Source of the DNA: Gluconobacter albidus
GTDB taxonomy: Bacteria; Pseudomonadota; Alphaproteobacteria; Acetobacterales; Acetobacteraceae
Assembly: GCF_002723915.1 (NCBI RefSeq)
Contig: NZ_BEWL01000012.1
Coordinates: 1-64,000 of the forward strand
Direction of reading: 5' to 3'
DNA length: 64,000 bases
Shown here: positions 1-64,000 of the stretch, piece by piece
How the letters are laid out: every line of letters begins with the position of its first letter
How positions within the stretch are numbered: the stretch's first letter is position 1
Position numbers and translations under genes: made by a program
The notes under the pieces: model-generated
Seen by the model: only the letters and a program-made list of their open reading frames with translations
Databases searched by the model: none
Told to the model about the DNA's origin: nothing

Positions 1-994
1 AGGACGCTCCGTTTCTTTCCAGTGCAAAAGCTTCGCGCAGGAACAGCCCCCCCTCCCTCAACGCCTGACGGCCGTTCCGAAACAGCGCATAGCCGTTCAG
101 GAACCCATGAATCATGCGCGGGAAGTTTTTCAGCAGAACTGGTATTCCGGCCTCATCGAGACGCAGGGCATAAAGCTCGCCCTCGCCCCTGAGCGGATCA
201 AACCCCGCCGTGACAATCATGGCAGGTGGAAGTCTGTCGAACTCATCCGCGAGTAACGGCGAAAACGCCGGGTCAAACAACTGCTCTGGCCTCGCCAGTG
301 TCTGGCCGCAATACCAGTACAGAAGCTCCGCACTCAGCATGTAACCGTTCGCATAAGTCTGCCGGGACGGCGGAACGAACGGACCGCTGAGGGCCGGATA
401 ATACAGAAGCTGGGCGCTAAGCGGGCGTGATCCCCGCCCCCGAACCCATTGAGTGAGTGCAGCGGACAGATTGCCCCCCGCGCTGTCACCCGCCACAGCC
501 ACCGGCAGATCGGCTGGCACAGTCCTGAAAATCCAGTCCAGCGCAGCCTTGGCGTCATCCAGAGCGGCTGGAAAGCGGTGCTCTGGCGCAAGACGGTAAT
601 CCAGCGACAGCACCATTGCCCCTGAAGACGCTGCAAGACGGCAGCAGATCCCGTGATGCGAGACGAGGTCGCAATGCACGAATCCGCCACCGTGCAGAAA
701 CAGAACAACGCCCCTGACTTTCCCCCGTGGGCGATACAGACGCGCAGTCCGCTCTCCCTCGCCTCCGGGAACACGGATCTCGCGCCACCGCCGGATCCGC
801 AGCGACGAGAGCCTGACGGGAAAACTCGGACGCCCCGTCACACGGCGGATCTGCCGCAGAACATCTACAGAGGGCTGTGGAGCAGGGATGGGCGGAATTT
901 CATCAAGAACGATTGTGCGTGGCGCAATACCACGTCTGCGGCTCTGTCGGGCCAGCCAGAATAGGAAGATCCGCAATGTCAGGGTCGGGCGCAT
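1..994 (-). CDS. alpha/beta-hydrolase (HSL-type esterase/lipase), 3' end outside window
   Basis: Reading from ATG 994 leftward, with an in-frame stop just upstream, gives an open frame that leaves the window still open. It resembles the hormone-sensitive-lipase family of carboxylester hydrolases. The oxyanion-hole motif HGGG is at about residues 101-104. The nucleophile elbow GDSAGG has its serine at about 171. A plausible catalytic aspartate lies in TAGFDP (about 266) and a histidine in MIHGF (about 296). No signal peptide is obvious, although the N terminus is basic with a short hydrophobic stretch. The substrate cannot be told; short-chain esters are usual for the family. It is divergent from rnpB. 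Confidence 0.8.
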   Translation of the reverse strand, partial: MRPTLTLRIFLFWLARQSRRRGIAPRTIVLDEIPPIPAPQPSVDVLRQIRRVTGRPSFPVRLSSLRIRRWREIRVPGGEGERTARLYRPRGKVRGVVLFLHGGGFVHCDLVSHHGICCRLAASSGAMVLSLDYRLAPEHRFPAALDDAKAALDWIFRTVPADLPVAVAGDSAGGNLSAALTQWVRGRGSRPLSAQLLYYPALSGPFVPPSRQTYANGYMLSAELLYWYCGQTLARPEQLFDPAFSPLLADEFDRLPPAMIVTAGFDPLRGEGELYALRLDEAGIPVLLKNFPRMIHGFLNGYALFRNGRQALREGGLFLREAFALERNGAS

Positions 995-1032
995 CCATCC
1001 CTTATGCCCCGGGCATCAGAAAAAGTCTGCCC

Positions 1033-1061
1033 TTGACCCCGCAGGCGTCCCGGAGCAGTGT
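1033..1061 (+). promoter_or_regulatory. candidate rnpB promoter
   Basis: TTGACC (1033-1038) and CAGTGT (1056-1061) are separated by 17 bp. They end 7 bases before the first paired base of the RNase P RNA. The -35 box is good and the -10 box is poor, so the call rests mainly on position. Confidence 0.4.
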
Positions 1062-1068
1062 CTGCGCC

Positions 1069-1486
1069 GCCAGACGGCTGGACGATCGCTGTGTATGCGA
1101 TGAGGATCGCATACAGGGAGGAAAGTCCGGGCTCCACGGGAAAACGGTACCGGTTAATTGCCGGCGGGGGCGACCCCAGGGACAGTGCCACAGAAAACAG
1201 ACCGCCCGCCGGACTGTTGCCTCAGCGATTTATCGCGGGGAAAATACGTTGCGGGTAAGGGCGAAACGGTGCGGCAAGAGCGCACCGCATCTCCGGCAAC
1301 GGCGATGGTCATGGTAAACCCTACCGGGAGCAAGACCGAATAGGAACGGCAGGTTTCCGCAAAGAAGCCGGGGGCTTCTCGCCCCGTCGTTCGGGTTGGT
1401 TGCGTGAGGCCTGCAGCGATGCAGGTCCCAGAGGAATGATCGTCCCGCTTTCGGGCGGACAGAACCCGGCTTACAGGCCGTCTGGC
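1069..1486 (+). ncRNA. rnpB: RNase P RNA, bacterial class A
   Basis: This is the catalytic RNA of ribonuclease P, which removes the 5' leader of tRNA precursors. The universally conserved 5' block GAGGAAAGTCCGGGCTCC lies at 1118-1135 and its 3' partner ACAGAACCCGGCTTACAG at about 1459-1476. The ends pair to form helix P1: GCCAGACGG at 1069-1077 matches CCGTCTGGC at 1478-1486. The length of about 418 nt suits an alphaproteobacterial type A RNA. The ends are set from P1 pairing and may be off by a few bases. Open frames overlapping this stretch are not genes. Confidence 0.96.
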
Positions 1487-1677
1487 ACCCTCTGAAAATC
1501 TGTTCTTCCAGTAATTGTTCCCCTCACCAAAGAAGAACAAAAACAGAACAAATAACGACAGGTATAGATCCGCCTCCGCGATTATCCCTGATAAACCCTA
1601 ACAAACAGCAAAAATTTTTGTCACATTTCAACTTTCAAAAATGTCGCAGTTTTCTGCGGTTTTCTGACGATATCTGT

Positions 1678-1708
1678 TTGACGTCCCATGAAATCCCATG
1701 ATATCCCA
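1678..1708 (+). promoter_or_regulatory. dcw promoter with three MraZ-box repeats
   Basis: TCCCA occurs at 1684-1688, 1694-1698 and 1704-1708 with an exact 10 bp period. On the opposite strand this is TGGGA, matching the TGGGN repeats with 5 nt spacers that MraZ binds in E. coli. A -35-like TTGACG (1678-1683) sits immediately before the first repeat, so a bound MraZ would cover the promoter core. The -10 box (ATATCC or TATCCC, about 1701-1707) is weak. mraZ starts about 70 bp downstream. Confidence 0.75.
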
Positions 1709-1777
1709 ATGAAGACCAAGCCAAATAATCAGCAGCCGAATACCCGGTTCTGAATGCAGGAAGGAGGCACATCGTTC

Positions 1778-2272
1778 ATGAGCATGTTCCTCGGCACGCA
1801 TCAGAACCGTTTCGATGCCAAGGGACGCGTCTCTATTCCCGCATCCTTCCGCGCCGCCCTGAAATCCCAGGCCCAGCCGGGCGACCCGCTGGTTATTCTC
1901 CGGCCGTCCCACCTCCACCCATGCATCGAGGGCTGGACGGTTGGCGCCTTCGCCTCCCTCGCCACCCCGCTTGACGAATACGATCCGTTTTCGGAAGACC
2001 ATGAAGATCTGGCCGCCAGCCTCTATGCGGATGCCTATCCGCTGGACAGCGACAAGGAAGGCCGCATCATCCTTCCCGAGACCCTGCGCACGCACGCCTC
2101 GCTGACGGACGAAGTCTCTTTCATGGGGCTGGGACGTACGTTCCAGATCTGGCATCCCGCTGCTGCTGAAGAGCGCCGTCAGGCCGCCCGGAGTCGCGCA
2201 AAAACGCTTGCAACCAGACGTCATTCCATCAGCGCGCGCGCCGCCACAAACACTGCGGGAGCAGCCGAATGA
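1778..2272 (+). CDS. mraZ: MraZ, transcriptional regulator of the division/cell-wall cluster
   Basis: This 164-residue protein has two AbrB-like SpoVT folds, each carrying the DxxxR signature (D13-R17 and D92-R96). MraZ forms a ring-shaped oligomer that binds repeats upstream of its own gene and represses the cluster. ATG 1778 is preferred over the ATG at 1754 because an AAGGAGG ribosome-binding site ends about 12 bases before it and the protein then begins like other MraZ proteins ([11 protein letters not shown]). The stop overlaps the start of rsmH (ATGA). The repeats at 1684-1708 are its likely operator. Confidence 0.95.
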
Positions 2273-3240
2273 ACGCGATCACCCTGGTTCATTCCGGCCA
2301 TGTCCCGGTCATGCTGCACGAGGTGCTCGAAGCCCTCGCCCCCCGTGCTGGCGGACGGTATCTGGACGGCACGTTCGGCGGCGGTAGCTATGCCCGCGCC
2401 ATTCTGAACGCGGCTGACTGCACCCTCGACGGCATCGACCGTGACCCGACAGCCATCGAACGCGGAAACGCCATGGCTGTACAGGCCAACGGGCGGCTGC
2501 GGATGCATCAGGGCACATTCGGCGACATGGAAGCCCTGGTCGGCGCAGAAGGACCTTTTGACGGCATTGTTCTGGATCTGGGCGTTTCGTCTTTCCAGAT
2601 CGACCAGGCCGAGCGCGGTTTTTCGTTCCGCAACGATGGCCCGCTGGACATGCGCATGGGCTCGGACGGCCCTTCCGCCGCCGATCTGGTCAATGACCTC
2701 AAGGAAGCGGAAATTGCGGACATCCTTTACCGATATGGTGAAGAAAAACTCTCACGCCGCATCGCACGCGCCATCGTGGCTGCCCGCGCCGAGGCTCCAA
2801 TCACCACGACCGGCCAGCTTGCCCATATCATCCGCTGCTGCGTGCCCCGTGATCGCGCCAATATCGACCCCGCAACCCGCAGCTTTCAGGGACTGCGGAT
2901 TGCCGTGAACGACGAGCTTGGCGAACTGGAACGGGCGCTGGAAGCCGCACCGCGCCTTCTTGCCCCGGGCGGTATTTTCGTGGTTGTGACCTTCCATTCC
3001 CTCGAAGACCGTCTGGCAAAACGCGCCATGGCCGTTCTTGCAGGGCGGACGGGAAATCCTTCCCGCTATGAACCGGCGCCGCTTCGTCAGAACGCACCGG
3101 CCTTTTCGCTTCTCCATTCCCGCCCCCTCTCCGCTACGGACGAGGAAGCCCGGGAAAATCCGCGCGCCCGCAGCGCCCGTCTGCGTGCACTGGTCCGCAA
3201 TCCCGTCTCCCCGATGCCCGTCTCAGGAATGTCCTCATGA
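2269..3240 (+). CDS. rsmH: 16S rRNA (cytosine1402-N4)-methyltransferase RsmH (MraW)
   Basis: The 323-residue protein is an S-adenosylmethionine-dependent methyltransferase that modifies C1402 in the 30S decoding centre. The N-terminal [10 protein letters not shown] and the SAM-binding motif DGTFGGGS (33-40) are family hallmarks. FHSLEDR near residue 245 is the conserved C-terminal region motif. Length is normal for the family. The gene overlaps mraZ by four bases upstream and ftsL by four bases downstream (ATGA in both cases), so translation is probably coupled. Confidence 0.96.
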
Positions 3241-4034
3241 TCCGGCCCTTCACCGTCGCCTGTGCCGTCCTTGCCGCAGGATCCGGCCTGTTTCTCTATA
3301 CGAAGAAGCATGAGACCACGGTTCTGGACCAGCAGATCACGAAAATCGTGCAGGACACACAGCGCGTGCGGAGCCAGACCGCCATGCTGCGGACGGAATG
3401 GGCGCTCCTGAACCAGCCGGACCGCCTCAACACGCTCGCCGCCCGCTTCGTTCCGACCCTGCATCCGATGGAGCCGGACCAGTTTATCCGCATGGCGTCT
3501 CTTGAGGCACATCTGCCGGCTCCCGGCTCGAAATCACAGGCAGCAGATCCTCGCGAAGGGCTGCACGAGGTCGTCAACAGGGCCGCAGAAGCTGCACATC
3601 TGCCCCTTCCCGCCCCGCAGCAGCCTGTTGTGCATGCACAGCCTCCCGCCCAGAGCACACCAGCGCCCCGGCCTGTGGTCGTAGCCATGGCAAGCCACCT
3701 TGCCCCGCTTGCTACCAAACCTGCGGCGATCCCGACGCACCCCTCCCATGCTCGTGCTGCCGACGTCCAGCTGGCCTCCGCCACGCCTCGGCCGGTTACA
3801 GCGTCCGTTCACAGCCATGCGGACATGGCGCCGAACGTCCATTTCGTCAGCTATCGTGAGAGCCACCCTGCTCCGCTGATGGTTGCGGCCTGGCATCCGC
3901 AGGCTGTTCATGTCAGCCATGCTCCTGTGACGACGCGCCTTGCGGAAGAACGCCCGCGAGCACATCACACTCAACTTTCCGCTCTGGCAAATGCAAATGA
4001 CGCATTGCCCGCGCCGGTGCCGTTGGCTAACTGA
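3237..4034 (+). CDS. ftsL: FtsL-like division protein with long Ala/Pro/His-rich tail
   Basis: Position between rsmH and ftsI and architecture identify FtsL. There is a very short cytoplasmic N terminus, one membrane helix (about residues 4-22), and a periplasmic coiled-coil segment to about residue 75 with the [11 protein letters not shown] motif typical of the family. FtsL bridges FtsQ/FtsB and activates FtsWI. At 265 residues it is two to three times the usual length; the extra C-terminal 160 residues are low-complexity and rich in Ala, Pro and His. The frame is open and uses GC-rich codons like its neighbours, so the tail is unlikely to be an assembly error. Confidence 0.85.
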
Positions 4035-4115
4035 AAGCCCTTCCGTCGTTAACCGCTCGTTCAGCATTCTCGGATAGCTTAGGGCGAGCCCTTCCACAGG
4101 ACGCACCCCCGCACG

Positions 4116-6107
4116 ATGCCCCAGGACGTGCCACCTTCTTCCGGTTCGCAGCGCCCCGCGCGTCAGGATGTCCCGTCAGGACGTCCCCGGAAAGGTGCGT
4201 CCCCGCGGGGCTTCCGCAGGCTGAATCTTGACCAGATGCACGGACGCCTGCTGGGCGTAGGAATGGGGTTTCTGGCGATTTATGGTGCCGTAGCCCTCAA
4301 GGCGACCGTTGCCACTGTCCTGATGCCGATGGAGCCTGAAAAGCGTCAGATCGCCCCTCAGGTCCCCGAAATTCCCAAAAGCGATCCGCGCGGGGAAATG
4401 TCCGGCGATTTCGTCCTGCCGACCGTCAAGCGCGCCACCATCACCGACCGGACGGGCCAGGCGTTGGCGCTCTCGCTGCCCGTGGCGCAGGTCTATGCCA
4501 ATCCAATGGAACTGATCGACCCGGCAGACGCGGCGGACAAACTCCGGAAAGTTCTCCCTCAGCTTGACCGGGACGAGACGATCCGGCGCCTGTCGCTGAA
4601 GAAGCAGTTCGTCTATCTCGCACGCGATATTTCCCCCGTTCAGGAAATCGCCATCAATAATCTGGGCATTCCGGGCATTTATTTCGAAGCAGGCGAACGC
4701 CGTCACTATCCGCTGGGCCGGACGGCTGCCCAGATCATGGGTAGCGTCGATATCGACGATCATGGCATCGCCGGTGTGGAACGATATTTCGACAAGCGCC
4801 TGAACTCCGACAAATCCCCGCTGCGCCTGTCGCTGGACGTGCGCGTGCAGACTGTCGCACATGATGAACTTCAGGCTGCAAAAGACGAATTCTCCGCCAT
4901 CGGCGCCAGCGCGATCGTCATGGATGTCCGCACCGGCGAAATCCTCGCCATGGTCAGTCTGCCCGATTATGACGCCAACGATTTCGGCCACGCCCCCAAC
5001 GATGCGCGCTTCAATCGCGCCGTCACCGGCATGTATGAACCCGGTTCGACCTTCAAGCTCCAGACGGCCGCAATGGGCCTGCAACTCGGCGTTGTTCACC
5101 TGTGGGACCGCTTTTCGACCATCCCCATCCGCGTCGGCCGTTTCACTATCCGGGATATGAAGACGGACCATTTCGCTCCATGGCTCTCGCTGCCCGGCGT
5201 TCTGGCCTTTTCGTCCAACCCCGCCGCCGCGCATATCGCACTTGATGTCGGTGCAGCCCGGCAGCAGGACTGGCTGCGGAATATGGGCTTCTTCAACCGC
5301 GTTCCCGTTGAACTGCCCGAAGCCGGACGTCCGCTCGTACCAGCCTCGCGCAACTGGGGCATTTCCACCGTCATGACGGTCGGCTTCGGTCATGGTGTCG
5401 CCGAGCCGCCGCTTGCGATCGTGCGAGGAACAGCCGCGACCGTAAACGGTGGCATCCTGCTCAAGCCAACGCTCGTAGCCCGCGATACCGAAGACGATAG
5501 CAAGCCGACACCCGATGCTGATGCAGCACAACTGCGTCCGGTCGCGTACCGGCCAGGTACCGACAGCGACGAAATCGGCGCTGAAACACCTGTGGGCACA
5601 AGGGTTCTGTCCGAACAGACGTCAGCCCTCCTGCGCAAGCTGCTGCGCCTTGACGTTACGATGGGAAGCGGCAAGTCCGCCGAAGTTCCGGGGTATTATG
5701 TCGGCGGCAAGACCGGTACGGCAGAAAAAATCGGCGCGCATGGCGGCTATCTGAAGCACGTCAACGTCTCGGCCTTCACCAGCGTCTTCCCGATGAACAA
5801 TCCGCATTATGCCGTCTATGTCATGCTCGACAGTCCGCAGGGAACTGCGGCGACCCATGGATGGACGACGGCCGCCTGGAACGCCGCCCCGACCGTGAAA
5901 AAGATCATTTCCCGCGTCGGCCCGATCCTGAACCAGTTCCCGGATCTTGCAAACAAAGACGCCATTGATGCCTCTCTGGCCATTCCGATGAACCCGGTCG
6001 TTCCCCCCGGCTATCATGCCCTCGGCCCCGGAAATGATCCCGGAGACCCGCGCAATCAGGCGCACGAAGCCAAGACCCCGTCCTCCAAGACCAAGACACA
6101 GCACTGA
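4116..6107 (+). CDS. ftsI: penicillin-binding protein 3 (FtsI), septal peptidoglycan transpeptidase
   Basis: This 663-residue class B penicillin-binding protein crosslinks septal peptidoglycan in partnership with FtsW. A basic, Pro-rich cytoplasmic tail is followed by one membrane anchor (about 44-66) and a PBP dimerisation domain. The transpeptidase domain has SxxK with the active serine at S311 (STFK), SxN at S366-N368 and KTG at K532. The C terminus is a Lys/Thr/Ser-rich tail. ATG 4116 follows an 81-base gap after ftsL, the largest gap between mraZ and ftsA. murE follows after 8 bases. Confidence 0.96.
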   Translation: MPQDVPPSSGSQRPARQDVPSGRPRKGASPRGFRRLNLDQMHGRLLGVGMGFLAIYGAVALKATVATVLMPMEPEKRQIAPQVPEIPKSDPRGEMSGDFVLPTVKRATITDRTGQALALSLPVAQVYANPMELIDPADAADKLRKVLPQLDRDETIRRLSLKKQFVYLARDISPVQEIAINNLGIPGIYFEAGERRHYPLGRTAAQIMGSVDIDDHGIAGVERYFDKRLNSDKSPLRLSLDVRVQTVAHDELQAAKDEFSAIGASAIVMDVRTGEILAMVSLPDYDANDFGHAPNDARFNRAVTGMYEPGSTFKLQTAAMGLQLGVVHLWDRFSTIPIRVGRFTIRDMKTDHFAPWLSLPGVLAFSSNPAAAHIALDVGAARQQDWLRNMGFFNRVPVELPEAGRPLVPASRNWGISTVMTVGFGHGVAEPPLAIVRGTAATVNGGILLKPTLVARDTEDDSKPTPDADAAQLRPVAYRPGTDSDEIGAETPVGTRVLSEQTSALLRKLLRLDVTMGSGKSAEVPGYYVGGKTGTAEKIGAHGGYLKHVNVSAFTSVFPMNNPHYAVYVMLDSPQGTAATHGWTTAAWNAAPTVKKIISRVGPILNQFPDLANKDAIDASLAIPMNPVVPPGYHALGPGNDPGDPRNQAHEAKTPSSKTKTQH

Positions 6108-6115
6108 ACCGTCCC

Positions 6116-7576
6116 ATGCGCCTCTCCCAGCTCTTCGCCCTCTGTGGCAAATCGCAGTCCCTGACGGGCGACCCTGACATTCTGGCCGTCACTGCCGACA
6201 GCCGCAGAGTTGGCCCGGGCGCGCTGTTCTTTGCCTTGCGCGGCGCAAAACAGGACGGAAGCACCTTTATCGCACAGGCTCTCTCACAAGGCGCCGCCGC
6301 GGTGATCATTGATCATGACGGCGCAGAAACCGCAGGCCCGGTTCCTGTGATCAGACGCCCGGATGCCAAACATCTTCTGGCCAGCATGGCTTTCGCCCTT
6401 GCTGGCCCGCAGCCTTCCTGCATCGCGGCAATCACGGGGACAAACGGAAAAAGCAGCACTGCCGATTTTCTCCGGCAGCTCTGGATCCTTCAGGGAAACC
6501 GCGCGGCCAGTCTGGGAACGCTAGGGCTTGTATCGGATACAGACATCCCCGCCCCTCCAAGCCTCACCACCCCCGATCCCGTCTCGCTGGCCCAGACTCT
6601 CGCCGCACTGGCCCGGAACGGAGTTGATCACGTCGCGCTCGAAGCCTCCTCGCACGGGCTGGAGCAGCACCGCCTGGATAGCATATCCCTGACAGCCGCC
6701 GGCTTCTCCAACCTGACACGCGATCATCTCGACTATCATCTGACGCTGGAAGCCTACCGCACGGCTAAATTGCGCCTGTTTGAAGAAGTCCTGCCTACGG
6801 GCGGCATTGCCGCTGTCAACGCCGATATGGATGGCGAGACCTTTGCGGCTCTTCAGGCGATTGCAGCCAGACGAAACCTGAAACTTCGCAGTGTCGGGCG
6901 CAATGGCACGGCTCTCCGGCTGATCGAGGCCCGCCCCACGCCCTCCGGTCAGATTCTCCGTCTGGCCCTGCATGGCGAAGAACTGCCCGAAATATCCCTT
7001 TCTCTGCCGGGCCGCTTTCAGGCCGACAACGTCATGCTGGCAGCAGCCATGTGCTGGACGGACGATTCCGATGCCCGGCAGGTTGTCGACCTTCTGCCTC
7101 GTCTCAAAGGTGTCCACGGGCGATGCGAACGCGCGGTCGAACTGCCCAACGGTGCCGCGGCGTATGTCGATTACGCCCATACGCCCGACGCTCTCGACTG
7201 TGTCCTGTCCAGTCTGCGCCCGCATACGACAGGCCGTCTGGTCGTGGTGTTCGGCGCAGGTGGCGACCGTGACCGTGGCAAACGTCCACTGATGGGAGAG
7301 GTCGCTGCACACATGGCGGATCTGGCCATCGTCACGGACGACAACCCCCGCACGGAAGATCCCATGGCGATCCGCTCCGAAATCCGCGCGGCCTGCCCGG
7401 ACGCCCTGGAAATCGCGGACCGTCGCAGCGCCATCGCAGCAGGGCTTGAAGCCCTGAATCCCGGCGATATTCTTGTCGTAGCCGGCAAGGGGCATGAACA
7501 GGGACAGATCGTGGGCACGGATATCCTGCCTTTCGATGATCGTCTCGTCATCCGCGAACTGACAGGTGCCGCATGA
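6116..7576 (+). CDS. murE: UDP-MurNAc-L-Ala-D-Glu:meso-diaminopimelate ligase MurE
   Basis: This cytoplasmic ATP-dependent ligase adds the third stem-peptide residue. The Mur ligase P-loop is TGTNGKSS (about 107-114). The DNPR motif at 409-412, which selects meso-diaminopimelate rather than lysine, is present, so the peptidoglycan is of the Gram-negative DAP type. Length is 486 residues, normal for MurE. The stop overlaps the murF start (ATGA at 7573). Confidence 0.97.
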   Translation: MRLSQLFALCGKSQSLTGDPDILAVTADSRRVGPGALFFALRGAKQDGSTFIAQALSQGAAAVIIDHDGAETAGPVPVIRRPDAKHLLASMAFALAGPQPSCIAAITGTNGKSSTADFLRQLWILQGNRAASLGTLGLVSDTDIPAPPSLTTPDPVSLAQTLAALARNGVDHVALEASSHGLEQHRLDSISLTAAGFSNLTRDHLDYHLTLEAYRTAKLRLFEEVLPTGGIAAVNADMDGETFAALQAIAARRNLKLRSVGRNGTALRLIEARPTPSGQILRLALHGEELPEISLSLPGRFQADNVMLAAAMCWTDDSDARQVVDLLPRLKGVHGRCERAVELPNGAAAYVDYAHTPDALDCVLSSLRPHTTGRLVVVFGAGGDRDRGKRPLMGEVAAHMADLAIVTDDNPRTEDPMAIRSEIRAACPDALEIADRRSAIAAGLEALNPGDILVVAGKGHEQGQIVGTDILPFDDRLVIRELTGAA

Positions 7577-8946
7577 GCGTGCTGTGGACCAGTGCCGACC
7601 TGCGGGCCGCGACGGGTGGTAGGCTTGAAGCGGACGTCAGCGTCACGGGCATTTCGATCGACACACGGACGCTCGCCCCCGGCGACCTGTTCATTGCCCT
7701 GCGCGGCGAAACCAGCGATGGCCACGCCCATATCCGGCAGGCTCTGGACAGGGGTGCGGCCTGCGCTCTCGTGCATGACACTGCCGGTCTGGACGATCCG
7801 CGCCTCCTGATCGTTCCCGACACCATGACCGCATTAGTGGATCTGGGCCGCTACGCCCGCTCCCGTTTCCACGGGAAAGTCGTGGCCATCACCGGAAGCG
7901 TCGGCAAGACAACGACCAAGGACATGCTGACCGTCGCCCTGTCCGCGATCGGCCCGACACATGCCGCCGTGGCGTCCTACAACAATCACTGGGGCGTTCC
8001 CCTTACGCTGGCCCGGCTGCCACAGGATGCCCGCTTCTGCATCAGCGAGATCGGCATGAACCATGTGGGAGAAATCGCTCCCCTTGCTGCTCAGGTCCGT
8101 CCCGATGTGGCCATCATCACCACGATCGGCACGGCACATCTCGGCCATATGGGCAGCATCGAAGCGATTGCGCGGGAAAAAGCCTCCCTGTTCGGCGCCC
8201 TTCCCGGCCATGGGATCGCAATCGTCCCTGATGATGCTCACGGGCAGACGGTCTTTACAGACGTTCTTCCTGAAGGCTGCACTCTCTGGCGGTCTGGCTT
8301 CTCCGCCGCAGCAGAACTCCGCCTTGAAGACGTGAGGTGCACGGCGGAAGGCAGCCATTTTTCGCTCCACACTCCCTGCGGAACGCAGAACGTGACGCTC
8401 ACTGCGCCTGGCGAGCATCTTGCCAGAAACGCGGCCCTGGCCCTCGGCGCAGTTGTAGCTCTTGGCGAAGACGTCGCAGCAGCATCGCGCGCTTTGCACG
8501 GTTTCGTGCCGGGCGCGGGACGCGGACAGATCCGCACGATCCTGAACGACGTAAGCCTGCTCGACGAAAGCTACAACGCCTCCACACCCAGCGTCCGCGC
8601 GGCTCTGGCCACGCTCGCCCTGCTTCCGGCCCAGCGGCATGTCGCGGCCCTCGGAGACATCCGCGAACTCGGCATATTCGCCGATGCCGAACACCGCTCT
8701 CTGGCAGATGCCGTGCAGAATGCAAATGCCCTCGCATTCTGCTGCGGCCCCCATATGCGCGCACTTTATGATGCGCTGCCGTGCGGGCTTCAGGGTGGAT
8801 ATGCCGCCGATGCTGCCTCTCTTGCCTCTGTGCTCCTTAACGCCCTTCGCCCCGGTGATCTCCTGCTCGTGAAAGGCAGCTTCGGCAGCCGGATGCGTGA
8901 CGTGATCTCAGCCCTCGACAACGCCTCCAGCCCGGTTTCTTCCTGA
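7573..8946 (+). CDS. murF: UDP-MurNAc-tripeptide:D-Ala-D-Ala ligase MurF
   Basis: MurF attaches D-Ala-D-Ala to complete UDP-MurNAc-pentapeptide. The P-loop GSVGKTTT lies at about 108-115. The N-terminal substrate domain (residues 1-90) includes the DTRTLAPGDLFIAL segment shared by MurE and MurF. It has 457 residues. It overlaps murE by four bases and its last base is the first base of mraY. Confidence 0.96.
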   Translation: MSVLWTSADLRAATGGRLEADVSVTGISIDTRTLAPGDLFIALRGETSDGHAHIRQALDRGAACALVHDTAGLDDPRLLIVPDTMTALVDLGRYARSRFHGKVVAITGSVGKTTTKDMLTVALSAIGPTHAAVASYNNHWGVPLTLARLPQDARFCISEIGMNHVGEIAPLAAQVRPDVAIITTIGTAHLGHMGSIEAIAREKASLFGALPGHGIAIVPDDAHGQTVFTDVLPEGCTLWRSGFSAAAELRLEDVRCTAEGSHFSLHTPCGTQNVTLTAPGEHLARNAALALGAVVALGEDVAAASRALHGFVPGAGRGQIRTILNDVSLLDESYNASTPSVRAALATLALLPAQRHVAALGDIRELGIFADAEHRSLADAVQNANALAFCCGPHMRALYDALPCGLQGGYAADAASLASVLLNALRPGDLLLVKGSFGSRMRDVISALDNASSPVSS

Positions 8947-10037
8947 TGCTCTTCAATCTCATCGCCGCTCACGACACGTCACATGGCGGGTTCTTCAACC
9001 TGTTCCATTACCTGACGTTCCGCTCGGGCTGCGCCTGCCTGACGGCACTGGTCATTTCGCTGGCTCTGGGCAAACCCTTCATCGCACAGCTCAAACGCAT
9101 CCAGCGCGAAGGCCAGCCGATCCGTTCTGTCGGACCGGAGCGCCACATTCTGGAAAAGGCCGGCACGCCAACAATGGGCGGAATGCTGATCCTGATTGCG
9201 CTTTTTTCGGCAACACTGCTCTGGGCGGATCTGACAAATGGCTTCGTCTGGGCCGTCATGCTGACCACGGCAGCCTTCGGCGCGGTTGGCTTTGCCGACG
9301 ATTATCTGAAACTCTCCAAGCGCAATACGACCGGCGTCTCCAAACGTACCCGACTGGGCTGCGAATTCCTGACATCGCTGATTGCCGGAATCTGGCTGCA
9401 ACATTTGACGCCGCCAGAACTGCGCAACATGGTCGCCTTCCCTTTCGTCAAGGATGTGCTGCTTCCGCTGGGTTATGCGTTTCCGATCTTCGCCATGATC
9501 GCCATCACCGGCTTCGGCAACGCCGTGAACTTCACGGACGGTCTGGACGGACTGGCCATCGTGCCAGTCGTGATCGCAGCACTGGTCTTCGCCCTGATTT
9601 CCTATCTGGTCGGCAATCACGTTTTTGCAGACTATCTGCAACTGCACCCGGTTCCAGGCACGGGCGAACTGGCAGTTTTCTGTGCGGCGCTGATTGGGGC
9701 GGGCCTAGGGTTCCTGTGGTTCAACGCCCCGCCAGCAGCCGTTTTCATGGGCGATACTGGCTCCCTCTCCCTCGGCGGAGCACTTGGCGCCATTGCCGTC
9801 GCCACGAAGCATGAGCTTGTCCTGTGCATCGTGGGTGGCGTTTTCGTCGCCGAAACCCTGTCGGTCGTCATTCAGGTCTTCTGGTTCAAGCGAACGGGAC
9901 GCCGCGTCTTCCTCATGGCGCCGCTGCATCACCATTTCGAGAAAAAGGGCTGGCAGGAGCCAAAAATCGTCATCCGCTTCTGGATTGTCTCCATCGTGCT
10001 CGGCCTGTGCGGCCTGGCCACCCTGAAGCTGCGATGA
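8946..10037 (+). CDS. mraY: phospho-MurNAc-pentapeptide translocase MraY
   Basis: This polytopic inner-membrane enzyme transfers phospho-MurNAc-pentapeptide to undecaprenyl phosphate to form lipid I. At 363 residues with about ten hydrophobic helices it matches MraY. Family motifs are visible: GFADDYLK with the paired aspartates, [10 protein letters not shown], and [13 protein letters not shown] histidine-rich HHHFEKKGW loop lies near the C terminus. The start shares one base with the murF stop and the stop overlaps the murD start (ATGA). Confidence 0.97.
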
Positions 10038-11380
10038 ACGGCTTCCCGCCCAACCTTCTTGCAGGCGAGCGTTATGCCGTCTGCGGTCTGGGGCGCAACG
10101 GCGCGGCTGTCGTCCATGCCCTGCTCGGGATGGGCGCACAGGTTCAGGCATGGGACGATCGCAACGCCGATCTGCCCGCACATCCGAACCTAACACTCGC
10201 TCCGCTGACCGATCTGTCAGGGATGACGGCCCTCGTCCTGTCACCGGGCATTCCGCACCTGCTGCCGAAGGCACATCCTGCCGCGGACCTCGCCCGCGCA
10301 CAGGACGTCCAGATCCTGTCCGATGCCGAAATCCTGTATCGGGCGGTCCGGAAATCCGGCACAAAAGCCGCGTTCGTGGCCGTCACAGGCACAAATGGCA
10401 AATCGACGACAACAGCCCTGATCGCCCATCTTTTTACGGTGGCCGGACGCCCCTGTGTTGCAGGCGGCAATCTCGGGACAGCGTCTCTGGCGCTCCCGCT
10501 CCTGCCCGATAACGGCGTTTATGTGATCGAAATGTCGTCCTACATGCTTGAACGGCTGGACAGTTTCCATGCCAGCGCGGCTTGCCTGCTGAACCTGACG
10601 CCCGACCATCTGGACCGGCACGGCGACATGACCGGCTATGCCGCAGCCAAGGCACATGTCTTCGACAATATGGGCTCCGGCGATCTGGCTGTGATCGGCA
10701 CCGATGATGACTGGTGCCGCGCCATTGCCTCAAAGGTCGCAGCGCGCGGCGTGCAGGTCTCGGAACTGGATGCCGATGCGCTGCCCCCCTTCGACGGTCC
10801 GGCGCTTCCGGGCCGGCACAACGCCCAGAATGTCGGCGCAGCCTGCGCCATCGCACGTCATCTTGGCCTTGGTGATGCAGCCCTCCGCGCCGGTCTGAAA
10901 TCCTTCCCAGGCCTGGAACATCGCCTGCAGAAAGTGGCGGAATGCGACGGCGTGTCCTTCATCAATGACAGCAAGGCCACCAATGCCGAAGCCGCCTCCA
11001 AGGCCCTTGCCTCGTATGATAAGGTCATGTGGATTGCGGGTGGCGTTGCAAAAGCGGGCGGTATCGAAAGCCTTGCACCCTTCTTCGGACATATCGCACA
11101 GGCTTTTCTGATCGGGCAGGATGCTGACACGCTCGCTGCGACACTGGCCATGCACGGCGTACCCTTCCAGCAGTGCGGGACGCTGGAGAATGCCATTCCG
11201 GCGGCTTTCAGCGCGGCTCTCGCCCAGACTGTTCCGGTTGTCCTGCTGTCCCCCGCCTGTGCAAGTTTCGATCAATTTCGCAGTTTCGAGGATCGTGGTT
11301 CACACTTTATTCAGGTTTGCGATAATATTGTGAAATCAGGCCATTCGGGCACCATGCTCACGCCAAAGCTGGAGGATTGA
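10034..11380 (+). CDS. murD: UDP-MurNAc-L-alanine:D-glutamate ligase MurD
   Basis: MurD adds D-Glu to UDP-MurNAc-L-Ala in the cytoplasm. The open frame extends upstream into mraY, but ATG 10034 overlaps the mraY stop (ATGA) and gives a proper 448-residue protein beginning with a Rossmann-like [10 protein letters not shown] segment. The Mur ligase P-loop TGTNGKSTT is at about 118-126, and [11 protein letters not shown] and NDSKATN follow in the expected places. ftsW starts four bases after the stop. Confidence 0.95.
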
Positions 11381-11384
11381 CACC

Positions 11385-12578
11385 ATGTCGGGACTGTCCC
11401 GCGTCGAGACCTCCGCCGTTGCCCGCTGGTGGCGAAACCTTGATCGCGTCACGCTGGCCTGCGTCGGCCTGCTGATTGGACTTGGCTATGTGCTGATGCT
11501 CGCCGCCAGTCCTGCGGTGGCGTCGCGTATCGGCGCTTCACGCAACATGTTCATTCTCAAGCAGGTGATCTTTCTGGCGCTGGCTGGCGGGATCGTGCTC
11601 GGTACGTCCTATCTGTCACGCAAGGCCATCAAGAGACTGGCGATCATCGGCGGGATCATCGCACTGGGTGCAACGGCCATGACGCTGGTGCATGGCATGG
11701 AAATCAAGGGCGCGCGCCGCTGGATCGCGCTCCCGATGATGTCCGTGCAGCCCTCCGAGTTCCTCAAGCCCTGCTTTGCGGTCGTGACCGGCTGGCTGCT
11801 TTCCGCACGACGTTCTGTCGTCATGTGGGGCAATATCGCGTTTCCGGGGATGCTGATTGCGTTCCTGTGCTTCGGTTTCATCCTGCTCCTGCTGAAATCG
11901 CAGCCTGATATCGGAATGCTTTCCGTCATTACGATGGTCTTCATGACCCAGCTTTTCGTGGATGGCCTCAAGCTCTACTGGGTCGGACTGTGCGTGGCGG
12001 GCATGGCCGGAGCCTTTGCGGTCGCCTATATCGTCTTTCCGCACGTCCAGTCCCGCGTCCAGCGCTTCCTGCATCCCGATGTCGGTGACCATTACCAGAT
12101 CGACACCGCACTGCGTGCCTTTGGAAACGGCGGCCTTCTGGGACGCGGCCCGGGTGAAGGACGGGTAAAAGACCTGCTGCCAGACGCCCATGCCGACTTC
12201 GTCTTCGCGGTTGCCGGTGAAGAATACGGCCTGATCTTGTGCGTGATGATCATCCTGCTTTTCGGAACGATCGTTTTGCGGACCCTCCTCAAGCTAATGC
12301 ATGAAGACGATCCGTTCGTCATTGTCTCTGCTGCGGGACTGGTGACGGGTTTTGGCCTTCAAGCCTTCGTCAACATGGGTTCGACGTTGCATCTGATCCC
12401 GACAAAGGGCATGACGCTCCCCTTCATTTCCTATGGTGGCAGTTCAGCAATGTCGGTCGCCCTGACCATGGGAATGGTTCTGGCTTTGACCCGCCATCAT
12501 GTAGGCCAGGGCAGAATCGGGCAAAGAGCCGCCGCGTCTTACGGCCAGAACCCGTTGTTTGAGAGGAATGCGCCGTGA
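11385..12578 (+). CDS. ftsW: FtsW, septal SEDS peptidoglycan glycosyltransferase
   Basis: FtsW is the SEDS-family polymerase that works with FtsI at the septum. The 397-residue protein has about ten membrane helices. SEDS motifs are visible, including KGARRWI after a VHGMEIKG loop, the PSEFLKP segment that contains the catalytic-loop region, and PFISYGGSSAM near the C terminus. A short basic cytoplasmic N terminus precedes the first helix. The stop overlaps the murG start by four bases. Confidence 0.95.
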   Translation: MSGLSRVETSAVARWWRNLDRVTLACVGLLIGLGYVLMLAASPAVASRIGASRNMFILKQVIFLALAGGIVLGTSYLSRKAIKRLAIIGGIIALGATAMTLVHGMEIKGARRWIALPMMSVQPSEFLKPCFAVVTGWLLSARRSVVMWGNIAFPGMLIAFLCFGFILLLLKSQPDIGMLSVITMVFMTQLFVDGLKLYWVGLCVAGMAGAFAVAYIVFPHVQSRVQRFLHPDVGDHYQIDTALRAFGNGGLLGRGPGEGRVKDLLPDAHADFVFAVAGEEYGLILCVMIILLFGTIVLRTLLKLMHEDDPFVIVSAAGLVTGFGLQAFVNMGSTLHLIPTKGMTLPFISYGGSSAMSVALTMGMVLALTRHHVGQGRIGQRAAASYGQNPLFERNAP

Positions 12579-13672
12579 GCCGCCCCATCGTTATCGCCGC
12601 CGGTGGCACCGGAGGGCATTTCTTCCCCGCTGAAGCCGTCGCGACTGTGCTCGCGGAACGGGGCCATGACCTCGTCCTCATGACCGATGCCCGGCATGGC
12701 CGCCGGGACACAGGCTTGTTCAGAGACCTGCCCCAATATGTGCTGGATGGTGCCGGTGTGGCAGGCAAGGGCCTTGGCGGCAAAGTCCGTGGGGTGCTCG
12801 CCCTGCTGCGCGGTATTGGAGAAGCACGTCGCGTCCTCAAATCCCTTGATGCGGCAGCTGTGGTGGGTTTTGGCGGATATCCGTCTATCCCCCCCCTGAC
12901 CGCATCCCGTTTTCTGCCCTCCGCAAAGCGGCCCCGCATGGTCATTCATGAGGGCAATGCGGTTCTCGGACAGGCCAATGCCTTCCTGGCCCGCTTTTCT
13001 CCGCTGATTGCCACCTCTTACGCTACGGTCGCGCGCCTCCCGCAACACGCCCAGACGACGCTTACCGGTATGCCCGTACGCGCAGGCATCGAAGCGCTTT
13101 TTGGTAACACCTACGCGGTTCCCGAAGAACGGATCAACCTTCTGGTCTGGGGTGGCTCTCTGGGAGCACGCGTATTTTCCGAGGTTGTCCCACAGGCCCT
13201 CGCTGCCCTGCCCGAAGAACTCCGCAAGCGCCTCAAAGTCACGCAGCAGATCAAGGCTGACGATCTGGACCGCGTCCGCGCCATCTATACGGACGCCGGT
13301 ATTGAGGTCGAAGCCGCACCGTTCTTCACCGATGTGCCAGCCTGTCTTCGCGATGCACATCTCGTTATCGGTCGCGCGGGCGGCTCTTCGGTCGCGGAAC
13401 TGACCATGTCCGGCCGCCCCTCCATTCTCGTTCCGCTTCCCATCGCAGCCTCCGATGAACAGGGTGCGAATGGTCAGGCGCTCGTGGATGCGGGTGCCGC
13501 CTGGATGATCCGCCAGCCGGATTTCACGCCCACAGCGCTGACAGCTCTGCTGACGGACCTATTTTCCCAACCTGAAAAGCTCGAAAATGCAGCAAAAGCC
13601 GCTCATTTCTGCGCGCGCCCTCATGCTGCCGCAAAAGTCGCGGATCTGATTGAATCCGCTCTTCGTCCCTGA
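12575..13672 (+). CDS. murG: undecaprenyl-PP-MurNAc-pentapeptide GlcNAc transferase MurG
   Basis: This peripheral inner-membrane GT28 enzyme converts lipid I to lipid II. The N-terminal [10 protein letters not shown] loop (10-19) binds the lipid diphosphate. [11 protein letters not shown] and the C-terminal [19 protein letters not shown] segment for UDP-GlcNAc are diagnostic. Length is 365 residues. The codons GTGAGCCGC at 12575 overlap the ftsW stop, giving a GTG start. A short gap precedes murC. Confidence 0.95.
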
Positions 13673-13703
13673 TCCTCCGCTTCTACCCAAGAGTACCTGC
13701 CCC

Positions 13704-15137
13704 ATGCGCGCCCTGCCCCTGAACATTGGAACCATTCACTTCGTCGGTATCGGCGGCATCGGTATGTCCGGTATTGCCGAGGTGCTGCACATGCTGGGCT
13801 ACAAGGTACAGGGGGCGGACATCGCGGAAGGTGCGAATGTGCAACGCCTTCGCCAATCCGGAATTATCGTTCATATCGGCCATGACGCCGCCAATCTGGG
13901 CGATGCGCAGGTTGTCGTAACGTCGACGGCCGTGAAAAAAGACAACCCCGAAGTCGTGGCGGCACGCGCCAAGCTCATCCCGGTCGTCCGCCGCGCGGAA
14001 ATGCTGGCCGAACTGATGCGTCTGCGCTGGTCCGTCGCCATTGGTGGCACGCACGGCAAGACCACGACAACCAGCCTCGTGGCCTGCGTTCTGGAACATG
14101 CCAAGCTGGATCCGACCGTCATCAACGGCGGCATTATTGAAGCCTATGGCACCAACACACGCATGGGTTCAGGCGACTGGATGGTTGTCGAGGCCGACGA
14201 AAGCGACGGCTCGTTCCTGCGTCTGCCCGCCGTGATCGCGGTCGTGACGAACATGGACCCGGAACATCTGGATCACTGGGGCACGGAAGAGGCCATGCAG
14301 GCCGGCTACGACCAGTTTGTGTCCAACATCCCGTTCTACGGCTTTGCGGTCCTGTGCGTGGACCATCCCCAGGTCCAGCAGATGATCCCGCGCCTGTCCG
14401 ATCATCGTGTCATCACTTACGGCTTCAGCCCGCAGGCCGATATCCGCGCTGAAAAAGTCGTTATGGACAAGCGGGGTGCCACATTCGAGGTCGTCGTCAC
14501 GAACCGTCAGCGCAACCGCTCGCGCCGGGCGGGGCCCTTCCGTTTGCCGATGCTCGGACACCATAACGTCCTGAATTCGCTGGCCGCCATCGCCGTCGCC
14601 CTTGAAATGGAAATCAGCGATTCCGTCATCGCATCCGCCCTGACGACCTTCAAGGGCGTCAAGCGCCGCTTCACGCGCACCGGCGACTATAACGGCATCT
14701 CCATCATCGACGATTACGGTCATCACCCCGTCGAAATCGCCGCCGTTCTGAAAGCCGCGCGTCAGGCCGGCGCAAAGAACGTCATCGCCGTCGTACAGCC
14801 GCATCGCTATTCGCGCCTGAAAGTCCTGTTCAACGAATTCTGCACCTGCATGAATGATGCCGATACGGTCATCGTGGCGGACGTGTACGCTGCGGGTGAA
14901 GCCCCGATCGAAGGTGCGGGTCGTGATGCACTCGTCGAAGGCCTGCGCGATCGTGGTCACCGTTCCGTCGTGCCACTCCCCGATCCCGCGCATCTGCCGG
15001 AAATGATCAACGCCATCGCCAAGCCGGGCGACTATGTTGTCTGCCTCGGTGCCGGGACCATCACCCAGTGGGCGCAGGCGCTCCCTGCCCAGCTCGAAGC
15101 GCTGAACCGGCAGCCTGCAACCGAAGGCGCAGCATGA
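13704..15137 (+). CDS. murC: UDP-MurNAc:L-alanine ligase MurC
   Basis: MurC starts the stem peptide by adding L-Ala. ATG 13704 is chosen over an upstream TTG because the protein then begins [15 protein letters not shown], leading straight into the UMAG-binding GIGGIGMSG loop, and the upstream codons lie over the murG end. The P-loop GGTHGKTTT is at about 114-122, and [10 protein letters not shown] lies in the C-terminal half. Length is 477 residues. It overlaps murB by four bases. Confidence 0.95.
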
Positions 15138-16054
15138 CGGGTAGCAGCGATTTTCCAGTCAAGAGCCTCCGGGGAAGACTGACCGCGAACGCACCTCTGG
15201 GGCCCCGCGCATGGTTTCGCGTCGGCGGCCCGGCGGACTGGATGTTTATCCCTGAGGATCAGGATGACCTGGCCCGTTTCCTGCGTGAAAAACCTGCGAC
15301 CATGCCGGTCACGGTTCTGGGGGCATGCTCGAACGTCATCATCCGCGATGGCGGCATCGCAGGCACAGTCATCCGCCTTGCGCGTGGCTTCGCAAATATC
15401 GACGTACAGGGCAGCAGCCTGATCGTCGGGGCTGCTGCCCTCGACGTCACCGTAGCCGAACATGCCGCCGCAGCCGGCCTTGCCGGTCTGGAGTTTCTGG
15501 CCGGCATTCCGGGTTCGATCGGCGGCGCTGTCCGCATGAATGCAGGGGCTTACGGATCGGATCTTGATGCCATTCTCGAATGGGCCGAAATCCTGACGGA
15601 AAAAGGCGATCTGCGCCGCCTCTCACATGACGAACTGGGCTTTGCGTATCGTCATTCGGAGCTTCCAGAAGGCAGCGTGGTGATCCGGGCCTGCCTGCGT
15701 GGGACACCAGATAATGCAGACGCCATCCGCAGCCGCATTGCGGACATCCGGGCCTCCCGCGAAGCCTCGCAGCCCGTACGCGCACGAACCGGCGGCTCCA
15801 CGTTTCGCAACCCGGAAGGTCACAAGGCCTGGCAGCTGATTGACGAAGCCGGATGCCGCGGCCTTCAGATCGGAGATGCGCAGGTCAGCGAAAAGCACTG
15901 CAATTTTCTGCTCAATCTGGGACAGGCCAGCAGCGCGGATCTGGAAACTCTGGGAGAGACCGTGCGAGAGAAAGTTCTGGCACGCAGCGGCGTCAGTCTG
16001 CACTGGGAAATCAAACGGATCGGACGTCAGTCCGAAGGAGAGCAGACGTTATGA
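15134..16054 (+). CDS. murB: UDP-N-acetylenolpyruvoylglucosamine reductase MurB
   Basis: MurB is the FAD- and NADPH-dependent reductase making UDP-MurNAc. The 306-residue protein has the FAD-binding [12 protein letters not shown] and [17 protein letters not shown] motifs. [10 protein letters not shown] supplies the serine that protonates the substrate, and SEKHCNF near the C terminus contains the catalytic glutamate. The pattern is that of type II MurB. ATG 15134 overlaps the murC stop, and the murB stop overlaps the ddl start. Confidence 0.95.
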
Positions 16055-16962
16055 AAGTCGCAGTCCTGCTGGGCGGAACATCCAGCGAGCGCCCCGTCAG
16101 CCTCGTCAGTGGCGAGGCCGTGATCAAGGCCCTGCGCGACACGGGTCACGACGTCACGCCGATCGACGTCGGCCCGGATATTGCCGCGACAATCGCCAGC
16201 CTGAAATCCACAGCACCGGACGTCGTCTTCAATGCGCTGCACGGCCCGCGCGGCGAGGATGGAGCCATTCAGGGCGTTCTGGAATGGCTCGGCCTGCCTT
16301 ACACGCATTCCGGAATCCGGGCCTCTGCCGTCGCGATGGACAAAGGCGCCACGCGGATCCTTCTGGCCGCCGCAGGTCTGCCCGTGGCACAGGGGCGTGT
16401 GGTCACGGTCGAGGAACTGGCCGAAGCCGATCCCCTTCCCGCACCCTATGTCATCAAACCGGTCGCCGAAGGGTCATCCGTGGGGGTCGAGATCGTGCGG
16501 ACGGGCGACAATCGCCGTGCGGAAATCGCGCAGACATGGCGCTTCGGAAAGGACGCACTGGTCGAAAGCTTCATCCCCGGCCGCGAACTGACCGCCAGCG
16601 TCATGGGAGACCGTGCCCTCGCTGTCACGGATATCCTGCCCTGCGAAACAGCCGCGTTCTACGATTTCGAAGCCAAATACAAGGCTGGCGGCTCGCGTCA
16701 TGTCGTTCCTGCAGATATTCCGCAGGCCGTGACCGATCGCGCGCTCGATTATGCCCTGCGCGCTCATCAGACGCTGGGCTGTCAGGGCGCGAGCCGTACG
16801 GATTTCCGTTACGACGAGGCCACCGACACGCTGATCATCCTTGAAGTCAACACACAGCCAGGCATGACACCCACATCCTTGCTGCCGGAACAGGCTGCCT
16901 ATTGCGGCATTCCCTATCCGGACCTGTGTGACTGGATGGTCCGGGAGGCACTGACGCGCTGA
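16051..16962 (+). CDS. ddl: D-alanine--D-alanine ligase
   Basis: This ATP-grasp enzyme makes the D-Ala-D-Ala dipeptide used by MurF. It has 303 residues, DdlB-like in size. The N-terminal LLGGTSSERPVSL, the ATP-binding KPVAEGSSVGVEIV strand-loop and the C-terminal EVNTQPGMTPTSLLPEQA segment are characteristic. ATG 16051 overlaps the murB stop. The last base is shared with the first base of the ftsQ start. Confidence 0.95.
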   Translation: MKVAVLLGGTSSERPVSLVSGEAVIKALRDTGHDVTPIDVGPDIAATIASLKSTAPDVVFNALHGPRGEDGAIQGVLEWLGLPYTHSGIRASAVAMDKGATRILLAAAGLPVAQGRVVTVEELAEADPLPAPYVIKPVAEGSSVGVEIVRTGDNRRAEIAQTWRFGKDALVESFIPGRELTASVMGDRALAVTDILPCETAAFYDFEAKYKAGGSRHVVPADIPQAVTDRALDYALRAHQTLGCQGASRTDFRYDEATDTLIILEVNTQPGMTPTSLLPEQAAYCGIPYPDLCDWMVREALTR

Positions 16963-17903
16963 TGCGGGAAGACCCGTCCTTTCAGAAAAACGATTTTATC
17001 CGGGAGCGTTATTCCGGGGCCATGCCGCCTCAGGAAGACCGTCCTTCCCGGGCAAAGCTGTTCTGGCGCCGGCAACGGCGGCTGGTCCGGCCTGCGATCG
17101 TATTTCTGGTCGTGATGGGTCTGGCAGGTGCAGGTATGCGTCTGCTGTATGACGCGGCTTCAGAAGAGCGCTTTGCCCCCCTGCGCGAACGGCTGGTTGC
17201 AATGGAGCCATTGCCCATCCGCCATATCGTCATCAACGGCCGCGGCATGACCAGCGAGGCCTCGATCCAGGACGCACTGGGCACGTCCATCGGGCATCCA
17301 ATTTTCGGCTTCTCCGTCGAAGCCGCCCGCCAGCGACTGGACGAACTGCCGTTCATCGATCACGCCACGGTCGAACGGCACATGCCCGATACCGTCATCA
17401 TCACGCTTGTCGAACGCACCCCGATCGCCGTCTGGCAGGACCGCGGGCATTTCATGCTCATCAACCGCGCCGGTGAAGAAGTTCCCGATCAGGGACTGAC
17501 GGGAAAAAATGCACAGGCCTTCCTCCAGCTCCCGCTGGTGGTGGGCGAAGGCGCCAATACCGCCGCCGCAGGCGTCATTGATGCCCTCAACCACGAACCG
17601 CTGGTCAAGGCTCAGGTCACGGCGCTGATCCGCGTCGGAGGCCGCCGCTGGAATGCGACGCTCAAGGACGGCACCACCGTTCTGCTGCCTGAAGGTGAAG
17701 AAGCCGCAGCTTTTGCGCGTCTGGCGCGTTACCAGCAGAGTATGCGCCTTCTGGAACGTCCGGTGCAGTCGATTGATCTGCGTCTTCCGGACAGAATGGT
17801 CGTCCATCAGCCCCCGCAGGCCATCCCACCTGCCGAAGGAGCGAAAACCGATCCGTCTCCGTCCTCTCCTCCACCCCCAGCAGACAGCGCGAAGCAGCCA
17901 TGA
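16962..17903 (+). CDS. ftsQ: cell division protein FtsQ
   Basis: FtsQ is a bitopic inner-membrane divisome protein. A cytoplasmic basic tail (1-43) leads into one membrane helix (about 44-60). A POTRA domain starts near residue 72 (PIRHIVINGRG) and the FtsQ beta domain follows (about 140-270). The C-terminal 35 residues are Pro/Ser-rich. Length of 313 residues is normal for alphaproteobacteria. It overlaps ddl by one base and ftsA by four bases. Confidence 0.92.
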   Translation: MREDPSFQKNDFIRERYSGAMPPQEDRPSRAKLFWRRQRRLVRPAIVFLVVMGLAGAGMRLLYDAASEERFAPLRERLVAMEPLPIRHIVINGRGMTSEASIQDALGTSIGHPIFGFSVEAARQRLDELPFIDHATVERHMPDTVIITLVERTPIAVWQDRGHFMLINRAGEEVPDQGLTGKNAQAFLQLPLVVGEGANTAAAGVIDALNHEPLVKAQVTALIRVGGRRWNATLKDGTTVLLPEGEEAAAFARLARYQQSMRLLERPVQSIDLRLPDRMVVHQPPQAIPPAEGAKTDPSPSSPPPPADSAKQP

Positions 17904-19297
17904 ATGACCTTACCTCCATGTCAGATCTTCCGGCATTCCGTCGCCGGGGCGGTCTGAGAGGCCGGTCCCTCATCCCCGTCGGCGGCGAGCGTGACGTCAG
18001 CGTCAACCGTGTCCCGCGCGACATCCTGCCGCTTCCACCGGAAGAGACGCATCGCAGTATCGCATGGCGTCCGGGCATTTTCGGCGCGCTGGATATCGGC
18101 ACGACGAAAATGACCTGCCTGATCGGCAAGGGCGAGGCTGACGGCTCCATCCAGGTTCTGGGTCACGGATGGCGCCGCTCCCACGGTATCCGCTCAGGAT
18201 CAATCGTCGACATCCGCGAAGCCGAAGCCGCGATCCGCGCCACAGTCGGCCAGGCCGAGGAGGCCGCCGAACGGCGCATGGACTCTCTGGTCGTCAACCT
18301 GTCCTGCGGCAGGCCGCTGAGTCGGCTGGTGGACGCCCAGATCCCGATCGGTGGACGGGAGGTAACGGCTGGAGACGTGCAGCGTCTTATTGCGGAAGGA
18401 CAGGCCCGCGCCTGGATGGAAGGCCGCGAGGTCATCCACACCCTTCCCATCGGGTATGTCGTGGATTCCATTCCCGGCATTGCCGATCCCATCGGCCACC
18501 AGTGCGAAGAACTGGCGACCCGAATGCATGTCGTAGACATGAACTCCAGCGCCCTGCGCACTCTGGATGCCGTTCTTCAACATGCCGAACTCAAGCTGGA
18601 CGGGCTGGTTGCAAGCCCCTTTGCCTCGGGCATTTCGGTTCTGGCGGCCGAAGAGCGGGAGCTTGGCGTCACGGTTGTGGAAATGGGCGGAGGCACCACT
18701 TCGCTGGCGGTTTTTTGTGAAGGAAAACTGCTGCACACGGCCCAAATCCGCGTCGGCGGACTGCATGTCACGCGCGACATCGCAGGCGTCCTGTCGACGT
18801 CCCTGGAAACGGCCGAGCGTCTCAAGACGATGTATGGCGCAGCCCAGATGGGGTCCGACGACCAGCGGGAAATCCTGTCCGTACCCCTGATCGGGGAAAA
18901 CAGCGACCGGCTGGTGCGTCTGCAGCGTTCCAAGGTTATTTCCGTCATCCAGCCCCGGATCGAGGAAACGCTGGAGCTTGTCCGACAGTCGCTCGACAAT
19001 GCGGGACTGGGCCGACTGGCCAATGGCAGGGTCGTCCTCACAGGCGGAGCCTCCCTGCTTGAAGGGATCGTCCCCGTCGCCACCCGCATCCTCGGGCGCC
19101 CTGTCCGGATGGGGAAACCCCAGAATATCTATGGCCTGCCCGAGACGGCCGCGGCTTCGGCAGGCTTTTCAACCGCTGCGGGGCTCCTGGCTTGGGCAGC
19201 GGGTGCGGATCGGGATTTCGGAGATATTTCCGCACCCGAACCAAGACCTCGCGGACTTGTTAAACGTCTCGTAGGCTTCATACGCAATAATGTATAA
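17900..19297 (+). CDS. ftsA: cell division protein FtsA
   Basis: FtsA is the actin-like ATPase that tethers FtsZ to the membrane. The 465-residue protein has ALDIGTTKMTCLIG (phosphate 1), VVEMGGGTTSLAVF (phosphate 2) and VVLTGGASLLEGI (adenosine motif). The C terminus (RGLVKRLVGFIRNNV) is a short amphipathic helix suitable for membrane binding. An N-terminal extension of about 55 residues precedes the first ATPase motif. ftsZ follows after 57 bases. Confidence 0.95.
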   Translation: MNDLTSMSDLPAFRRRGGLRGRSLIPVGGERDVSVNRVPRDILPLPPEETHRSIAWRPGIFGALDIGTTKMTCLIGKGEADGSIQVLGHGWRRSHGIRSGSIVDIREAEAAIRATVGQAEEAAERRMDSLVVNLSCGRPLSRLVDAQIPIGGREVTAGDVQRLIAEGQARAWMEGREVIHTLPIGYVVDSIPGIADPIGHQCEELATRMHVVDMNSSALRTLDAVLQHAELKLDGLVASPFASGISVLAAEERELGVTVVEMGGGTTSLAVFCEGKLLHTAQIRVGGLHVTRDIAGVLSTSLETAERLKTMYGAAQMGSDDQREILSVPLIGENSDRLVRLQRSKVISVIQPRIEETLELVRQSLDNAGLGRLANGRVVLTGGASLLEGIVPVATRILGRPVRMGKPQNIYGLPETAAASAGFSTAAGLLAWAAGADRDFGDISAPEPRPRGLVKRLVGFIRNNV

Positions 19298-19354
19298 GCT
19301 ATTACAGATCATAACGCCCTCACCTGTCGCTTTCATGAAGTTCCGGACCAGATC

Positions 19355-20887
19355 ATGACGCTGAACCTTACCCCTACTCCCAATTCCCACGTTGAGCTGG
19401 CGCCACGGATTACCGTGATCGGCGTTGGCGGAGGCGGGACGAACGCCGTCGACAACATGATTGCGTCTGATCTCAAGGGCGTGGAATTCGTCGTTGCCAA
19501 CACCGACGCCCAGCAGCTTGCCCACTCCAAGGCTGAACGCCGCGTCCAGCTTGGCCCGCATCTGACCCGCGGCCTGGGTGCAGGCGCGAAGCCGGAAATC
19601 GGTCGTGAAGCCGCCGAAGAAGCCGCTCAGGAAATCGACCGGCAGCTTGAAGGCGCGAATCTGGTCTTCATCACCGCTGGCATGGGTGGTGGCACAGGGA
19701 CGGGTGCGGCGCCGGTCATCGCGCGCATGGCACGCGAACGCGGCGTCCTGACGGTCGGCGTCGTTTCGAAACCTTTCAATTTCGAGGGGCGTCGCCGTAC
19801 GACAGCTGCTGAAAAGGGCATTGCCGAACTTCAGAAGCACGTCGATACGCTGATCGTCATCCCGAACCAGAACCTTTTCAATTCCGCAACGCAGAACACG
19901 ACATTCCGCGAAGCCTTCCGGATGGCCGACAATGTCCTGAACATGGGCGTTCGCGGCATTACGGACCTTATGGTCTCCCCCGGCCTGATCAATCTCGATT
20001 TCGCGGACGTCAAGGCCGTGATGGAAGAGATGGGCAAGGCCATGATGGGTACGGGCGAAGCGTCCAGTGAAGAAGACGCAGAAGACCGTGCCGTCCTCGC
20101 AGCCGAACGTGCGATTTCCAATCCGCTGCTGGAAGACGCCTCCATGGCCGGCGCACGCGGTCTTCTCATCAACATCACGGGCGGTGAAGACCTGACGCTT
20201 TATGAAGTCAACGCCGCCGCTGACCGCATCCGTGAGGAAGTGGCCGACGATGCAAACATCATCTTCGGCGCGCTGATCGACGAAAAGCTGAATGGTCGTG
20301 TCCGCGTCTCGGTCGTCGCAACTGGCATCGACACGCAGCCTTCCCAAGACCCGTCCGCGCCTCCCGAGCACCTTCAGACATCCACGCCGCACGCAAATGC
20401 AGCCTCGCAGGCGGCCCCCCGGGAGACATCTTCTTCCCGGGCCAGCGCACCGTCCTTCCAGCCCGGTTCAACCTATGCCGGCGGTCCGCCGCGGCCGAAT
20501 TTCGCGCTCGACGCTCAACAGGCACCAACTCACAACACAGCTCCCCTGTCTGCGCAGGAACCCCCTCTGCCCGAGCAAGCTGCCCCTGAAAACCAGTCAC
20601 CTCGACAGGACAGTGTCCATCAGTCCTCTCCCCGGGCCGGTCTGTTTTCCGACCCGTCCCGCCATGCTCCCCAGCAACAGGCCGAAGCACCCCGCAGCCT
20701 GTTCGGTATGGTCACAGGCGCTTTCCGCAGTCGTCCGGCCCAGCCGCAACATGGCCAGCAGCCAGCCCAGCGTGCCGAGCCGAACACACGCGACGGGTAT
20801 CAGCACCAGGCTCCGCAGCATCCCGAACAGCCCTCCAGCGGCGGCGATGATTCCAACCTGGATATCCCAACCTATCTGCGTCGCTGA
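19355..20887 (+). CDS. ftsZ: cell division GTPase FtsZ
   Basis: FtsZ polymerises into the Z ring. The tubulin signature [10 protein letters not shown] is at about 111-120, and the N-terminal [12 protein letters not shown] and the T3/T5 loops are intact. After the core (about residue 320) comes a long, Pro/Gln/Ala-rich linker of roughly 170 residues. The C-terminal peptide [10 protein letters not shown] binds FtsA and other partners. At 510 residues it is long, as is usual in alphaproteobacteria because of the linker. A stable hairpin follows the stop. Confidence 0.97.
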
Positions 20888-20894
20888 TCAGCAC

Positions 20895-20923
20895 ACCCCT
20901 CTTGTGGGCAACACAAGAGGGGT
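20895..20923 (+). terminator. 12-bp hairpin after ftsZ
   Basis: ACCCCTCTTGTG (20895-20906) pairs perfectly with CACAAGAGGGGT (20912-20923) around a 5-base loop. There is no following T run, so it may be a weak terminator, a Rho-assisted site or an mRNA 3'-end stabiliser. A TTGACT at 20942-20947 downstream could be the -35 box of an lpxC promoter, but no clear -10 box is visible. Confidence 0.6.
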
Positions 20924-21005
20924 AATATCCGGCAACAATCGTTGACTGGAACCAAAGTCCGGTATCTGTTTTCTAGTCTCTGGAACAAGATTTTTCGGAG
21001 GCTTT

Positions 21006-22037
21006 ATGCAGGTGACGCCCAAGCAAGGTATAAGAACGGCGAGTGGCGTTGATACAGCGCGCCCTGAAATGGCGTCAGGTTCTGATGCCTCGTCTTCCCG
21101 CCTGGAGCGCACCAGTTCAAAAAACCTGCAGACCACTCTCGCACAGCCGATTCACTGTCAGGGGATCGCCCTGCACAGTGGTGTCACGGTCAACCTTCTT
21201 CTTTCTCCTGCTTCCGCCAATACGGGGATCAGGTTCCAGCGTTCGGATAAGGAGGGCTCACCCTCTTTCCCCGCGACCTATGACCATATTGTGGATACAC
21301 GCCTTTCAACGGTTGTCGCGTGTCAAAACGACCCGTCCCTCCGCGTCGCCACGATCGAACACCTGATGGCAGCCCTCAATGCCTGCGAGATCGACAATAT
21401 CCTGATCACGGTCAGCGGACCGGAACTGCCGGTTCTCGACGGGGCTTCTGACGCCTTCGCGTTCCTGATCCAGTGCGCTGGCCGCAAAATCCTCGATACA
21501 CCCCGCCAGGTCATCGAAATCCTGCGCAATGTCCGCGTCGAAGGCGAAGACGGCGCTTTTGCCGAACTGCGTCCCGCACAGCGTGGACTTTCACTGGCCA
21601 TCTCCCTGAGTTTTGCGGCTCAGGCCATTGGAAACCAGCGTTACGCCATGCAGCTTAACGAGCAACGCTTCATGGAAGAGGTCGCTTTCTGCCGGACATT
21701 CGTCAATCGTCAGGATATCGAATATCTTCAGAGTATCGGTCTGGCGCGCGGGGGATCACTGGAGAATGCCGTCGTCGTGGATGGAGAAAATATTCTCAAT
21801 CCCGCAGGGCTGAAAATTGAGCGCGAGTTCGCCCGTCACAAATTACTCGACGCTATTGGCGACCTCTATTGTGCCGGGCACCGGATGCAGGCGGGTTTTA
21901 TTGGCCATAAATCCGGCCATACACTCAACAACCGACTCCTGCGCACCGTTTTTTCGGACGCTGCCAACTGGCGCTTCGTCTCCACGGCCCCTGCCCGATC
22001 CGTTACAAAAGCCCTGCGCACACGCGTTGCCGCCTGA
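21006..22037 (+). CDS. lpxC: UDP-3-O-acyl-N-acetylglucosamine deacetylase LpxC
   Basis: LpxC is the zinc-dependent deacetylase that commits UDP-sugar to lipid A synthesis. Zinc ligands are H119 (in EHLMAAL) and H278 and D282 (in HKLLDAIGD). The general acid/base histidine H305 lies in GHTLNN. The 343-residue protein has an N-terminal extension of about 40 polar residues before the usual start (TTLAQPIHCQGIALHSG). ATG 21006 has a GGAGG-like ribosome-binding site (cggaggcttt). Its place after ftsZ matches other alphaproteobacterial clusters. Confidence 0.95.
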   Translation: MQVTPKQGIRTASGVDTARPEMASGSDASSSRLERTSSKNLQTTLAQPIHCQGIALHSGVTVNLLLSPASANTGIRFQRSDKEGSPSFPATYDHIVDTRLSTVVACQNDPSLRVATIEHLMAALNACEIDNILITVSGPELPVLDGASDAFAFLIQCAGRKILDTPRQVIEILRNVRVEGEDGAFAELRPAQRGLSLAISLSFAAQAIGNQRYAMQLNEQRFMEEVAFCRTFVNRQDIEYLQSIGLARGGSLENAVVVDGENILNPAGLKIEREFARHKLLDAIGDLYCAGHRMQAGFIGHKSGHTLNNRLLRTVFSDAANWRFVSTAPARSVTKALRTRVAA

Positions 22038-22105
22038 GACACATGGCAGGTCTTTCGTCAGCGCATTCCCGTGATATAAGACGGGCTTCCACGGGAAGAG
22101 CAGGT

Positions 22106-23005
22106 ATGACAAGCAGCACTCAGCGTCATTTTGAAGCATCGGTCACGAATGATGGTTTCATTCTGAGAGCTGCGGCTGTCAGCGGGCTTCTGCTGCTGTC
22201 CGGCTGCTCCATGTTTTCGCATCAGCACGAAAAACCCGCGATTCCAAAAACCGCTGACGCCGAGACCCTGTACAATTACGGAATCGACGCGCTGCATACC
22301 GGCCATTACGAACTGGCTGGCGGCGAATTCGAACTGCTTCAGCAGAATTATCCCTATTCCGGCTTCACAGGAAACGCGGAGCTGATGGAGGGATATTCCT
22401 ATTACCTTCAGGGCGAATACGCACTTTCGGTCCAGCAGCTCGAACGTTACCTCCAGCTGCACCCGACCAGTCCGGACGCTGCCTACGCCTTCTATCTGCG
22501 GGCACTCTGCTATTACGAACAGATCGCCAATGTCGAACGTGACCAGCAGGGTACGGTTGAAGCACTGGACGCGCTGGAAGAAGTCATCACCCGCTTCCCC
22601 CAGACCTCCTACGCCCGCGACGCCCAGCTGAAGATCGACCTGTGTCGTGACCATCTGGCAGGCAAGGAAATGCTGGTGGGCCGGTGGTATCAGCAGCAGC
22701 GCAACTACGAAGCCGCCATGACACGTTATCAGCGCGTCGTGCAGGATTATCAGACAACCAACCACGTCGCCGAAGCTCTCGAGCGTCTTGTGGAAGTCTA
22801 TCTGTCCCTCGGGCTCAAGGATCAGGCCCGCCAGACGGCCGCCGTTCTCGGCTACAACTATCCCGACAACCAGTGGTATCGTTATGCCTATAATGATCTT
22901 CGGGACAACAAGCTGCTCAATGGCGACCTCAAAAAACCAGTCGTCCGTCCGGGGCAGCCTGACCATCGTGGATTTTTCTCCCGGATGTGGCACAGCGTCT
23001 TCTGA
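22106..23005 (+). CDS. bamD: outer-membrane assembly lipoprotein BamD
   Basis: BamD is an essential lipoprotein of the beta-barrel assembly machine. A lipoprotein signal with lipobox LLSGC places the acylated cysteine at residue 34. TPR repeats fill the rest, including LYNYGIDAL, YPYSGFTGNAEL and YAFYLRALCYYEQI, the classic BamD pattern. ATG 22106 is preferred because it follows a ggaagagcagg ribosome-binding site and leaves a normal signal peptide; an upstream start at 22043 would add about 20 residues. Confidence 0.92.
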   Translation: MTSSTQRHFEASVTNDGFILRAAAVSGLLLLSGCSMFSHQHEKPAIPKTADAETLYNYGIDALHTGHYELAGGEFELLQQNYPYSGFTGNAELMEGYSYYLQGEYALSVQQLERYLQLHPTSPDAAYAFYLRALCYYEQIANVERDQQGTVEALDALEEVITRFPQTSYARDAQLKIDLCRDHLAGKEMLVGRWYQQQRNYEAAMTRYQRVVQDYQTTNHVAEALERLVEVYLSLGLKDQARQTAAVLGYNYPDNQWYRYAYNDLRDNKLLNGDLKKPVVRPGQPDHRGFFSRMWHSVF

Positions 23006-23050
23006 TACCAGCCCTTTGAAACAGGGCACTACACTCCCAACATTGCTGTC

Positions 23051-26820
<3,770 letters not shown>

Positions 26821-26850
26821 TAGAACTGCAAAATCAAAACCGTGAGAAAG

Positions 26851-26881
26851 TTGGTAATATTTCACTTTTTCAGGGTATAAC
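26851..26881 (+). promoter_or_regulatory. tentative promoter after ligA
   Basis: TATAAC (26876-26881) is a good -10 box and TTGGTA (26851-26856) a possible -35, but the 19 bp spacing is long. The ATG of the next gene is only 9 bases after the -10 box, so the transcript would be almost leaderless. The call is weak. Confidence 0.3.
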
Positions 26882-26890
26882 GCCTCCCGC

Positions 26891-28240
26891 ATGTCAGTCT
26901 CCCCTTCTTCCCAGCATCAGATCGTTCTCCTCCTGCTGGGCTTCGCCGCCACGGTCGCGCTGATTGGCGTCTCCGTCCTGATCTCACTCTCCGAGATCTC
27001 CTTTGCCGCGGCCCGCGATGTGCGTCTTCGTTCCCGAGCCGAAGCGGGAGACCCTCGCGCTGTCGCGTTTCTCAAGCTGCGGCGCAACAGTGGTCAGGTC
27101 ATTACGGTCCTTCAGATCTGTCTGAATGCTGTGGGTGTTCTGGGCGGTATCATCAGCGAATCCATGCTGAGCGACCCGATCGCGGCGGGCTTTCTCGCCA
27201 TGGGAACAGGCCCGGCGTTAGCCAGCAAGCTGGGTTCGGCCTGTTCCTTTATCCTGATCACGGGCCTTTTCGTCCTGTTTGCGGATCTTCTGCCCAAGCG
27301 GATCGCCATGAACGCGCCAGACCGGATCGCGCTCAAGGTTGGCTGGTTTCCTGCCGTCGCCCTGAAAATTCTCTACCCGGCCGTCCTCGTCTTCTCGAAG
27401 ATATCCGACTGGCTGCTCAAGCTCCTCAAGATCCCGGCCGCCGCAACCGTCGAGCCCGTAACGCCTGAAGACCTGCGGGCCATTCTTGCGGCCGGAACAG
27501 CCTCCGGTGTGCTGCTAGAAGAAGAGCACCAGATGATCCAGAACGTGCTCGGCCTTCAGGACCGCGCGGTCACGTCCGCCATGACGCCGCGCGACGAAAT
27601 CGTTTTTCTGGACGTGCAGGAAAGCCCGGAAAGCCAGCGCGACAAGGTGCGGGTTCGTCCCTATTCGCGCTACCCGCTCTGCGACGGCGGCCTCGACAAG
27701 GTCATAGGCTCCATCCGCGCGGAAGACGTTCTGGTTGCCGTGGTTGACGAACCCCAGCCCAAAAGCACCGGCTTAGCTCCCATCGCCAGCCAGATCTTCC
27801 GCATGCGGCGCGACGTTTTGTCGCTGCCTGACACCCTGAACCTGTGGGAAACCCTTGCCCAGTTCGAGGCGCATTCGGCAGGCTTTGCCCTGATCGTCAA
27901 CGAATACGGTCTTGTGGTCGGTCTCATCACCTACAAGGACATCATGGGCGCCCTGATGGACGGTCTGGTGAGCCCGTTCGAAGAACAGGCCATCGTCCGC
28001 CGCGATGACAAATCCTGGCTGATTGATGGCGCAGCTCCCATCGGCGATGTCATCCGCGAACTGGACATCCCCATGTTCGACGATGCCCAGAACTTCGATA
28101 CGGTCGGAGGCTTTGTCATGAACCGCCTGCGCCGCATGGCGCGCAAGGCGGACAGCGTGCAATCCTCAGGCTTCCGGTTTGAAGTGGTTGACGTGGAAGG
28201 CTTCAGAATCAACCAGTTGCTGGTGACACGCCTGAACTGA
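26891..28240 (+). CDS. CNNM/CorC-type membrane protein (DUF21 + CBS pair + transporter-associated domain)
   Basis: The N-terminal 200 residues hold about four hydrophobic segments with the small-residue SLSEISFAAAR motif of the CNNM/DUF21 domain. Two CBS domains follow (with VTSAMTPRDEIVFLD and YGLVVGLITYKDIMGAL), and then a CorC_HlyC domain (about 360-449). Homologues are linked to Mg2+/Co2+ efflux, and older annotations call them hemolysins; the substrate here is not known. Length is 449 residues. It is separated from ligA by 70 bases and may have its own promoter. Confidence 0.88.
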   Translation: MSVSPSSQHQIVLLLLGFAATVALIGVSVLISLSEISFAAARDVRLRSRAEAGDPRAVAFLKLRRNSGQVITVLQICLNAVGVLGGIISESMLSDPIAAGFLAMGTGPALASKLGSACSFILITGLFVLFADLLPKRIAMNAPDRIALKVGWFPAVALKILYPAVLVFSKISDWLLKLLKIPAAATVEPVTPEDLRAILAAGTASGVLLEEEHQMIQNVLGLQDRAVTSAMTPRDEIVFLDVQESPESQRDKVRVRPYSRYPLCDGGLDKVIGSIRAEDVLVAVVDEPQPKSTGLAPIASQIFRMRRDVLSLPDTLNLWETLAQFEAHSAGFALIVNEYGLVVGLITYKDIMGALMDGLVSPFEEQAIVRRDDKSWLIDGAAPIGDVIRELDIPMFDDAQNFDTVGGFVMNRLRRMARKADSVQSSGFRFEVVDVEGFRINQLLVTRLN

Positions 28241-28276
28241 CTTCCTCTCCCGGACGCAGGCTGCTTAGATCATCGC

Positions 28277-28849
28277 ATGATCGATCTCAGCCACTCCGCT
28301 CTCATCCTCGTCGATATCCAGAATGACTTCCTGCCCGGCGGCGCACTGGCCGTCCCGGACGGGGACAGGATCCTGGAAGCCGTCAATGCCCTTGCCAGGC
28401 GTCCATTCAGGGCTGTGATCGCCACACAGGACTGGCACCTACCCCATCACTGTTCCTTCGATGCTCAGGGTGGCCCCTGGCCAGCTCACTGTGTTGCAGG
28501 CGCCAATGGGGCTGATTTTCCCAAGACACTCAGATCCGGGCCCATAACGCACATCATACGTAAGGGTGTTCTGCAGGAGCGGGACAGCTATTCCGGGTTT
28601 CTCGACAATGATCGTGCAACTTCAACGGGGCTCGACGGGTTACTGAAAGGCCTTGGCATAAACCATGTGGTCATCTGCGGGCTGGCGCTGGATTACTGCG
28701 TCATGGCCACGGCGCTGGATGCGGTGGGTTGCGGCTATCAGACGGACGTTATTCCCGAAGCCTGTCGGGGGATTGCCGCTGATCCAAAGGCTACTCTGGA
28801 AACACTTGAAAAACAGGGCGTTCGGTTGAAAAGCGTGAATGCCTTCTGA
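28277..28849 (+). CDS. pncA: nicotinamidase (isochorismatase-fold amidohydrolase)
   Basis: PncA hydrolyses nicotinamide to nicotinate in NAD salvage. The catalytic triad is visible: D13 in DIQNDF, K96 in IIRKGV and C141 in ALDYCV. The metal-binding DWH (52-54) and the family loop FLPGGALAV are present. Length is 190 residues, slightly short but complete. It lies downstream of the CNNM gene, 36 bases apart. Confidence 0.93.
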   Translation: MIDLSHSALILVDIQNDFLPGGALAVPDGDRILEAVNALARRPFRAVIATQDWHLPHHCSFDAQGGPWPAHCVAGANGADFPKTLRSGPITHIIRKGVLQERDSYSGFLDNDRATSTGLDGLLKGLGINHVVICGLALDYCVMATALDAVGCGYQTDVIPEACRGIAADPKATLETLEKQGVRLKSVNAF

Positions 28850-28854
28850 AGGTC

Positions 28855-29271
28855 ATGATCATGAACATAACCAGACTGATTCCTGCCCTACTTGCATGTG
28901 CAGCATTCCAGGCCGCCTCGGCGGCGACACCTCCGACAACGGCGGATCTGGCTAACATGCAGGGGTTTCGACAGGCCTATCAGGCTATGGTGACACTGCC
29001 ATCATGGGTGATGACGGCACATGCGACATCCGTGCCGGTCAGCGATCTCAGCATTGGAGGCAAGTCCTATCTTCTGGGACATATGTGCCGTCAGCATGAC
29101 TGCGCGGCAGAGCAGCTTGAGGTTGTTTTCGCGAAAGACCATTCAGCAGCCTGGGGGCTGTTGAGCATCAAACGGAATGGGCCATTGAAACAGGATTTCT
29201 TAGGCGAACCCGATGCAGAGATGCAGAAGATTCTTCTCAAAGCCTATCAGGATAATAATCCAGCAGACTGA
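28855..29271 (+). CDS. Ivy-type inhibitor of vertebrate lysozyme, periplasmic
   Basis: A signal peptide (about residues 1-23) is followed by a domain with the Ivy hallmark loop C-x-x-H-D-C, here CRQHDC at 78-83. The downstream VVFAKDHSAAWGLL strand and the FLGEPDAEM segment also fit the family. Ivy proteins block C-type lysozyme by inserting this disulfide-closed loop into the active site and can restrain lytic transglycosylases. The protein has 138 residues. The start could be ATG 28855 or 28861. It is the last chromosomal gene before the prophage junction. Confidence 0.82.
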   Translation: MIMNITRLIPALLACAAFQAASAATPPTTADLANMQGFRQAYQAMVTLPSWVMTAHATSVPVSDLSIGGKSYLLGHMCRQHDCAAEQLEVVFAKDHSAAWGLLSIKRNGPLKQDFLGEPDAEMQKILLKAYQDNNPAD

Positions 29272-29313
29272 ATTTAAAGGAGAATGGAGCGCCAGCCGTT
29301 TTTTTGGAATGGC

Positions 29314-29358
29314 TGGTGCGCCCTGATGGATTCGAACCATCGACCCACAGCTTAGAAG
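29314..29358 (-). other. attL: 3' half of tRNA-Arg(UCU), prophage/chromosome junction
   Basis: On the minus strand the sequence reads as a tRNA from its anticodon loop to CCA. It contains loop CTTCTAA (anticodon TCT), 3' anticodon strand GCTGT, a 5-base variable loop, a T arm with perfect stems GATGG/CCATC, acceptor strand AGGGCGC, discriminator A and an encoded CCA (29314-29316). The 5' anticodon strand should be ACAGC, but the sequence there is CACTC and no D arm follows. The tRNA is therefore cut at the anticodon loop. The 8-mer CTTAGAAG (29351-29358) recurs inverted at 29424-29431. A perfect 9-bp hairpin lies at 29369-29390. Confidence 0.88.
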
Positions 29359-30216
29359 GAGTGCGGTTTTCCTTATTTTTCAATAAGGAAGTTTGCAGAA
29401 CGATGCTAACTTTAGTTGATGTACTTCTAAGTTTTGCAAACTGCAAACCTCAGCGAAATAACGCTAAAGATTGCGGAAACCATCAATGCAATAGGAATTG
29501 ATGCGCTCAAAAACCCATCACCTATCGCAAAAGACCGCTACGATCTTAATTCCCTAAGCCGGAGTACAAATAGCTGCTTTAGAAGCATATAAGTTAATAA
29601 AAAACAAACTCTGTCTGTTTGTTCCTAAAATCTAAGAATCGTTTTTCTTCTTACATTTTCACAAAACCCATTTTGGTCACGGGAAGCGAACTGATTATCG
29701 CATCCAAAAAAAATATTTATCTTGAAAAAAACATGCGCCTGTGTATGATTTTGCTATCATGCTGTAGCCACGCCCACTCAATAAACTTGAGATAGTGATT
29801 TTCTTTTTTAATTATTGAAAAAGCTAACAATCATGCATTTCCCGTGCGCAGTATGCGCACTACAGCATGCAAGTTCTTTTTGCATTAATCGCAAAAAAGT
29901 GAGATTGCCCCCCTTAACATTCTCTGCATAAAGCGGGTTATATAAGACGCGGCTTGAGAACACCCGAAGGTTCTCCGGTAGATTTTGGTCTGCGAGAAAC
30001 GATTTGGGGCAAGTTAGCGTTAGGTATGTATGAATTATGAGAACATTCGGATCCTGTCCTGTTCGACACAGCAAGACTGAAAGGGAGAGAAGCTTAGTGA
30101 GCAGTTGGTAACGTTCATAACGTTATGAGAAACGTCTTCCGACGAAGACGATCCGTCTCCTATTGCATTCACTCAACTCTCCTCATCAAGCCTTGCGAAG
30201 AAAAGGTCACCCTCCC
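29359..30216. other. AT-rich, gene-poor attL-proximal stretch with inverted repeats
   Basis: No convincing gene is seen here; base composition is clearly more AT-rich than the rest. A 10-bp inverted pair CATGCTGTAG (29758-29767) and CTACAGCATG (29860-29869) encloses a perfect hairpin GTGCGC-agtat-GCGCAC (29844-29860). Another stem lies at 29876-29899. Two AACGTT copies lie at 30110-30115 and 30119-30124, and a perfect CGTCTTC/GAAGACG hairpin at 30133-30150. These could be integrase arm or operator sites, or a structured RNA; no family is recognised. Confidence 0.5.
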
Positions 30217-30498
30217 ATGACACGTCACGCTCCAATCCTCACCCCAGTCGCCGTATCTCCAGCCAAAGCACGTCTGCAAGCTACGTTGTTCGGCAATGAG
30301 AATAACGAGAAGCTCCGGAATATTAAGTTCTATGTAGGTAGCGGCAAAAAAATTAGTCCTGATATTCTGGCGGATGCTGTAGCGCAGTTTATAGAAAATC
30401 GCCGCAATAAAGCTAACGGTACAGTTGTGCACTCTAGCTATCCCTACCCTCGCGAAGGGTACAAAGGCTCCGTAAAGGATTATTTCAGCAAGCTATAA
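30217..30498 (+). CDS. small prophage accessory protein, unknown function
   Basis: This 93-residue frame begins at ATG 30217 (a TTG at 30163 would extend it). It is basic, soluble and without a signal peptide or membrane segment. The C-terminal half has an AVAQFIENRRNK helix and a Tyr/Pro-rich stretch. It is closely followed by a strong terminator, which supports a real, separately transcribed unit. No family is recognised. Confidence 0.55.
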   Translation: MTRHAPILTPVAVSPAKARLQATLFGNENNEKLRNIKFYVGSGKKISPDILADAVAQFIENRRNKANGTVVHSSYPYPREGYKGSVKDYFSKL

Positions 30499-30515
30499 AT
30501 CCTGTTGAAAATCCG

Positions 30516-30549
30516 AAAAGGCCCTAGTATGCCTAGGGCCTTTTTTTTT
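30516..30549 (+). terminator. Rho-independent terminator
   Basis: AAGGCCCTAG pairs perfectly with CTAGGGCCTT around loop TATGC, followed by nine Ts. It ends the transcription unit of the 93-residue accessory gene. Confidence 0.92.
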
Positions 30550-30574
30550 ACCAAATGATTAAGGCCCACTTAAA

Positions 30575-31246
30575 ATGCCGATCAGGAATGTACTCCAATT
30601 TTTTCATGGAGAAGAACGTCCTTTTTTTGTTGATGTTCCGGATATTGCAAAGCACATTCTGAGTTACGTTTCTCATCACTCGATATTTTATGTTGAGCAC
30701 GAAGAAACAGAAGAACCTGTGCCGCTCGAAGGCATGCTTGAGCAACAGGAAATTACCACCGGCTTTGCCCAAGAACCGACGATAGCCGATTATATCCATC
30801 TAAAGAAGGATGCCTTGGATCCCCAACGACGGGTGATCTGCGCTAAAGAGCTTCTCCATATTCTTGATCCTAGCACTTGCAGAACATCAGACCCTAAGGG
30901 GCTAGACCAGCTTATTGAGGATATGGGGTCCTCTTTCGATGTTTTTACAGACACAAGCGCCCCTTCGGCACAAGATGTCGGAAACCTCATTCTTGCGTCG
31001 TCAATTTTCATTTCCAATGATATGCGGCAGCGCGCACTAGAGGCTATCAATGCCGGCAAGCTGACAATGGAAGCATTTGCTGCAACCTTAGAAGTTCCTT
31101 TGGGAGTTGTAAGGGTTGTCCTTAGAGAAGATTGGCCCAAAAAACTTAATGAACAAATGATATCTCTCCAAAGAGAACTCGATAAGGAAGGTGATGAAGA
31201 AGAAGAAAAATACCATCGCGAGATGGAAGAGTACAAAACTTCATAG
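30575..31246 (+). CDS. prophage accessory protein, unknown function
   Basis: This 223-residue soluble, acidic protein lies near attL. There is no signal peptide or membrane helix. The C-terminal third is predicted helical and very acidic, with runs of Glu and Asp just before the end. Composition is more AT-rich than the late genes, as for many phage accessory genes. It is convergent with the minus-strand late block. Its location is typical for defence or conversion genes, but no known motif supports such a role. Start ATG 30575 has no strong ribosome-binding site; ATG 30587 is an alternative. Confidence 0.6.
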   Translation: MPIRNVLQFFHGEERPFFVDVPDIAKHILSYVSHHSIFYVEHEETEEPVPLEGMLEQQEITTGFAQEPTIADYIHLKKDALDPQRRVICAKELLHILDPSTCRTSDPKGLDQLIEDMGSSFDVFTDTSAPSAQDVGNLILASSIFISNDMRQRALEAINAGKLTMEAFAATLEVPLGVVRVVLREDWPKKLNEQMISLQRELDKEGDEEEEKYHREMEEYKTS

Positions 31247-31282
31247 TAGTCTGCTGTCATTCTATATGACACGCAAACGTAC

Positions 31283-31714
31283 TTAATGAATATTTCTGTA
31301 TGCGCATACTAGTTGCTCCAAGATAAGGGCACACTGCGCTGAGACTTTCATTCTTGCTCGCCCCTCTGACACATCTGGGTAGATCATGCGCGCGATCGCC
31401 GAAAAGGACATTTCGCGCGCCAGCATCATTTCCAGACGGAGATGAGCACAAAGGCCGAGCTGATCCCTGATCTGCGATATTCTGGCGGAACAACGTCCCC
31501 GGCCGAGCATCCAGGTATGGACGTCGCCCTTCTCTCTTTCCCAGTCGTCAGGGCGATCATCGACGACACCAGTATTGGCGAAGATGTATTCCCGATACCA
31601 TCGGTTTGCGGCAGCGATCTCTTCATCGCCGATATCCTGCGCATCATACAGCGATTGGAGAGTGTGGAGCTGGACTGCGATTAAAGGATGACCCGCCTTT
31701 ACGGCTTCAGACAT
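31283..31714 (-). CDS. phage protein with possible HTH, unknown function
   Basis: From ATG 31714 this gives 143 residues, helical throughout. The stretch AREMSFSAIARMIYPDVSEG (about 101-120) could form a helix-turn-helix. ATG 31714 is preferred over an in-frame ATG near 31816 because it overlaps the stop of the upstream gene by 8 bases, suggesting coupling. A perfect 12-bp palindrome GTATGCGCATAC lies in its 3' end (31298-31309). It sits at the promoter-distal end of the late block, where regulators or small accessory proteins are common. Confidence 0.6.
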   Translation of the reverse strand: MSEAVKAGHPLIAVQLHTLQSLYDAQDIGDEEIAAANRWYREYIFANTGVVDDRPDDWEREKGDVHTWMLGRGRCSARISQIRDQLGLCAHLRLEMMLAREMSFSAIARMIYPDVSEGRARMKVSAQCALILEQLVCAYRNIH

Positions 31715-31961
31715 CTGGTAGACCCTCCAATGGATATGGCGGCGCACCTTCAGGCCAAATAGCTCGCCAGCTGATGGGATGACCCCGACGCAGCGCATCT
31801 TCCCCAGACTCGACACGGACAGCAGAAATTTCCGGGATATCTCGTCGCATGCTTGCAGCCCGCTCTTTCCTCGGCCGACCGGAATGCCGCTTTGAACGAC
31901 GCCTTACAGGAGGCGCTGCCGCTAACTGCACCGCCAGATCCAGCGCAGATACTCTTGCCAT
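31707..31961 (-). CDS. small basic protein with AT-hook-like core
   Basis: The 84-residue frame begins at ATG 31961. An Arg-rich segment contains SGRPRKE, the Gly-Arg-Pro core of AT-hook DNA-binding peptides. The C-terminal half is Pro/Trp-rich. Its stop overlaps the start of the 143-residue gene, so the two are probably translated together. It might be DNA-binding; this is inference from the short motif only. Confidence 0.5.
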   Translation of the reverse strand: MARVSALDLAVQLAAAPPVRRRSKRHSGRPRKERAASMRRDIPEISAVRVESGEDALRRGHPISWRAIWPEGAPPYPLEGLPDV

Positions 31962-31979
31962 TGACTTAGCCCTTTTTTC

Positions 31980-32321
31980 TTAGTCCAGGATGACTGCCTT
32001 AGGCGGCTCGCCTGCTTTGGGATGGGTCGACGCTGCATCGAGGCCCAGCTTGGCCGCCTCGATCGTGCGGCTGGCCTCGGCCGGGATCATCAGGGCCTTG
32101 GCATCGGGCTGATAGGCGTTGGTGTTCCAGCCCTTCGACTGGGCCAGCGACGCGACCACCTTGTAGAGCAGCGCCAGCCTGCTGCCGGCCGCGGGCGGTT
32201 TCCAGAAGCGCATGGCCAGCGCGGCCGCCGCGATCAGGAAGGTGAGGATCGAGACAATGTCCCCCGCATACCGCGCAGGCAGGTACGGCAGGACCGTCTG
32301 GAACAGGGTTGTCCAGTCCAT
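31980..32321 (-). CDS. small membrane protein, possible holin
   Basis: This 113-residue protein has a short N terminus, one clear membrane helix (about residues 21-40: DIVSILTFLIAAAALAMRFW) and a soluble, Ala/Lys-rich C terminus. A single helix and small size in the late block fit a holin-like or spanin-like lysis partner of the lysozyme at 35851-36354, but the sequence alone does not prove it. ATG 32321 is preceded by a ggaaaa element. Confidence 0.55.
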   Translation of the reverse strand: MDWTTLFQTVLPYLPARYAGDIVSILTFLIAAAALAMRFWKPPAAGSRLALLYKVVASLAQSKGWNTNAYQPDAKALMIPAEASRTIEAAKLGLDAASTHPKAGEPPKAVILD

Positions 32322-32369
32322 TTCAGTTTTCCATTTCTCAGGAGAAGTGCGGTTTGATGGCAGCCTATT

Positions 32370-32993
32370 TTACCAGCCGGTCTGCCAGGGCGTCCGTCCC
32401 CATTTACCGTCAGAGATGCAGTAATAGAGGTATCCTGAACCATACATGGTTTCACCCCGCGCGCAGGACTCAGTTGAAGAGGCGGGCTGTTCCTGCGTGT
32501 TGACGTAGATCCGCCCGTCCACACGCAGGGAGGCTGACTTGAGCAGCACGGACGGATTGGAGCCGCTGCCATCATCGTAATAGGTGAGGCCGACATTCAC
32601 GCCGTTGCCGTTGGTGAATGTGATCATGCCGCCCATAGCGAGGGCATTATAGCCCTGCCAGTTCCAGGGCGTGATGGTGACGGACCCGCCATTTCCGGAG
32701 AACGTACAACCCGAGGTTGAGCAGAACGTCCCTGAGGATCCGCCGCCTGATCCGTTCGCAGCGATCGCCGCGTTGACCCAGGCTGTCGTCGCTACCTGCT
32801 GGGAGTTGTTCCCGGCTGCCGGATCTGGAAACAGCACCACGCCCTTGAACGTGACGTTGCCGTTTATGATCCCGTAGAGGGTCGGATCGTAAATGTCCCA
32901 CTTTGCGATGGAATGGGTGTTCGGATCCGCAAGGCAGTCGTGGCCGCCCATCACCCCGAAGACCGCCATCATCGCAAAAACAAAGCGCTTCAT
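32370..32993 (-). CDS. exported or tail-associated phage protein
   Basis: The 207-residue protein begins with a signal-peptide-like hydrophobic stretch (about 1-22). The ATTAWVNAAI segment near residue 70 resembles repeats in phage tail fibres. The body is rich in Gly, Ser and Asn, with two cysteine pairs (FCSTSGC and later residues near the C terminus). It is the gene after the 948-residue spike-like protein. A signal sequence on a tail-cluster protein is unusual; it may be a periplasmic or surface accessory protein. The start has a gaggac ribosome-binding site. Confidence 0.65.
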   Translation of the reverse strand: MKRFVFAMMAVFGVMGGHDCLADPNTHSIAKWDIYDPTLYGIINGNVTFKGVVLFPDPAAGNNSQQVATTAWVNAAIAANGSGGGSSGTFCSTSGCTFSGNGGSVTITPWNWQGYNALAMGGMITFTNGNGVNVGLTYYDDGSGSNPSVLLKSASLRVDGRIYVNTQEQPASSTESCARGETMYGSGYLYYCISDGKWGRTPWQTGW

Positions 32994-33004
32994 CTTGGAT
33001 GTCC

Positions 33005-35851
33005 TCAGTAAAGATTGGGGATGACCGCGCCGATATGGAACGTGCAGGCCGGCAGGGATTCCGTGTCCAGCAGCAGCGCGATATGGGTCGCAAAGGCAGG
33101 CGCTCCGGCACCGGTCGTGTCCGTGGCCAGCGGATCCGGCGTGCCCGGCAGGCCCAGATAGCCGGGCGCGGTCCCGTGGCTCATCCAGTTGGCATATCCG
33201 GCCTTCGGGACGTGGACGTCGTCTTCACCGCAGAACAGATTGGCCGCGCCAAAGGTCGGCCGGCCGAACTGGTCCGAGCCCGTGATCTGGACGAAGAATG
33301 TCCGGAAATACAGCGTGACCCTGTCCGCGTCGTCGGTCGGCATGGTCGTGTTCGACGACACGGCCCCGGTCGAGAGATCATACGGGAAGAGGACTTTCAG
33401 CCCGATATTGCCCGTCTGGTACTTCTCGATCGGGATGCAGATAACGATCCGGTCGTTCCGGCCCTGTCCCTGCGTCTGAACCTTCAGGGATGCCGGATAG
33501 CCGTTGAACACATAGTCGGTGGACAGCGCAGCACTGGCGCCCTCGGACGTCCACTGGTCGATGCCGGCGACAGCGTCGGAATACAGACCGCCGATCAGAC
33601 CGACCCCGCCATTGAGCGGCAGGGCGCTTTTCGACTGAGGGATGAAGAACCCGGCCAGGCCAAGCGGGTCGGAGGTGAAATTGTTGCACGACCCGATATT
33701 GGAATTGCCGGTATTCAGCGAGCTGCGGATCTTGAGCTGGCCCGGTCCCCGCAGCGCCACCCCGTCCGGCCCGGTCAGATTGTAGATCTGTGTGTCGTGG
33801 AAGATCATTGTCGAGAGGTTGTGCTCAAGAAAGACAGGTGGTCCGCCGTACTTCTTTGAGTCACCCGCGCCGAGGAACATTCCGCCGAAGCATACGATCG
33901 CGCCGCTGCCGGTGCAGTGATACAGCGGCTTGTCCACACTCTTCGGCCCGTTCATTTCCATGTGGCAGCCATGGACCTCGATGCGGCCGGCATTGTTCGC
34001 AATACACTGATCGGAATAGTCGAGGGATGAGCCGTAGAACGTGAACTCGGCCCCGCCTGGATTGCTGATGATGCAGCCGGAGTTTCCGAAGCCCCCGCCA
34101 TAGAAGCGGAAGTTCTCGCCGGCATTGATGCTCCCCGGCAGGAACTGGAAGCACAATCCGCAGGCTCCGACGCCAAAGTCCCAGTATTCCGAGAGGTACG
34201 CGCCGCTGCCGAAGTTCATCCCGATCTGGAAGTTCTCGACCGAGCCGGTGCCGAAATTCTGGATGGTGCCGTCCGTGTTCTCATACGAATTGTACCAGAC
34301 CCCGGTGACACCAGAATCAGTGCCTGGGCCCACCAGCGTGAAGCCTTCAGTGATGACCGGCAGCGGGTAGTGCAGCGTGGCCCCATCGCGCGTTGAGAGG
34401 ATGGCCGAGTTCCGGTTGAGCTTCGTGACCGAGAACTTCGTGAATTCGACATTCAGATAGCCAGAGATCGACACCACCACGAAAGACGAACTGTCCTCGG
34501 GGACGTAGAGCGGAACCGACATGGATCCCGTCACCGGCACGTCAGACAGGTTGGAAATGATCTTGCTCGGCCCCTGCATGATCCAGGGCGATGGACCCGC
34601 ACCAGGGCTTGATCCGTTGACGCCCATGCCGAGGCTTCCCGGCTGCCCGTTCAGCATGGCGTAAGAGCCGCCGAGAGTGCAGGAATACTCGATCTCGAAG
34701 ACATAAGCGCCCTTGGGGAGGGTCAGCTTCTGTCCGAACTGGTTCCAGTGTCCCGTGGCCGTCGACATGTTGTTGTTGTCGGATGCGGCGATTGCGGCGG
34801 TCGTGTTCGAGATCGTGTACGTCCCGACCGTGCCCGTCCCGGTGCCCAGGCCGGTGATCGTCGTGTCCGTGCCCAGCTTGAACTGCGAATCATACAGCCG
34901 GTCGCCGACCTTGAGAGCGGGGAGGCCCGTCATCGCCGTGACGGTCAGAACGCCGTTCGAGACAGATCCTGTGATCTGCGTCGCGTTCGGCGGATCCGTG
35001 TAAACCGCCTTGCCCTGCTGGAACACGACGTCCGTGCACTGGGCCGGGGAATAGATATTGGCGTTGACGAACGCACCGCTGGCATTGGCCGTCTGGAAGG
35101 TCGGATCGTCGATATGCTCCACGACCGTAGTCACGGCCTTCAGGGCACTGAAATCCAGCGTGGAGTTCGTGAAGGTCCCGAAGGACGTTCCCGAGATCCA
35201 GATCATGGGGTTGTCGTCCAGCGCCACCGCATCATTGCACATGATGTAATGGAGCGCGGGAGAATTGATGCCCTTGCCGGAATAGCAGACGGTCTGGATG
35301 GCGACGAAGTCGATCTCCTGGTCCAGACTGTAGGCGATCGGAAAGACCGCCTGCGCCTCGGCCAGTGTCGGGAAAAAGCCGGACAGCCGGTGACTGTTGC
35401 CGTCCCCGACCGCGCCGAACCACTGCGGATTGAGACCGCCCTGATAGACGCGCCGGTAGGTGGTGCCCCCGGCCGTGACGATGATGGTCCCGAAGTCAGG
35501 CGTATCGGCAGTCGCGGCGCGGATGAAAATGCCAGCCGCTCCGCGCGTCAGATCCGTCCCGTCCCAGGACGTCAGCAGGATCGCAGCCGGCGACGTCTTG
35601 AGCGCCCGGAACTGCGCGATGGACGAGACGTTCGCCCGGACGCTGGAGGCCACGATGTCCGCGACGGTTGCGCCGTCGAGCGTACTGGCGGCATCAATCG
35701 TGCCGGACTGGATGGACTGGCGGATCGACTGACCGCCATCTGCATCCACCTTGTTGCCCAGGGCAGCGGCGACCTGCGTGGATTTGACCAGATTGGCCTT
35801 GTTCCCCGTGTCGACGACAGACTTCCAGGGCGGCGTGAAATTCTGGACCAT
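33005..35851 (-). CDS. large tailspike/fibre-like protein
   Basis: This 948-residue protein has an N-terminal helical segment followed by long Gly/Ser/Asn-rich strands that suggest a right-handed beta-helix, as in tailspikes and pectate-lyase folds. The stretch GGLNPQWFGAVGDG near residue 150 is the common entry motif of phage beta-helix depolymerases. Such proteins bind or degrade surface polysaccharide. Its ATG overlaps the lysozyme stop by one base (TGATG). Enzyme activity is inferred, not shown. Confidence 0.75.
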   Translation of the reverse strand: MVQNFTPPWKSVVDTGNKANLVKSTQVAAALGNKVDADGGQSIRQSIQSGTIDAASTLDGATVADIVASSVRANVSSIAQFRALKTSPAAILLTSWDGTDLTRGAAGIFIRAATADTPDFGTIIVTAGGTTYRRVYQGGLNPQWFGAVGDGNSHRLSGFFPTLAEAQAVFPIAYSLDQEIDFVAIQTVCYSGKGINSPALHYIMCNDAVALDDNPMIWISGTSFGTFTNSTLDFSALKAVTTVVEHIDDPTFQTANASGAFVNANIYSPAQCTDVVFQQGKAVYTDPPNATQITGSVSNGVLTVTAMTGLPALKVGDRLYDSQFKLGTDTTITGLGTGTGTVGTYTISNTTAAIAASDNNNMSTATGHWNQFGQKLTLPKGAYVFEIEYSCTLGGSYAMLNGQPGSLGMGVNGSSPGAGPSPWIMQGPSKIISNLSDVPVTGSMSVPLYVPEDSSSFVVVSISGYLNVEFTKFSVTKLNRNSAILSTRDGATLHYPLPVITEGFTLVGPGTDSGVTGVWYNSYENTDGTIQNFGTGSVENFQIGMNFGSGAYLSEYWDFGVGACGLCFQFLPGSINAGENFRFYGGGFGNSGCIISNPGGAEFTFYGSSLDYSDQCIANNAGRIEVHGCHMEMNGPKSVDKPLYHCTGSGAIVCFGGMFLGAGDSKKYGGPPVFLEHNLSTMIFHDTQIYNLTGPDGVALRGPGQLKIRSSLNTGNSNIGSCNNFTSDPLGLAGFFIPQSKSALPLNGGVGLIGGLYSDAVAGIDQWTSEGASAALSTDYVFNGYPASLKVQTQGQGRNDRIVICIPIEKYQTGNIGLKVLFPYDLSTGAVSSNTTMPTDDADRVTLYFRTFFVQITGSDQFGRPTFGAANLFCGEDDVHVPKAGYANWMSHGTAPGYLGLPGTPDPLATDTTGAGAPAFATHIALLLDTESLPACTFHIGAVIPNLY

Positions 35852-36354
35852 CAGACGTATCCGTTCTTCAGTGTCATGGGAGTTGCGAGGCCGAGAAAGA
35901 TGGCGCGCTCACGGGCACGGCGATTTTTCAGGCCGGCCAGCTCGACCAGATGGCCGCGCACGGTGGCCTTGTCCCAGCGCAGCAGCTCGTCAGCCGCGCC
36001 GTCATAGTCACCGGCATTCAGCTTGTGCAGCAGGGTCGAGCTTTCGACGGCGGGTGTCCCGACATTGTACTGCCAGGACAGCAGGGCCGCGCGCTGGACG
36101 TCCGACAATGCCACCCGGACCAGGCGGGACAGCGCTGCATCCAGCGCTGTTACCATCCGGAGCAGGAGACTGCTGGCGGTTACCTCATCAATGGAAGCGG
36201 TCCGGGCCGTGACGGGCTGCCCGTTGGCCAGCCAGCGGCTGCCATAGCCGATCGTCCAGTACCCGGCCGGACAGACATAGGGCGATGCGCAAAAGCCCTC
36301 GAACCCCGGCCGCCGCAGCAGCGCCGTGGCCAGAGTGATGGCAGTGTCATGCAT
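35851..36354 (-). CDS. phage lysozyme (GH24 endolysin)
   Basis: The 167-residue endolysin cleaves peptidoglycan between MurNAc and GlcNAc. The catalytic pattern E-8-D/C-5-T is present as E19, C28 and T34, followed by IGYGS. There is no N-terminal signal-anchor helix, so release presumably needs a holin. The gene follows the T7-ATG hairpin at 36365-36396 and overlaps the spike gene by one base. Confidence 0.9.
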   Translation of the reverse strand: MHDTAITLATALLRRPGFEGFCASPYVCPAGYWTIGYGSRWLANGQPVTARTASIDEVTASSLLLRMVTALDAALSRLVRVALSDVQRAALLSWQYNVGTPAVESSTLLHKLNAGDYDGAADELLRWDKATVRGHLVELAGLKNRRARERAIFLGLATPMTLKNGYV

Positions 36355-36364
36355 GGGGATTTTC

Positions 36365-36396
36365 CATAAAAAAAGCCGCCCGGTTGGGGCGGCTTT
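36365..36396 (-). terminator. terminator-like hairpin (T7-ATG family, copy 1)
   Basis: On the minus strand AAAGCCGCCC pairs perfectly with GGGCGGCTTT around a 5-base loop and runs into T7-ATG (plus-strand CATAAAAAAAG at 36365-36375). It ends 10 bases upstream of the lysozyme start, so the ribosome-binding site lies right after the T run. Confidence 0.85.
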
Positions 36397-36527
36397 GGTA
36401 GGGGAGAGGTTGGTAGGGTGGCTTACGCCTCATCTGAGATATGGCGAGACCAGTCAGACTATCTCCGATAGCAGACCATTTCCGGTTTTTCTTGACGCAG
36501 GGGACAGGAGCGGCCAGCGGTGAAGGC

Positions 36528-37790
36528 ATGGATACAATCAGCCTCCTCGCTCTGCTTCTGACTCTCTCGGCGGGGTTCAGCATTCTCAATCACCACACGT
36601 TTCGCCTTCCTGTGACGATCGGTGTGCTGGTCTTCTCATTACTGGCTTCCCTGCTGGTCATGATCCTGAATCCATTAATGCCGTCCTATGACCTTCAGGC
36701 TCTCCCGCGATCTGTTCTCGGAGCGATTAATCTTCCCACTGCCCTTCTGAATGGTGCGCTGTCCCTGCTTCTGTTTGCCGGGGCCACGCAGGTGGATGTC
36801 CGACATCTGCGCGCAAAGCTTGCCTCCGTGGCTGCTCTCTCTGTTCTGGGAACCGTTTTGGCTGTTGCCTTTCTGGCAATCGCGGCATGGTACGTTTTCC
36901 CTCTGTTAGGTCATACCATTCCTTTTACGTGGTGCATCGTCCTTGGCGCCATCCTCGCACCGACTGACCCCGTCTCGGTGGTCGGTATGCTGAAGCGTCT
37001 CGGATTGCCAGGACCGATTCAGGCCGTTTTCGCAGGGGAGAGTCTGTTTAATGACGGCGTGGGAGTGGTGATTTTTGGCGTCACGATAGGACTGGCAACC
37101 GGGGATAGTCAGGGAGTAACCGCCTCCGAGATTGCTCTCAGCTTTTGTCGTGAGGCGATTGGTGGGGGTCTACTAGGCGCACTGACCGGATGGATCGCAC
37201 TCCGTGTGCTTAAGGGGCAGCGGGATCAGCATATCGATCTGTTGACGTCACTGGCTCTTGCGACCGGAACCTTTAGTATTGCAAACCAGTTTGGCATGTC
37301 GGGTGCGATTGCTGTCGTGGTGGCGGGACTGTGCTTCGGAACAAGCTATAGCCGTTCCGTTTTCGATGAGGCATCCCGCAAGGAACTCGACGTCGCATGG
37401 ACACTTATTGATGAAGTGCTGAACGTCCTGCTGTTCATGCTGATTGGATTTGAAATCCTAGAAATCAAACCGCATGTGTTTACGATCTTGGCAACCCTTG
37501 CCGTGATTCCGCTGTCCGTTGCCGTGCGGGCATTGAGCGTGCTGTTTTCAACGCTTCCGATTCACCTTAGGCAATGGGAGCGAGGCCGTGTTCTTGGTAT
37601 CCTGACCTGGGGAGGTCTGCGTGGCGGCATCTCGGTTTCGCTGGCGCTTGGATTGCCGCCCGGAAACTTGCGCGAACTGCTGCTGCCGGTTTGCTACGGC
37701 GTAGTCGTGTTTACGATCATTGTGCAGGGACTAACCATGGAGCGGGTTGCCCGAAAACTCTATCCGTCCTCTACGCTTGGGCCGCAATAA
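36528..37790 (+). CDS. CPA1-type cation/proton antiporter, prophage moron
   Basis: This 420-residue protein has about 12 membrane helices and CPA1 (NhaP/NHE-like) signatures: LAPTDPV with D147 and GESLFNDGVGVV with the paired N175-D176 that exchange Na+ or K+ for H+. A GGLRGGISVSLALGLP segment lies near the C terminus. ATG 36528 (MDTISLLALLL) is chosen because it starts at the first helix; a frame from 36441 would add a polar leader. It is the only plus-strand gene within the late block and separates the lysozyme from other lysis and tail genes, so it looks like acquired cargo. Confidence 0.87.
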   Translation: MDTISLLALLLTLSAGFSILNHHTFRLPVTIGVLVFSLLASLLVMILNPLMPSYDLQALPRSVLGAINLPTALLNGALSLLLFAGATQVDVRHLRAKLASVAALSVLGTVLAVAFLAIAAWYVFPLLGHTIPFTWCIVLGAILAPTDPVSVVGMLKRLGLPGPIQAVFAGESLFNDGVGVVIFGVTIGLATGDSQGVTASEIALSFCREAIGGGLLGALTGWIALRVLKGQRDQHIDLLTSLALATGTFSIANQFGMSGAIAVVVAGLCFGTSYSRSVFDEASRKELDVAWTLIDEVLNVLLFMLIGFEILEIKPHVFTILATLAVIPLSVAVRALSVLFSTLPIHLRQWERGRVLGILTWGGLRGGISVSLALGLPPGNLRELLLPVCYGVVVFTIIVQGLTMERVARKLYPSSTLGPQ

Positions 37791-37900
37791 TACTGCTCTG
37801 ATTATCCGAAAAGCAGATCCTGCAGGAGGAAAGTCAGCGCAGCTTTATCATGTTTTTCAACAGATAGCGGCCCTTCCGTCCCCCCCCCCCATACCTGACC
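37791..37900. repeat. intergenic gap with C11 tract
   Basis: The gap between the antiporter and the convergent 114-residue gene holds an uninterrupted run of 11 Cs (37880-37890). No promoter or terminator hairpin is clear. Confidence 0.7.
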
Positions 37901-38245
37901 TCACTTCCCGATCGAGACAACCAGATGAACGACCCCCGATCCAAGGATTGAGGTTAGCAGGGTGATGGCGGCCGTGACCACGGCCCGCGCGCCGAACAGA
38001 CGGTCGAGCTTGCCGTTGATCTGGCGGTTGCTGCTCTCCATTGATTTCGCCAGCGCCTCAATCTCACTGCGCAGGGAAGCGATTTCCTGACGCATCTCGG
38101 CCCGCAGATCGGACTGGCTGTTTCCGACGCTGGAGAGCTGGGTTTCCAGCGTCAGGCAGCGGTCTTCAAGAACGCGGATCCGCTCTTCGGCAGACAGAGC
38201 AGCGGGCAGGCTTGCGACCATGGTGGTCGTCTGGGAGTCAGGCAT
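37901..38245 (-). CDS. coiled-coil protein with C-terminal membrane helix (XhlA/holin-accessory-like)
   Basis: The 114-residue protein has a polar N terminus and a coiled coil (about 20-80, with regular Leu/Glu/Arg heptads). One membrane helix lies at the C terminus (about 88-112). This layout matches small phage lysis-accessory proteins of the XhlA type. With the single-helix protein at 31980-32321 it could form a two-part holin. It is preceded by a T7-ATG hairpin. Confidence 0.6.
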   Translation of the reverse strand: MPDSQTTTMVASLPAALSAEERIRVLEDRCLTLETQLSSVGNSQSDLRAEMRQEIASLRSEIEALAKSMESSNRQINGKLDRLFGARAVVTAAITLLTSILGSGVVHLVVSIGK

Positions 38246-38253
38246 CGTTTTTC

Positions 38254-38280
38254 CATAAAAAAAGCCACCCTGAAGGCGGC
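38254..38280 (-). terminator. terminator-like hairpin (T7-ATG family, copy 2)
   Basis: Minus strand GCCGCC pairs with GGTGGC (one G-U pair) around a 5-base loop and runs into T7-ATG. It lies 8 bases before the start of the 114-residue gene. Confidence 0.7.
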
Positions 38281-38313
38281 AGACAGAAGAATGCGGAGCG
38301 GCAGGGCGGCTGG

Positions 38314-39396
38314 TTACTTCGGCCCCTTGGCGATGTAGGTGATGTCCGTCGTCCCGCCATTGTTGATGTGCAGAGAGAAGCCATTCTTGTCCGGCGCATA
38401 GGCGTGACAGTTCACGTCCCCATCCCCGAAATTCTGGGCCATGACCCTCGGCGTATCGGAAAACGGGACGGCGAAAGTCACGCGACCACCGGCGGACACG
38501 CCTGTCGCGACGTCCATGACGATTTTCTGCCCCGGATCCGTGGGCAGATCTTCCGTGAAGGCGAAACCGTGCCCGTTCCAGTTGATGGACTGCTGGCTGA
38601 CACTGAGCACAGGCGAAGTCCCGGAGTAGAGAACGAAATTCCCGTCGCCCTGAAACTGGGCTCGCATGGTGCCGTAATTGACAGTCAGACGGGTGGCCGT
38701 CCCATCGGTGATGTCCAGCTTGTTGCCGTTCGCATTATTCGCCGCTGTCAGGGCGGAGTTCGCAGTCCCCTGCGCAGAATTGGCGGACGACATCGCCGTG
38801 TTGACCTGAACCGTGGTCGCATAGTTTTTTCCGACCCAGGACTGGAAGGCAATATTCCCGAAATCCGTCTGGTCGACGCCGAGGCCCACACCTGACCCGT
38901 CCGTGCGCAAGCCGACATAGACCTGATTGCCCCCGAAATTGGCAAAGCCCCATCCCTGTTTGACGAACTGGTTCTTCGCATCCACGGCCCTGACAGCCTG
39001 ACTGCTGCCCCAGTCCGACACCTGCGGGACCAGTAGTTCCGAAAGAACGGTCAGAGATTTGAGGCTCACGGCCCCGTCTTCATCCAGCAGGACCAGAAAC
39101 TCGGCCGGGATTTCGTTATAGACCTGCACGCCTCCGGAGAAGCGGAGGAGGTCCGTGGTGTTCTGCGTGTTGCCGATCACCCGGCTGCGGGCCAGCGTGC
39201 AGGGATTGCCGATCGTGAGCGTGCCCACGCCCCATTCCGCCTGCGTCCCGTCATCCGCGAAATAGAAGATCCGGCCCCCGCCCGGAAACGCCTGGGAGAA
39301 CGCCCTGCGATCGGCAACCGCACCGTTCAGCACGAAGTCCCCGACACCCGGACTGCTGGCGGTCTCCAGAACAAAATTGGCCAGCATGGTCATCAC
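38314..39396 (-). CDS. tail fibre protein with C-terminal lectin-like domain
   Basis: This 360-residue protein starts with a globular tail-attachment region. An Ala/Asn/Ser coiled segment near residue 205-225 follows. The C-terminal segment FAVPFSDTPRVMAQNF onward resembles H-type lectin domains of phage fibres. It probably contacts the cell surface. The ATG overlaps the stop of the upstream 251-residue gene (ATGA). Confidence 0.75.
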   Translation of the reverse strand: MMTMLANFVLETASSPGVGDFVLNGAVADRRAFSQAFPGGGRIFYFADDGTQAEWGVGTLTIGNPCTLARSRVIGNTQNTTDLLRFSGGVQVYNEIPAEFLVLLDEDGAVSLKSLTVLSELLVPQVSDWGSSQAVRAVDAKNQFVKQGWGFANFGGNQVYVGLRTDGSGVGLGVDQTDFGNIAFQSWVGKNYATTVQVNTAMSSANSAQGTANSALTAANNANGNKLDITDGTATRLTVNYGTMRAQFQGDGNFVLYSGTSPVLSVSQQSINWNGHGFAFTEDLPTDPGQKIVMDVATGVSAGGRVTFAVPFSDTPRVMAQNFGDGDVNCHAYAPDKNGFSLHINNGGTTDITYIAKGPK

Positions 39397-40148
39397 AGTC
39401 GCTCCGTCTGGGTGAAGGTCCAGCTCCGCCGATCGGCGGGGCCGTAAGGATTGCCGATGTCGCCGCCGCTCAGACGCCCGAAGATCGCTTCCTCCTGGGA
39501 GGCCGCCCCCGGATCCGGAAGGAAGAGAATATTCTCCCCGACCGCCGCGACCCGCTGGATCTCCCGCAAGGTTGCGGTCTCGGCCGCGCCATAGGACTGA
39601 TGCGCGATCGAGGCCTTTCGCTGGATCCAGCGCATCTGCGGAAATTCCGCGCCAGACAGTGCCGTCACCTCATCGACGCCGAGATTGAAGCCCGAGCTGC
39701 TGTCGGTGGAGAAGTTGCGGACCGGCTGCCAGAGCGGCCCGACATAGGCGAGCGGGATTGAGAGATACCCGTCCGGATTGCCCGGATCCGCGATCGTGAT
39801 CGCCACGACGTCACATTGCAGCTCGGCCGGCAGAACGCAGACCGCCTGACCCGCCACGATCGCCATAGGCTGGGTCGCATCATGCAGGACGTTGCCGGCG
39901 CTGCTGACGACGATCCGCCAGCTGGCCTGCGCCGTCAGGTTGGTGCGATGCACCGAGACGACCCGCACGCCGCCGCGCTGCGACAGCGCCACCGTCAGGG
40001 TCGCTGTCGTGACGTCTGCCCGCCAGGCATAGGCCGGATTGCCCTGCGGGGAGGTCAGGTTCGTGACAGGCAGCGTTGCGGCGGCGCTGTCGGCCGACAG
40101 GACAGCGGAGAGCACGGCGTTCTGATAGCCAAGTCCACAGTTTTCCAT
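39393..40148 (-). CDS. tail tip-associated protein, unknown
   Basis: The 251-residue protein has a beta-rich composition and no signal peptide or membrane helix. It lies between the 558-residue tip protein and the fibre, in the part of siphophage maps where tip and fibre-connector proteins are encoded. No motif is recognised beyond this context. Confidence 0.65.
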   Translation of the reverse strand: MENCGLGYQNAVLSAVLSADSAAATLPVTNLTSPQGNPAYAWRADVTTATLTVALSQRGGVRVVSVHRTNLTAQASWRIVVSSAGNVLHDATQPMAIVAGQAVCVLPAELQCDVVAITIADPGNPDGYLSIPLAYVGPLWQPVRNFSTDSSSGFNLGVDEVTALSGAEFPQMRWIQRKASIAHQSYGAAETATLREIQRVAAVGENILFLPDPGAASQEEAIFGRLSGGDIGNPYGPADRRSWTFTQTERL

Positions 40149-40154
40149 GAAGTC

Positions 40155-41831
40155 TCACATAATATCTGGCCCGAAATCACCGCCGTCCACGTCTTGCGGG
40201 ACGGTCCACAGGGTCAGGATCTGAAGGGTTGCCGTCGCATCGCCGCCCCGGACATGCTCCGCGACAACCACGCCCAGGCACGGATTGGCCAGCTCCGGGA
40301 CGGGAGCCTGAATCGTAATCGTGTCACCGAGATCGACCTGCCAGCTCAGTTCCACCGGTATGGTGACAGCCCACAGCGTGCGATAGAGGCCCCACAGACG
40401 GCCGTGGGAATCCGCCACGGTCTGGGCATCCTCCGGGAACGCCAGGGCCGTGACGACCGGGGTCGGATCGCTCGGGAGCCGCCAGCGCATCCGTAAGCTC
40501 GCATCGGACCAGACGGCATTGCGATCAGCCATGGCGATCAGGGCCTGCCGGTCGGCCGGGGCCTGCGGGTGCAGACCCGATCCAGCCGTCTGGACCGTGA
40601 AATTGTGCTGCCACCCCATACGCCAGCGCCATGTCGGCGGACTGAGGGAGGCATCCAGAGACACGGACTGGATGTCGGTGATGACAGTCGCATCCAGCGT
40701 CAGGGTCGAGGCGGTCAGGTCATCGACCGCTTCCAGCAGAACAGGCCGCAGCGTGCCCGAGCGCGTTGGCACGATCGAGAGCGCCAGCCCCGAGAGCAGC
40801 GTCCGGACGACGTCCTGTCCCGTGACGGTTTCTGTTCCATCCCAGAACCACCCCGCCCGCCAGGGGGCAAGCGGGCTCTGCGCTGGCCACTGGACGTCGA
40901 TGTAGGATTCCGGAAGAACGAAGTCCTCCAGGAGCATCGTGCGCAGGATGTCCAGGACGTTCTGCGGCGCGGCTCCGGAGGGGAACGACCCGACCGCGTC
41001 CACGGTGATGCCATAGACAGGACGTGTTCCCAGCCGGATCCATGTGCCGGTGCCTCCTCTCTGGATCTGGTAGGTTCCAGGAGCAGGGGACTGGGCATAG
41101 AGATCCGCGACCAGCCCGCCGAAGGCGATGCCACCCGCAAAGCCGCCCTCATAGAGCGCGGAGATCTCGGCCGGCGCATCACTGACCTGATAGACGTAAT
41201 TGACCGCATCAATCAGGACAGGCGTGATGTTACACGCCGTCCCCCGCAGGGTCGGCATGACGCGGCCGGAGACGTTGGCATCCCCGTCCAGACGGCCCGT
41301 GCCCCCATAGATCCGGCCCGCCATGGTGACATCGAGCCAGGACAGCGCCCCGAGCAGGGGCACGGTCAGCGTGCGCCGTCCGGGCTGCCAGAGCGTGCCC
41401 AGACCCGCAAAGACCGGCTGGAGATCCGCGCGCTTCGGATCCTGCCAGATCCCCCGGTCCCGGTCGAAAATCTTACGCCCGCTCAGGATCCGGATGGGCA
41501 GATGGTCATTCGTGCGGCTGGCGACGAGCGCGTCGAGGGAGCCATCATTGATCAGCGTGACCGATCCGAATGACGACGTGCCCCCGAGCGCGTCCGAGGT
41601 CAGGGAAATGCCGCGGTCCAGATCAAACGCCTGGGTGACGATCGGGACATAGGGAACATGGTTTTCATCGACGTACCCCATATCGGAGAAGCGCAGGGTC
41701 TCGATCGTCTCCAGAGACCCCGCACTCCGCCGCAGCGTTCCGCGTGGCCGGCTGCCATGGGCCGGAAGGCCATCGACCTGGACAGCCAGGGTATCGACCA
41801 GGTCGATCTCGACTGCCCGGATCACTGTCAT
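40155..41831 (-). CDS. phage tail hub/tip protein
   Basis: This large (558 residues) beta-rich protein lies directly after the tape measure, the usual place for the distal tail and hub proteins of siphophages. The N terminus begins with MTVIRAVEIDLVDT. A Trp-rich middle (WDGTETVTGQDV) and a C-terminal OB-like stretch (VDLGDTITIQAP) are seen. The assignment rests on gene order. Confidence 0.7.
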   Translation of the reverse strand: MTVIRAVEIDLVDTLAVQVDGLPAHGSRPRGTLRRSAGSLETIETLRFSDMGYVDENHVPYVPIVTQAFDLDRGISLTSDALGGTSSFGSVTLINDGSLDALVASRTNDHLPIRILSGRKIFDRDRGIWQDPKRADLQPVFAGLGTLWQPGRRTLTVPLLGALSWLDVTMAGRIYGGTGRLDGDANVSGRVMPTLRGTACNITPVLIDAVNYVYQVSDAPAEISALYEGGFAGGIAFGGLVADLYAQSPAPGTYQIQRGGTGTWIRLGTRPVYGITVDAVGSFPSGAAPQNVLDILRTMLLEDFVLPESYIDVQWPAQSPLAPWRAGWFWDGTETVTGQDVVRTLLSGLALSIVPTRSGTLRPVLLEAVDDLTASTLTLDATVITDIQSVSLDASLSPPTWRWRMGWQHNFTVQTAGSGLHPQAPADRQALIAMADRNAVWSDASLRMRWRLPSDPTPVVTALAFPEDAQTVADSHGRLWGLYRTLWAVTIPVELSWQVDLGDTITIQAPVPELANPCLGVVVAEHVRGGDATATLQILTLWTVPQDVDGGDFGPDIM

Positions 41832-41832
41832 G

Positions 41833-44800
41833 TCATGCTGCCTTTCCGGTGGTGGATTTCATGCTCTGCATGCGGGTCTCACTCAGCTGCTTGGTGGCCA
41901 GATCGACCAGCTGCGCCAGCGTCGTGTTGAGCGTGTCGGTGGACGTCTTCAGCGCCTCTTTCATGACGGAGGCCGTCAGATCGTCCGTACCGATGCTCCC
42001 CAGGCTCTGGAGTGCCTGCATGACGCGGGCATAGTCCTGGGCATAGGCCGTGCCTGACCCGTTGAAGGTCTTGCTCTGGGCCAGCAGGGTCTGCATGTCG
42101 CCCTGCATGGCCTGAAGCGCCGTGAAGCTCCCGCCCTGGGCTGCCGTCAGATCGGTCGTGAAGTTGTCATTCGCGACCTTGTACTGATCGGCGGCCGACA
42201 GCGGAGAGGCATCCGACGTGGCCAGACCCGCGCCATAGGTCTCCAGGCTGGACATGACGCTTTCAGCGCTTTGCAGCGCCTGGTCATTGTACTGCTGCTG
42301 GATCTTCAGGCGCTCGGCCGAGAGGGTTTTCTCCAGGTCGGCCGACTGGCTGATATATTCCTGCTGGGACGTGTAGGCGTCCCCGAGGAAGTTCTTCCAG
42401 TTGTCCGCCAGCTGCTGGCGCTGCTGGTCCGCACTGACATCGAAGTTCGTCAGCGCGGCCCCTTCATCATCGCCCGTGGCCGTCTGGTACCGCGCCTGAA
42501 CCGACAGATCGCTCTGTCGCAGCGTGTCCAGCTGGGAGGCAAAGCCCTGGTCGTAAAGCGACTGGTACTTCGCATTCAGCTGGGTACCGTCCAGCCCGTA
42601 CTGACTGGCCTGCGAGGCGGCTGCCTCATAGGTCTGTTTCAGCGCGGCCATCTGATCCACCCAGGACTGCTGTCCCGAGACCGTGGCCTTGAGCAGCCCC
42701 GGCATCGTCGTGTCGACGAAGGTCGTGATGGTGGAGATCTGGGTCTGGAGATCCGACGTCGACAGCGATTTGCCATCGAGCGCCGTGTCCAAAGCCGTTT
42801 TCAGATCCCCGCTGGCTTTCGTGAAACTGCCGACCGTGACCGTACCGTCCGAATTGAACTTCGAAACGGCAACGCCCAGCTGGTCGACCGTGTCGGCCAT
42901 GGTCTTCAGGTTGGCGATCGCCGTTGCATAATCCGAGACGGATGTTGCATCGCTCGGCAGCCCCTGTTGCAGGGCCTGCTGGAATGTGGCGTCCGACGTG
43001 CTGTAGGTCGCCTGTTTCAGCAGATCCGTCAGCGAGACGGACTGGAGGGACTTGTCCTTGTTGTTCTTGTCATCCCGGACCGTGCCCAGCAGCCCGCCAT
43101 TGCCGCCGCCAATCGTGACCCCGTCCGTGGACAGGACCTTGTTGAACGACGCGATGTCGGATTTGAGCTGCTCCGTGATCTGATCGGTCTGGGCCTGGTT
43201 CCAGGTCTTGCCAAGCGACAGCGAGCCTCCCGTCGTCATGACCTGGTCGATCGTGTACGGGTTTTTCTTGTGCCCGAAGAGACCACCCATAAGCCCGCCC
43301 AGACCGCCGCCGATCAGACCGCCCAGCATGGTGCCGATGACTGGAATGAACGATCCGGCCGCAGCACCTGCCGCCGCTCCGACGCCGCTTCCGATCATGC
43401 CGTTGGTCTTTGTCCCACCGCCGATGCCGGACAAAGCCGAGCCGAGCCCGAAACCCCCGCCGATCCCGCCAAGGAGGTTGCCCACCGTGGCCGTGCCGAA
43501 CAGGTTGGTCTTGAGGCCGGAGGACAGCCAGGACGTGGAGCCGCCAGAGCTGCCTGTTACCGTCAGGGGATTCCATCCCCAGCCACCAGAGTCCTGGCTG
43601 ATCGCGGTCGCTCCCGCACTCATCGAAGACGAAGAGCTGCCCGACAGAATGGACGAGACATCGCCCAGGGTCGTGCGGCTCTTGCCGTCGATCGCGTTCA
43701 GCAGCGGGTTGATCAGGGCCAGCTTGGCGATCACGGAGATCAGCTGGCTTTCCACGCCCTGCATGGCCGACTTGAACGTCACCCCGCCATTCGAGGCGTT
43801 GACCAGGGCCTGCGTGAAGCTGCTCGACAGCGTGTCGGCTGCCGAAGAGATATCGCTGGTCAGTTCGTTCAGCGTGTCCTGCTGCTTCTGGTAAGCGTTC
43901 GTAGCCGTCTGGATCGCCGCGACGTTCTCCAGATCGGTCTGTGAGGCCTTGGATGTCAGGCCTCTGCCGCTTTCAAGAAGCGCGTTGCGTTCTTTGAGAA
44001 CGGCCATCTGCACGGAAACAGCGTCGGAGTTCTGTCCGATCGCATCCGTCTCTGCCTTGATGTAGCTGAGATCTAGGCTCTGGCCATAAAGTTTTCCAGC
44101 GGTCGAAAGGTCCCCCTGAACCTCGGCCGCCCGTCTCATGGCATCAGTTTTTTCCTGTATCTGTCGTGTCTGCTCCTTCTCCTTGGGGAGAGACGTATCC
44201 TGAACGTTCTCATAGGCTTCCACGGAGCGCAGATAATCGTCCAGGCTGCCCTTGCTGGCATCATATCCTTTGAGCACATTCTCCTGAGCCGCCGTCTTAC
44301 GGTTCATGGCCTCGATGCCGCTGTTGAACTCGCCTGTCAGGATCTGCTGTTCGTTTGATTCCGCCTTCAGGAGCTGCGCTGCCGTGGCATGGGCGTAACC
44401 CAGCTTGCGGGCGGCTTCTTCGGTCTGCTGGTCGACCTGAACCATGGCTTTCTGCGCCGCCGTGCCAGCCCAGGCCGCATCCGTCGCCTGCTGCTGCTGA
44501 TGTGCCAGCTCCTGCATCGGATCGCGCAGATCGTTCAGCGCGGCCTTATGCGTCATCAGGCGATCGGTCAGAGCCTGCGTTTTTGCATCATAGTCAGCGT
44601 CGGTGATGACGCCTGCCTGACGCTGCTTGTCCAGTTCTGCCTGCGCATCAGTCATCTGCTTGATGGCGTTGACTTGATCCGACCTCTTGGAAGTCGTCGA
44701 GCTGTCCGGGGTCTTCAGGGCATCGTCGATCTTGCCCTGCATGGCCGCGAGGGTCGTCGCACCATAGGTTTTCCCGCCCGTGACCTGCTGGGCATAGTCC

Positions 44801-46503
44801 TGCACGGACTGCGGGACCGTGGTTTTCCCCTGAAGGTATTTGTCGACGTTCCCTTCGCCCCAGTTATAGGCCATGGCGACCAGCTGCTCGTTGCCGCTGT
44901 ATTTGGAATACAGCCGGACCAGCAGACGCTCGGCCGCCGTGACGTTGCCGGTCGGATCCGTCAGGTCGTTGCCGGCTGCATTCGCCGGCATGACCTGCAT
45001 GCCGCCGATCGCGCCAGCCGAGGAGGTCACGACCGCGCCACTGCGGTCATACTGCCCCGTCGTGCTTTCGACTGGCTGGATCCGATGTGCCAGGGAGATG
45101 ACGTCGGAGTTCGCGCCGATCTGCTGGCCGACCGTATCAATCAGCCCTGACATGCCCGAGCTGGTGCCCTGCTGGATCTGCTGTTGCTGGGCCTCATAGG
45201 CGACATGGGCCGGCTGGAAACTGTCCATCCAGCCCTTGAGTTCTTTGACCTTGTTGATCAGGTTTGTCAGGCCGTCGATCGTTTTGGCGGTCTGCGCGAC
45301 CAGGAAGCCCCCGACCTTGTTACCGAAACTCTCGACGCCTTCCATCGGACCGGCCCAGGCATCCTTGAGATTGCGGACCGACTGCTGAAACGGCGTCAGC
45401 CCCTGATCCACAGCGCCGCGCGTGGCCGATTCAAGCTGGCCCATGAGCAGCTGCCAGGCCTGCATCCGGTTGCCGCTGTCCTGAAGATCCTTGACCTGAC
45501 TGACCAGCCCCTGATGAACGCCCAGCAGACCCTTGTCGGCAAAGTCCTGCGCCGCCTTGGCCGGGTCCGTGTAGGCGTCTGCCATTTCCTTGGCAGCTTC
45601 AGGCACGGTCTCGCCCATGACTTCCGCCAGATCCCGTGCTTCCTGCGTCAGCGACGTCAGGCTGGAACTGTCGACCGTGGGCAGGGCCGCAAAGGTCGTG
45701 GTCACGCTGCGGCTGTCAGCGAGGGATAGACCGCTGCTGGTCGAGAGCCGCCGGGAGGCGGATTCCGCCGCGCTGGCCATTGCCGTGTAATCATCGCGGG
45801 TTGCGCGCAGGTGCTGCGACAGCGTCGCCAGTTGCTCCTGCTCTGCTTCGGCCGCAGACCCGATTTTATAGACGGAAGCTGCCGCCGCTGCACCTGCGAC
45901 AGCCAGACCGGCAGGGCCGATCATCCATCCTGCGACAGTTTCAAGAGCCCCACCAAAACCGCCCATGATCTGGATCATGTTCGGCAGCTGATAGAACGCA
46001 GCCTGGAAGGCGGATCCGCCTGCCATCACCTGGTCAAAGAACTTGTGCGCTTCGTCCGCCAGGATGCCCATCTTCTGGCTGGAGAGACCAGCTTTCTGGC
46101 CCGTTTCCTCCAGGGCATCGCCTGCCTTTTTGGCGGCCTGCACGGCATCCGCATGAGTCTGCGTCAGCTTCTGGACTTTGGCAGCCTGTGCATCATAGGA
46201 CCGTGTCGCCTGCTCCTGTGTAATCTCGCCGCGACGGACACTCTCCGCCAGAGTATCCGCTGAAGTAACAAGGTTGTTCTGAGCTTTTTCGAGCGCATTG
46301 GCGCTCTTGGTTACGGCGTCCCAGGTATTGACCAGACCTGTCCCGCTTTTGGTGCTGCGCTGGATCTTGGAATCTGTGATTTCAGCACTGTCCCCAACGC
46401 GATCGAGACCATCCGCTACAGCATCAAGCGCAGCGGCATCAGCCTGGGCTGAAGAGGCGATCTGGCTGCGGTAGGAAACTTCGAGCTCTTCAACCGTCGC
46501 CAT
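41833..46503 (-). CDS. tape measure protein with lytic transglycosylase domain
   Basis: The longest gene of the prophage (1556 residues) encodes the tail-length ruler. The N-terminal 470 residues are helical and coiled-coil. A soluble lytic transglycosylase (SLT) domain lies at about 473-560, with a likely catalytic glutamate in QPVES, GAIGGMQVMP and YNWGEGN. A Gly-rich hydrophobic region (about 1000-1080) may insert into the inner membrane on DNA entry. The C terminus is again helical. The family rule of about 1.5 angstrom per residue would predict a tail near 230 nm (inference). Confidence 0.92.
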   Translation of the reverse strand: MATVEELEVSYRSQIASSAQADAAALDAVADGLDRVGDSAEITDSKIQRSTKSGTGLVNTWDAVTKSANALEKAQNNLVTSADTLAESVRRGEITQEQATRSYDAQAAKVQKLTQTHADAVQAAKKAGDALEETGQKAGLSSQKMGILADEAHKFFDQVMAGGSAFQAAFYQLPNMIQIMGGFGGALETVAGWMIGPAGLAVAGAAAAASVYKIGSAAEAEQEQLATLSQHLRATRDDYTAMASAAESASRRLSTSSGLSLADSRSVTTTFAALPTVDSSSLTSLTQEARDLAEVMGETVPEAAKEMADAYTDPAKAAQDFADKGLLGVHQGLVSQVKDLQDSGNRMQAWQLLMGQLESATRGAVDQGLTPFQQSVRNLKDAWAGPMEGVESFGNKVGGFLVAQTAKTIDGLTNLINKVKELKGWMDSFQPAHVAYEAQQQQIQQGTSSGMSGLIDTVGQQIGANSDVISLAHRIQPVESTTGQYDRSGAVVTSSAGAIGGMQVMPANAAGNDLTDPTGNVTAAERLLVRLYSKYSGNEQLVAMAYNWGEGNVDKYLQGKTTVPQSVQDYAQQVTGGKTYGATTLAAMQGKIDDALKTPDSSTTSKRSDQVNAIKQMTDAQAELDKQRQAGVITDADYDAKTQALTDRLMTHKAALNDLRDPMQELAHQQQQATDAAWAGTAAQKAMVQVDQQTEEAARKLGYAHATAAQLLKAESNEQQILTGEFNSGIEAMNRKTAAQENVLKGYDASKGSLDDYLRSVEAYENVQDTSLPKEKEQTRQIQEKTDAMRRAAEVQGDLSTAGKLYGQSLDLSYIKAETDAIGQNSDAVSVQMAVLKERNALLESGRGLTSKASQTDLENVAAIQTATNAYQKQQDTLNELTSDISSAADTLSSSFTQALVNASNGGVTFKSAMQGVESQLISVIAKLALINPLLNAIDGKSRTTLGDVSSILSGSSSSSMSAGATAISQDSGGWGWNPLTVTGSSGGSTSWLSSGLKTNLFGTATVGNLLGGIGGGFGLGSALSGIGGGTKTNGMIGSGVGAAAGAAAGSFIPVIGTMLGGLIGGGLGGLMGGLFGHKKNPYTIDQVMTTGGSLSLGKTWNQAQTDQITEQLKSDIASFNKVLSTDGVTIGGGNGGLLGTVRDDKNNKDKSLQSVSLTDLLKQATYSTSDATFQQALQQGLPSDATSVSDYATAIANLKTMADTVDQLGVAVSKFNSDGTVTVGSFTKASGDLKTALDTALDGKSLSTSDLQTQISTITTFVDTTMPGLLKATVSGQQSWVDQMAALKQTYEAAASQASQYGLDGTQLNAKYQSLYDQGFASQLDTLRQSDLSVQARYQTATGDDEGAALTNFDVSADQQRQQLADNWKNFLGDAYTSQQEYISQSADLEKTLSAERLKIQQQYNDQALQSAESVMSSLETYGAGLATSDASPLSAADQYKVANDNFTTDLTAAQGGSFTALQAMQGDMQTLLAQSKTFNGSGTAYAQDYARVMQALQSLGSIGTDDLTASVMKEALKTSTDTLNTTLAQLVDLATKQLSETRMQSMKSTTGKAA

Positions 46504-46515
46504 GGTCGCGTTCCT

Positions 46516-47160
46516 TCAGATTCGTTTTGTCAGGATCATGGCCGGGTAGGTCATGGATGTGCCGGCAGCGCGGCTCTTGCTCCGCCCCTTGCTGCGCCGA
46601 AGGACGTAAGGGGCATTTTCCATCAGGCCAGACGGAATGGTGACGAAGGCGCGGGCTGCGTTCACGGTTGGGAATTTGCGCTGCACCAGCTTGCGGACCG
46701 CGTCGACGATGCCCGGAGGCACAGACATTTTCTTCATCGCGCCCGTGTCGATCTTGCGCGCATAGGGCTGCGGGTTGACGATCATGACCGACACGCCTTC
46801 CGGGATGTCCGCCACGTCCTGTGTCCAGGGCCGGCCATCGACGACCACCATCCAGCTGTCTCGGTAGCGTCCGGATCGCACCGGAGAGCGGTCCTTGCAC
46901 AGCTGAAGCGCGGCCTGGGCTGCCAGCCCCATGACGTTGAACTTGTAGAGGATGAAGCCGTCCGGCTGGACGGCTGTCTCCGGCGCGCCCTGTCGACCAT
47001 CCACGATCGTCACCCAGTGCGGCGGCGCATCCCCGCTCCGGACCACCTGATCGCGGGCCTTGATGGCCACAGCCGCGAGCCGCGCGGACTGCGCGGCTGG
47101 CGACAGGGTCTGGTCCCGGAACAGACGGATATTGCGGGCCACGCTGCGCGGAGACGCCAT
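46516..47160 (-). CDS. tail protein, unknown (between tape measure and tail chaperone)
   Basis: The 214-residue basic protein is encoded between the chaperone frameshift product and the tape measure. It has an Arg-rich N terminus, a SPVRSGRYRDSW motif that resembles HK97 gp10-like tail-completion proteins, and a Ser/Lys-rich C terminus. The match to gp10 is only a short resemblance. ATG 47160 follows the upstream stop by one base. Confidence 0.7.
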   Translation of the reverse strand: MASPRSVARNIRLFRDQTLSPAAQSARLAAVAIKARDQVVRSGDAPPHWVTIVDGRQGAPETAVQPDGFILYKFNVMGLAAQAALQLCKDRSPVRSGRYRDSWMVVVDGRPWTQDVADIPEGVSVMIVNPQPYARKIDTGAMKKMSVPPGIVDAVRKLVQRKFPTVNAARAFVTIPSGLMENAPYVLRRSKGRSKSRAAGTSMTYPAMILTKRI

Positions 47161-47161
47161 G

Positions 47162-47976
47162 TCACTTCCTCATGAGGGTCTGCATGTCCTGGGAAATCGC
47201 GTTGTTGCGGAACCGCAGAAACACGGCATCAAGGGCGCGGATCAGGTCATGGACGTAAACCCGTTCCTCGTCCGTCACGCGGTTGGCCTCACACCAGCGG
47301 TCAATGGCCAGCCAGAAGATCGGCCCCGGCCGCGAGACGATGCGGATCATACCCATGGATGCCCCGACCCCATCAGAGGTCCAGGCGCGGTCATGCTGGA
47401 GTTCATGCCACGCCCGCCAGGGGACTTCATTCCAGGGATCGGGAAGGACCCGGTATTGCAGGGCCGTTTCCCGGATTTCGGGGATTTCATTCTCCCCGGT
47501 ATAGGCGCCCCATTCCAGTTCCCACTGGAGCGCCGCGATCAGTTTCCCGCTGCGGCCTTGGCCTGTTCGGCGCGGTCACTGCCAACGCGGCCGGCCGCCA
47601 TGATCGCCAGCGTGGTCAGGGCCGGGTAGTTGCCGCTTTCCAGCATGCTGCGGAAATCATCGACGCTCACCGGCTGATCGTCCGCGCCGTCGAGGCCGCG
47701 CACACCGAGCACGCACTGGCGGGCGATGGCCTTGCCCTGGCAGACGTCATCCGTGGTCGGTGGCAGGGCGTCCGGAGCATAGAAGCCGGCACCGGCACGC
47801 TGCGAGCGGTTCAGCTCACGGGCGGATTCCAGACGCAGGGCATAGAGCGTGTCGCGGTAGGCCGGCGTGAAGCCGCGCGTGGTGATGAAGAAGGTATTGC
47901 CTTCCGGACCGACTTCGATCTCTTCGCCTTCGGAAACCTTGCTGAGATCGCGGGAAAAAGTGGAGAGCTTGGCCAT
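47162..47976 (-). CDS. tail assembly chaperone, -1 frameshift fusion (G-T type)
   Basis: Translation from ATG 47976 that slips -1 at GGGAAAC (47542-47548) continues in an open frame to the stop at 47162-47164. The fusion would have about 271 residues (145 + 126), close to lambda gpGT (279). The downstream frame is open and protein-like (Trp/Glu-rich, then WLAIDRWCEAN), with no start of its own at its head. Its location just before the tape measure is where siphophages place this frameshift. The product keeps the tape measure soluble and recruits tail-tube protein. Confidence 0.85.
47539..47976 (-). CDS. tail assembly chaperone, unshifted product (G type)
   Basis: The unshifted product has 145 residues and ends just after the slippery site. 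It is acidic at the N terminus, helical, and Ala-rich at the end. In lambda the shorter product outnumbers the fusion by about thirty to one, and the ratio matters for assembly. It follows the tail-tube gene by 51 bases. Starts other than ATG 47976 are unlikely. Confidence 0.85.
   Translation of the reverse strand: MAKLSTFSRDLSKVSEGEEIEVGPEGNTFFITTRGFTPAYRDTLYALRLESARELNRSQRAGAGFYAPDALPPTTDDVCQGKAIARQCVLGVRGLDGADDQPVSVDDFRSMLESGNYPALTTLAIMAAGRVGSDRAEQAKAAAGN
47542..47548 (-). promoter_or_regulatory. -1 ribosomal frameshift site GGGAAAC
   Basis: The heptamer fits X-XXY-YYZ and lies in the right phase: zero-frame codons are GCG-GGA-AAC followed directly by TGA. A slip of one base back gives CTG-ATC-GCG and enters the long open frame. 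Confidence 0.88.
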
Positions 47977-48027
47977 GTGAATTTTTCCAGTCTGAAATAA
48001 GGGATAAAAAGCGCAGATTTCCGGGGA

Positions 48028-48984
48028 TCAGCCGCCCGGAGCAGCTGCCGGGATGCGCTGGATCTTGAAGGTGCCACCGCCAGCCTGCGGATTGCCTTCG
48101 ATGTCAAAGGTGGCGACGATCGAGGTGTTCTTGCTGCCAGCATTGATGACCGGGTTGCGCAGCGCCGCGTTCAGGAAAGTCAGGATGTAGCTGTTGCCGT
48201 CCGCGTCCTTGACCGTGGTGACGATCGGCCCCTGCGTGCCACTGGCCCAGACCTGATACATGTCCCAGGTCTTGAAGAAGATCTGCGCCGAGCCCGAAGC
48301 CAGCAGCTGACCGACGCGGATGCCGCAGGCGTCGGCATGGCCCATGCCGTAATCCGAACCCGAGCCATCACGGGCCAGCGTGATCTGGATCTGCTTGACG
48401 CAGCCATCCGGAGCCACGCCGTTCACAGTCATGCCGACGAAGTTGTCGACCGTGTTGAACACGCGACCGGACGGCGCATCGGTGTAGGTTGCAGCCGGGT
48501 CGGCATCCGCAAGCGTCTCCTGCTTGCAGGAGAAGTCGAAAGACGTCGACGCAAAGCTGCCCTGGGCAAAGGTCAGCTGCGCCTGAGTGCAGTAGCTGCC
48601 CGGACGCACCACCCACTTGCCGTTCATCTTTTCGATGATGGTCCAGGTCTTCACGACAGCGCCGTTCTGCGCGACGTTGTTCGCCCAGTCTGCGCCGAGT
48701 ACGGCTGCCAGCATGTCGTCGTAGGTGCCATAAGACAGCGCGCCCGACAGTGTGCCGGCCACGGAAGTCTGCGTCAGGACGGCCTGTGCCGCCTCGATAT
48801 CGGCATTGATTTCGTCCGGGCGCTGGGTCGCGTCCGTCGGCTTGAAGTTCTCGCCCGTAAAGCGGGTGCGCTGATAGTTTCCCGTGGCCGGGACGCCGTA
48901 AGTCGGCTCCATGGCATAGGAAATGGCAGTATCGTTCGCCTGCGCGGCGGCCTGATAGCCTGCCGTGGCTCCGGTAAAGGCCAT
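48028..48984 (-). CDS. major tail tube protein
   Basis: This 318-residue, Ala/Gly/Thr-rich beta protein lies between the tail terminator and the chaperone, the standard site of the siphophage tube gene. It has no signal peptide and four or more cysteines. A T7-ATG hairpin with a UUCG-type loop precedes the ribosome-binding site (gaggtgaaac) and ATG 48984. Confidence 0.82.
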   Translation of the reverse strand: MAFTGATAGYQAAAQANDTAISYAMEPTYGVPATGNYQRTRFTGENFKPTDATQRPDEINADIEAAQAVLTQTSVAGTLSGALSYGTYDDMLAAVLGADWANNVAQNGAVVKTWTIIEKMNGKWVVRPGSYCTQAQLTFAQGSFASTSFDFSCKQETLADADPAATYTDAPSGRVFNTVDNFVGMTVNGVAPDGCVKQIQITLARDGSGSDYGMGHADACGIRVGQLLASGSAQIFFKTWDMYQVWASGTQGPIVTTVKDADGNSYILTFLNAALRNPVINAGSKNTSIVATFDIEGNPQAGGGTFKIQRIPAAAPGG

Positions 48985-48993
48985 GTTTCACCT

Positions 48994-49020
48994 CATAAAA
49001 AAAGCCACCCGAAGGTGGCT
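48994..49020 (-). terminator. terminator-like hairpin (T7-ATG family, copy 3)
   Basis: Minus strand AGCCACC pairs perfectly with GGTGGCT around TTCG and runs into T7-ATG. The tail-tube ATG is 9 bases further on. The upstream gene (tail terminator) stops at 49043, so this hairpin sits exactly between head/connector and tail genes. Confidence 0.88.
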
Positions 49021-49042
49021 GTGTCAGGAATTTCAGGAAGGA

Positions 49043-49465
49043 TCAGGACGCTGGCAGGACAATGTCCTGGTAGCGGTAGTCCACCATCAGGGAAAAGCGG
49101 ATCCAGTTGCCCGTTTCGTCCTGAGCAGGCGGGTCGAAGCCCTGATCGTCGTAATACAGTCCCTTCGGCAAATATTCGACAGGAACCCGAAAGGCGACGG
49201 AGAGGATCTTGCGCTTCTGAACCGCATCAATCGCGCCTGTTCCGCGCTGCACCATCAGATGTAGCCAGATCTGGCCTGTCTCTTCATTGATGATTTCCCC
49301 GACACCCAGACGCCCCGAGGCTGCACTGGCGGTCTCGAAATAAACCCACGGATCAGTTCCAGGATCGAGGTCCTGGGCAAGAATATCCTTGACCTTCAGA
49401 CCTAGCGGCGCGGCTGCTGCCGTGGCCCGGTCAAAGGCATCCTGCCAGACGACGGGAGAGGTCAT
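49043..49465 (-). CDS. tail terminator-like protein
   Basis: From ATG 49465 this gives 140 residues; the longer frame from 49498 would run into the upstream gene. The start overlaps the stop of the upstream gene (ATGA). Size and place (after the head-tail stopper, before the tail tube) match tail terminator or completion proteins. No strong motif is visible. Confidence 0.7.
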   Translation of the reverse strand: MTSPVVWQDAFDRATAAAAPLGLKVKDILAQDLDPGTDPWVYFETASAASGRLGVGEIINEETGQIWLHLMVQRGTGAIDAVQKRKILSVAFRVPVEYLPKGLYYDDQGFDPPAQDETGNWIRFSLMVDYRYQDIVLPAS

Positions 49466-49788
49466 GTTCCACCTGCTGCAAAGAGTTTCCAGCCGCAAAT
49501 CTCACTGCCGTCATAAACAGCCGTGGCGTCCGTCAGCATGTATCGGCGGCCACCATCCGTCAGGATGTCCATGTTGCGGGGCTGTCCATAGGCTGCGGCC
49601 GACAACTCATCATTCAGGGTTTCTGCCACGAAAGGCATGACGGAAACCCCCGCCTCCAGCGCGGCCGTGGCGGGCGGAGCAGAATAGGCAATCAGAGAGA
49701 CCGGATCGGACTTGTCGGATCGCGACAGCGTCATCATGCGCCCTTTATGCCGGATCTGCCGACGCCGGCTTTCAGTAATCTGTCCCAT
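49462..49788 (-). CDS. head-tail stopper-like protein
   Basis: The 108-residue protein begins with a basic stretch and has a beta-rich core (DILTDGGRRYMLTDATAVYDG). It lies between the connector and tail terminator genes and overlaps both (one base and four bases). Position points to a head completion or stopper protein. Confidence 0.65.
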   Translation of the reverse strand: MGQITESRRRQIRHKGRMMTLSRSDKSDPVSLIAYSAPPATAALEAGVSVMPFVAETLNDELSAAAYGQPRNMDILTDGGRRYMLTDATAVYDGSEICGWKLFAAGGT

Positions 49789-50462
49789 CAGGCCATCCAG
49801 TCCGCTGCCAGGGAGAGACGATCGAGCGCGGCCACGGCATCAGGAGAAAGAGCCCCGACAGATGGATCCATGGTCTGCCAGGTCGTGGATCCAACACCCT
49901 GGACACTTTCCGTCTTCAGAAGCGGATCACGCCCCTGCCCGCATCGCAGCAGCTGGATCGTGCCCAGGCATCCGCCCGCGATGTCGTCGGGAAGCGGCGT
50001 TACTGCCATCGGCAGCAGATCTGCATCATTCTTTTCCGGATCATCCATTTCCGGAAGAAGAAATCCCGCCACATAGCTGACTTCAACATCCCACACATGA
50101 TGCGGGAAGCCGCACCCTGCGGGCACCGGAAGAATATCCTCGATCCGGGCATTCATCCTGTCGACTGATAGCTCATCCAGCGCCACAACCTTGCGACCGC
50201 CCACGCTTATGGATCGAATTGCCGCAATCGGACCGATCGACAGGTTTATTGCCGTCACCCTGCCCCGCACGCGAATGCGTTCCCGATATTCCTGCAAAGC
50301 CAATGGTCGCTGGAGATAGGACACGCAGGCAGCTGAGGCACTGGAGATCAGAGCATCCAGACCCTGCATCTGAGCCATATTTGTGATCTGGAGATATGCC
50401 AATGCACTCTCCAGAGACACAAGGTTGGTGGTTTCTGCTGGTGTCGTGACGACAACAGGCAT
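49788..50462 (-). CDS. head-tail connector (gp6-like adaptor)
   Basis: The 224-residue protein has a helical N terminus (LVSLESALAYLQITN ... ISSASAACVSYLQRPL), typical of the gp6/DUF3199-like connector family that binds the portal. A beta region follows. It is preceded by a hairpin (50475-50503). Assignment by fold-like pattern and gene order. Confidence 0.72.
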   Translation of the reverse strand: MPVVVTTPAETTNLVSLESALAYLQITNMAQMQGLDALISSASAACVSYLQRPLALQEYRERIRVRGRVTAINLSIGPIAAIRSISVGGRKVVALDELSVDRMNARIEDILPVPAGCGFPHHVWDVEVSYVAGFLLPEMDDPEKNDADLLPMAVTPLPDDIAGGCLGTIQLLRCGQGRDPLLKTESVQGVGSTTWQTMDPSVGALSPDAVAALDRLSLAADWMA

Positions 50463-50474
50463 ATTTCACCTCCA

Positions 50475-50503
50475 AACAAAAACGGCCTCCGCTAGGAGAC
50501 CGT
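50475..50503 (-). terminator. terminator-like hairpin before connector gene
   Basis: Minus strand ACGGTCTCC pairs with GGAGGCCGT (one mismatch) around TAGC, followed by TTTTTG. It resembles the T7-ATG copies in placement, just before a ribosome-binding site (ggaggtgaaat) and ATG 50462, but lacks the exact 11-mer. Confidence 0.65.
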
Positions 50504-50751
50504 CAGGATTTGCCGTTTTCTGATTCTTTGCTCGGGTCAGTGCCCGAAAGAAGGTCTCCGCCATCGCCCTCGCCGGCTGCCCCTGAGGATGATTCCGCTT
50601 TGGCCAGGGTCTTGACCGGCATAGCCTCAGCCGTTCCCTTCTTTGCTGCGACAATCGCATCCGCGACGCTATCCGGAAAAACCGCGATATCCCCAGGATT
50701 GTAAACCGAGCCGATACCGCTGCACCGGCCTGTGAAAGTGATTCGCTTCAT
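50503..50751 (-). CDS. small head-region protein, unknown
   Basis: The 82-residue frame begins MKRITFTGRC, has a Gly/Asp/Ser-rich acidic C terminus, and ends in the hairpin. It is 3 bases after the capsid gene. Small proteins at this place in HK97-type modules may be head decoration or connector-adjacent proteins; function here is unknown. Confidence 0.65.
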   Translation of the reverse strand: MKRITFTGRCSGIGSVYNPGDIAVFPDSVADAIVAAKKGTAEAMPVKTLAKAESSSGAAGEGDGGDLLSGTDPSKESENGKS

Positions 50752-50754
50752 GGA

Positions 50755-52098
50755 TTACTGTCCTGCAACTGAGCCGGGAAACCAGGCCGCACCCGTAAGA
50801 ACGGAGATGGCCGCGTCATAGCGGGTATTGAGATCGACCGCCTCAATCACGCGCACCAGCGTCTCATCATTCTGGAAGGCTGAGCGCGTCACCCCCTCAT
50901 TGTCGACATAAGAGGCCTCCGTGCTGACAGCGAGGGTCGTCTGCAAGGCATCGCCAATCAGGATCTGGGAGAAATCAGCGAAATACAGTTCAGACTGATT
51001 TCCATTCGTCCCCAGATTGTCCGGAACAGACGTCGTCGTCGTGAATGGATAGCGACCAATTCTGCCTTCTGAAATTTCAGGGAAAGCAAGAGCGCCAGTC
51101 GCCGTCAGCAGCTGCTCCAGGAACTCCGCAACCGTCGGGTTAATGATGTAACCACAGTTTGCCATCGGAGCATTGCTTCGCGAAAGTCCCAGGCGCATGG
51201 CAGCGAGGTCATTGCGAACGTTCTGCACGACATTGGTCGGGTTTGCCGCGATGACATTGGCGGCAGCGGCGAGATAACGAAGCCCAGCCGGCGCGACGCT
51301 AGACCCCTGCCCGCGAATGAACTGCTGATCCTCAGCGATCCCGACCTCACGGACCATGTCATTTCTGACCAGCGTATCCGTCTGAATCGAATTGTATCGC
51401 AGAAGATCATTTGAAATCGGCACAAGAGCAAACAGCTTCTTGGCAGACATCTTGACCATGCCGACGCTAGGAGCACTGGTGGGGATCGCTGCACGCTCGC
51501 CGCCCCAGCTCGCATTGGACGTCGAAGTCTGCTTGCGGGTCGACAGGTTTCCACGCGGCATCGGAACGGAAACAGCGCCCATGCGACGGACCGCAACCGC
51601 CGGACGAAGTGCGTCGATCAGATCGGTGGAATAATCCTGATTAACCAGGAAGCCACCCTGCACATCGACCGATTCCTGCATGTTATCGGCAGCCTCAATC
51701 GCAAAGGCCGAACCCCAGGTCTTTTCCGAGAAGTCCGCGACTGCCCGCATACCTCCCTGCCCTCGCGTCGCAGCCACCGCCTGGGCAAAGCGCGAGAACT
51801 TCATGCCCGGTTCAAGCTTTTCCGCCGCCTGCGCGGGCACCGTTGCACCGGATCCGCTCCGACCAGCCGGCAGCGTGGCAATCGGGCGCGCAGCAGCTGC
51901 GCGACGATGCTCCAGATCGACTTCACGGGCGATATTCGCCGTCAGTCGGTCATCTTCGGCTCTCAGCGCGTCATATCGGGCAGCTTCTTCGGCCGTCATC
52001 TCGCGGTCGCCATCCGTGGCGGCCGTGTTGACGACAGTTTCCATCTCCGTATGGACTTCACCTTGGCGGGCGCGGAGGGTCGTAATGCGATCAGCCAT
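50755..52098 (-). CDS. HK97-fold major capsid protein
   Basis: This 447-residue protein has an N-terminal helical delta domain (about 1-95, rich in Glu/Arg/Ala) that acts as scaffold and is normally removed. The capsid domain follows from about residue 110. GGFLVNQDYSTDLIDALRP and the later ANCGYIINP and LIGDALQTTLAV segments match HK97 coat proteins. The protease gene lies immediately upstream, which fits cleavage of the delta domain. Confidence 0.92.
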   Translation of the reverse strand: MADRITTLRARQGEVHTEMETVVNTAATDGDREMTAEEAARYDALRAEDDRLTANIAREVDLEHRRAAAARPIATLPAGRSGSGATVPAQAAEKLEPGMKFSRFAQAVAATRGQGGMRAVADFSEKTWGSAFAIEAADNMQESVDVQGGFLVNQDYSTDLIDALRPAVAVRRMGAVSVPMPRGNLSTRKQTSTSNASWGGERAAIPTSAPSVGMVKMSAKKLFALVPISNDLLRYNSIQTDTLVRNDMVREVGIAEDQQFIRGQGSSVAPAGLRYLAAAANVIAANPTNVVQNVRNDLAAMRLGLSRSNAPMANCGYIINPTVAEFLEQLLTATGALAFPEISEGRIGRYPFTTTTSVPDNLGTNGNQSELYFADFSQILIGDALQTTLAVSTEASYVDNEGVTRSAFQNDETLVRVIEAVDLNTRYDAAISVLTGAAWFPGSVAGQ

Positions 52099-52099
52099 T

Positions 52100-53053
52100 T
52101 TAGCCTTCCTGTGCTCGAAGCCGGCGCATATCCAGATCCTGCATGGCAGCAGTCCTTCTTGGAGCCGGTTTTCCTGTGATTTTCGGGGTTTTGCCGGCGC
52201 CGAGACGGGAAACTGTCCCGCTCAGCGTTCCGGTTCCATCGGCCATGCCGGCTGAAACGGCACTTTTCGCCGATTTCATGCCGCCCTGACCGAAATTCTT
52301 CTGGACGTTCGCAACCGTGGTTTTGCGGCCACGCGCGACATCGGCCATGAAAACAGCCTCCATATCGTCCAGAACAGCGCGGATCTGCGCCTGCCCATCG
52401 TCCGAAGACGGGTCCAGGCGCTTGTTTGGCGCGTTGGAACTGACGATATCGACGCTCTGGCGGCCGTTGGCATCCGGCCCAACCTGCGTTGAGGTCGAGC
52501 ACACAATGCCGATCGAACCTGCAACGGCCAGATTGTCCATGATGATTTCATCAGCCTGACTGGCGAGCCAGTAAGCGGCCGACGCAGCGGTTCCGGTGAC
52601 AAATACCGTCACGGGCTTTTCCAGGGCCGCGATCTGCCCCGCCACGTCGCTCAGTTGCACGGTCGCACCGCCTGGGCTGTCCATCACCAGAAGGATCTGA
52701 CTGACAGCCGGACTGGACGCCGCCACCTGAAGGTCGGATGCCAGGGTTTCCAGCGTGGTAAACCCACAGATATCCGCCATCAGGTTCGCATAGGGCATGA
52801 TCGGCCCCATGACGGGGATCATGGCCACTCCGTTGCTGACTGTCGCGGTCTTTGCGCCCTGCAAAGGCGAACCACCGCCTGAGATCGCAGCCATCACACC
52901 CTGATATCGGGCGGCATTGCCGTTTTCCCGCAGCTTCTCCAGGTCAGGAGACAGCATTGTCCGCTCTGCCGCCGCCTCGATCGCGGCCAGCCATTCCGGC
53001 TGGATGGCCCAGGGCATCGCCCTGATGGCATCCAGCGCATAGTGTCTTGTCAT
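52100..53053 (-). CDS. S49-family prohead protease
   Basis: From ATG 53053 (ribosome-binding site aggaagctgac) this gives 317 residues; longer frames run over the portal gene. SppA/ClpP-fold features are seen: VMDSPGG (about 124-130), the likely nucleophile S158 in TAASAAYWLA, and GSIGIV (179-184). It would mature the capsid by removing the delta domain. The C-terminal region (about 260-317) is basic and lacks the fold. Confidence 0.88.
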   Translation of the reverse strand: MTRHYALDAIRAMPWAIQPEWLAAIEAAAERTMLSPDLEKLRENGNAARYQGVMAAISGGGSPLQGAKTATVSNGVAMIPVMGPIMPYANLMADICGFTTLETLASDLQVAASSPAVSQILLVMDSPGGATVQLSDVAGQIAALEKPVTVFVTGTAASAAYWLASQADEIIMDNLAVAGSIGIVCSTSTQVGPDANGRQSVDIVSSNAPNKRLDPSSDDGQAQIRAVLDDMEAVFMADVARGRKTTVANVQKNFGQGGMKSAKSAVSAGMADGTGTLSGTVSRLGAGKTPKITGKPAPRRTAAMQDLDMRRLRAQEG

Positions 53054-53054
53054 G

Positions 53055-54338
53055 TCAGCTTCCTGTTGCAGGATCCGGGCTTGGCTGTCCGCTGATGCCC
53101 ATATTGATCGGACGCCAGATCTCGCCGCCGGCATCGCCGCCGACCGGGTTAAGACCGAATTCGGCCCGGCCCTCATCCGTGCTCATGACGCCGCCATTGC
53201 GCAGCGCGGCGATGCCCTGGGCACGGTCGAGGAAACCACCCTTCACCAGGTCGGACGGGTCATGGACGAACGCGCAGCCGCTTGCCGCAAAGGCATGGGC
53301 CGCACTGGCTGCCACCCGGCTGAAATGTGGGCCGAGGTGGTAGATTACGAATTCCAGGGACTGCTGCTCGATATTGCCGAACGTCGCCTTGGACAGCTCG
53401 AACAGCAGATGCGGTGGCACGCCCCAGGCGCGAGCAATGTCCAGAACCTGCATGGTCCTGGTCTCGACAAGCTGCCCATCCTTGTTATTGACCGGCATGT
53501 AAATCGGCTTGAGGCCGTTACTCAGAACCGCAGTTTCACCGGCATTTTCCACGCCCGAAAAACGCGATTTCCAGTCATCCTTGATTGCCTGCCGCTCATC
53601 AGGCTTGATCGACTTGTCCGTCGACAGCACCGTCGGCGGCTGGGCATTATTCCGCCAGTAATTCTGGACAAAAGACGCAGTCGCCAGATTTTCACCGAAG
53701 GCCTCTTTCATGAAGGCGATCGGATTGAGCCCCTGCAATCCGTTTCGCCCCATGCCCCTGACGTGCCAGATATCCCGCGCCGGGAAGCGGCCGGTGGAGC
53801 CGTCCGGCAGGGTCGCGTCATAAAACATCTGCTGGCCAGAGACCCGGTCGAAGGTCTGAAGCGGCTGACATCCAAACGGATCCAGTCGCGTCAGAACAGA
53901 GGGCCGCATGAGGGCATCCCGCGAGACATAAGCGTAAAAATTGCCAGTCATCAGGACATCGCCGAGAAGGATTTCCCGGAAATCGTAATGACTTTGCGCC
54001 TCGTTCGGCCGCTGATTCATCAGAGTGTAGAGCGGATCTCCTTCCAGACGATGCGTGCCGGTCCCATCCTTCCGGCAGTAATACATCGGCACCATGGCGA
54101 AAACGCCCGTCAGGATCCGCAGCGCCTGCATGACGGCCGGCAGGGACATGGTCGTGCGCTCATTGACCATGACGCCCGCCTTCGATGGACCGCCCATTGG
54201 AAACGAGATCCAGGGCCCACCCGTCTGAAAGGTATTATCCGGGGTGGAAATGCCGCTTTCAGCCGAAAGCCGAGGCTCCTGGCGCGCATGGACAGGCGTC
54301 GACGCACCAGACCCGCGCAGGAAGTCCAGGAGACCCAT
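53055..54338 (-). CDS. portal protein (HK97 family)
   Basis: The 427-residue protein is the dodecameric DNA gate of the head. Typical segments are seen: PAVMQALRILTGVFAMVP, HYDFREILLGDVLMTGNFYAYVSRD, and DIARAWGVPPHLLFELSKATFGNIEQQSLEFV near residue 300-330. It lies between the large terminase and the protease, with gaps of one to two bases. Confidence 0.92.
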   Translation of the reverse strand: MGLLDFLRGSGASTPVHARQEPRLSAESGISTPDNTFQTGGPWISFPMGGPSKAGVMVNERTTMSLPAVMQALRILTGVFAMVPMYYCRKDGTGTHRLEGDPLYTLMNQRPNEAQSHYDFREILLGDVLMTGNFYAYVSRDALMRPSVLTRLDPFGCQPLQTFDRVSGQQMFYDATLPDGSTGRFPARDIWHVRGMGRNGLQGLNPIAFMKEAFGENLATASFVQNYWRNNAQPPTVLSTDKSIKPDERQAIKDDWKSRFSGVENAGETAVLSNGLKPIYMPVNNKDGQLVETRTMQVLDIARAWGVPPHLLFELSKATFGNIEQQSLEFVIYHLGPHFSRVAASAAHAFAASGCAFVHDPSDLVKGGFLDRAQGIAALRNGGVMSTDEGRAEFGLNPVGGDAGGEIWRPINMGISGQPSPDPATGS

Positions 54339-54340
54339 TC

Positions 54341-56071
54341 TTACATCCCTTCATAGACAAATTCGTCGAAGTCAGACGGAGCCGTGGCCATCCCGATCGC
54401 CATGATCAGGGCGACGGCGCCGTCAATCTTGTTTTCCACCCGCTCCTTGCGCGGATAGACGTTGTCCTTCGCATCCGTGTGACAGACGACGTTGGACATG
54501 CACCAGGCGAGAACAGGATCGCCGTCATGGTGCAGCCGACCGGACAGGACCAGCGCCTCCAGTTCCTTCATCGGCTCTGAAAAATTCTGCACCGTCTGCC
54601 GATATTCCTGCATCGGCACGTTCCGCTCGGTCATGCGTTGGGATAACTGGGTCGCCTGCCATGGGTCATAGGCCACAGCACGCACATCGAAGACGCTGAC
54701 GTCGCTCTGAATGTCTGCCTCGATATTATCGAAGTCGATGACATCCCCAGCTGTTGCCGTGATGCGGCCTTCGATCACCCAACCCTCATATTGGGCATTT
54801 CCCGATTCATCGACCTGCCGCTGCGGCAGGTAAAAATGCGCGAAGACGTAATAGTGCGTCTCGTCGCCATTCTTCCGCTGGAACAGGCGGATCCGCACGG
54901 CAAGGTCAACCTTGCTCGCCAGATCGAGGGCCATGATGCAGTCCTGGTCGGCAAAATCCTCGATCCGCAGGCTGGGATCCGCGCAACGTCCCCACGCCAG
55001 CATATCCATCCAGGCCTGATTGGCATTAACCCAGAGATCCAGATGCTTTGTCTTGAAGTTATTCTGCGCGCTGGCCAGCTGCATGGCCTTGTTCGCCAGC
55101 CCCGCCACATAATCCGGCATGACGGACACGCCCCAGTTCGGATTGGCCTTCTTCCAGATTTCCGGATCCGTCCAGTCGTCTCCGTCATCGAGCGTGTAAA
55201 TCAGCCCGAAAAGCTGGTCATCCTCGGCCGTATCGCCCTTGAGCGCGTAAGGGCAGTCCTTCCAGCGGCTGAGCGCTATATTAAGCACCCGGACCATGTA
55301 GCTTCGCAGCTCGTAACAGATCCCCGACCTGTTAGACCCGGCTGTCGTAATGGCCCAGATCATGGACTGATCACGCTTGCCCGCGCCAGTTTCGACCACG
55401 TCATAGACCTCTCGGGTCTTATGGGCATGGACCTCATCAAGGCAGGCAAAATGGATATTCAGGCCATCCTGCGTCTTGCCATCACGCGAAAGTGCCGTGA
55501 ACTGACCATCATTGGCCGCGCAGATGATGCCTGCGACCTGACAGTCCAGACCAAACTGGCGGGCCATGTCAGGGCGTTTGCCGATCATTTTCTGCGCGTC
55601 GCCGAAAACGATCTTGGCCTGATCACGGGTCGTCGCCGCCGAGTAAACTTCCGGCCCCGCCTCTCCATCGGCCGTGAGCATATAGAGACCCACGCCAGAG
55701 GACAGGGTACTCTTGGCATTCCCGCGCGGGACCTCGATATAGACGCGCCGGAAACGCCTAAAGCCGGTCCTCTTGTCCACCCAGCCGAAAGCCGTGGTCA
55801 GGATGAATGCCTGCCATGGCTCCAGCACGATCAGCTCCCGCGCCCGCGCCTTCGGCCCCTTGATATGCGGCATCAGGGAGATGAAACGGCAGACCTTTTC
55901 CGCGCGGTCTTTGTCGAAGCGGTATCCGAACCCCTTGGTTTTCTCGGCCTTCAGGTCCTGTTCCTGCCGGATACAGGCCGCGACCGCATGCTGGCAGGCC
56001 AAGATCCTGCCGGACAGCACATCGCGCATATACCGGCGCGCCATCGCAACGTGGGGATAGGCTGCGGCCAT
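54341..56071 (-). CDS. terL: large terminase subunit
   Basis: The 576-residue motor packages DNA and cuts it. The ATPase domain has a variant Walker A PRGNAKST (about 115-122), and Walker B with catalytic glutamate HFACLDEVHAH (about residue 208). The nuclease domain follows, with an early aspartate in CIMALDLASKVD (near 375). It overlaps the small subunit by one base. Confidence 0.93.
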   Translation of the reverse strand: MAAAYPHVAMARRYMRDVLSGRILACQHAVAACIRQEQDLKAEKTKGFGYRFDKDRAEKVCRFISLMPHIKGPKARARELIVLEPWQAFILTTAFGWVDKRTGFRRFRRVYIEVPRGNAKSTLSSGVGLYMLTADGEAGPEVYSAATTRDQAKIVFGDAQKMIGKRPDMARQFGLDCQVAGIICAANDGQFTALSRDGKTQDGLNIHFACLDEVHAHKTREVYDVVETGAGKRDQSMIWAITTAGSNRSGICYELRSYMVRVLNIALSRWKDCPYALKGDTAEDDQLFGLIYTLDDGDDWTDPEIWKKANPNWGVSVMPDYVAGLANKAMQLASAQNNFKTKHLDLWVNANQAWMDMLAWGRCADPSLRIEDFADQDCIMALDLASKVDLAVRIRLFQRKNGDETHYYVFAHFYLPQRQVDESGNAQYEGWVIEGRITATAGDVIDFDNIEADIQSDVSVFDVRAVAYDPWQATQLSQRMTERNVPMQEYRQTVQNFSEPMKELEALVLSGRLHHDGDPVLAWCMSNVVCHTDAKDNVYPRKERVENKIDGAVALIMAIGMATAPSDFDEFVYEGM

Positions 56072-56535
56072 TATTCAAACTCGGAAAAGGGACTGAACAT
56101 ATCGCCCTGCCCCACATCCTTCAGCCGCAGACGGGCCACAGGCGAAAAGCCGAACTCCGATCCGACCGTCCGCATGAGGCGGATGCTTTCGGCGATGATA
56201 GCCAGCTCAGGACGGCCACGCTTCATGGTGCCCTGCCGCCCGTGCGTTTCGTAGGTGTCACCTTCACCGTCCTGCAGGGCACGCTCAGCGCGCAGCCAGC
56301 GGCTATAGGTGGCGCAATACTGGGCAAGCGCATCATGGTCCAGAAGCGTGAAGATTCCGCGCTCGACCAGCACAGGAACAAGCCTGTTCCACGCTGACTG
56401 GCCATCCTCATCGAGATAGTCAGGCGGCGGCGCCGCTTCCGACTTCAGACGCAGCCCGTCTTCCGGAAGCGCCCGCTTTCCGGCGTTTCCCGTGACGACG
56501 CGCAGATGCGCAGGTTTCGGCTTGCGGCCCTTCAT
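56071..56535 (-). CDS. terS: small terminase subunit (P27 family)
   Basis: The P27-type small subunit recognises phage DNA for packaging. ATG 56535 has a strong ribosome-binding site (gaggaggtcatc) and gives a normal 154-residue protein starting MKGRKPKPAHLRVVTGN, typical of the family. The longer frame to 56718 runs over the hairpin and candidate cos region and is rejected. It overlaps the large subunit by one base. Confidence 0.92.
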   Translation of the reverse strand: MKGRKPKPAHLRVVTGNAGKRALPEDGLRLKSEAAPPPDYLDEDGQSAWNRLVPVLVERGIFTLLDHDALAQYCATYSRWLRAERALQDGEGDTYETHGRQGTMKRGRPELAIIAESIRLMRTVGSEFGFSPVARLRLKDVGQGDMFSPFSEFE

Positions 56536-56733
56536 GATGACCTCCTCATGCGAAATCGCAGGAGGGCTGCCATCCAACCATCCTGTAACTTTTTCCCTCA
56601 ATTTCGCGGGTGTGAAAATTTGCCCATGGCGCGGTCCGGGTGCTCGGCCCTGGCAGGGATTGAAGACCCCCCTACCCCCAATTGACCCGAGGACAGAAAA
56701 ATGGCGGAAAACAGCCATTTTTTGCCGTTTTTT
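56536..56733. other. gap between HNH and small terminase genes; candidate cos region
   Basis: No gene is seen. The stretch 56666-56680 has C-runs (C6, then C5) that read on the minus strand as GGGGGTAGGGGGG. In HK97-type phages the cohesive-end site often lies here, between HNH and terS. A two-way terminator hairpin (56697-56722) lies beside it. No cos family was matched. Confidence 0.45.
56697..56722. terminator. bidirectional terminator-like hairpin
   Basis: AAAAATGGC (56697-56705) pairs with GCCATTTTT (56714-56722) around an 8-base loop. It has a T-run on both strands. It would separate HNH and early transcripts from the terminase operon. Confidence 0.75.
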
Positions 56734-57060
56734 TCAGATTTTCCGGTTCCAGGAATGATCCCGGCTGGTCCGTGCCGAATGATGCGACTGGCACAAGGTG
56801 CGCAGATTGGTCGGATCCAGACGCCTTTCCGGCGCTTCCCGCACACTTTCGATATGATCGACGTTCAGCCGGTCAGTCGGCGTCCGGCAGCCGGGAACAC
56901 AACAGGTCGGATGCAAGGCCAGATGACGCGCCCTTACCTTTTCCCAGGCCGTATCGTATCCACGCTGGCGGGCTGACCCGCGCTTTGCATCGAATTCCCT
57001 GCGCCGCTGATCTTCTCCCTTATGCCACCTGGGCCGGAAGACTGGCGGTCGAACAGGCAT
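56734..57060 (-). CDS. HNH endonuclease
   Basis: From ATG 57060 this gives 108 residues; the longer frame runs over the T7-ATG hairpin. It has the beta-beta-alpha metal core with VDHIESV, DPTNLRTLC and HHSART, and zinc-binding cysteines (CCVPGC ... C). HNH proteins next to terminase are needed for cos cleavage in HK97-type phages, which suits its position before the small terminase gene. Confidence 0.9.
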   Translation of the reverse strand: MPVRPPVFRPRWHKGEDQRRREFDAKRGSARQRGYDTAWEKVRARHLALHPTCCVPGCRTPTDRLNVDHIESVREAPERRLDPTNLRTLCQSHHSARTSRDHSWNRKI

Positions 57061-57080
57061 GGAAAACCCCGGAAAACAGG

Positions 57081-57116
57081 CATAAAAAAAGACGTGAACC
57101 CGTTGGGGTGCACGTC
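57081..57116 (-). terminator. terminator-like hairpin (T7-ATG family, copy 4)
   Basis: Minus strand GACGTG/CACGTC outer stem with an inner ACCCC/GGGT stem runs into T7-ATG (plus-strand CATAAAAAAAG at 57081-57091). It lies 20 bases upstream of the HNH start. Confidence 0.85.
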
Positions 57117-57128
57117 TCGCGAATATGT

Positions 57129-57617
57129 CTATGGAAAATGCGCAATTTGGTCCAAACTGTCCAGCGGAAATTGTCCGGTCCGCAATTTTTCTGCGATGAT
57201 GCAACAGGCCGTCAGGTAACGCCTCTTGGCCGTATTGCGGCCTATGCGCAGTTTCTCTCCGATTTTCTCCCATGACAGCAGAGGCTTTCCTGAGATCGGA
57301 TGAACGCGCATGTGGAGCTGAACCACGAGGCGGATTTCCCGGTTTTCGCTTCCCGTGCCGAGGAACGCCAGCCAGGAGAACACAAGGTCCATCCGCGACA
57401 CATCATCTGGCGTTGGCCGAGGTGGCCGGATGTCGCTTTCCCGTACCCATTGCAGATCCTCTTCGTCCGGCACCATGTCCGGCCAGAAGCCTCTGGCGCC
57501 AGACGGCCGAAGCCCATGCGCCGGCAACGCTGCCAGCGTCTGCGCGGCTTCATCCAGCCATTCCGCAACCTGCTTGGGGACATCCTGCGCCAGATCAATC
57601 CGGTGCCTGCGCCTCAT
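57129..57617 (-). CDS. phage early protein with C-terminal HTH-like segment
   Basis: The 162-residue protein has an N-terminal helical part and a C-terminal LSWEKIGEKLRIGRNTAKRRYLTA segment that looks like a helix-turn-helix (about 113-136). Such proteins near replication genes may regulate late genes. It overlaps the O-like gene by four bases (ATGA). No family is assigned with certainty. Confidence 0.7.
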   Translation of the reverse strand: MRRRHRIDLAQDVPKQVAEWLDEAAQTLAALPAHGLRPSGARGFWPDMVPDEEDLQWVRESDIRPPRPTPDDVSRMDLVFSWLAFLGTGSENREIRLVVQLHMRVHPISGKPLLSWEKIGEKLRIGRNTAKRRYLTACCIIAEKLRTGQFPLDSLDQIAHFP

Positions 57618-58558
57618 GCCGCAGCCTGGACGAGGAAGTCAGACAGTTCCGGACGGCGCAGACCCGTTTCGCCATAGGCCAACCGCTGCCGGTAGTCTTT
57701 CAACGCCGCTTCCCAGGCCCGCGCAGCCTTACGTTCCTCGGCCGTCTTCGGCGCTTCCGGGATATCGCCCCTGGCAATCGCGGCTTCCACGGCCTTGGAG
57801 AAGTAGCCCATGTGCGATGCCGGGTTTCCCTTGACCCGCTGCCGATCGGCAACGTCCCGCACGACAGCCACGATCAGACGCTCCGCATCGTCCTCCGTCA
57901 TGCCCTTGGCCAGAGCAGCCGCGATCCATACTCGCGACACGCCCCAGTTCGGCATGTCGCGGGATGGGTCGAAACCCGCTGCCTCGAATGCCTTTGGCCC
58001 TATGCGAGACATCAGGCCGTCTAGCTTAAGCTTATCTTCTGAAGAAGATTTAGAAGCTAAGCTAAGCTTATCGCGCGTACCCGTGAGGCGGGTTTTTGCT
58101 GGGTTTTCGGCAGACACGGCTTTTCCTCCTGAAATGGGCATGATGGCGGTTCTCTGTCGCGGATCGTTCTGCGGGGTTACAGCTGCGTTTTTGCGCGGTC
58201 TTCCGCCCTTTCTGCCGTTTTCGCGGGATGCGATCGCGCGGCGTGATGGTTGGAGCGATGCCGGCAGACCAATCGTCTGCGCGTCGCGATCCCAGGTTAG
58301 CAGCTGGGTTTTCGCGTAGGTTTCGAGATAGGTTTCGATTAGGTTTTCGTCACAGAAAACCTTGGTGCGTGCGAGCGCGGACAGCGCACCTGGGAAAGAC
58401 ACGTCCAGGACGCCGTCAGCCGTGTTCATGATCAGGTAGGTGACGAGACGCACCCAGGACAGCACCATCACGGCTTCCATGGCGTTGAGGGTAAGATGCT
58501 CCACCTGCATCAGGGCGATGCTGGCAAGCTGCGTGCGATGACTGGCGCTGACCTTCAC
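57614..58558 (-). CDS. O-like phage replication initiator candidate
   Basis: GTG 58558 has an aggag ribosome-binding site (8 bases before) and gives 314 residues; an upstream TTG at 58582 is the alternative. The N-terminal part is helical and could be winged helix. It is followed by an AT-hook-like GRPRKN, a Ser/Lys-rich linker encoded by an AT-rich repeat island (58021-58072), and a helical C terminus. It is next to the phage helicase, the arrangement of lambda O and P. The initiator role is inference. Confidence 0.6.
   Translation of the reverse strand: MKVSASHRTQLASIALMQVEHLTLNAMEAVMVLSWVRLVTYLIMNTADGVLDVSFPGALSALARTKVFCDENLIETYLETYAKTQLLTWDRDAQTIGLPASLQPSRRAIASRENGRKGGRPRKNAAVTPQNDPRQRTAIMPISGGKAVSAENPAKTRLTGTRDKLSLASKSSSEDKLKLDGLMSRIGPKAFEAAGFDPSRDMPNWGVSRVWIAAALAKGMTEDDAERLIVAVVRDVADRQRVKGNPASHMGYFSKAVEAAIARGDIPEAPKTAEERKAARAWEAALKDYRQRLAYGETGLRRPELSDFLVQAAA
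58021..58072. repeat. AT-rich repeat island inside O-like gene (possible replication origin)
   Basis: TAAGCTTATC occurs at 58027-58036 and 58063-58072. Between them lies an inverted repeat ATCTTC-tgaa-GAAGAT (58034-58049) and an AGCTA-AGCTA-AGCTTA tandem run (58055-58070). The island is AT-rich within a GC-rich gene. Confidence 0.5.
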
Positions 58559-58609
58559 GTCAGATACTCCTAGACCTGCCAACAGAGGCAGGGTTGAAAA
58601 CCTAAAAAC

Positions 58610-58891
58610 CTAGTAGGATGTCAGCCTGAAGCCGGCGCCGATTGGGGCCATGACTTCACACTGGACCAGCTCACGGACAGCCGGCCCGACAGCCGCCACA
58701 TCCGCCGCCAGGTAGCGGGCGAAATCCTCGATGGTCAGACCGCTTTTTCCAGGTGCGCGCACCGCAGGCACGACGTCACCGACATCTGCCAGACCAAGCC
58801 AGACAGAACGCGCCGCCAGAGACAGCGTCGTCCAACGCACGTCGGACATAATGCTCCGCGCATGCTTCCCCGGCCGCTCGCGACGCGCCAT
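58610..58891 (-). CDS. small phage replication-region protein (winged-helix-like)
   Basis: The 93-residue protein has WTTLSLAARSVWLGLADV, which resembles the N-terminal winged-helix segment of phage replication proteins. It lies between the helicase and the O-like gene, 3 bases after the helicase stop. It may be a DnaT- or O-related helper. The call is tentative. Confidence 0.65.
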   Translation of the reverse strand: MARRERPGKHARSIMSDVRWTTLSLAARSVWLGLADVGDVVPAVRAPGKSGLTIEDFARYLAADVAAVGPAVRELVQCEVMAPIGAGFRLTSY

Positions 58892-58894
58892 GAC

Positions 58895-60436
58895 CTATGC
58901 TCCGCGCTGCACGGTCCAAGCACGCGCGCGAGGATCTTCTCCGGCATCCCTGAACCAAGTGGTGAAATCGTCATACCAGACCGGACAGACACCCGTTGGG
59001 CCATGTCGGTTTTTGGCTACCAGGAGCATGCCGCGCCCTTCCTGCTGACGGACCTGTTCCTCCAGCTCCAGGCTGCGATCATTGAACTGATCCTCTGTCT
59101 CCCGGTCTCGCTTGGCCAGACTGGCGAGCTGTTTCTTCAGATGGAGATGCCTTCGGTGGATCAGGCAGATTACGTCCGCGTCCTGTTCCAGGGCGCCGGT
59201 ATCCCGGAGGTGATCAGACTCTGGCGTCTTGTCTTCCTTGTCTTCCGATTTCCGGTTCAGCTGAGCGAGCACGATCATCGGAACATCCAGCTCTTTCGCC
59301 AGCGTCTTGAGTTCATTGCTGATTTCCGTGGTTTCTTCGTATCGACCACGCCCGCGAACCGCAGCAGATCCGCGCATCAGCTGGAAGTAATCCAAAACGA
59401 TGAAATCGAGGCCGCGCTTTGAGCGCTTCATACGGCGCGCACGGGACCGAAGCTGTGAGATCGTCAGTCCAGGACGTGTGTCGATTTCTAGCTGGATATG
59501 GAAGAATTCATCGACGGCGTTCTCGTATTCTTTCCATTGCCAGTCTTCCAGTGGCGGCTGGCTGCCTGTTTCCACATCGGGACCGATATCCCACCGAAGG
59601 CCATTGAAGATCGACCGCAGGTTTAGTCCCGTCCGCGCCGATGCCGCGCGGCCTGCTACTTGCTTGGCCAACATCTCGCCAGACCAGAACAGCCCTCGCT
59701 TTCCAGAGGCCGCCAATGGGAGCGCAATTCCCAGACCGAGAGATGTCTTGCCGACAGCTGGACGAGCACCCAAGATATAGAGATTGCCATTCGTCAGGCC
59801 GCCCGTGAGACGATCAAGCGACTTGTAACCCCAGGACAATCCAGCCAGGCCACCACCACGCTCCAGCGCTTCACGAGCCGAAAGAATAGCCTCGCAGCCG
59901 GCGTCAAACAGAGAGACGTTCGGCTGGCTTTCCGACATACCCATGGCGATACTGAGCAGCCTTGCTTCATGGCCCTCAACAATGTCCTCGGCCCGTTCAT
60001 CTTCCGGCCGGCAACAGAGATCCGCTGTCCGCTGACACAGCGCCATCAGCCGGCGACGCATCGCGGCATCGCGGATCTCACGCGCATAGTCGAATGCCAT
60101 TCTGGGACTGGCATAAGCCGTCAGCAGCTTGGCGAAATACTCTTTCGGGTTTGTCTTGCCCCAGACCAGCTCATCCGGGTGCTCGAAATGCCGGATGATT
60201 GTCAGGGGATCGACGTTGCGGCTTTCGTTGTAAATGAGAAGGGCCTTCTCATAGATCTGTCCATTGACCGGATCTGCGAAATGGTCCGGATGCAGGATCT
60301 CTTCAACGGTTTCGAGCACCTTCTTGGAGTCCACCAGGATGCAACCGAGAAGCCCATGCTCAGCAGCAATGTTCTGCGGCACCGAGCGCAAAGCGCCACC
60401 GAACAGGCCGGGATCAACGGGTTTATGAATATTCAC
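58895..60436 (-). CDS. dnaB: replicative DNA helicase, DnaB-type
   Basis: The 513-residue hexameric helicase has an N-terminal DnaB domain (AAEHGLLGCILVD, about 24-36) and a RecA-like C-terminal domain with Walker A GARPAVGKTS (223-232) and the YFQLMRGSA region. Phage use it to load replication at their origin. ATG 60436 overlaps the stop of the tandem-HTH gene. The C terminus has a moderately variable tail. Confidence 0.93.
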   Translation of the reverse strand: MNIHKPVDPGLFGGALRSVPQNIAAEHGLLGCILVDSKKVLETVEEILHPDHFADPVNGQIYEKALLIYNESRNVDPLTIIRHFEHPDELVWGKTNPKEYFAKLLTAYASPRMAFDYAREIRDAAMRRRLMALCQRTADLCCRPEDERAEDIVEGHEARLLSIAMGMSESQPNVSLFDAGCEAILSAREALERGGGLAGLSWGYKSLDRLTGGLTNGNLYILGARPAVGKTSLGLGIALPLAASGKRGLFWSGEMLAKQVAGRAASARTGLNLRSIFNGLRWDIGPDVETGSQPPLEDWQWKEYENAVDEFFHIQLEIDTRPGLTISQLRSRARRMKRSKRGLDFIVLDYFQLMRGSAAVRGRGRYEETTEISNELKTLAKELDVPMIVLAQLNRKSEDKEDKTPESDHLRDTGALEQDADVICLIHRRHLHLKKQLASLAKRDRETEDQFNDRSLELEEQVRQQEGRGMLLVAKNRHGPTGVCPVWYDDFTTWFRDAGEDPRARAWTVQRGA

Positions 60437-60870
60437 GCGGAAACACTCCCGACAACACGTCGGCGGAAGCGCGTCAGACGCGCATATCCCACAGCCTGGA
60501 CCAGAGCGTCCGAGGCGCGACGGTTGTCGTTCAGGTAATTGGAGACGCTGCCAATCGGCAGGCGATGACGGGCACAGAAGGACGTCAGACCGCCTGACTG
60601 GCGGATCTGATTATTCACTTCCGTAAAAAACTGCATGCTCGTGAGTAGCGGCGCATGGATGCCGCCACGCAGCGGGCGATATCTCGGGAAACGGTCAAAA
60701 CCGATTGCGGCCAGAAATTCCTTAGAGGGATCGCGCCGGGAATGACGGACATGCGAGACGGTCGTATGCGACACGCCGCGCTGTTCCGCGTACCGGCTCT
60801 GGCCACCGGCTGCCGCGATATCTTTATTCAATTCTGACAAAAACTGGAAAGGATCGAGCAGATCAGACAC
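60433..60870 (-). CDS. DNA-binding protein with two tandem HTH domains
   Basis: GTG 60870 (overlapping the upstream stop) gives 145 residues. Residues 9-64 and 80-136 are an internal duplication: each has QF...E.N..I...GG, a helix-turn-helix with VS at the turn, and R..R.R at the end. The likely role is DNA binding as a pseudo-dimer, maybe early regulation. The overlap with dnaB (ATGA) suggests coupling. Longer frames to 60933 lack a ribosome-binding site. Confidence 0.72.
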   Translation of the reverse strand: MSDLLDPFQFLSELNKDIAAAGGQSRYAEQRGVSHTTVSHVRHSRRDPSKEFLAAIGFDRFPRYRPLRGGIHAPLLTSMQFFTEVNNQIRQSGGLTSFCARHRLPIGSVSNYLNDNRRASDALVQAVGYARLTRFRRRVVGSVSA

Positions 60871-61096
60871 GCACGATCTCCAGGCACGCGCCGGCTGGCA
60901 GCGGACGGCGACGCTCGCCGGAACGCGACGCACTCACGGCACGACGGCGCGGAAGATCTAGCCGGCTGATCAGAGACGAAACGCTGCGAGGCGAAACGCC
61001 GACATGAGCCGCGATCGCCTTGACGGAAGATCCGCCTGCATGGAGCTTGCGGACAGCAGGCGCGATCCGTTCATAGTCGAGTGACGGGCGCGCCAT
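60863..61096 (-). CDS. small HTH protein
   Basis: The 77-residue protein has a central helix-turn-helix SVKAIAAHVGVSPRSVSSLISRL (about 19-41) like that of resolvase and LuxR-type DNA readers. It has a basic tail. Its start overlaps the stop of the preceding gene by one base (TGATG). Likely an early regulator; target unknown. Confidence 0.65.
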   Translation of the reverse strand: MARPSLDYERIAPAVRKLHAGGSSVKAIAAHVGVSPRSVSSLISRLDLPRRRAVSASRSGERRRPLPAGACLEIVRV

Positions 61097-61542
61097 CAGT
61101 GGGACACTCCCTGCGCCTTGGCATGCACGACCTGGAGCGCATGGGTCACAACCCGCTGGAGCTTTGCCAGATCCCGCGAAAGGTCGGCCGCTTCATCAGG
61201 CATGATGATGCCATCCGCCAGAACACGGATCGTCGTGGCCATGGTCAGGCCAGCATTGCAGGCAACACCTTCCATGATCTCCGCCACGTCACCATGACCC
61301 AGGTGGAGCGGGGTCAGCGTGTAGCCTGCCGCATGGGCCATCGCGCCGAGGATCAGCGGCTCTTGGGCAAACTCATCCAGGACAATCGCGACATCCACAG
61401 GCACGACGGCCGGATAGTTGCGGCTCTGATATTCCGAGAGCTGCGAACGGCCGACGCGAACAACAGATGCCGCCGCGTCAATGCTGCCGATCCGGTTGAT
61501 TGCGGCCTGCGTGGCCGTTTTGATCGACGCGACAGTATTCAT
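61096..61542 (-). CDS. CII-like phage regulatory protein candidate
   Basis: The 148-residue helical protein has an N-terminal part with a VVRVGRSQLSEYQSRNY helix-turn-helix-like stretch (about 26-42). Size and place (second to third after Cro) match CII-type or CP76-type phage regulators. Its start overlaps the upstream stop (ATGA). No strong motif supports a specific family. Confidence 0.55.
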   Translation of the reverse strand: MNTVASIKTATQAAINRIGSIDAAASVVRVGRSQLSEYQSRNYPAVVPVDVAIVLDEFAQEPLILGAMAHAAGYTLTPLHLGHGDVAEIMEGVACNAGLTMATTIRVLADGIIMPDEAADLSRDLAKLQRVVTHALQVVHAKAQGVSH

Positions 61543-62087
61543 ACGTCACCACCAGTCGCGGCCGAGGAATGTTCACCCCGGCCGCTATCGTCCATCCTGC
61601 GTTTTCCACAACCAACAGGAGACGATTCTTGAAACAGAAAATTGAAGAACTGGAAGATCGCGTTCGCAAGCTTGAACAGGCGCTTGAGAAAGTGAAGAAA
61701 TTTGTAAAAATGCCGAAAGATACTTCTGATGAAGAGCTGAAATACGACGGGATGTAAAACATCATTCAGGTCGTAAATCAGATCCCGCATCTGCCAGGAC
61801 GAGGTCAGCTTGAACTTGTCCTGGGAGAACGCGATCTTTACCGCCGTGACATTCCGATCATGGCGCATCTTTTCGCGTTCAATCTTGCGCCAGGTACGCA
61901 GATACAGAACGGTCGAGATCAAACAGACAACTGACCCCGAGCTGCCAGTCTGGATTTCTGAGAGTGATTTCAGAACCTGCCGATAGTCGTCCTCATACTG
62001 ATTGCCTTGGAATGCCTTACTCCGGACACCATCCGGGTGACGGGCGCGCAGACGCAGTTTACGGATGACCGCATGGATGATTTTCAT
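61539..62087 (-). CDS. hypothetical protein between Cro-like and CII-like genes
   Basis: The 182-residue frame is bracketed by ATGA overlaps at both ends, which supports it. Residues 1-115 look protein-like, with a hydrophobic stretch (CLISTVLYLRTW). The last third is Phe/Leu-rich and antisense to a small plus-strand coiled-coil frame, so its 3' part may not be under protein selection. Function unknown. Confidence 0.55.
   Translation of the reverse strand: MKIIHAVIRKLRLRARHPDGVRSKAFQGNQYEDDYRQVLKSLSEIQTGSSGSVVCLISTVLYLRTWRKIEREKMRHDRNVTAVKIAFSQDKFKLTSSWQMRDLIYDLNDVLHPVVFQLFIRSIFRHFYKFLHFLKRLFKLANAIFQFFNFLFQESSPVGCGKRRMDDSGRGEHSSAATGGDV
61629..61757 (+). CDS. possible 42-residue coiled-coil protein, antisense to neighbour
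   Basis: TTG 61629 has a nearby aggag element. The frame encodes a strong Lys/Glu/Leu heptad coil (KIEELEDRVRKLEQALEKV). It is entirely antisense to the 182-residue frame on the minus strand. Only one of the two is likely to be under protein selection. Confidence 0.3.
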   Translation: MKQKIEELEDRVRKLEQALEKVKKFVKMPKDTSDEELKYDGM

Positions 62088-62287
62088 GCTGCTTTCTCCA
62101 CTTCACCGCACTCCTGCAACGCTTGGATTAGGCGCCCAACCACCGCGAGTGTCGGAGAAGTTTCTCCGGCTTTCCAGCGAGTGAAAGTGCTTCGAGCTAC
62201 CTGAGCCCTCCGACACAGATCACCAATCGCAATGCCCCTTTCGCGGGCATCGCTTTCGATATCAGCAGGAGACGGAAGATTTTTCAT
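62084..62287 (-). CDS. Cro-like repressor
   Basis: The 67-residue protein has a helix-turn-helix at about 21-47 (IGDLCRRAQVARSTFTRWKAG). It is divergent from the CI-type repressor, with shared operators between. The candidate -10 box CATAAT (62299-62294) ends 6 bases before the ATG, so the transcript would be leaderless. A longer frame to 62527 would run over the operators and is rejected. Confidence 0.82.
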   Translation of the reverse strand: MKNLPSPADIESDARERGIAIGDLCRRAQVARSTFTRWKAGETSPTLAVVGRLIQALQECGEVEKAA

Positions 62288-62293
62288 ACGTCC

Positions 62294-62370
62294 ATTATGC
62301 GCAATAATGCAAACATAACAAGCGCAATTTTGCGCAGGGATTTCAATCTCACGATGTGCGAAAATGCGCA
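62294..62370. promoter_or_regulatory. divergent operator/promoter region of the lysogeny switch
   Basis: Three sites of the GCGCA-N4-TGCGC family lie here: 62299-62312 (right half degenerate), 62322-62335 (perfect halves) and 62356-62369 (left half degenerate). The Cro-side promoter is TTGTTA (62321-62316) and CATAAT (62299-62294), 16 bp apart, with the first operator in the spacer. The third operator ends two bases before the repressor ATG. Confidence 0.75.
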
Positions 62371-62371
62371 T

Positions 62372-63076
62372 ATGAGCAGCGTTAATGATTCTGTCCGGTC
62401 CAGCCAGCAGGCTTACATTCGAGCTATCAGAGATCGAACTGGAAAATCCTTCTCTGATATCGCTCGTAGTGTCGGCGTTGCACCGAGTACTATTGTGCGC
62501 TTCATGAATGACGGAAGTGCCAGTCATAGTCTTAGCGCGACCACGATGGCACGCTTAGAAAAAGAATTTGGCGCTTCAGGACATCAAGATGTTCGCTTAG
62601 TGCCTTCCAACTCGTGTGAATTAGTGCCCATGGTTGGAAAAATACAAGCTGGAGTTTGGCAATCTGGCGACATGTTCTCACAGGAAGGCTATTCCGAATA
62701 TATATCAATTACCCCAGATGATAGATATCCCGGCATAAAACGATGGGCTTTTAGAGTTCAGGGAGACTCTATGGACCTCTTATATCCGTCCGGAACCATC
62801 GTTATTGCAATTTCATACTGCGATATTGCGCGGCCGCCGAAAACTGGAGACAAGGTGATTGCCATACGGCAGGAAAATGGCCTCGAAGAAGCGACCCTGA
62901 AAGAAATAGAGATTAAAGATGACGGGCGCGTTGTTTTGTGGCCCAGGAGTACAAACCCTGAATTCTCACAGGCCATAGTCATTCCTCCATCTGGAGTAAA
63001 TCCGTTTCCGGATCACGGATGCAACGAGGAGTACAGAATATCTGGAATGGTAATTCAAAGCATACGCAGGGAATGA
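62372..63076 (+). CDS. LexA/CI-type self-cleaving phage repressor
   Basis: The 234-residue protein has an N-terminal HTH (SFSDIARSVGVAPSTIVRFM, about 26-45) and a C-terminal S24 peptidase domain. Cleavage site A93-G94, nucleophile S133 (QGDSMD) and general-base K161 (GDKV) are all present, so it should be inactivated by RecA during the SOS response. Starts at 62354 or 62297 would run over the operators. The stop overlaps the next gene (ATGA), so the two are co-expressed in lysogens. Confidence 0.9.
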   Translation: MSSVNDSVRSSQQAYIRAIRDRTGKSFSDIARSVGVAPSTIVRFMNDGSASHSLSATTMARLEKEFGASGHQDVRLVPSNSCELVPMVGKIQAGVWQSGDMFSQEGYSEYISITPDDRYPGIKRWAFRVQGDSMDLLYPSGTIVIAISYCDIARPPKTGDKVIAIRQENGLEEATLKEIEIKDDGRVVLWPRSTNPEFSQAIVIPPSGVNPFPDHGCNEEYRISGMVIQSIRRE

Positions 63077-63906
63077 TGATAAAGTCGTTAATTGCATGTG
63101 CATTTTTAATGATGCCAATAGTAGCTTATTCTGATGATCTTTCCAAAGTTCATATAAATGGAAAAACTTTTGGTGTTTACGGAAATTACAACCAAGGGTT
63201 CGCATACACATTTAATGGACATGCATTCACGCCCGATGATTATTCGTTCTCTTCAAAAATCTTTAAGATAATTGAGGGCGACGGCAAGACTTATGTAATC
63301 ACTGTCGACCAAGATGATGGCTCGGCATCTGCACCTCAATACCGGGCATTCGATGTTACGGGAGATGCTTTTATCCCAAGCGCGCTTATTGGCCAGGGGA
63401 TTGGCGACCATCTTGACGGCGCCTGGTCTGTTATAGGGGGAGATGCTGTTGCAACGATTCAAAAGGACGACGGCAGCTCTGCCACTACATTTCACATTCG
63501 CGATGGTCTTGTTCATATCCTGACACAAGGCAGGGACAATAGCTTATCAGGCCCGTCAACACCTCCGGGCGGGGATTACGCGGCCTTTGTCGCTGGTATG
63601 CGTCTTAAAGAAGCGTTTCATTCTAAGGCTATCAATCCAATCTTGAGGAAAGCGTTCCCAGAGCCTGTTTATTCTGATGTATTCAAGTTGGCAGAAGAAG
63701 ATTTCGGCAGTGCATTCCAAGCGGGAAATCAGGGCAGTTTCGCGTTCCTTAGCCAGCCTCACGACTCTCGCGACCGTTATATCGCAATCGCAATTCAACC
63801 AAATGGCACTGCGGTGGCTATCTTCTCTTCCAATGGACATCACGAAGTCACCTATGGAAATCCAGATCCTTTAATCAAAATGAGATTGCAACGCGAAATC
63901 CCTTGA
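63073..63906 (+). CDS. exported lysogen protein with Ivy-like C-terminal region
   Basis: A signal peptide (about 1-20) precedes a 257-residue periplasmic protein. Residues 21-165 are beta-rich and unrecognised. The last ~95 residues align by eye with the chromosomal Ivy gene of this window: SQPHDS (227-232) sits where Ivy has CRQHDC, followed by an AIAIQPNGTAVAIF strand and YGNPDP (261-266) in place of FLGEPD. Both loop cysteines are serines. It overlaps the repressor stop by four bases and is followed by operator copies. Confidence 0.65.
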   Translation: MMIKSLIACAFLMMPIVAYSDDLSKVHINGKTFGVYGNYNQGFAYTFNGHAFTPDDYSFSSKIFKIIEGDGKTYVITVDQDDGSASAPQYRAFDVTGDAFIPSALIGQGIGDHLDGAWSVIGGDAVATIQKDDGSSATTFHIRDGLVHILTQGRDNSLSGPSTPPGGDYAAFVAGMRLKEAFHSKAINPILRKAFPEPVYSDVFKLAEEDFGSAFQAGNQGSFAFLSQPHDSRDRYIAIAIQPNGTAVAIFSSNGHHEVTYGNPDPLIKMRLQREIP

Positions 63907-63946
63907 TGCGCATTTTTGCGCTTGATCTAAATTAGCATTTTTGCGC
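63907..63946. promoter_or_regulatory. second cluster of repressor-type operators
   Basis: GCGCA-tttt-TGCGC is at 63908-63921 (perfect halves) and TAGCA-tttt-TGCGC at 63933-63946. They are 25 bp apart, match those between cro and cI, and probably control genes to the right of the window. Confidence 0.7.
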
Positions 63947-63951
63947 AAAGT

Positions 63952-63978
63952 CTCTCCATTGCCACCCGCGATGGAGAG
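63952..63978. terminator. 8-bp hairpin after the operators
   Basis: CTCTCCAT (63952-63959) pairs with ATGGAGAG (63971-63978) around an 11-base loop. A short GTTTCC follows. It may end the repressor operon, but the T-run is poor. Confidence 0.4.
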
Positions 63979-64000
63979 TTTCCGTGTCGCACATTCAAGC

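Follow-up and report, generated by a model that had tools for sequence, protein, structure and literature searches.

A repressor-coupled, exported-looking prophage protein of Gluconobacter albidus with a cysteine-free Ivy-like C-terminal segment

The window analysed here, a stretch of 64,000 nucleotides from contig NZ_BEWL01000012.1 of Gluconobacter albidus, enters a prophage of about 37.8 kb, both ends of which are marked by a 42-bp repeat. The attL copy, which repeats the end of a tRNA-Arg gene, is at 29318..29359, and the second copy (67106-67147, same contig, outside the window) falls within the tRNA-Arg gene at 67102-67178, which adjoins an integrase gene. With these borders a chromosomal gene for a true Ivy lysozyme inhibitor (P0001, 28855..29271, plus strand; PF08816, E 2.8e-20), which served as our comparison sequence, lies just outside the prophage; 46 bases separate its end from attL. 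Among the 26 genus genomes searched, 19 contain an Ivy match. The prophage itself encodes a tape measure protein (41833..46503, minus strand; Pfam TMP_2, 9.2e-18) with an SLT transglycosylase domain at about 44821-45030 (4e-12), and an endolysin of the Phage_lysozyme family (35851..36354, minus strand; Pfam 5.5e-34), thus peptidoglycan-cleaving enzymes exist in the circle of this phage. Next to the endolysin gene, and opposite in direction to the tail genes, lies a Na+/H+ exchanger gene (36441-37790, plus strand; Pfam 6.2e-47), possibly a moron.

The lysogeny region contains a CI-type repressor gene (62372..63076, plus strand) coding for HTH and Peptidase_S24 domains (Pfam S24, E 9.9e-10; PHROG transcriptional repressor, 2e-16) and a divergent gene of the Cro/C1 HTH type (62084..62281, minus strand; Pfam HTH_26, E 9.6e-5, 23 bits at a cut-off of 22). 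The repressor gene is followed on the same strand by P0002 (63073..63906), a cargo gene for an exported-looking protein of 277 amino acids. Its frame has 277 open codons, and the chance of such a stop-free run, calculated from its own base composition, is about 3e-7. The earlier note on this DNA had described a four-base overlap between the two genes, and the sequence bears this out: the ATG at 63073 and the repressor stop codon TGA (63074-63076) form an ATGA junction. On reading the sequence a second in-frame ATG is found at 63076, where TGATG would give a one-base overlap with the repressor stop; it appears equally plausible as a start, and its spacing to the AGGG is better. The G+C contents of the repressor gene (0.472) and of P0002 (0.458) are similar, the value for the window is 0.601.

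Judged by eye, the N-terminus of P0002, MMIKSLIACAFLMMPIVAYS followed by DD, resembles a Sec signal peptide (putatively residues 1-20, 63073..63132, plus strand). The sole cysteine of the protein, C9, lies inside this putative signal peptide and none follows it. For the N-terminal part (residues 22-160, 63136..63552, plus strand) sequence searches found no convincing relatives; a low-confidence single-sequence model has strands there, and for P0002 as a protein the single-sequence AF2 model was useless.

The two genes are bracketed by sites which resemble operators. A palindrome scan for approximately TGCGCA-N4-TGCGCA (up to three mismatches, both strands counted) yielded 17 matches in the window, where 5.8 would be expected; the shuffle control applies to the window sites. 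Ten of the 17 matches belong to five sites around the repressor gene and P0002. Three sites are on the left (62298..62313, 62321..62336 and 62355..62370) and two on the right (63907..63922 and 63932..63947). They flank exactly the repressor gene and P0002, the first right site starting immediately behind the stop codon of P0002. This bracketing, together with the ATGA junction, suggests that P0002 is co-expressed with the repressor in the lysogen.

It is informative to compare this arrangement with related repressor loci. A search of 397 genomes of the family found matches to the repressor at E<=1e-10 in 41, and among the 26 genomes of the genus there was no further near-full-length match. Five loci, in genomes G316, G353, G302 and G366 and on contig C6 of the same genome, carry repressors that are 42-58 percent identical over at least 200 residues; these loci were taken to be prophages. 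The six loci in which the operator layout was looked at comprise the window, the locus on C6 and four (L009-L012) of the 23 listed repressor loci; L013 (39 percent identity over 198 residues) belongs to the 19 listed loci beyond this comparison, and for eight of the 23 our filter yielded no repressor frame. In all six loci three operator-like sites, 23 and 34 bp apart, precede the repressor gene, and the cargo ends with a pair of sites, of which the first, TGCGCATTTTTGCGCT, is identical in all six and the second follows 23-25 bp on. The distance from the repressor stop to the right pair varies from about 0.77 to 2.65 kb and each locus has different genes there; in the window P0002 is alone. 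Conserved borders with differing content, i.e. a variable cargo slot behind the repressor gene, were thus found in 6/6 loci examined.

Two of the relatives carry cargo from families that can modify the envelope (Pfam has the label 'LPS biosynthesis' here): a GT25 glycosyltransferase (Pfam, 1.3e-15) in one, and in another an acyltransferase (Acyl_transf_3, 4.1e-27) accompanied by an opposing P63C gene (3.9e-29). One relative encodes a RhuM-family protein (Pfam 1.6e-75; PADLOC PDC-S05, 1.6e-108), and in another a small gene with weak similarity to HSDR_N accompanies the gene for a PDC-S42 protein (3e-130); the three cargo frames of G366 had no family match. PADLOC matches were obtained for two of the nine cargo proteins scanned, the 'PDC' entries being, as we understand them, candidates for phage defence and not proven systems. 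The contents of the slots point to lysogenic defence or surface change. In all five relatives the G+C content of the first cargo gene is below that of its own repressor gene (0.264-0.504 vs 0.463-0.585). The tight repressor-cargo junction occurs only in the window and in G316 of the six loci; the remaining four have the start of their first cargo frame 44-81 positions past the last base of the repressor gene. Two small slot genes, L135 5454-6002 and L136 5409-5978, look alike by eye and neither matches PADLOC; the HSDR_N match of the former (E 0.024) does not reach the cut-off. The repressor of the C6 locus (L038, C6:151518-152201) is 57 percent identical to that of the window and its right operator-like 16-mer is the same, which makes cross-regulation between the two resident prophages possible.

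The C-terminal part of P0002 had been noted, from an alignment by eye, to resemble the host Ivy. Direct comparison did not bear this out for P0001 itself, as BLASTP of P0001 against P0002 found nothing in that region. What did stand is a likeness over 56 residues to short-spaced Ivy proteins, supported by profile statistics with controls. The Pfam Ivy model PF08816 (cut-off 21 bits) gave no match at E<=10 with either the whole protein or its C-terminal part, an Ivy model run on the bacterium's own genome did not recover P0002, and among BLASTP comparisons of nine Ivy proteins with P0002 the best relevant match, to L042, had an E value of 0.012.

For the profile comparisons, Ivy proteins were gathered from plasmid records and whole genomes by use of Ivy models, and 35 were aligned; these are not independent sequences, nine coming from one genome family (f178) and P0001 being among them. 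The weak Ivy loci L043 and L044 were kept out of the pool. Four loci that P0001 brought in, L045-L048, appear to be chance matches, a judgement made by reading L047. With the profile of all 35 members P0002 scored 7.3 bits and came second to an unrelated control, L014_2049_2831, at 10.6 bits. The control codes for an exported-looking protein of 260 amino acids and is located soon after a more distant repressor; it was the top non-Ivy control with the 35-member profile and was not among the top controls listed for the short-type profile.

The short-type profile was built from the 17 of the 35 Ivy sequences which have short spacing after the loop. This subset was picked after two of its members had been seen to align nearly gap-free with P0002, therefore the figures obtained with it must be somewhat inflated. 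P0002 scored 10.7 bits, and its C-terminal 117 amino acids alone 12.6 bits. In the set of 1,728 ORFs the sequence next after P0002 reached 5.9 bits; the 35 sequences ranked above P0002 at E<=1e-3 were taken to be the Ivy proteins. Out of 20,000 shuffles not one attained the score of P0002 (the program reported 13,708 of them, the best at 6.3 bits). When twelve random half-size profiles were used, P0002 was first with nine and second with three among 1,692 non-Ivy controls (5.5-14.1 bits), which means that no single member carries the short-type result. In hhalign P0002 matched the 17-member set with a probability of 69, a P value of 4.4e-5 and a score of 32.0, above all 400 controls, the best of which scored 23.0.

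The profile alignment covers residues 220-275 (63730..63897, plus strand), the last 56 residues matched, with two one-residue gaps, and the elements follow in colinear order: a strand, the QPHD loop, a strand, a PNG turn, a strand, GNPD (starting at residue 262) and the last helix. An AF2 model of P0002 built on an Ivy alignment (A3, from which L111 was omitted as being near L110) had Ivy structures as its sole strong PDB matches; since it was made on an Ivy alignment, we do not count it as independent support. Taken together, the comparisons indicate that the C-terminal resemblance to Ivy is probably right, with the short-spaced subtype as its proper reference.

The details of the loop are less favorable than had been claimed. 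SQPHDS (residues 227-232, 63751..63768, plus strand) indeed corresponds to the C-x-x-x-x-C loop of Ivy; in it the serines S227 and S232 stand where 35/35 aligned Ivy sequences have cysteine. The distance from loop to G-x-P, which had been described as the same in both proteins, proved to be shorter in P0002 (29 residues) than in P0001 (33 residues); a spacing of 29 does occur in 9/35 of the aligned sequences. The argument built on the kept histidine-aspartate pair is half right: H230 and D231 are present, but these are positions that vary in the family (H in 21/35, D in 18/35) whereas the cysteines are constant in 35/35. P0002 retains the variable part of the loop and loses the constant one, and the argument is weaker for it. 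Ivy models had been used to collect the 35 sequences, a procedure that could overlook relatives lacking the cysteines. Across the 35 aligned loops the two cysteines are the sole constant positions, and variants beyond CKPHDC include CETADTC, CESQNC, CKPNEC, CKVNEC and CKPTGC (L060-L063, L069, L074, L075, L077-L080). A passage of PMC4262234 states that mutagenesis shows the CKPHDC loop to be essential and that 30 Ivy members conserve it strictly, five others having CExxDxC. All of the Ivy sequences in our first alignment (7/7, alignment A1) have a tryptophan ahead of the sheet. It is absent from P0002, residues 161-277 having no tryptophan at all; it is not universal, as L070 and L071, judged by eye, lack it too.

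Compared with Ivy of PF08816 (PDB 4ps6, 1uuz, 1gpq, 1xs0), and above all with its short-spaced type, P0002 is alike in the order of elements, loop length, the P-H-D triplet, the terminal helix and, for the nine sequences mentioned, the 29-residue spacing. It differs in the missing loop cysteines and tryptophan, in falling below Pfam detection, in having some 140 N-terminal residues ahead of the Ivy-like part, and in its coupling to a phage repressor. Because the loop cysteines and the tryptophan are missing, we call this part of P0002 a diverged Ivy-like domain and do not file it as Ivy.

Searches with P0002 found no relatives in phage records, plasmid records or genome contigs; in viral contigs there was one matching contig, identical in that gene. 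In the 397 family genomes P0002 found itself and three weak matches (E 0.003-0.005), taken as chance, and in the 26 genus genomes nothing but itself. There was no match to PADLOC models or PDB sequences, and a single NCBIfam match (E 0.03) was far under the cut-off. The two halves searched singly at E<=10 gave matches of E 2 to 9 at best. Since these searches located P0002 in no more than this prophage and a single viral contig, conservation says nothing on its function. Ivy proteins were likewise sought in phages: P0001 as query found no Ivy in phage records, the Ivy of L053 gave one match there (E 0.4), and a scan of viral contigs with A2 found none. The host Ivy P0001 does match phrog_13619, a phage family of unknown function, at 1.3e-11, whereas P0002 has no PHROG match at E<=1. 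The match of P0001 suggests that phrog_13619 is Ivy-related, in which case phage-borne Ivy relatives are not new as such.

What could such a protein do for a dormant phage? The best single explanation that we can offer, and we offer it tentatively, is superinfection exclusion through inhibition of an incoming peptidoglycan-cleaving enzyme. P0002 would be a cargo protein with a defence role, made while the temperate phage is dormant, as the position of its gene between the repressor gene and the right operator-like sites would imply, and exported to the periplasm. There the cysteine-free Ivy-like domain would present its QPHD loop to an enzyme of the lysozyme fold and block it, by analogy with Ivy. 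The likeliest target would be a transglycosylase or lysozyme carried on the tail of a heteroimmune phage as it arrives, and the DNA of that phage would then fail to enter; the tape measure and the endolysin of the prophage itself represent the two candidate target types. The N-terminal part might, more speculatively, anchor or position the inhibitor. An excerpt of PMC7677548 describes how in Ivy-type inhibitors a loop between antiparallel strands goes into the active site of the enzyme, and PMC10139938 reports E. coli Ivy as a weak in vitro inhibitor of the transglycosylases MltA and MltB and cites in vitro inhibition of P. aeruginosa MltB by that organism's own Ivy proteins. The exclusion idea is strengthened by the SLT domain in the prophage's own tape measure and by the cargo of the five related slots, two of which match PADLOC families and two of which belong to potentially envelope-modifying families. 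What we count against this explanation is the loss of both cysteines of a loop described as essential, the absence of the Ivy tryptophan, the weak transglycosylase inhibition by E. coli Ivy, the failure of P0002 to match a PADLOC model and the higher rank of an unrelated control with the 35-member profile.

The same losses are the main argument for a rather unlikely alternative, in which the Ivy fold was retained with a dead active loop, and P0002 binds a receptor, an envelope component or a phage tail tip, excluding phages or altering the surface without muramidase inhibition. The large N-terminal part, whose fold was not recognised, and the GT25 and acyltransferase cargoes in two of the five other slots would agree with this; on the other hand, P0002 has kept the classical P-H-D triplet although the family tolerates other residues there. 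We think it unlikely that P0002 serves the host, as a second Ivy-like inhibitor shielding the wall of the lysogen from autolysins or external lysozymes. Such a function would accord with the known roles of the Ivy family, and Ivy and MliC go up in E. coli under transglycosylase stress, according to PMC10139938, but the chromosome already has an Ivy gene, as do most of the genus genomes searched, P0002 is coupled to a phage repressor, and the other slots carry cargo that points more to defence or surface change. That the resemblance to Ivy is a matter of chance or convergence, P0002 being an unrelated exported moron, is in our view quite improbable: the Pfam and BLASTP results, the 35-member ranking, the late choice of the subset and the dependence of the AF2 model would allow it, and the shuffle, half-size-profile and hhalign controls and the colinearity from the first strand through G-x-P to the last helix speak against it.

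Returning to exclusion by enzyme inhibition, several known systems are similar in one respect or another. Spackle of T4 is, according to PMC7677548, a periplasmic inhibitor of the gp5 tail lysozyme. The proposed logic is alike, with a phage supplying the periplasm with an inhibitor against the tail enzyme of a newly arriving phage, and in that sense Spackle is the functional precedent for P0002; it differs, by the same account, in being an alpha-helical bundle with an allosteric mode of action and an early product of infected cells. The placement of P0002 recalls lambda rexAB, exclusion genes which according to a passage of PMC12894663 lie just 3' of the CI repressor gene, whereas RexAB consists of a cytosolic sensor and a membrane effector and P0002 is a single exported-looking protein. 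Two exported exclusion proteins of temperate phages are mentioned in an excerpt of PMC3952083: Ltp of TP-J34, which is encoded in the lysogeny module and prevents DNA injection, and the Glo protein from a V. cholerae phage, said to be soluble and located in the periplasm. P0002 is likened to them by description, not by sequence, and Ltp differs in being a lipoprotein with a Gram-positive host. As for the slot, the defence hotspots of P2 and P4, as portrayed in PMC9122126, similarly hold variable antiviral genes at a fixed place in related phages; those are other phages, and the borders of the slot described here are the repressor gene and the right operator-like sites.

The fullest form of our proposal, possible and at this stage doubtful, is that the phage recruited a disulfide-free Ivy fold as a lysogen-expressed exclusion protein against the wall-cutting enzyme of rival tails, and that its gene occupies a defence slot bordered by the repressor gene and the right operators, the slots of sister phages holding other candidate defence genes. 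We found no paper joining Ivy or lysozyme inhibitors with prophages and superinfection in open-licence full texts, which is weak evidence of absence. With phage Ivy relatives as such already known, what we regard as new is a cysteine-free relative that occupies a variable slot and is coupled to the repressor. The known Ivy inhibitors are encoded on bacterial chromosomes or plasmids and have been linked to resistance to animal lysozyme or to the control of autolysins. If the proposal is true, co-expression of an Ivy-like domain with a phage repressor would put the fold to a new purpose, comparable to what T4 Spackle achieves with a different fold, and the disulfide loop of Ivy would be dispensable. 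The slot is of immediate use in itself, the genes between this repressor and the right operator-like sites in related prophages being ranked candidates for phage defence.
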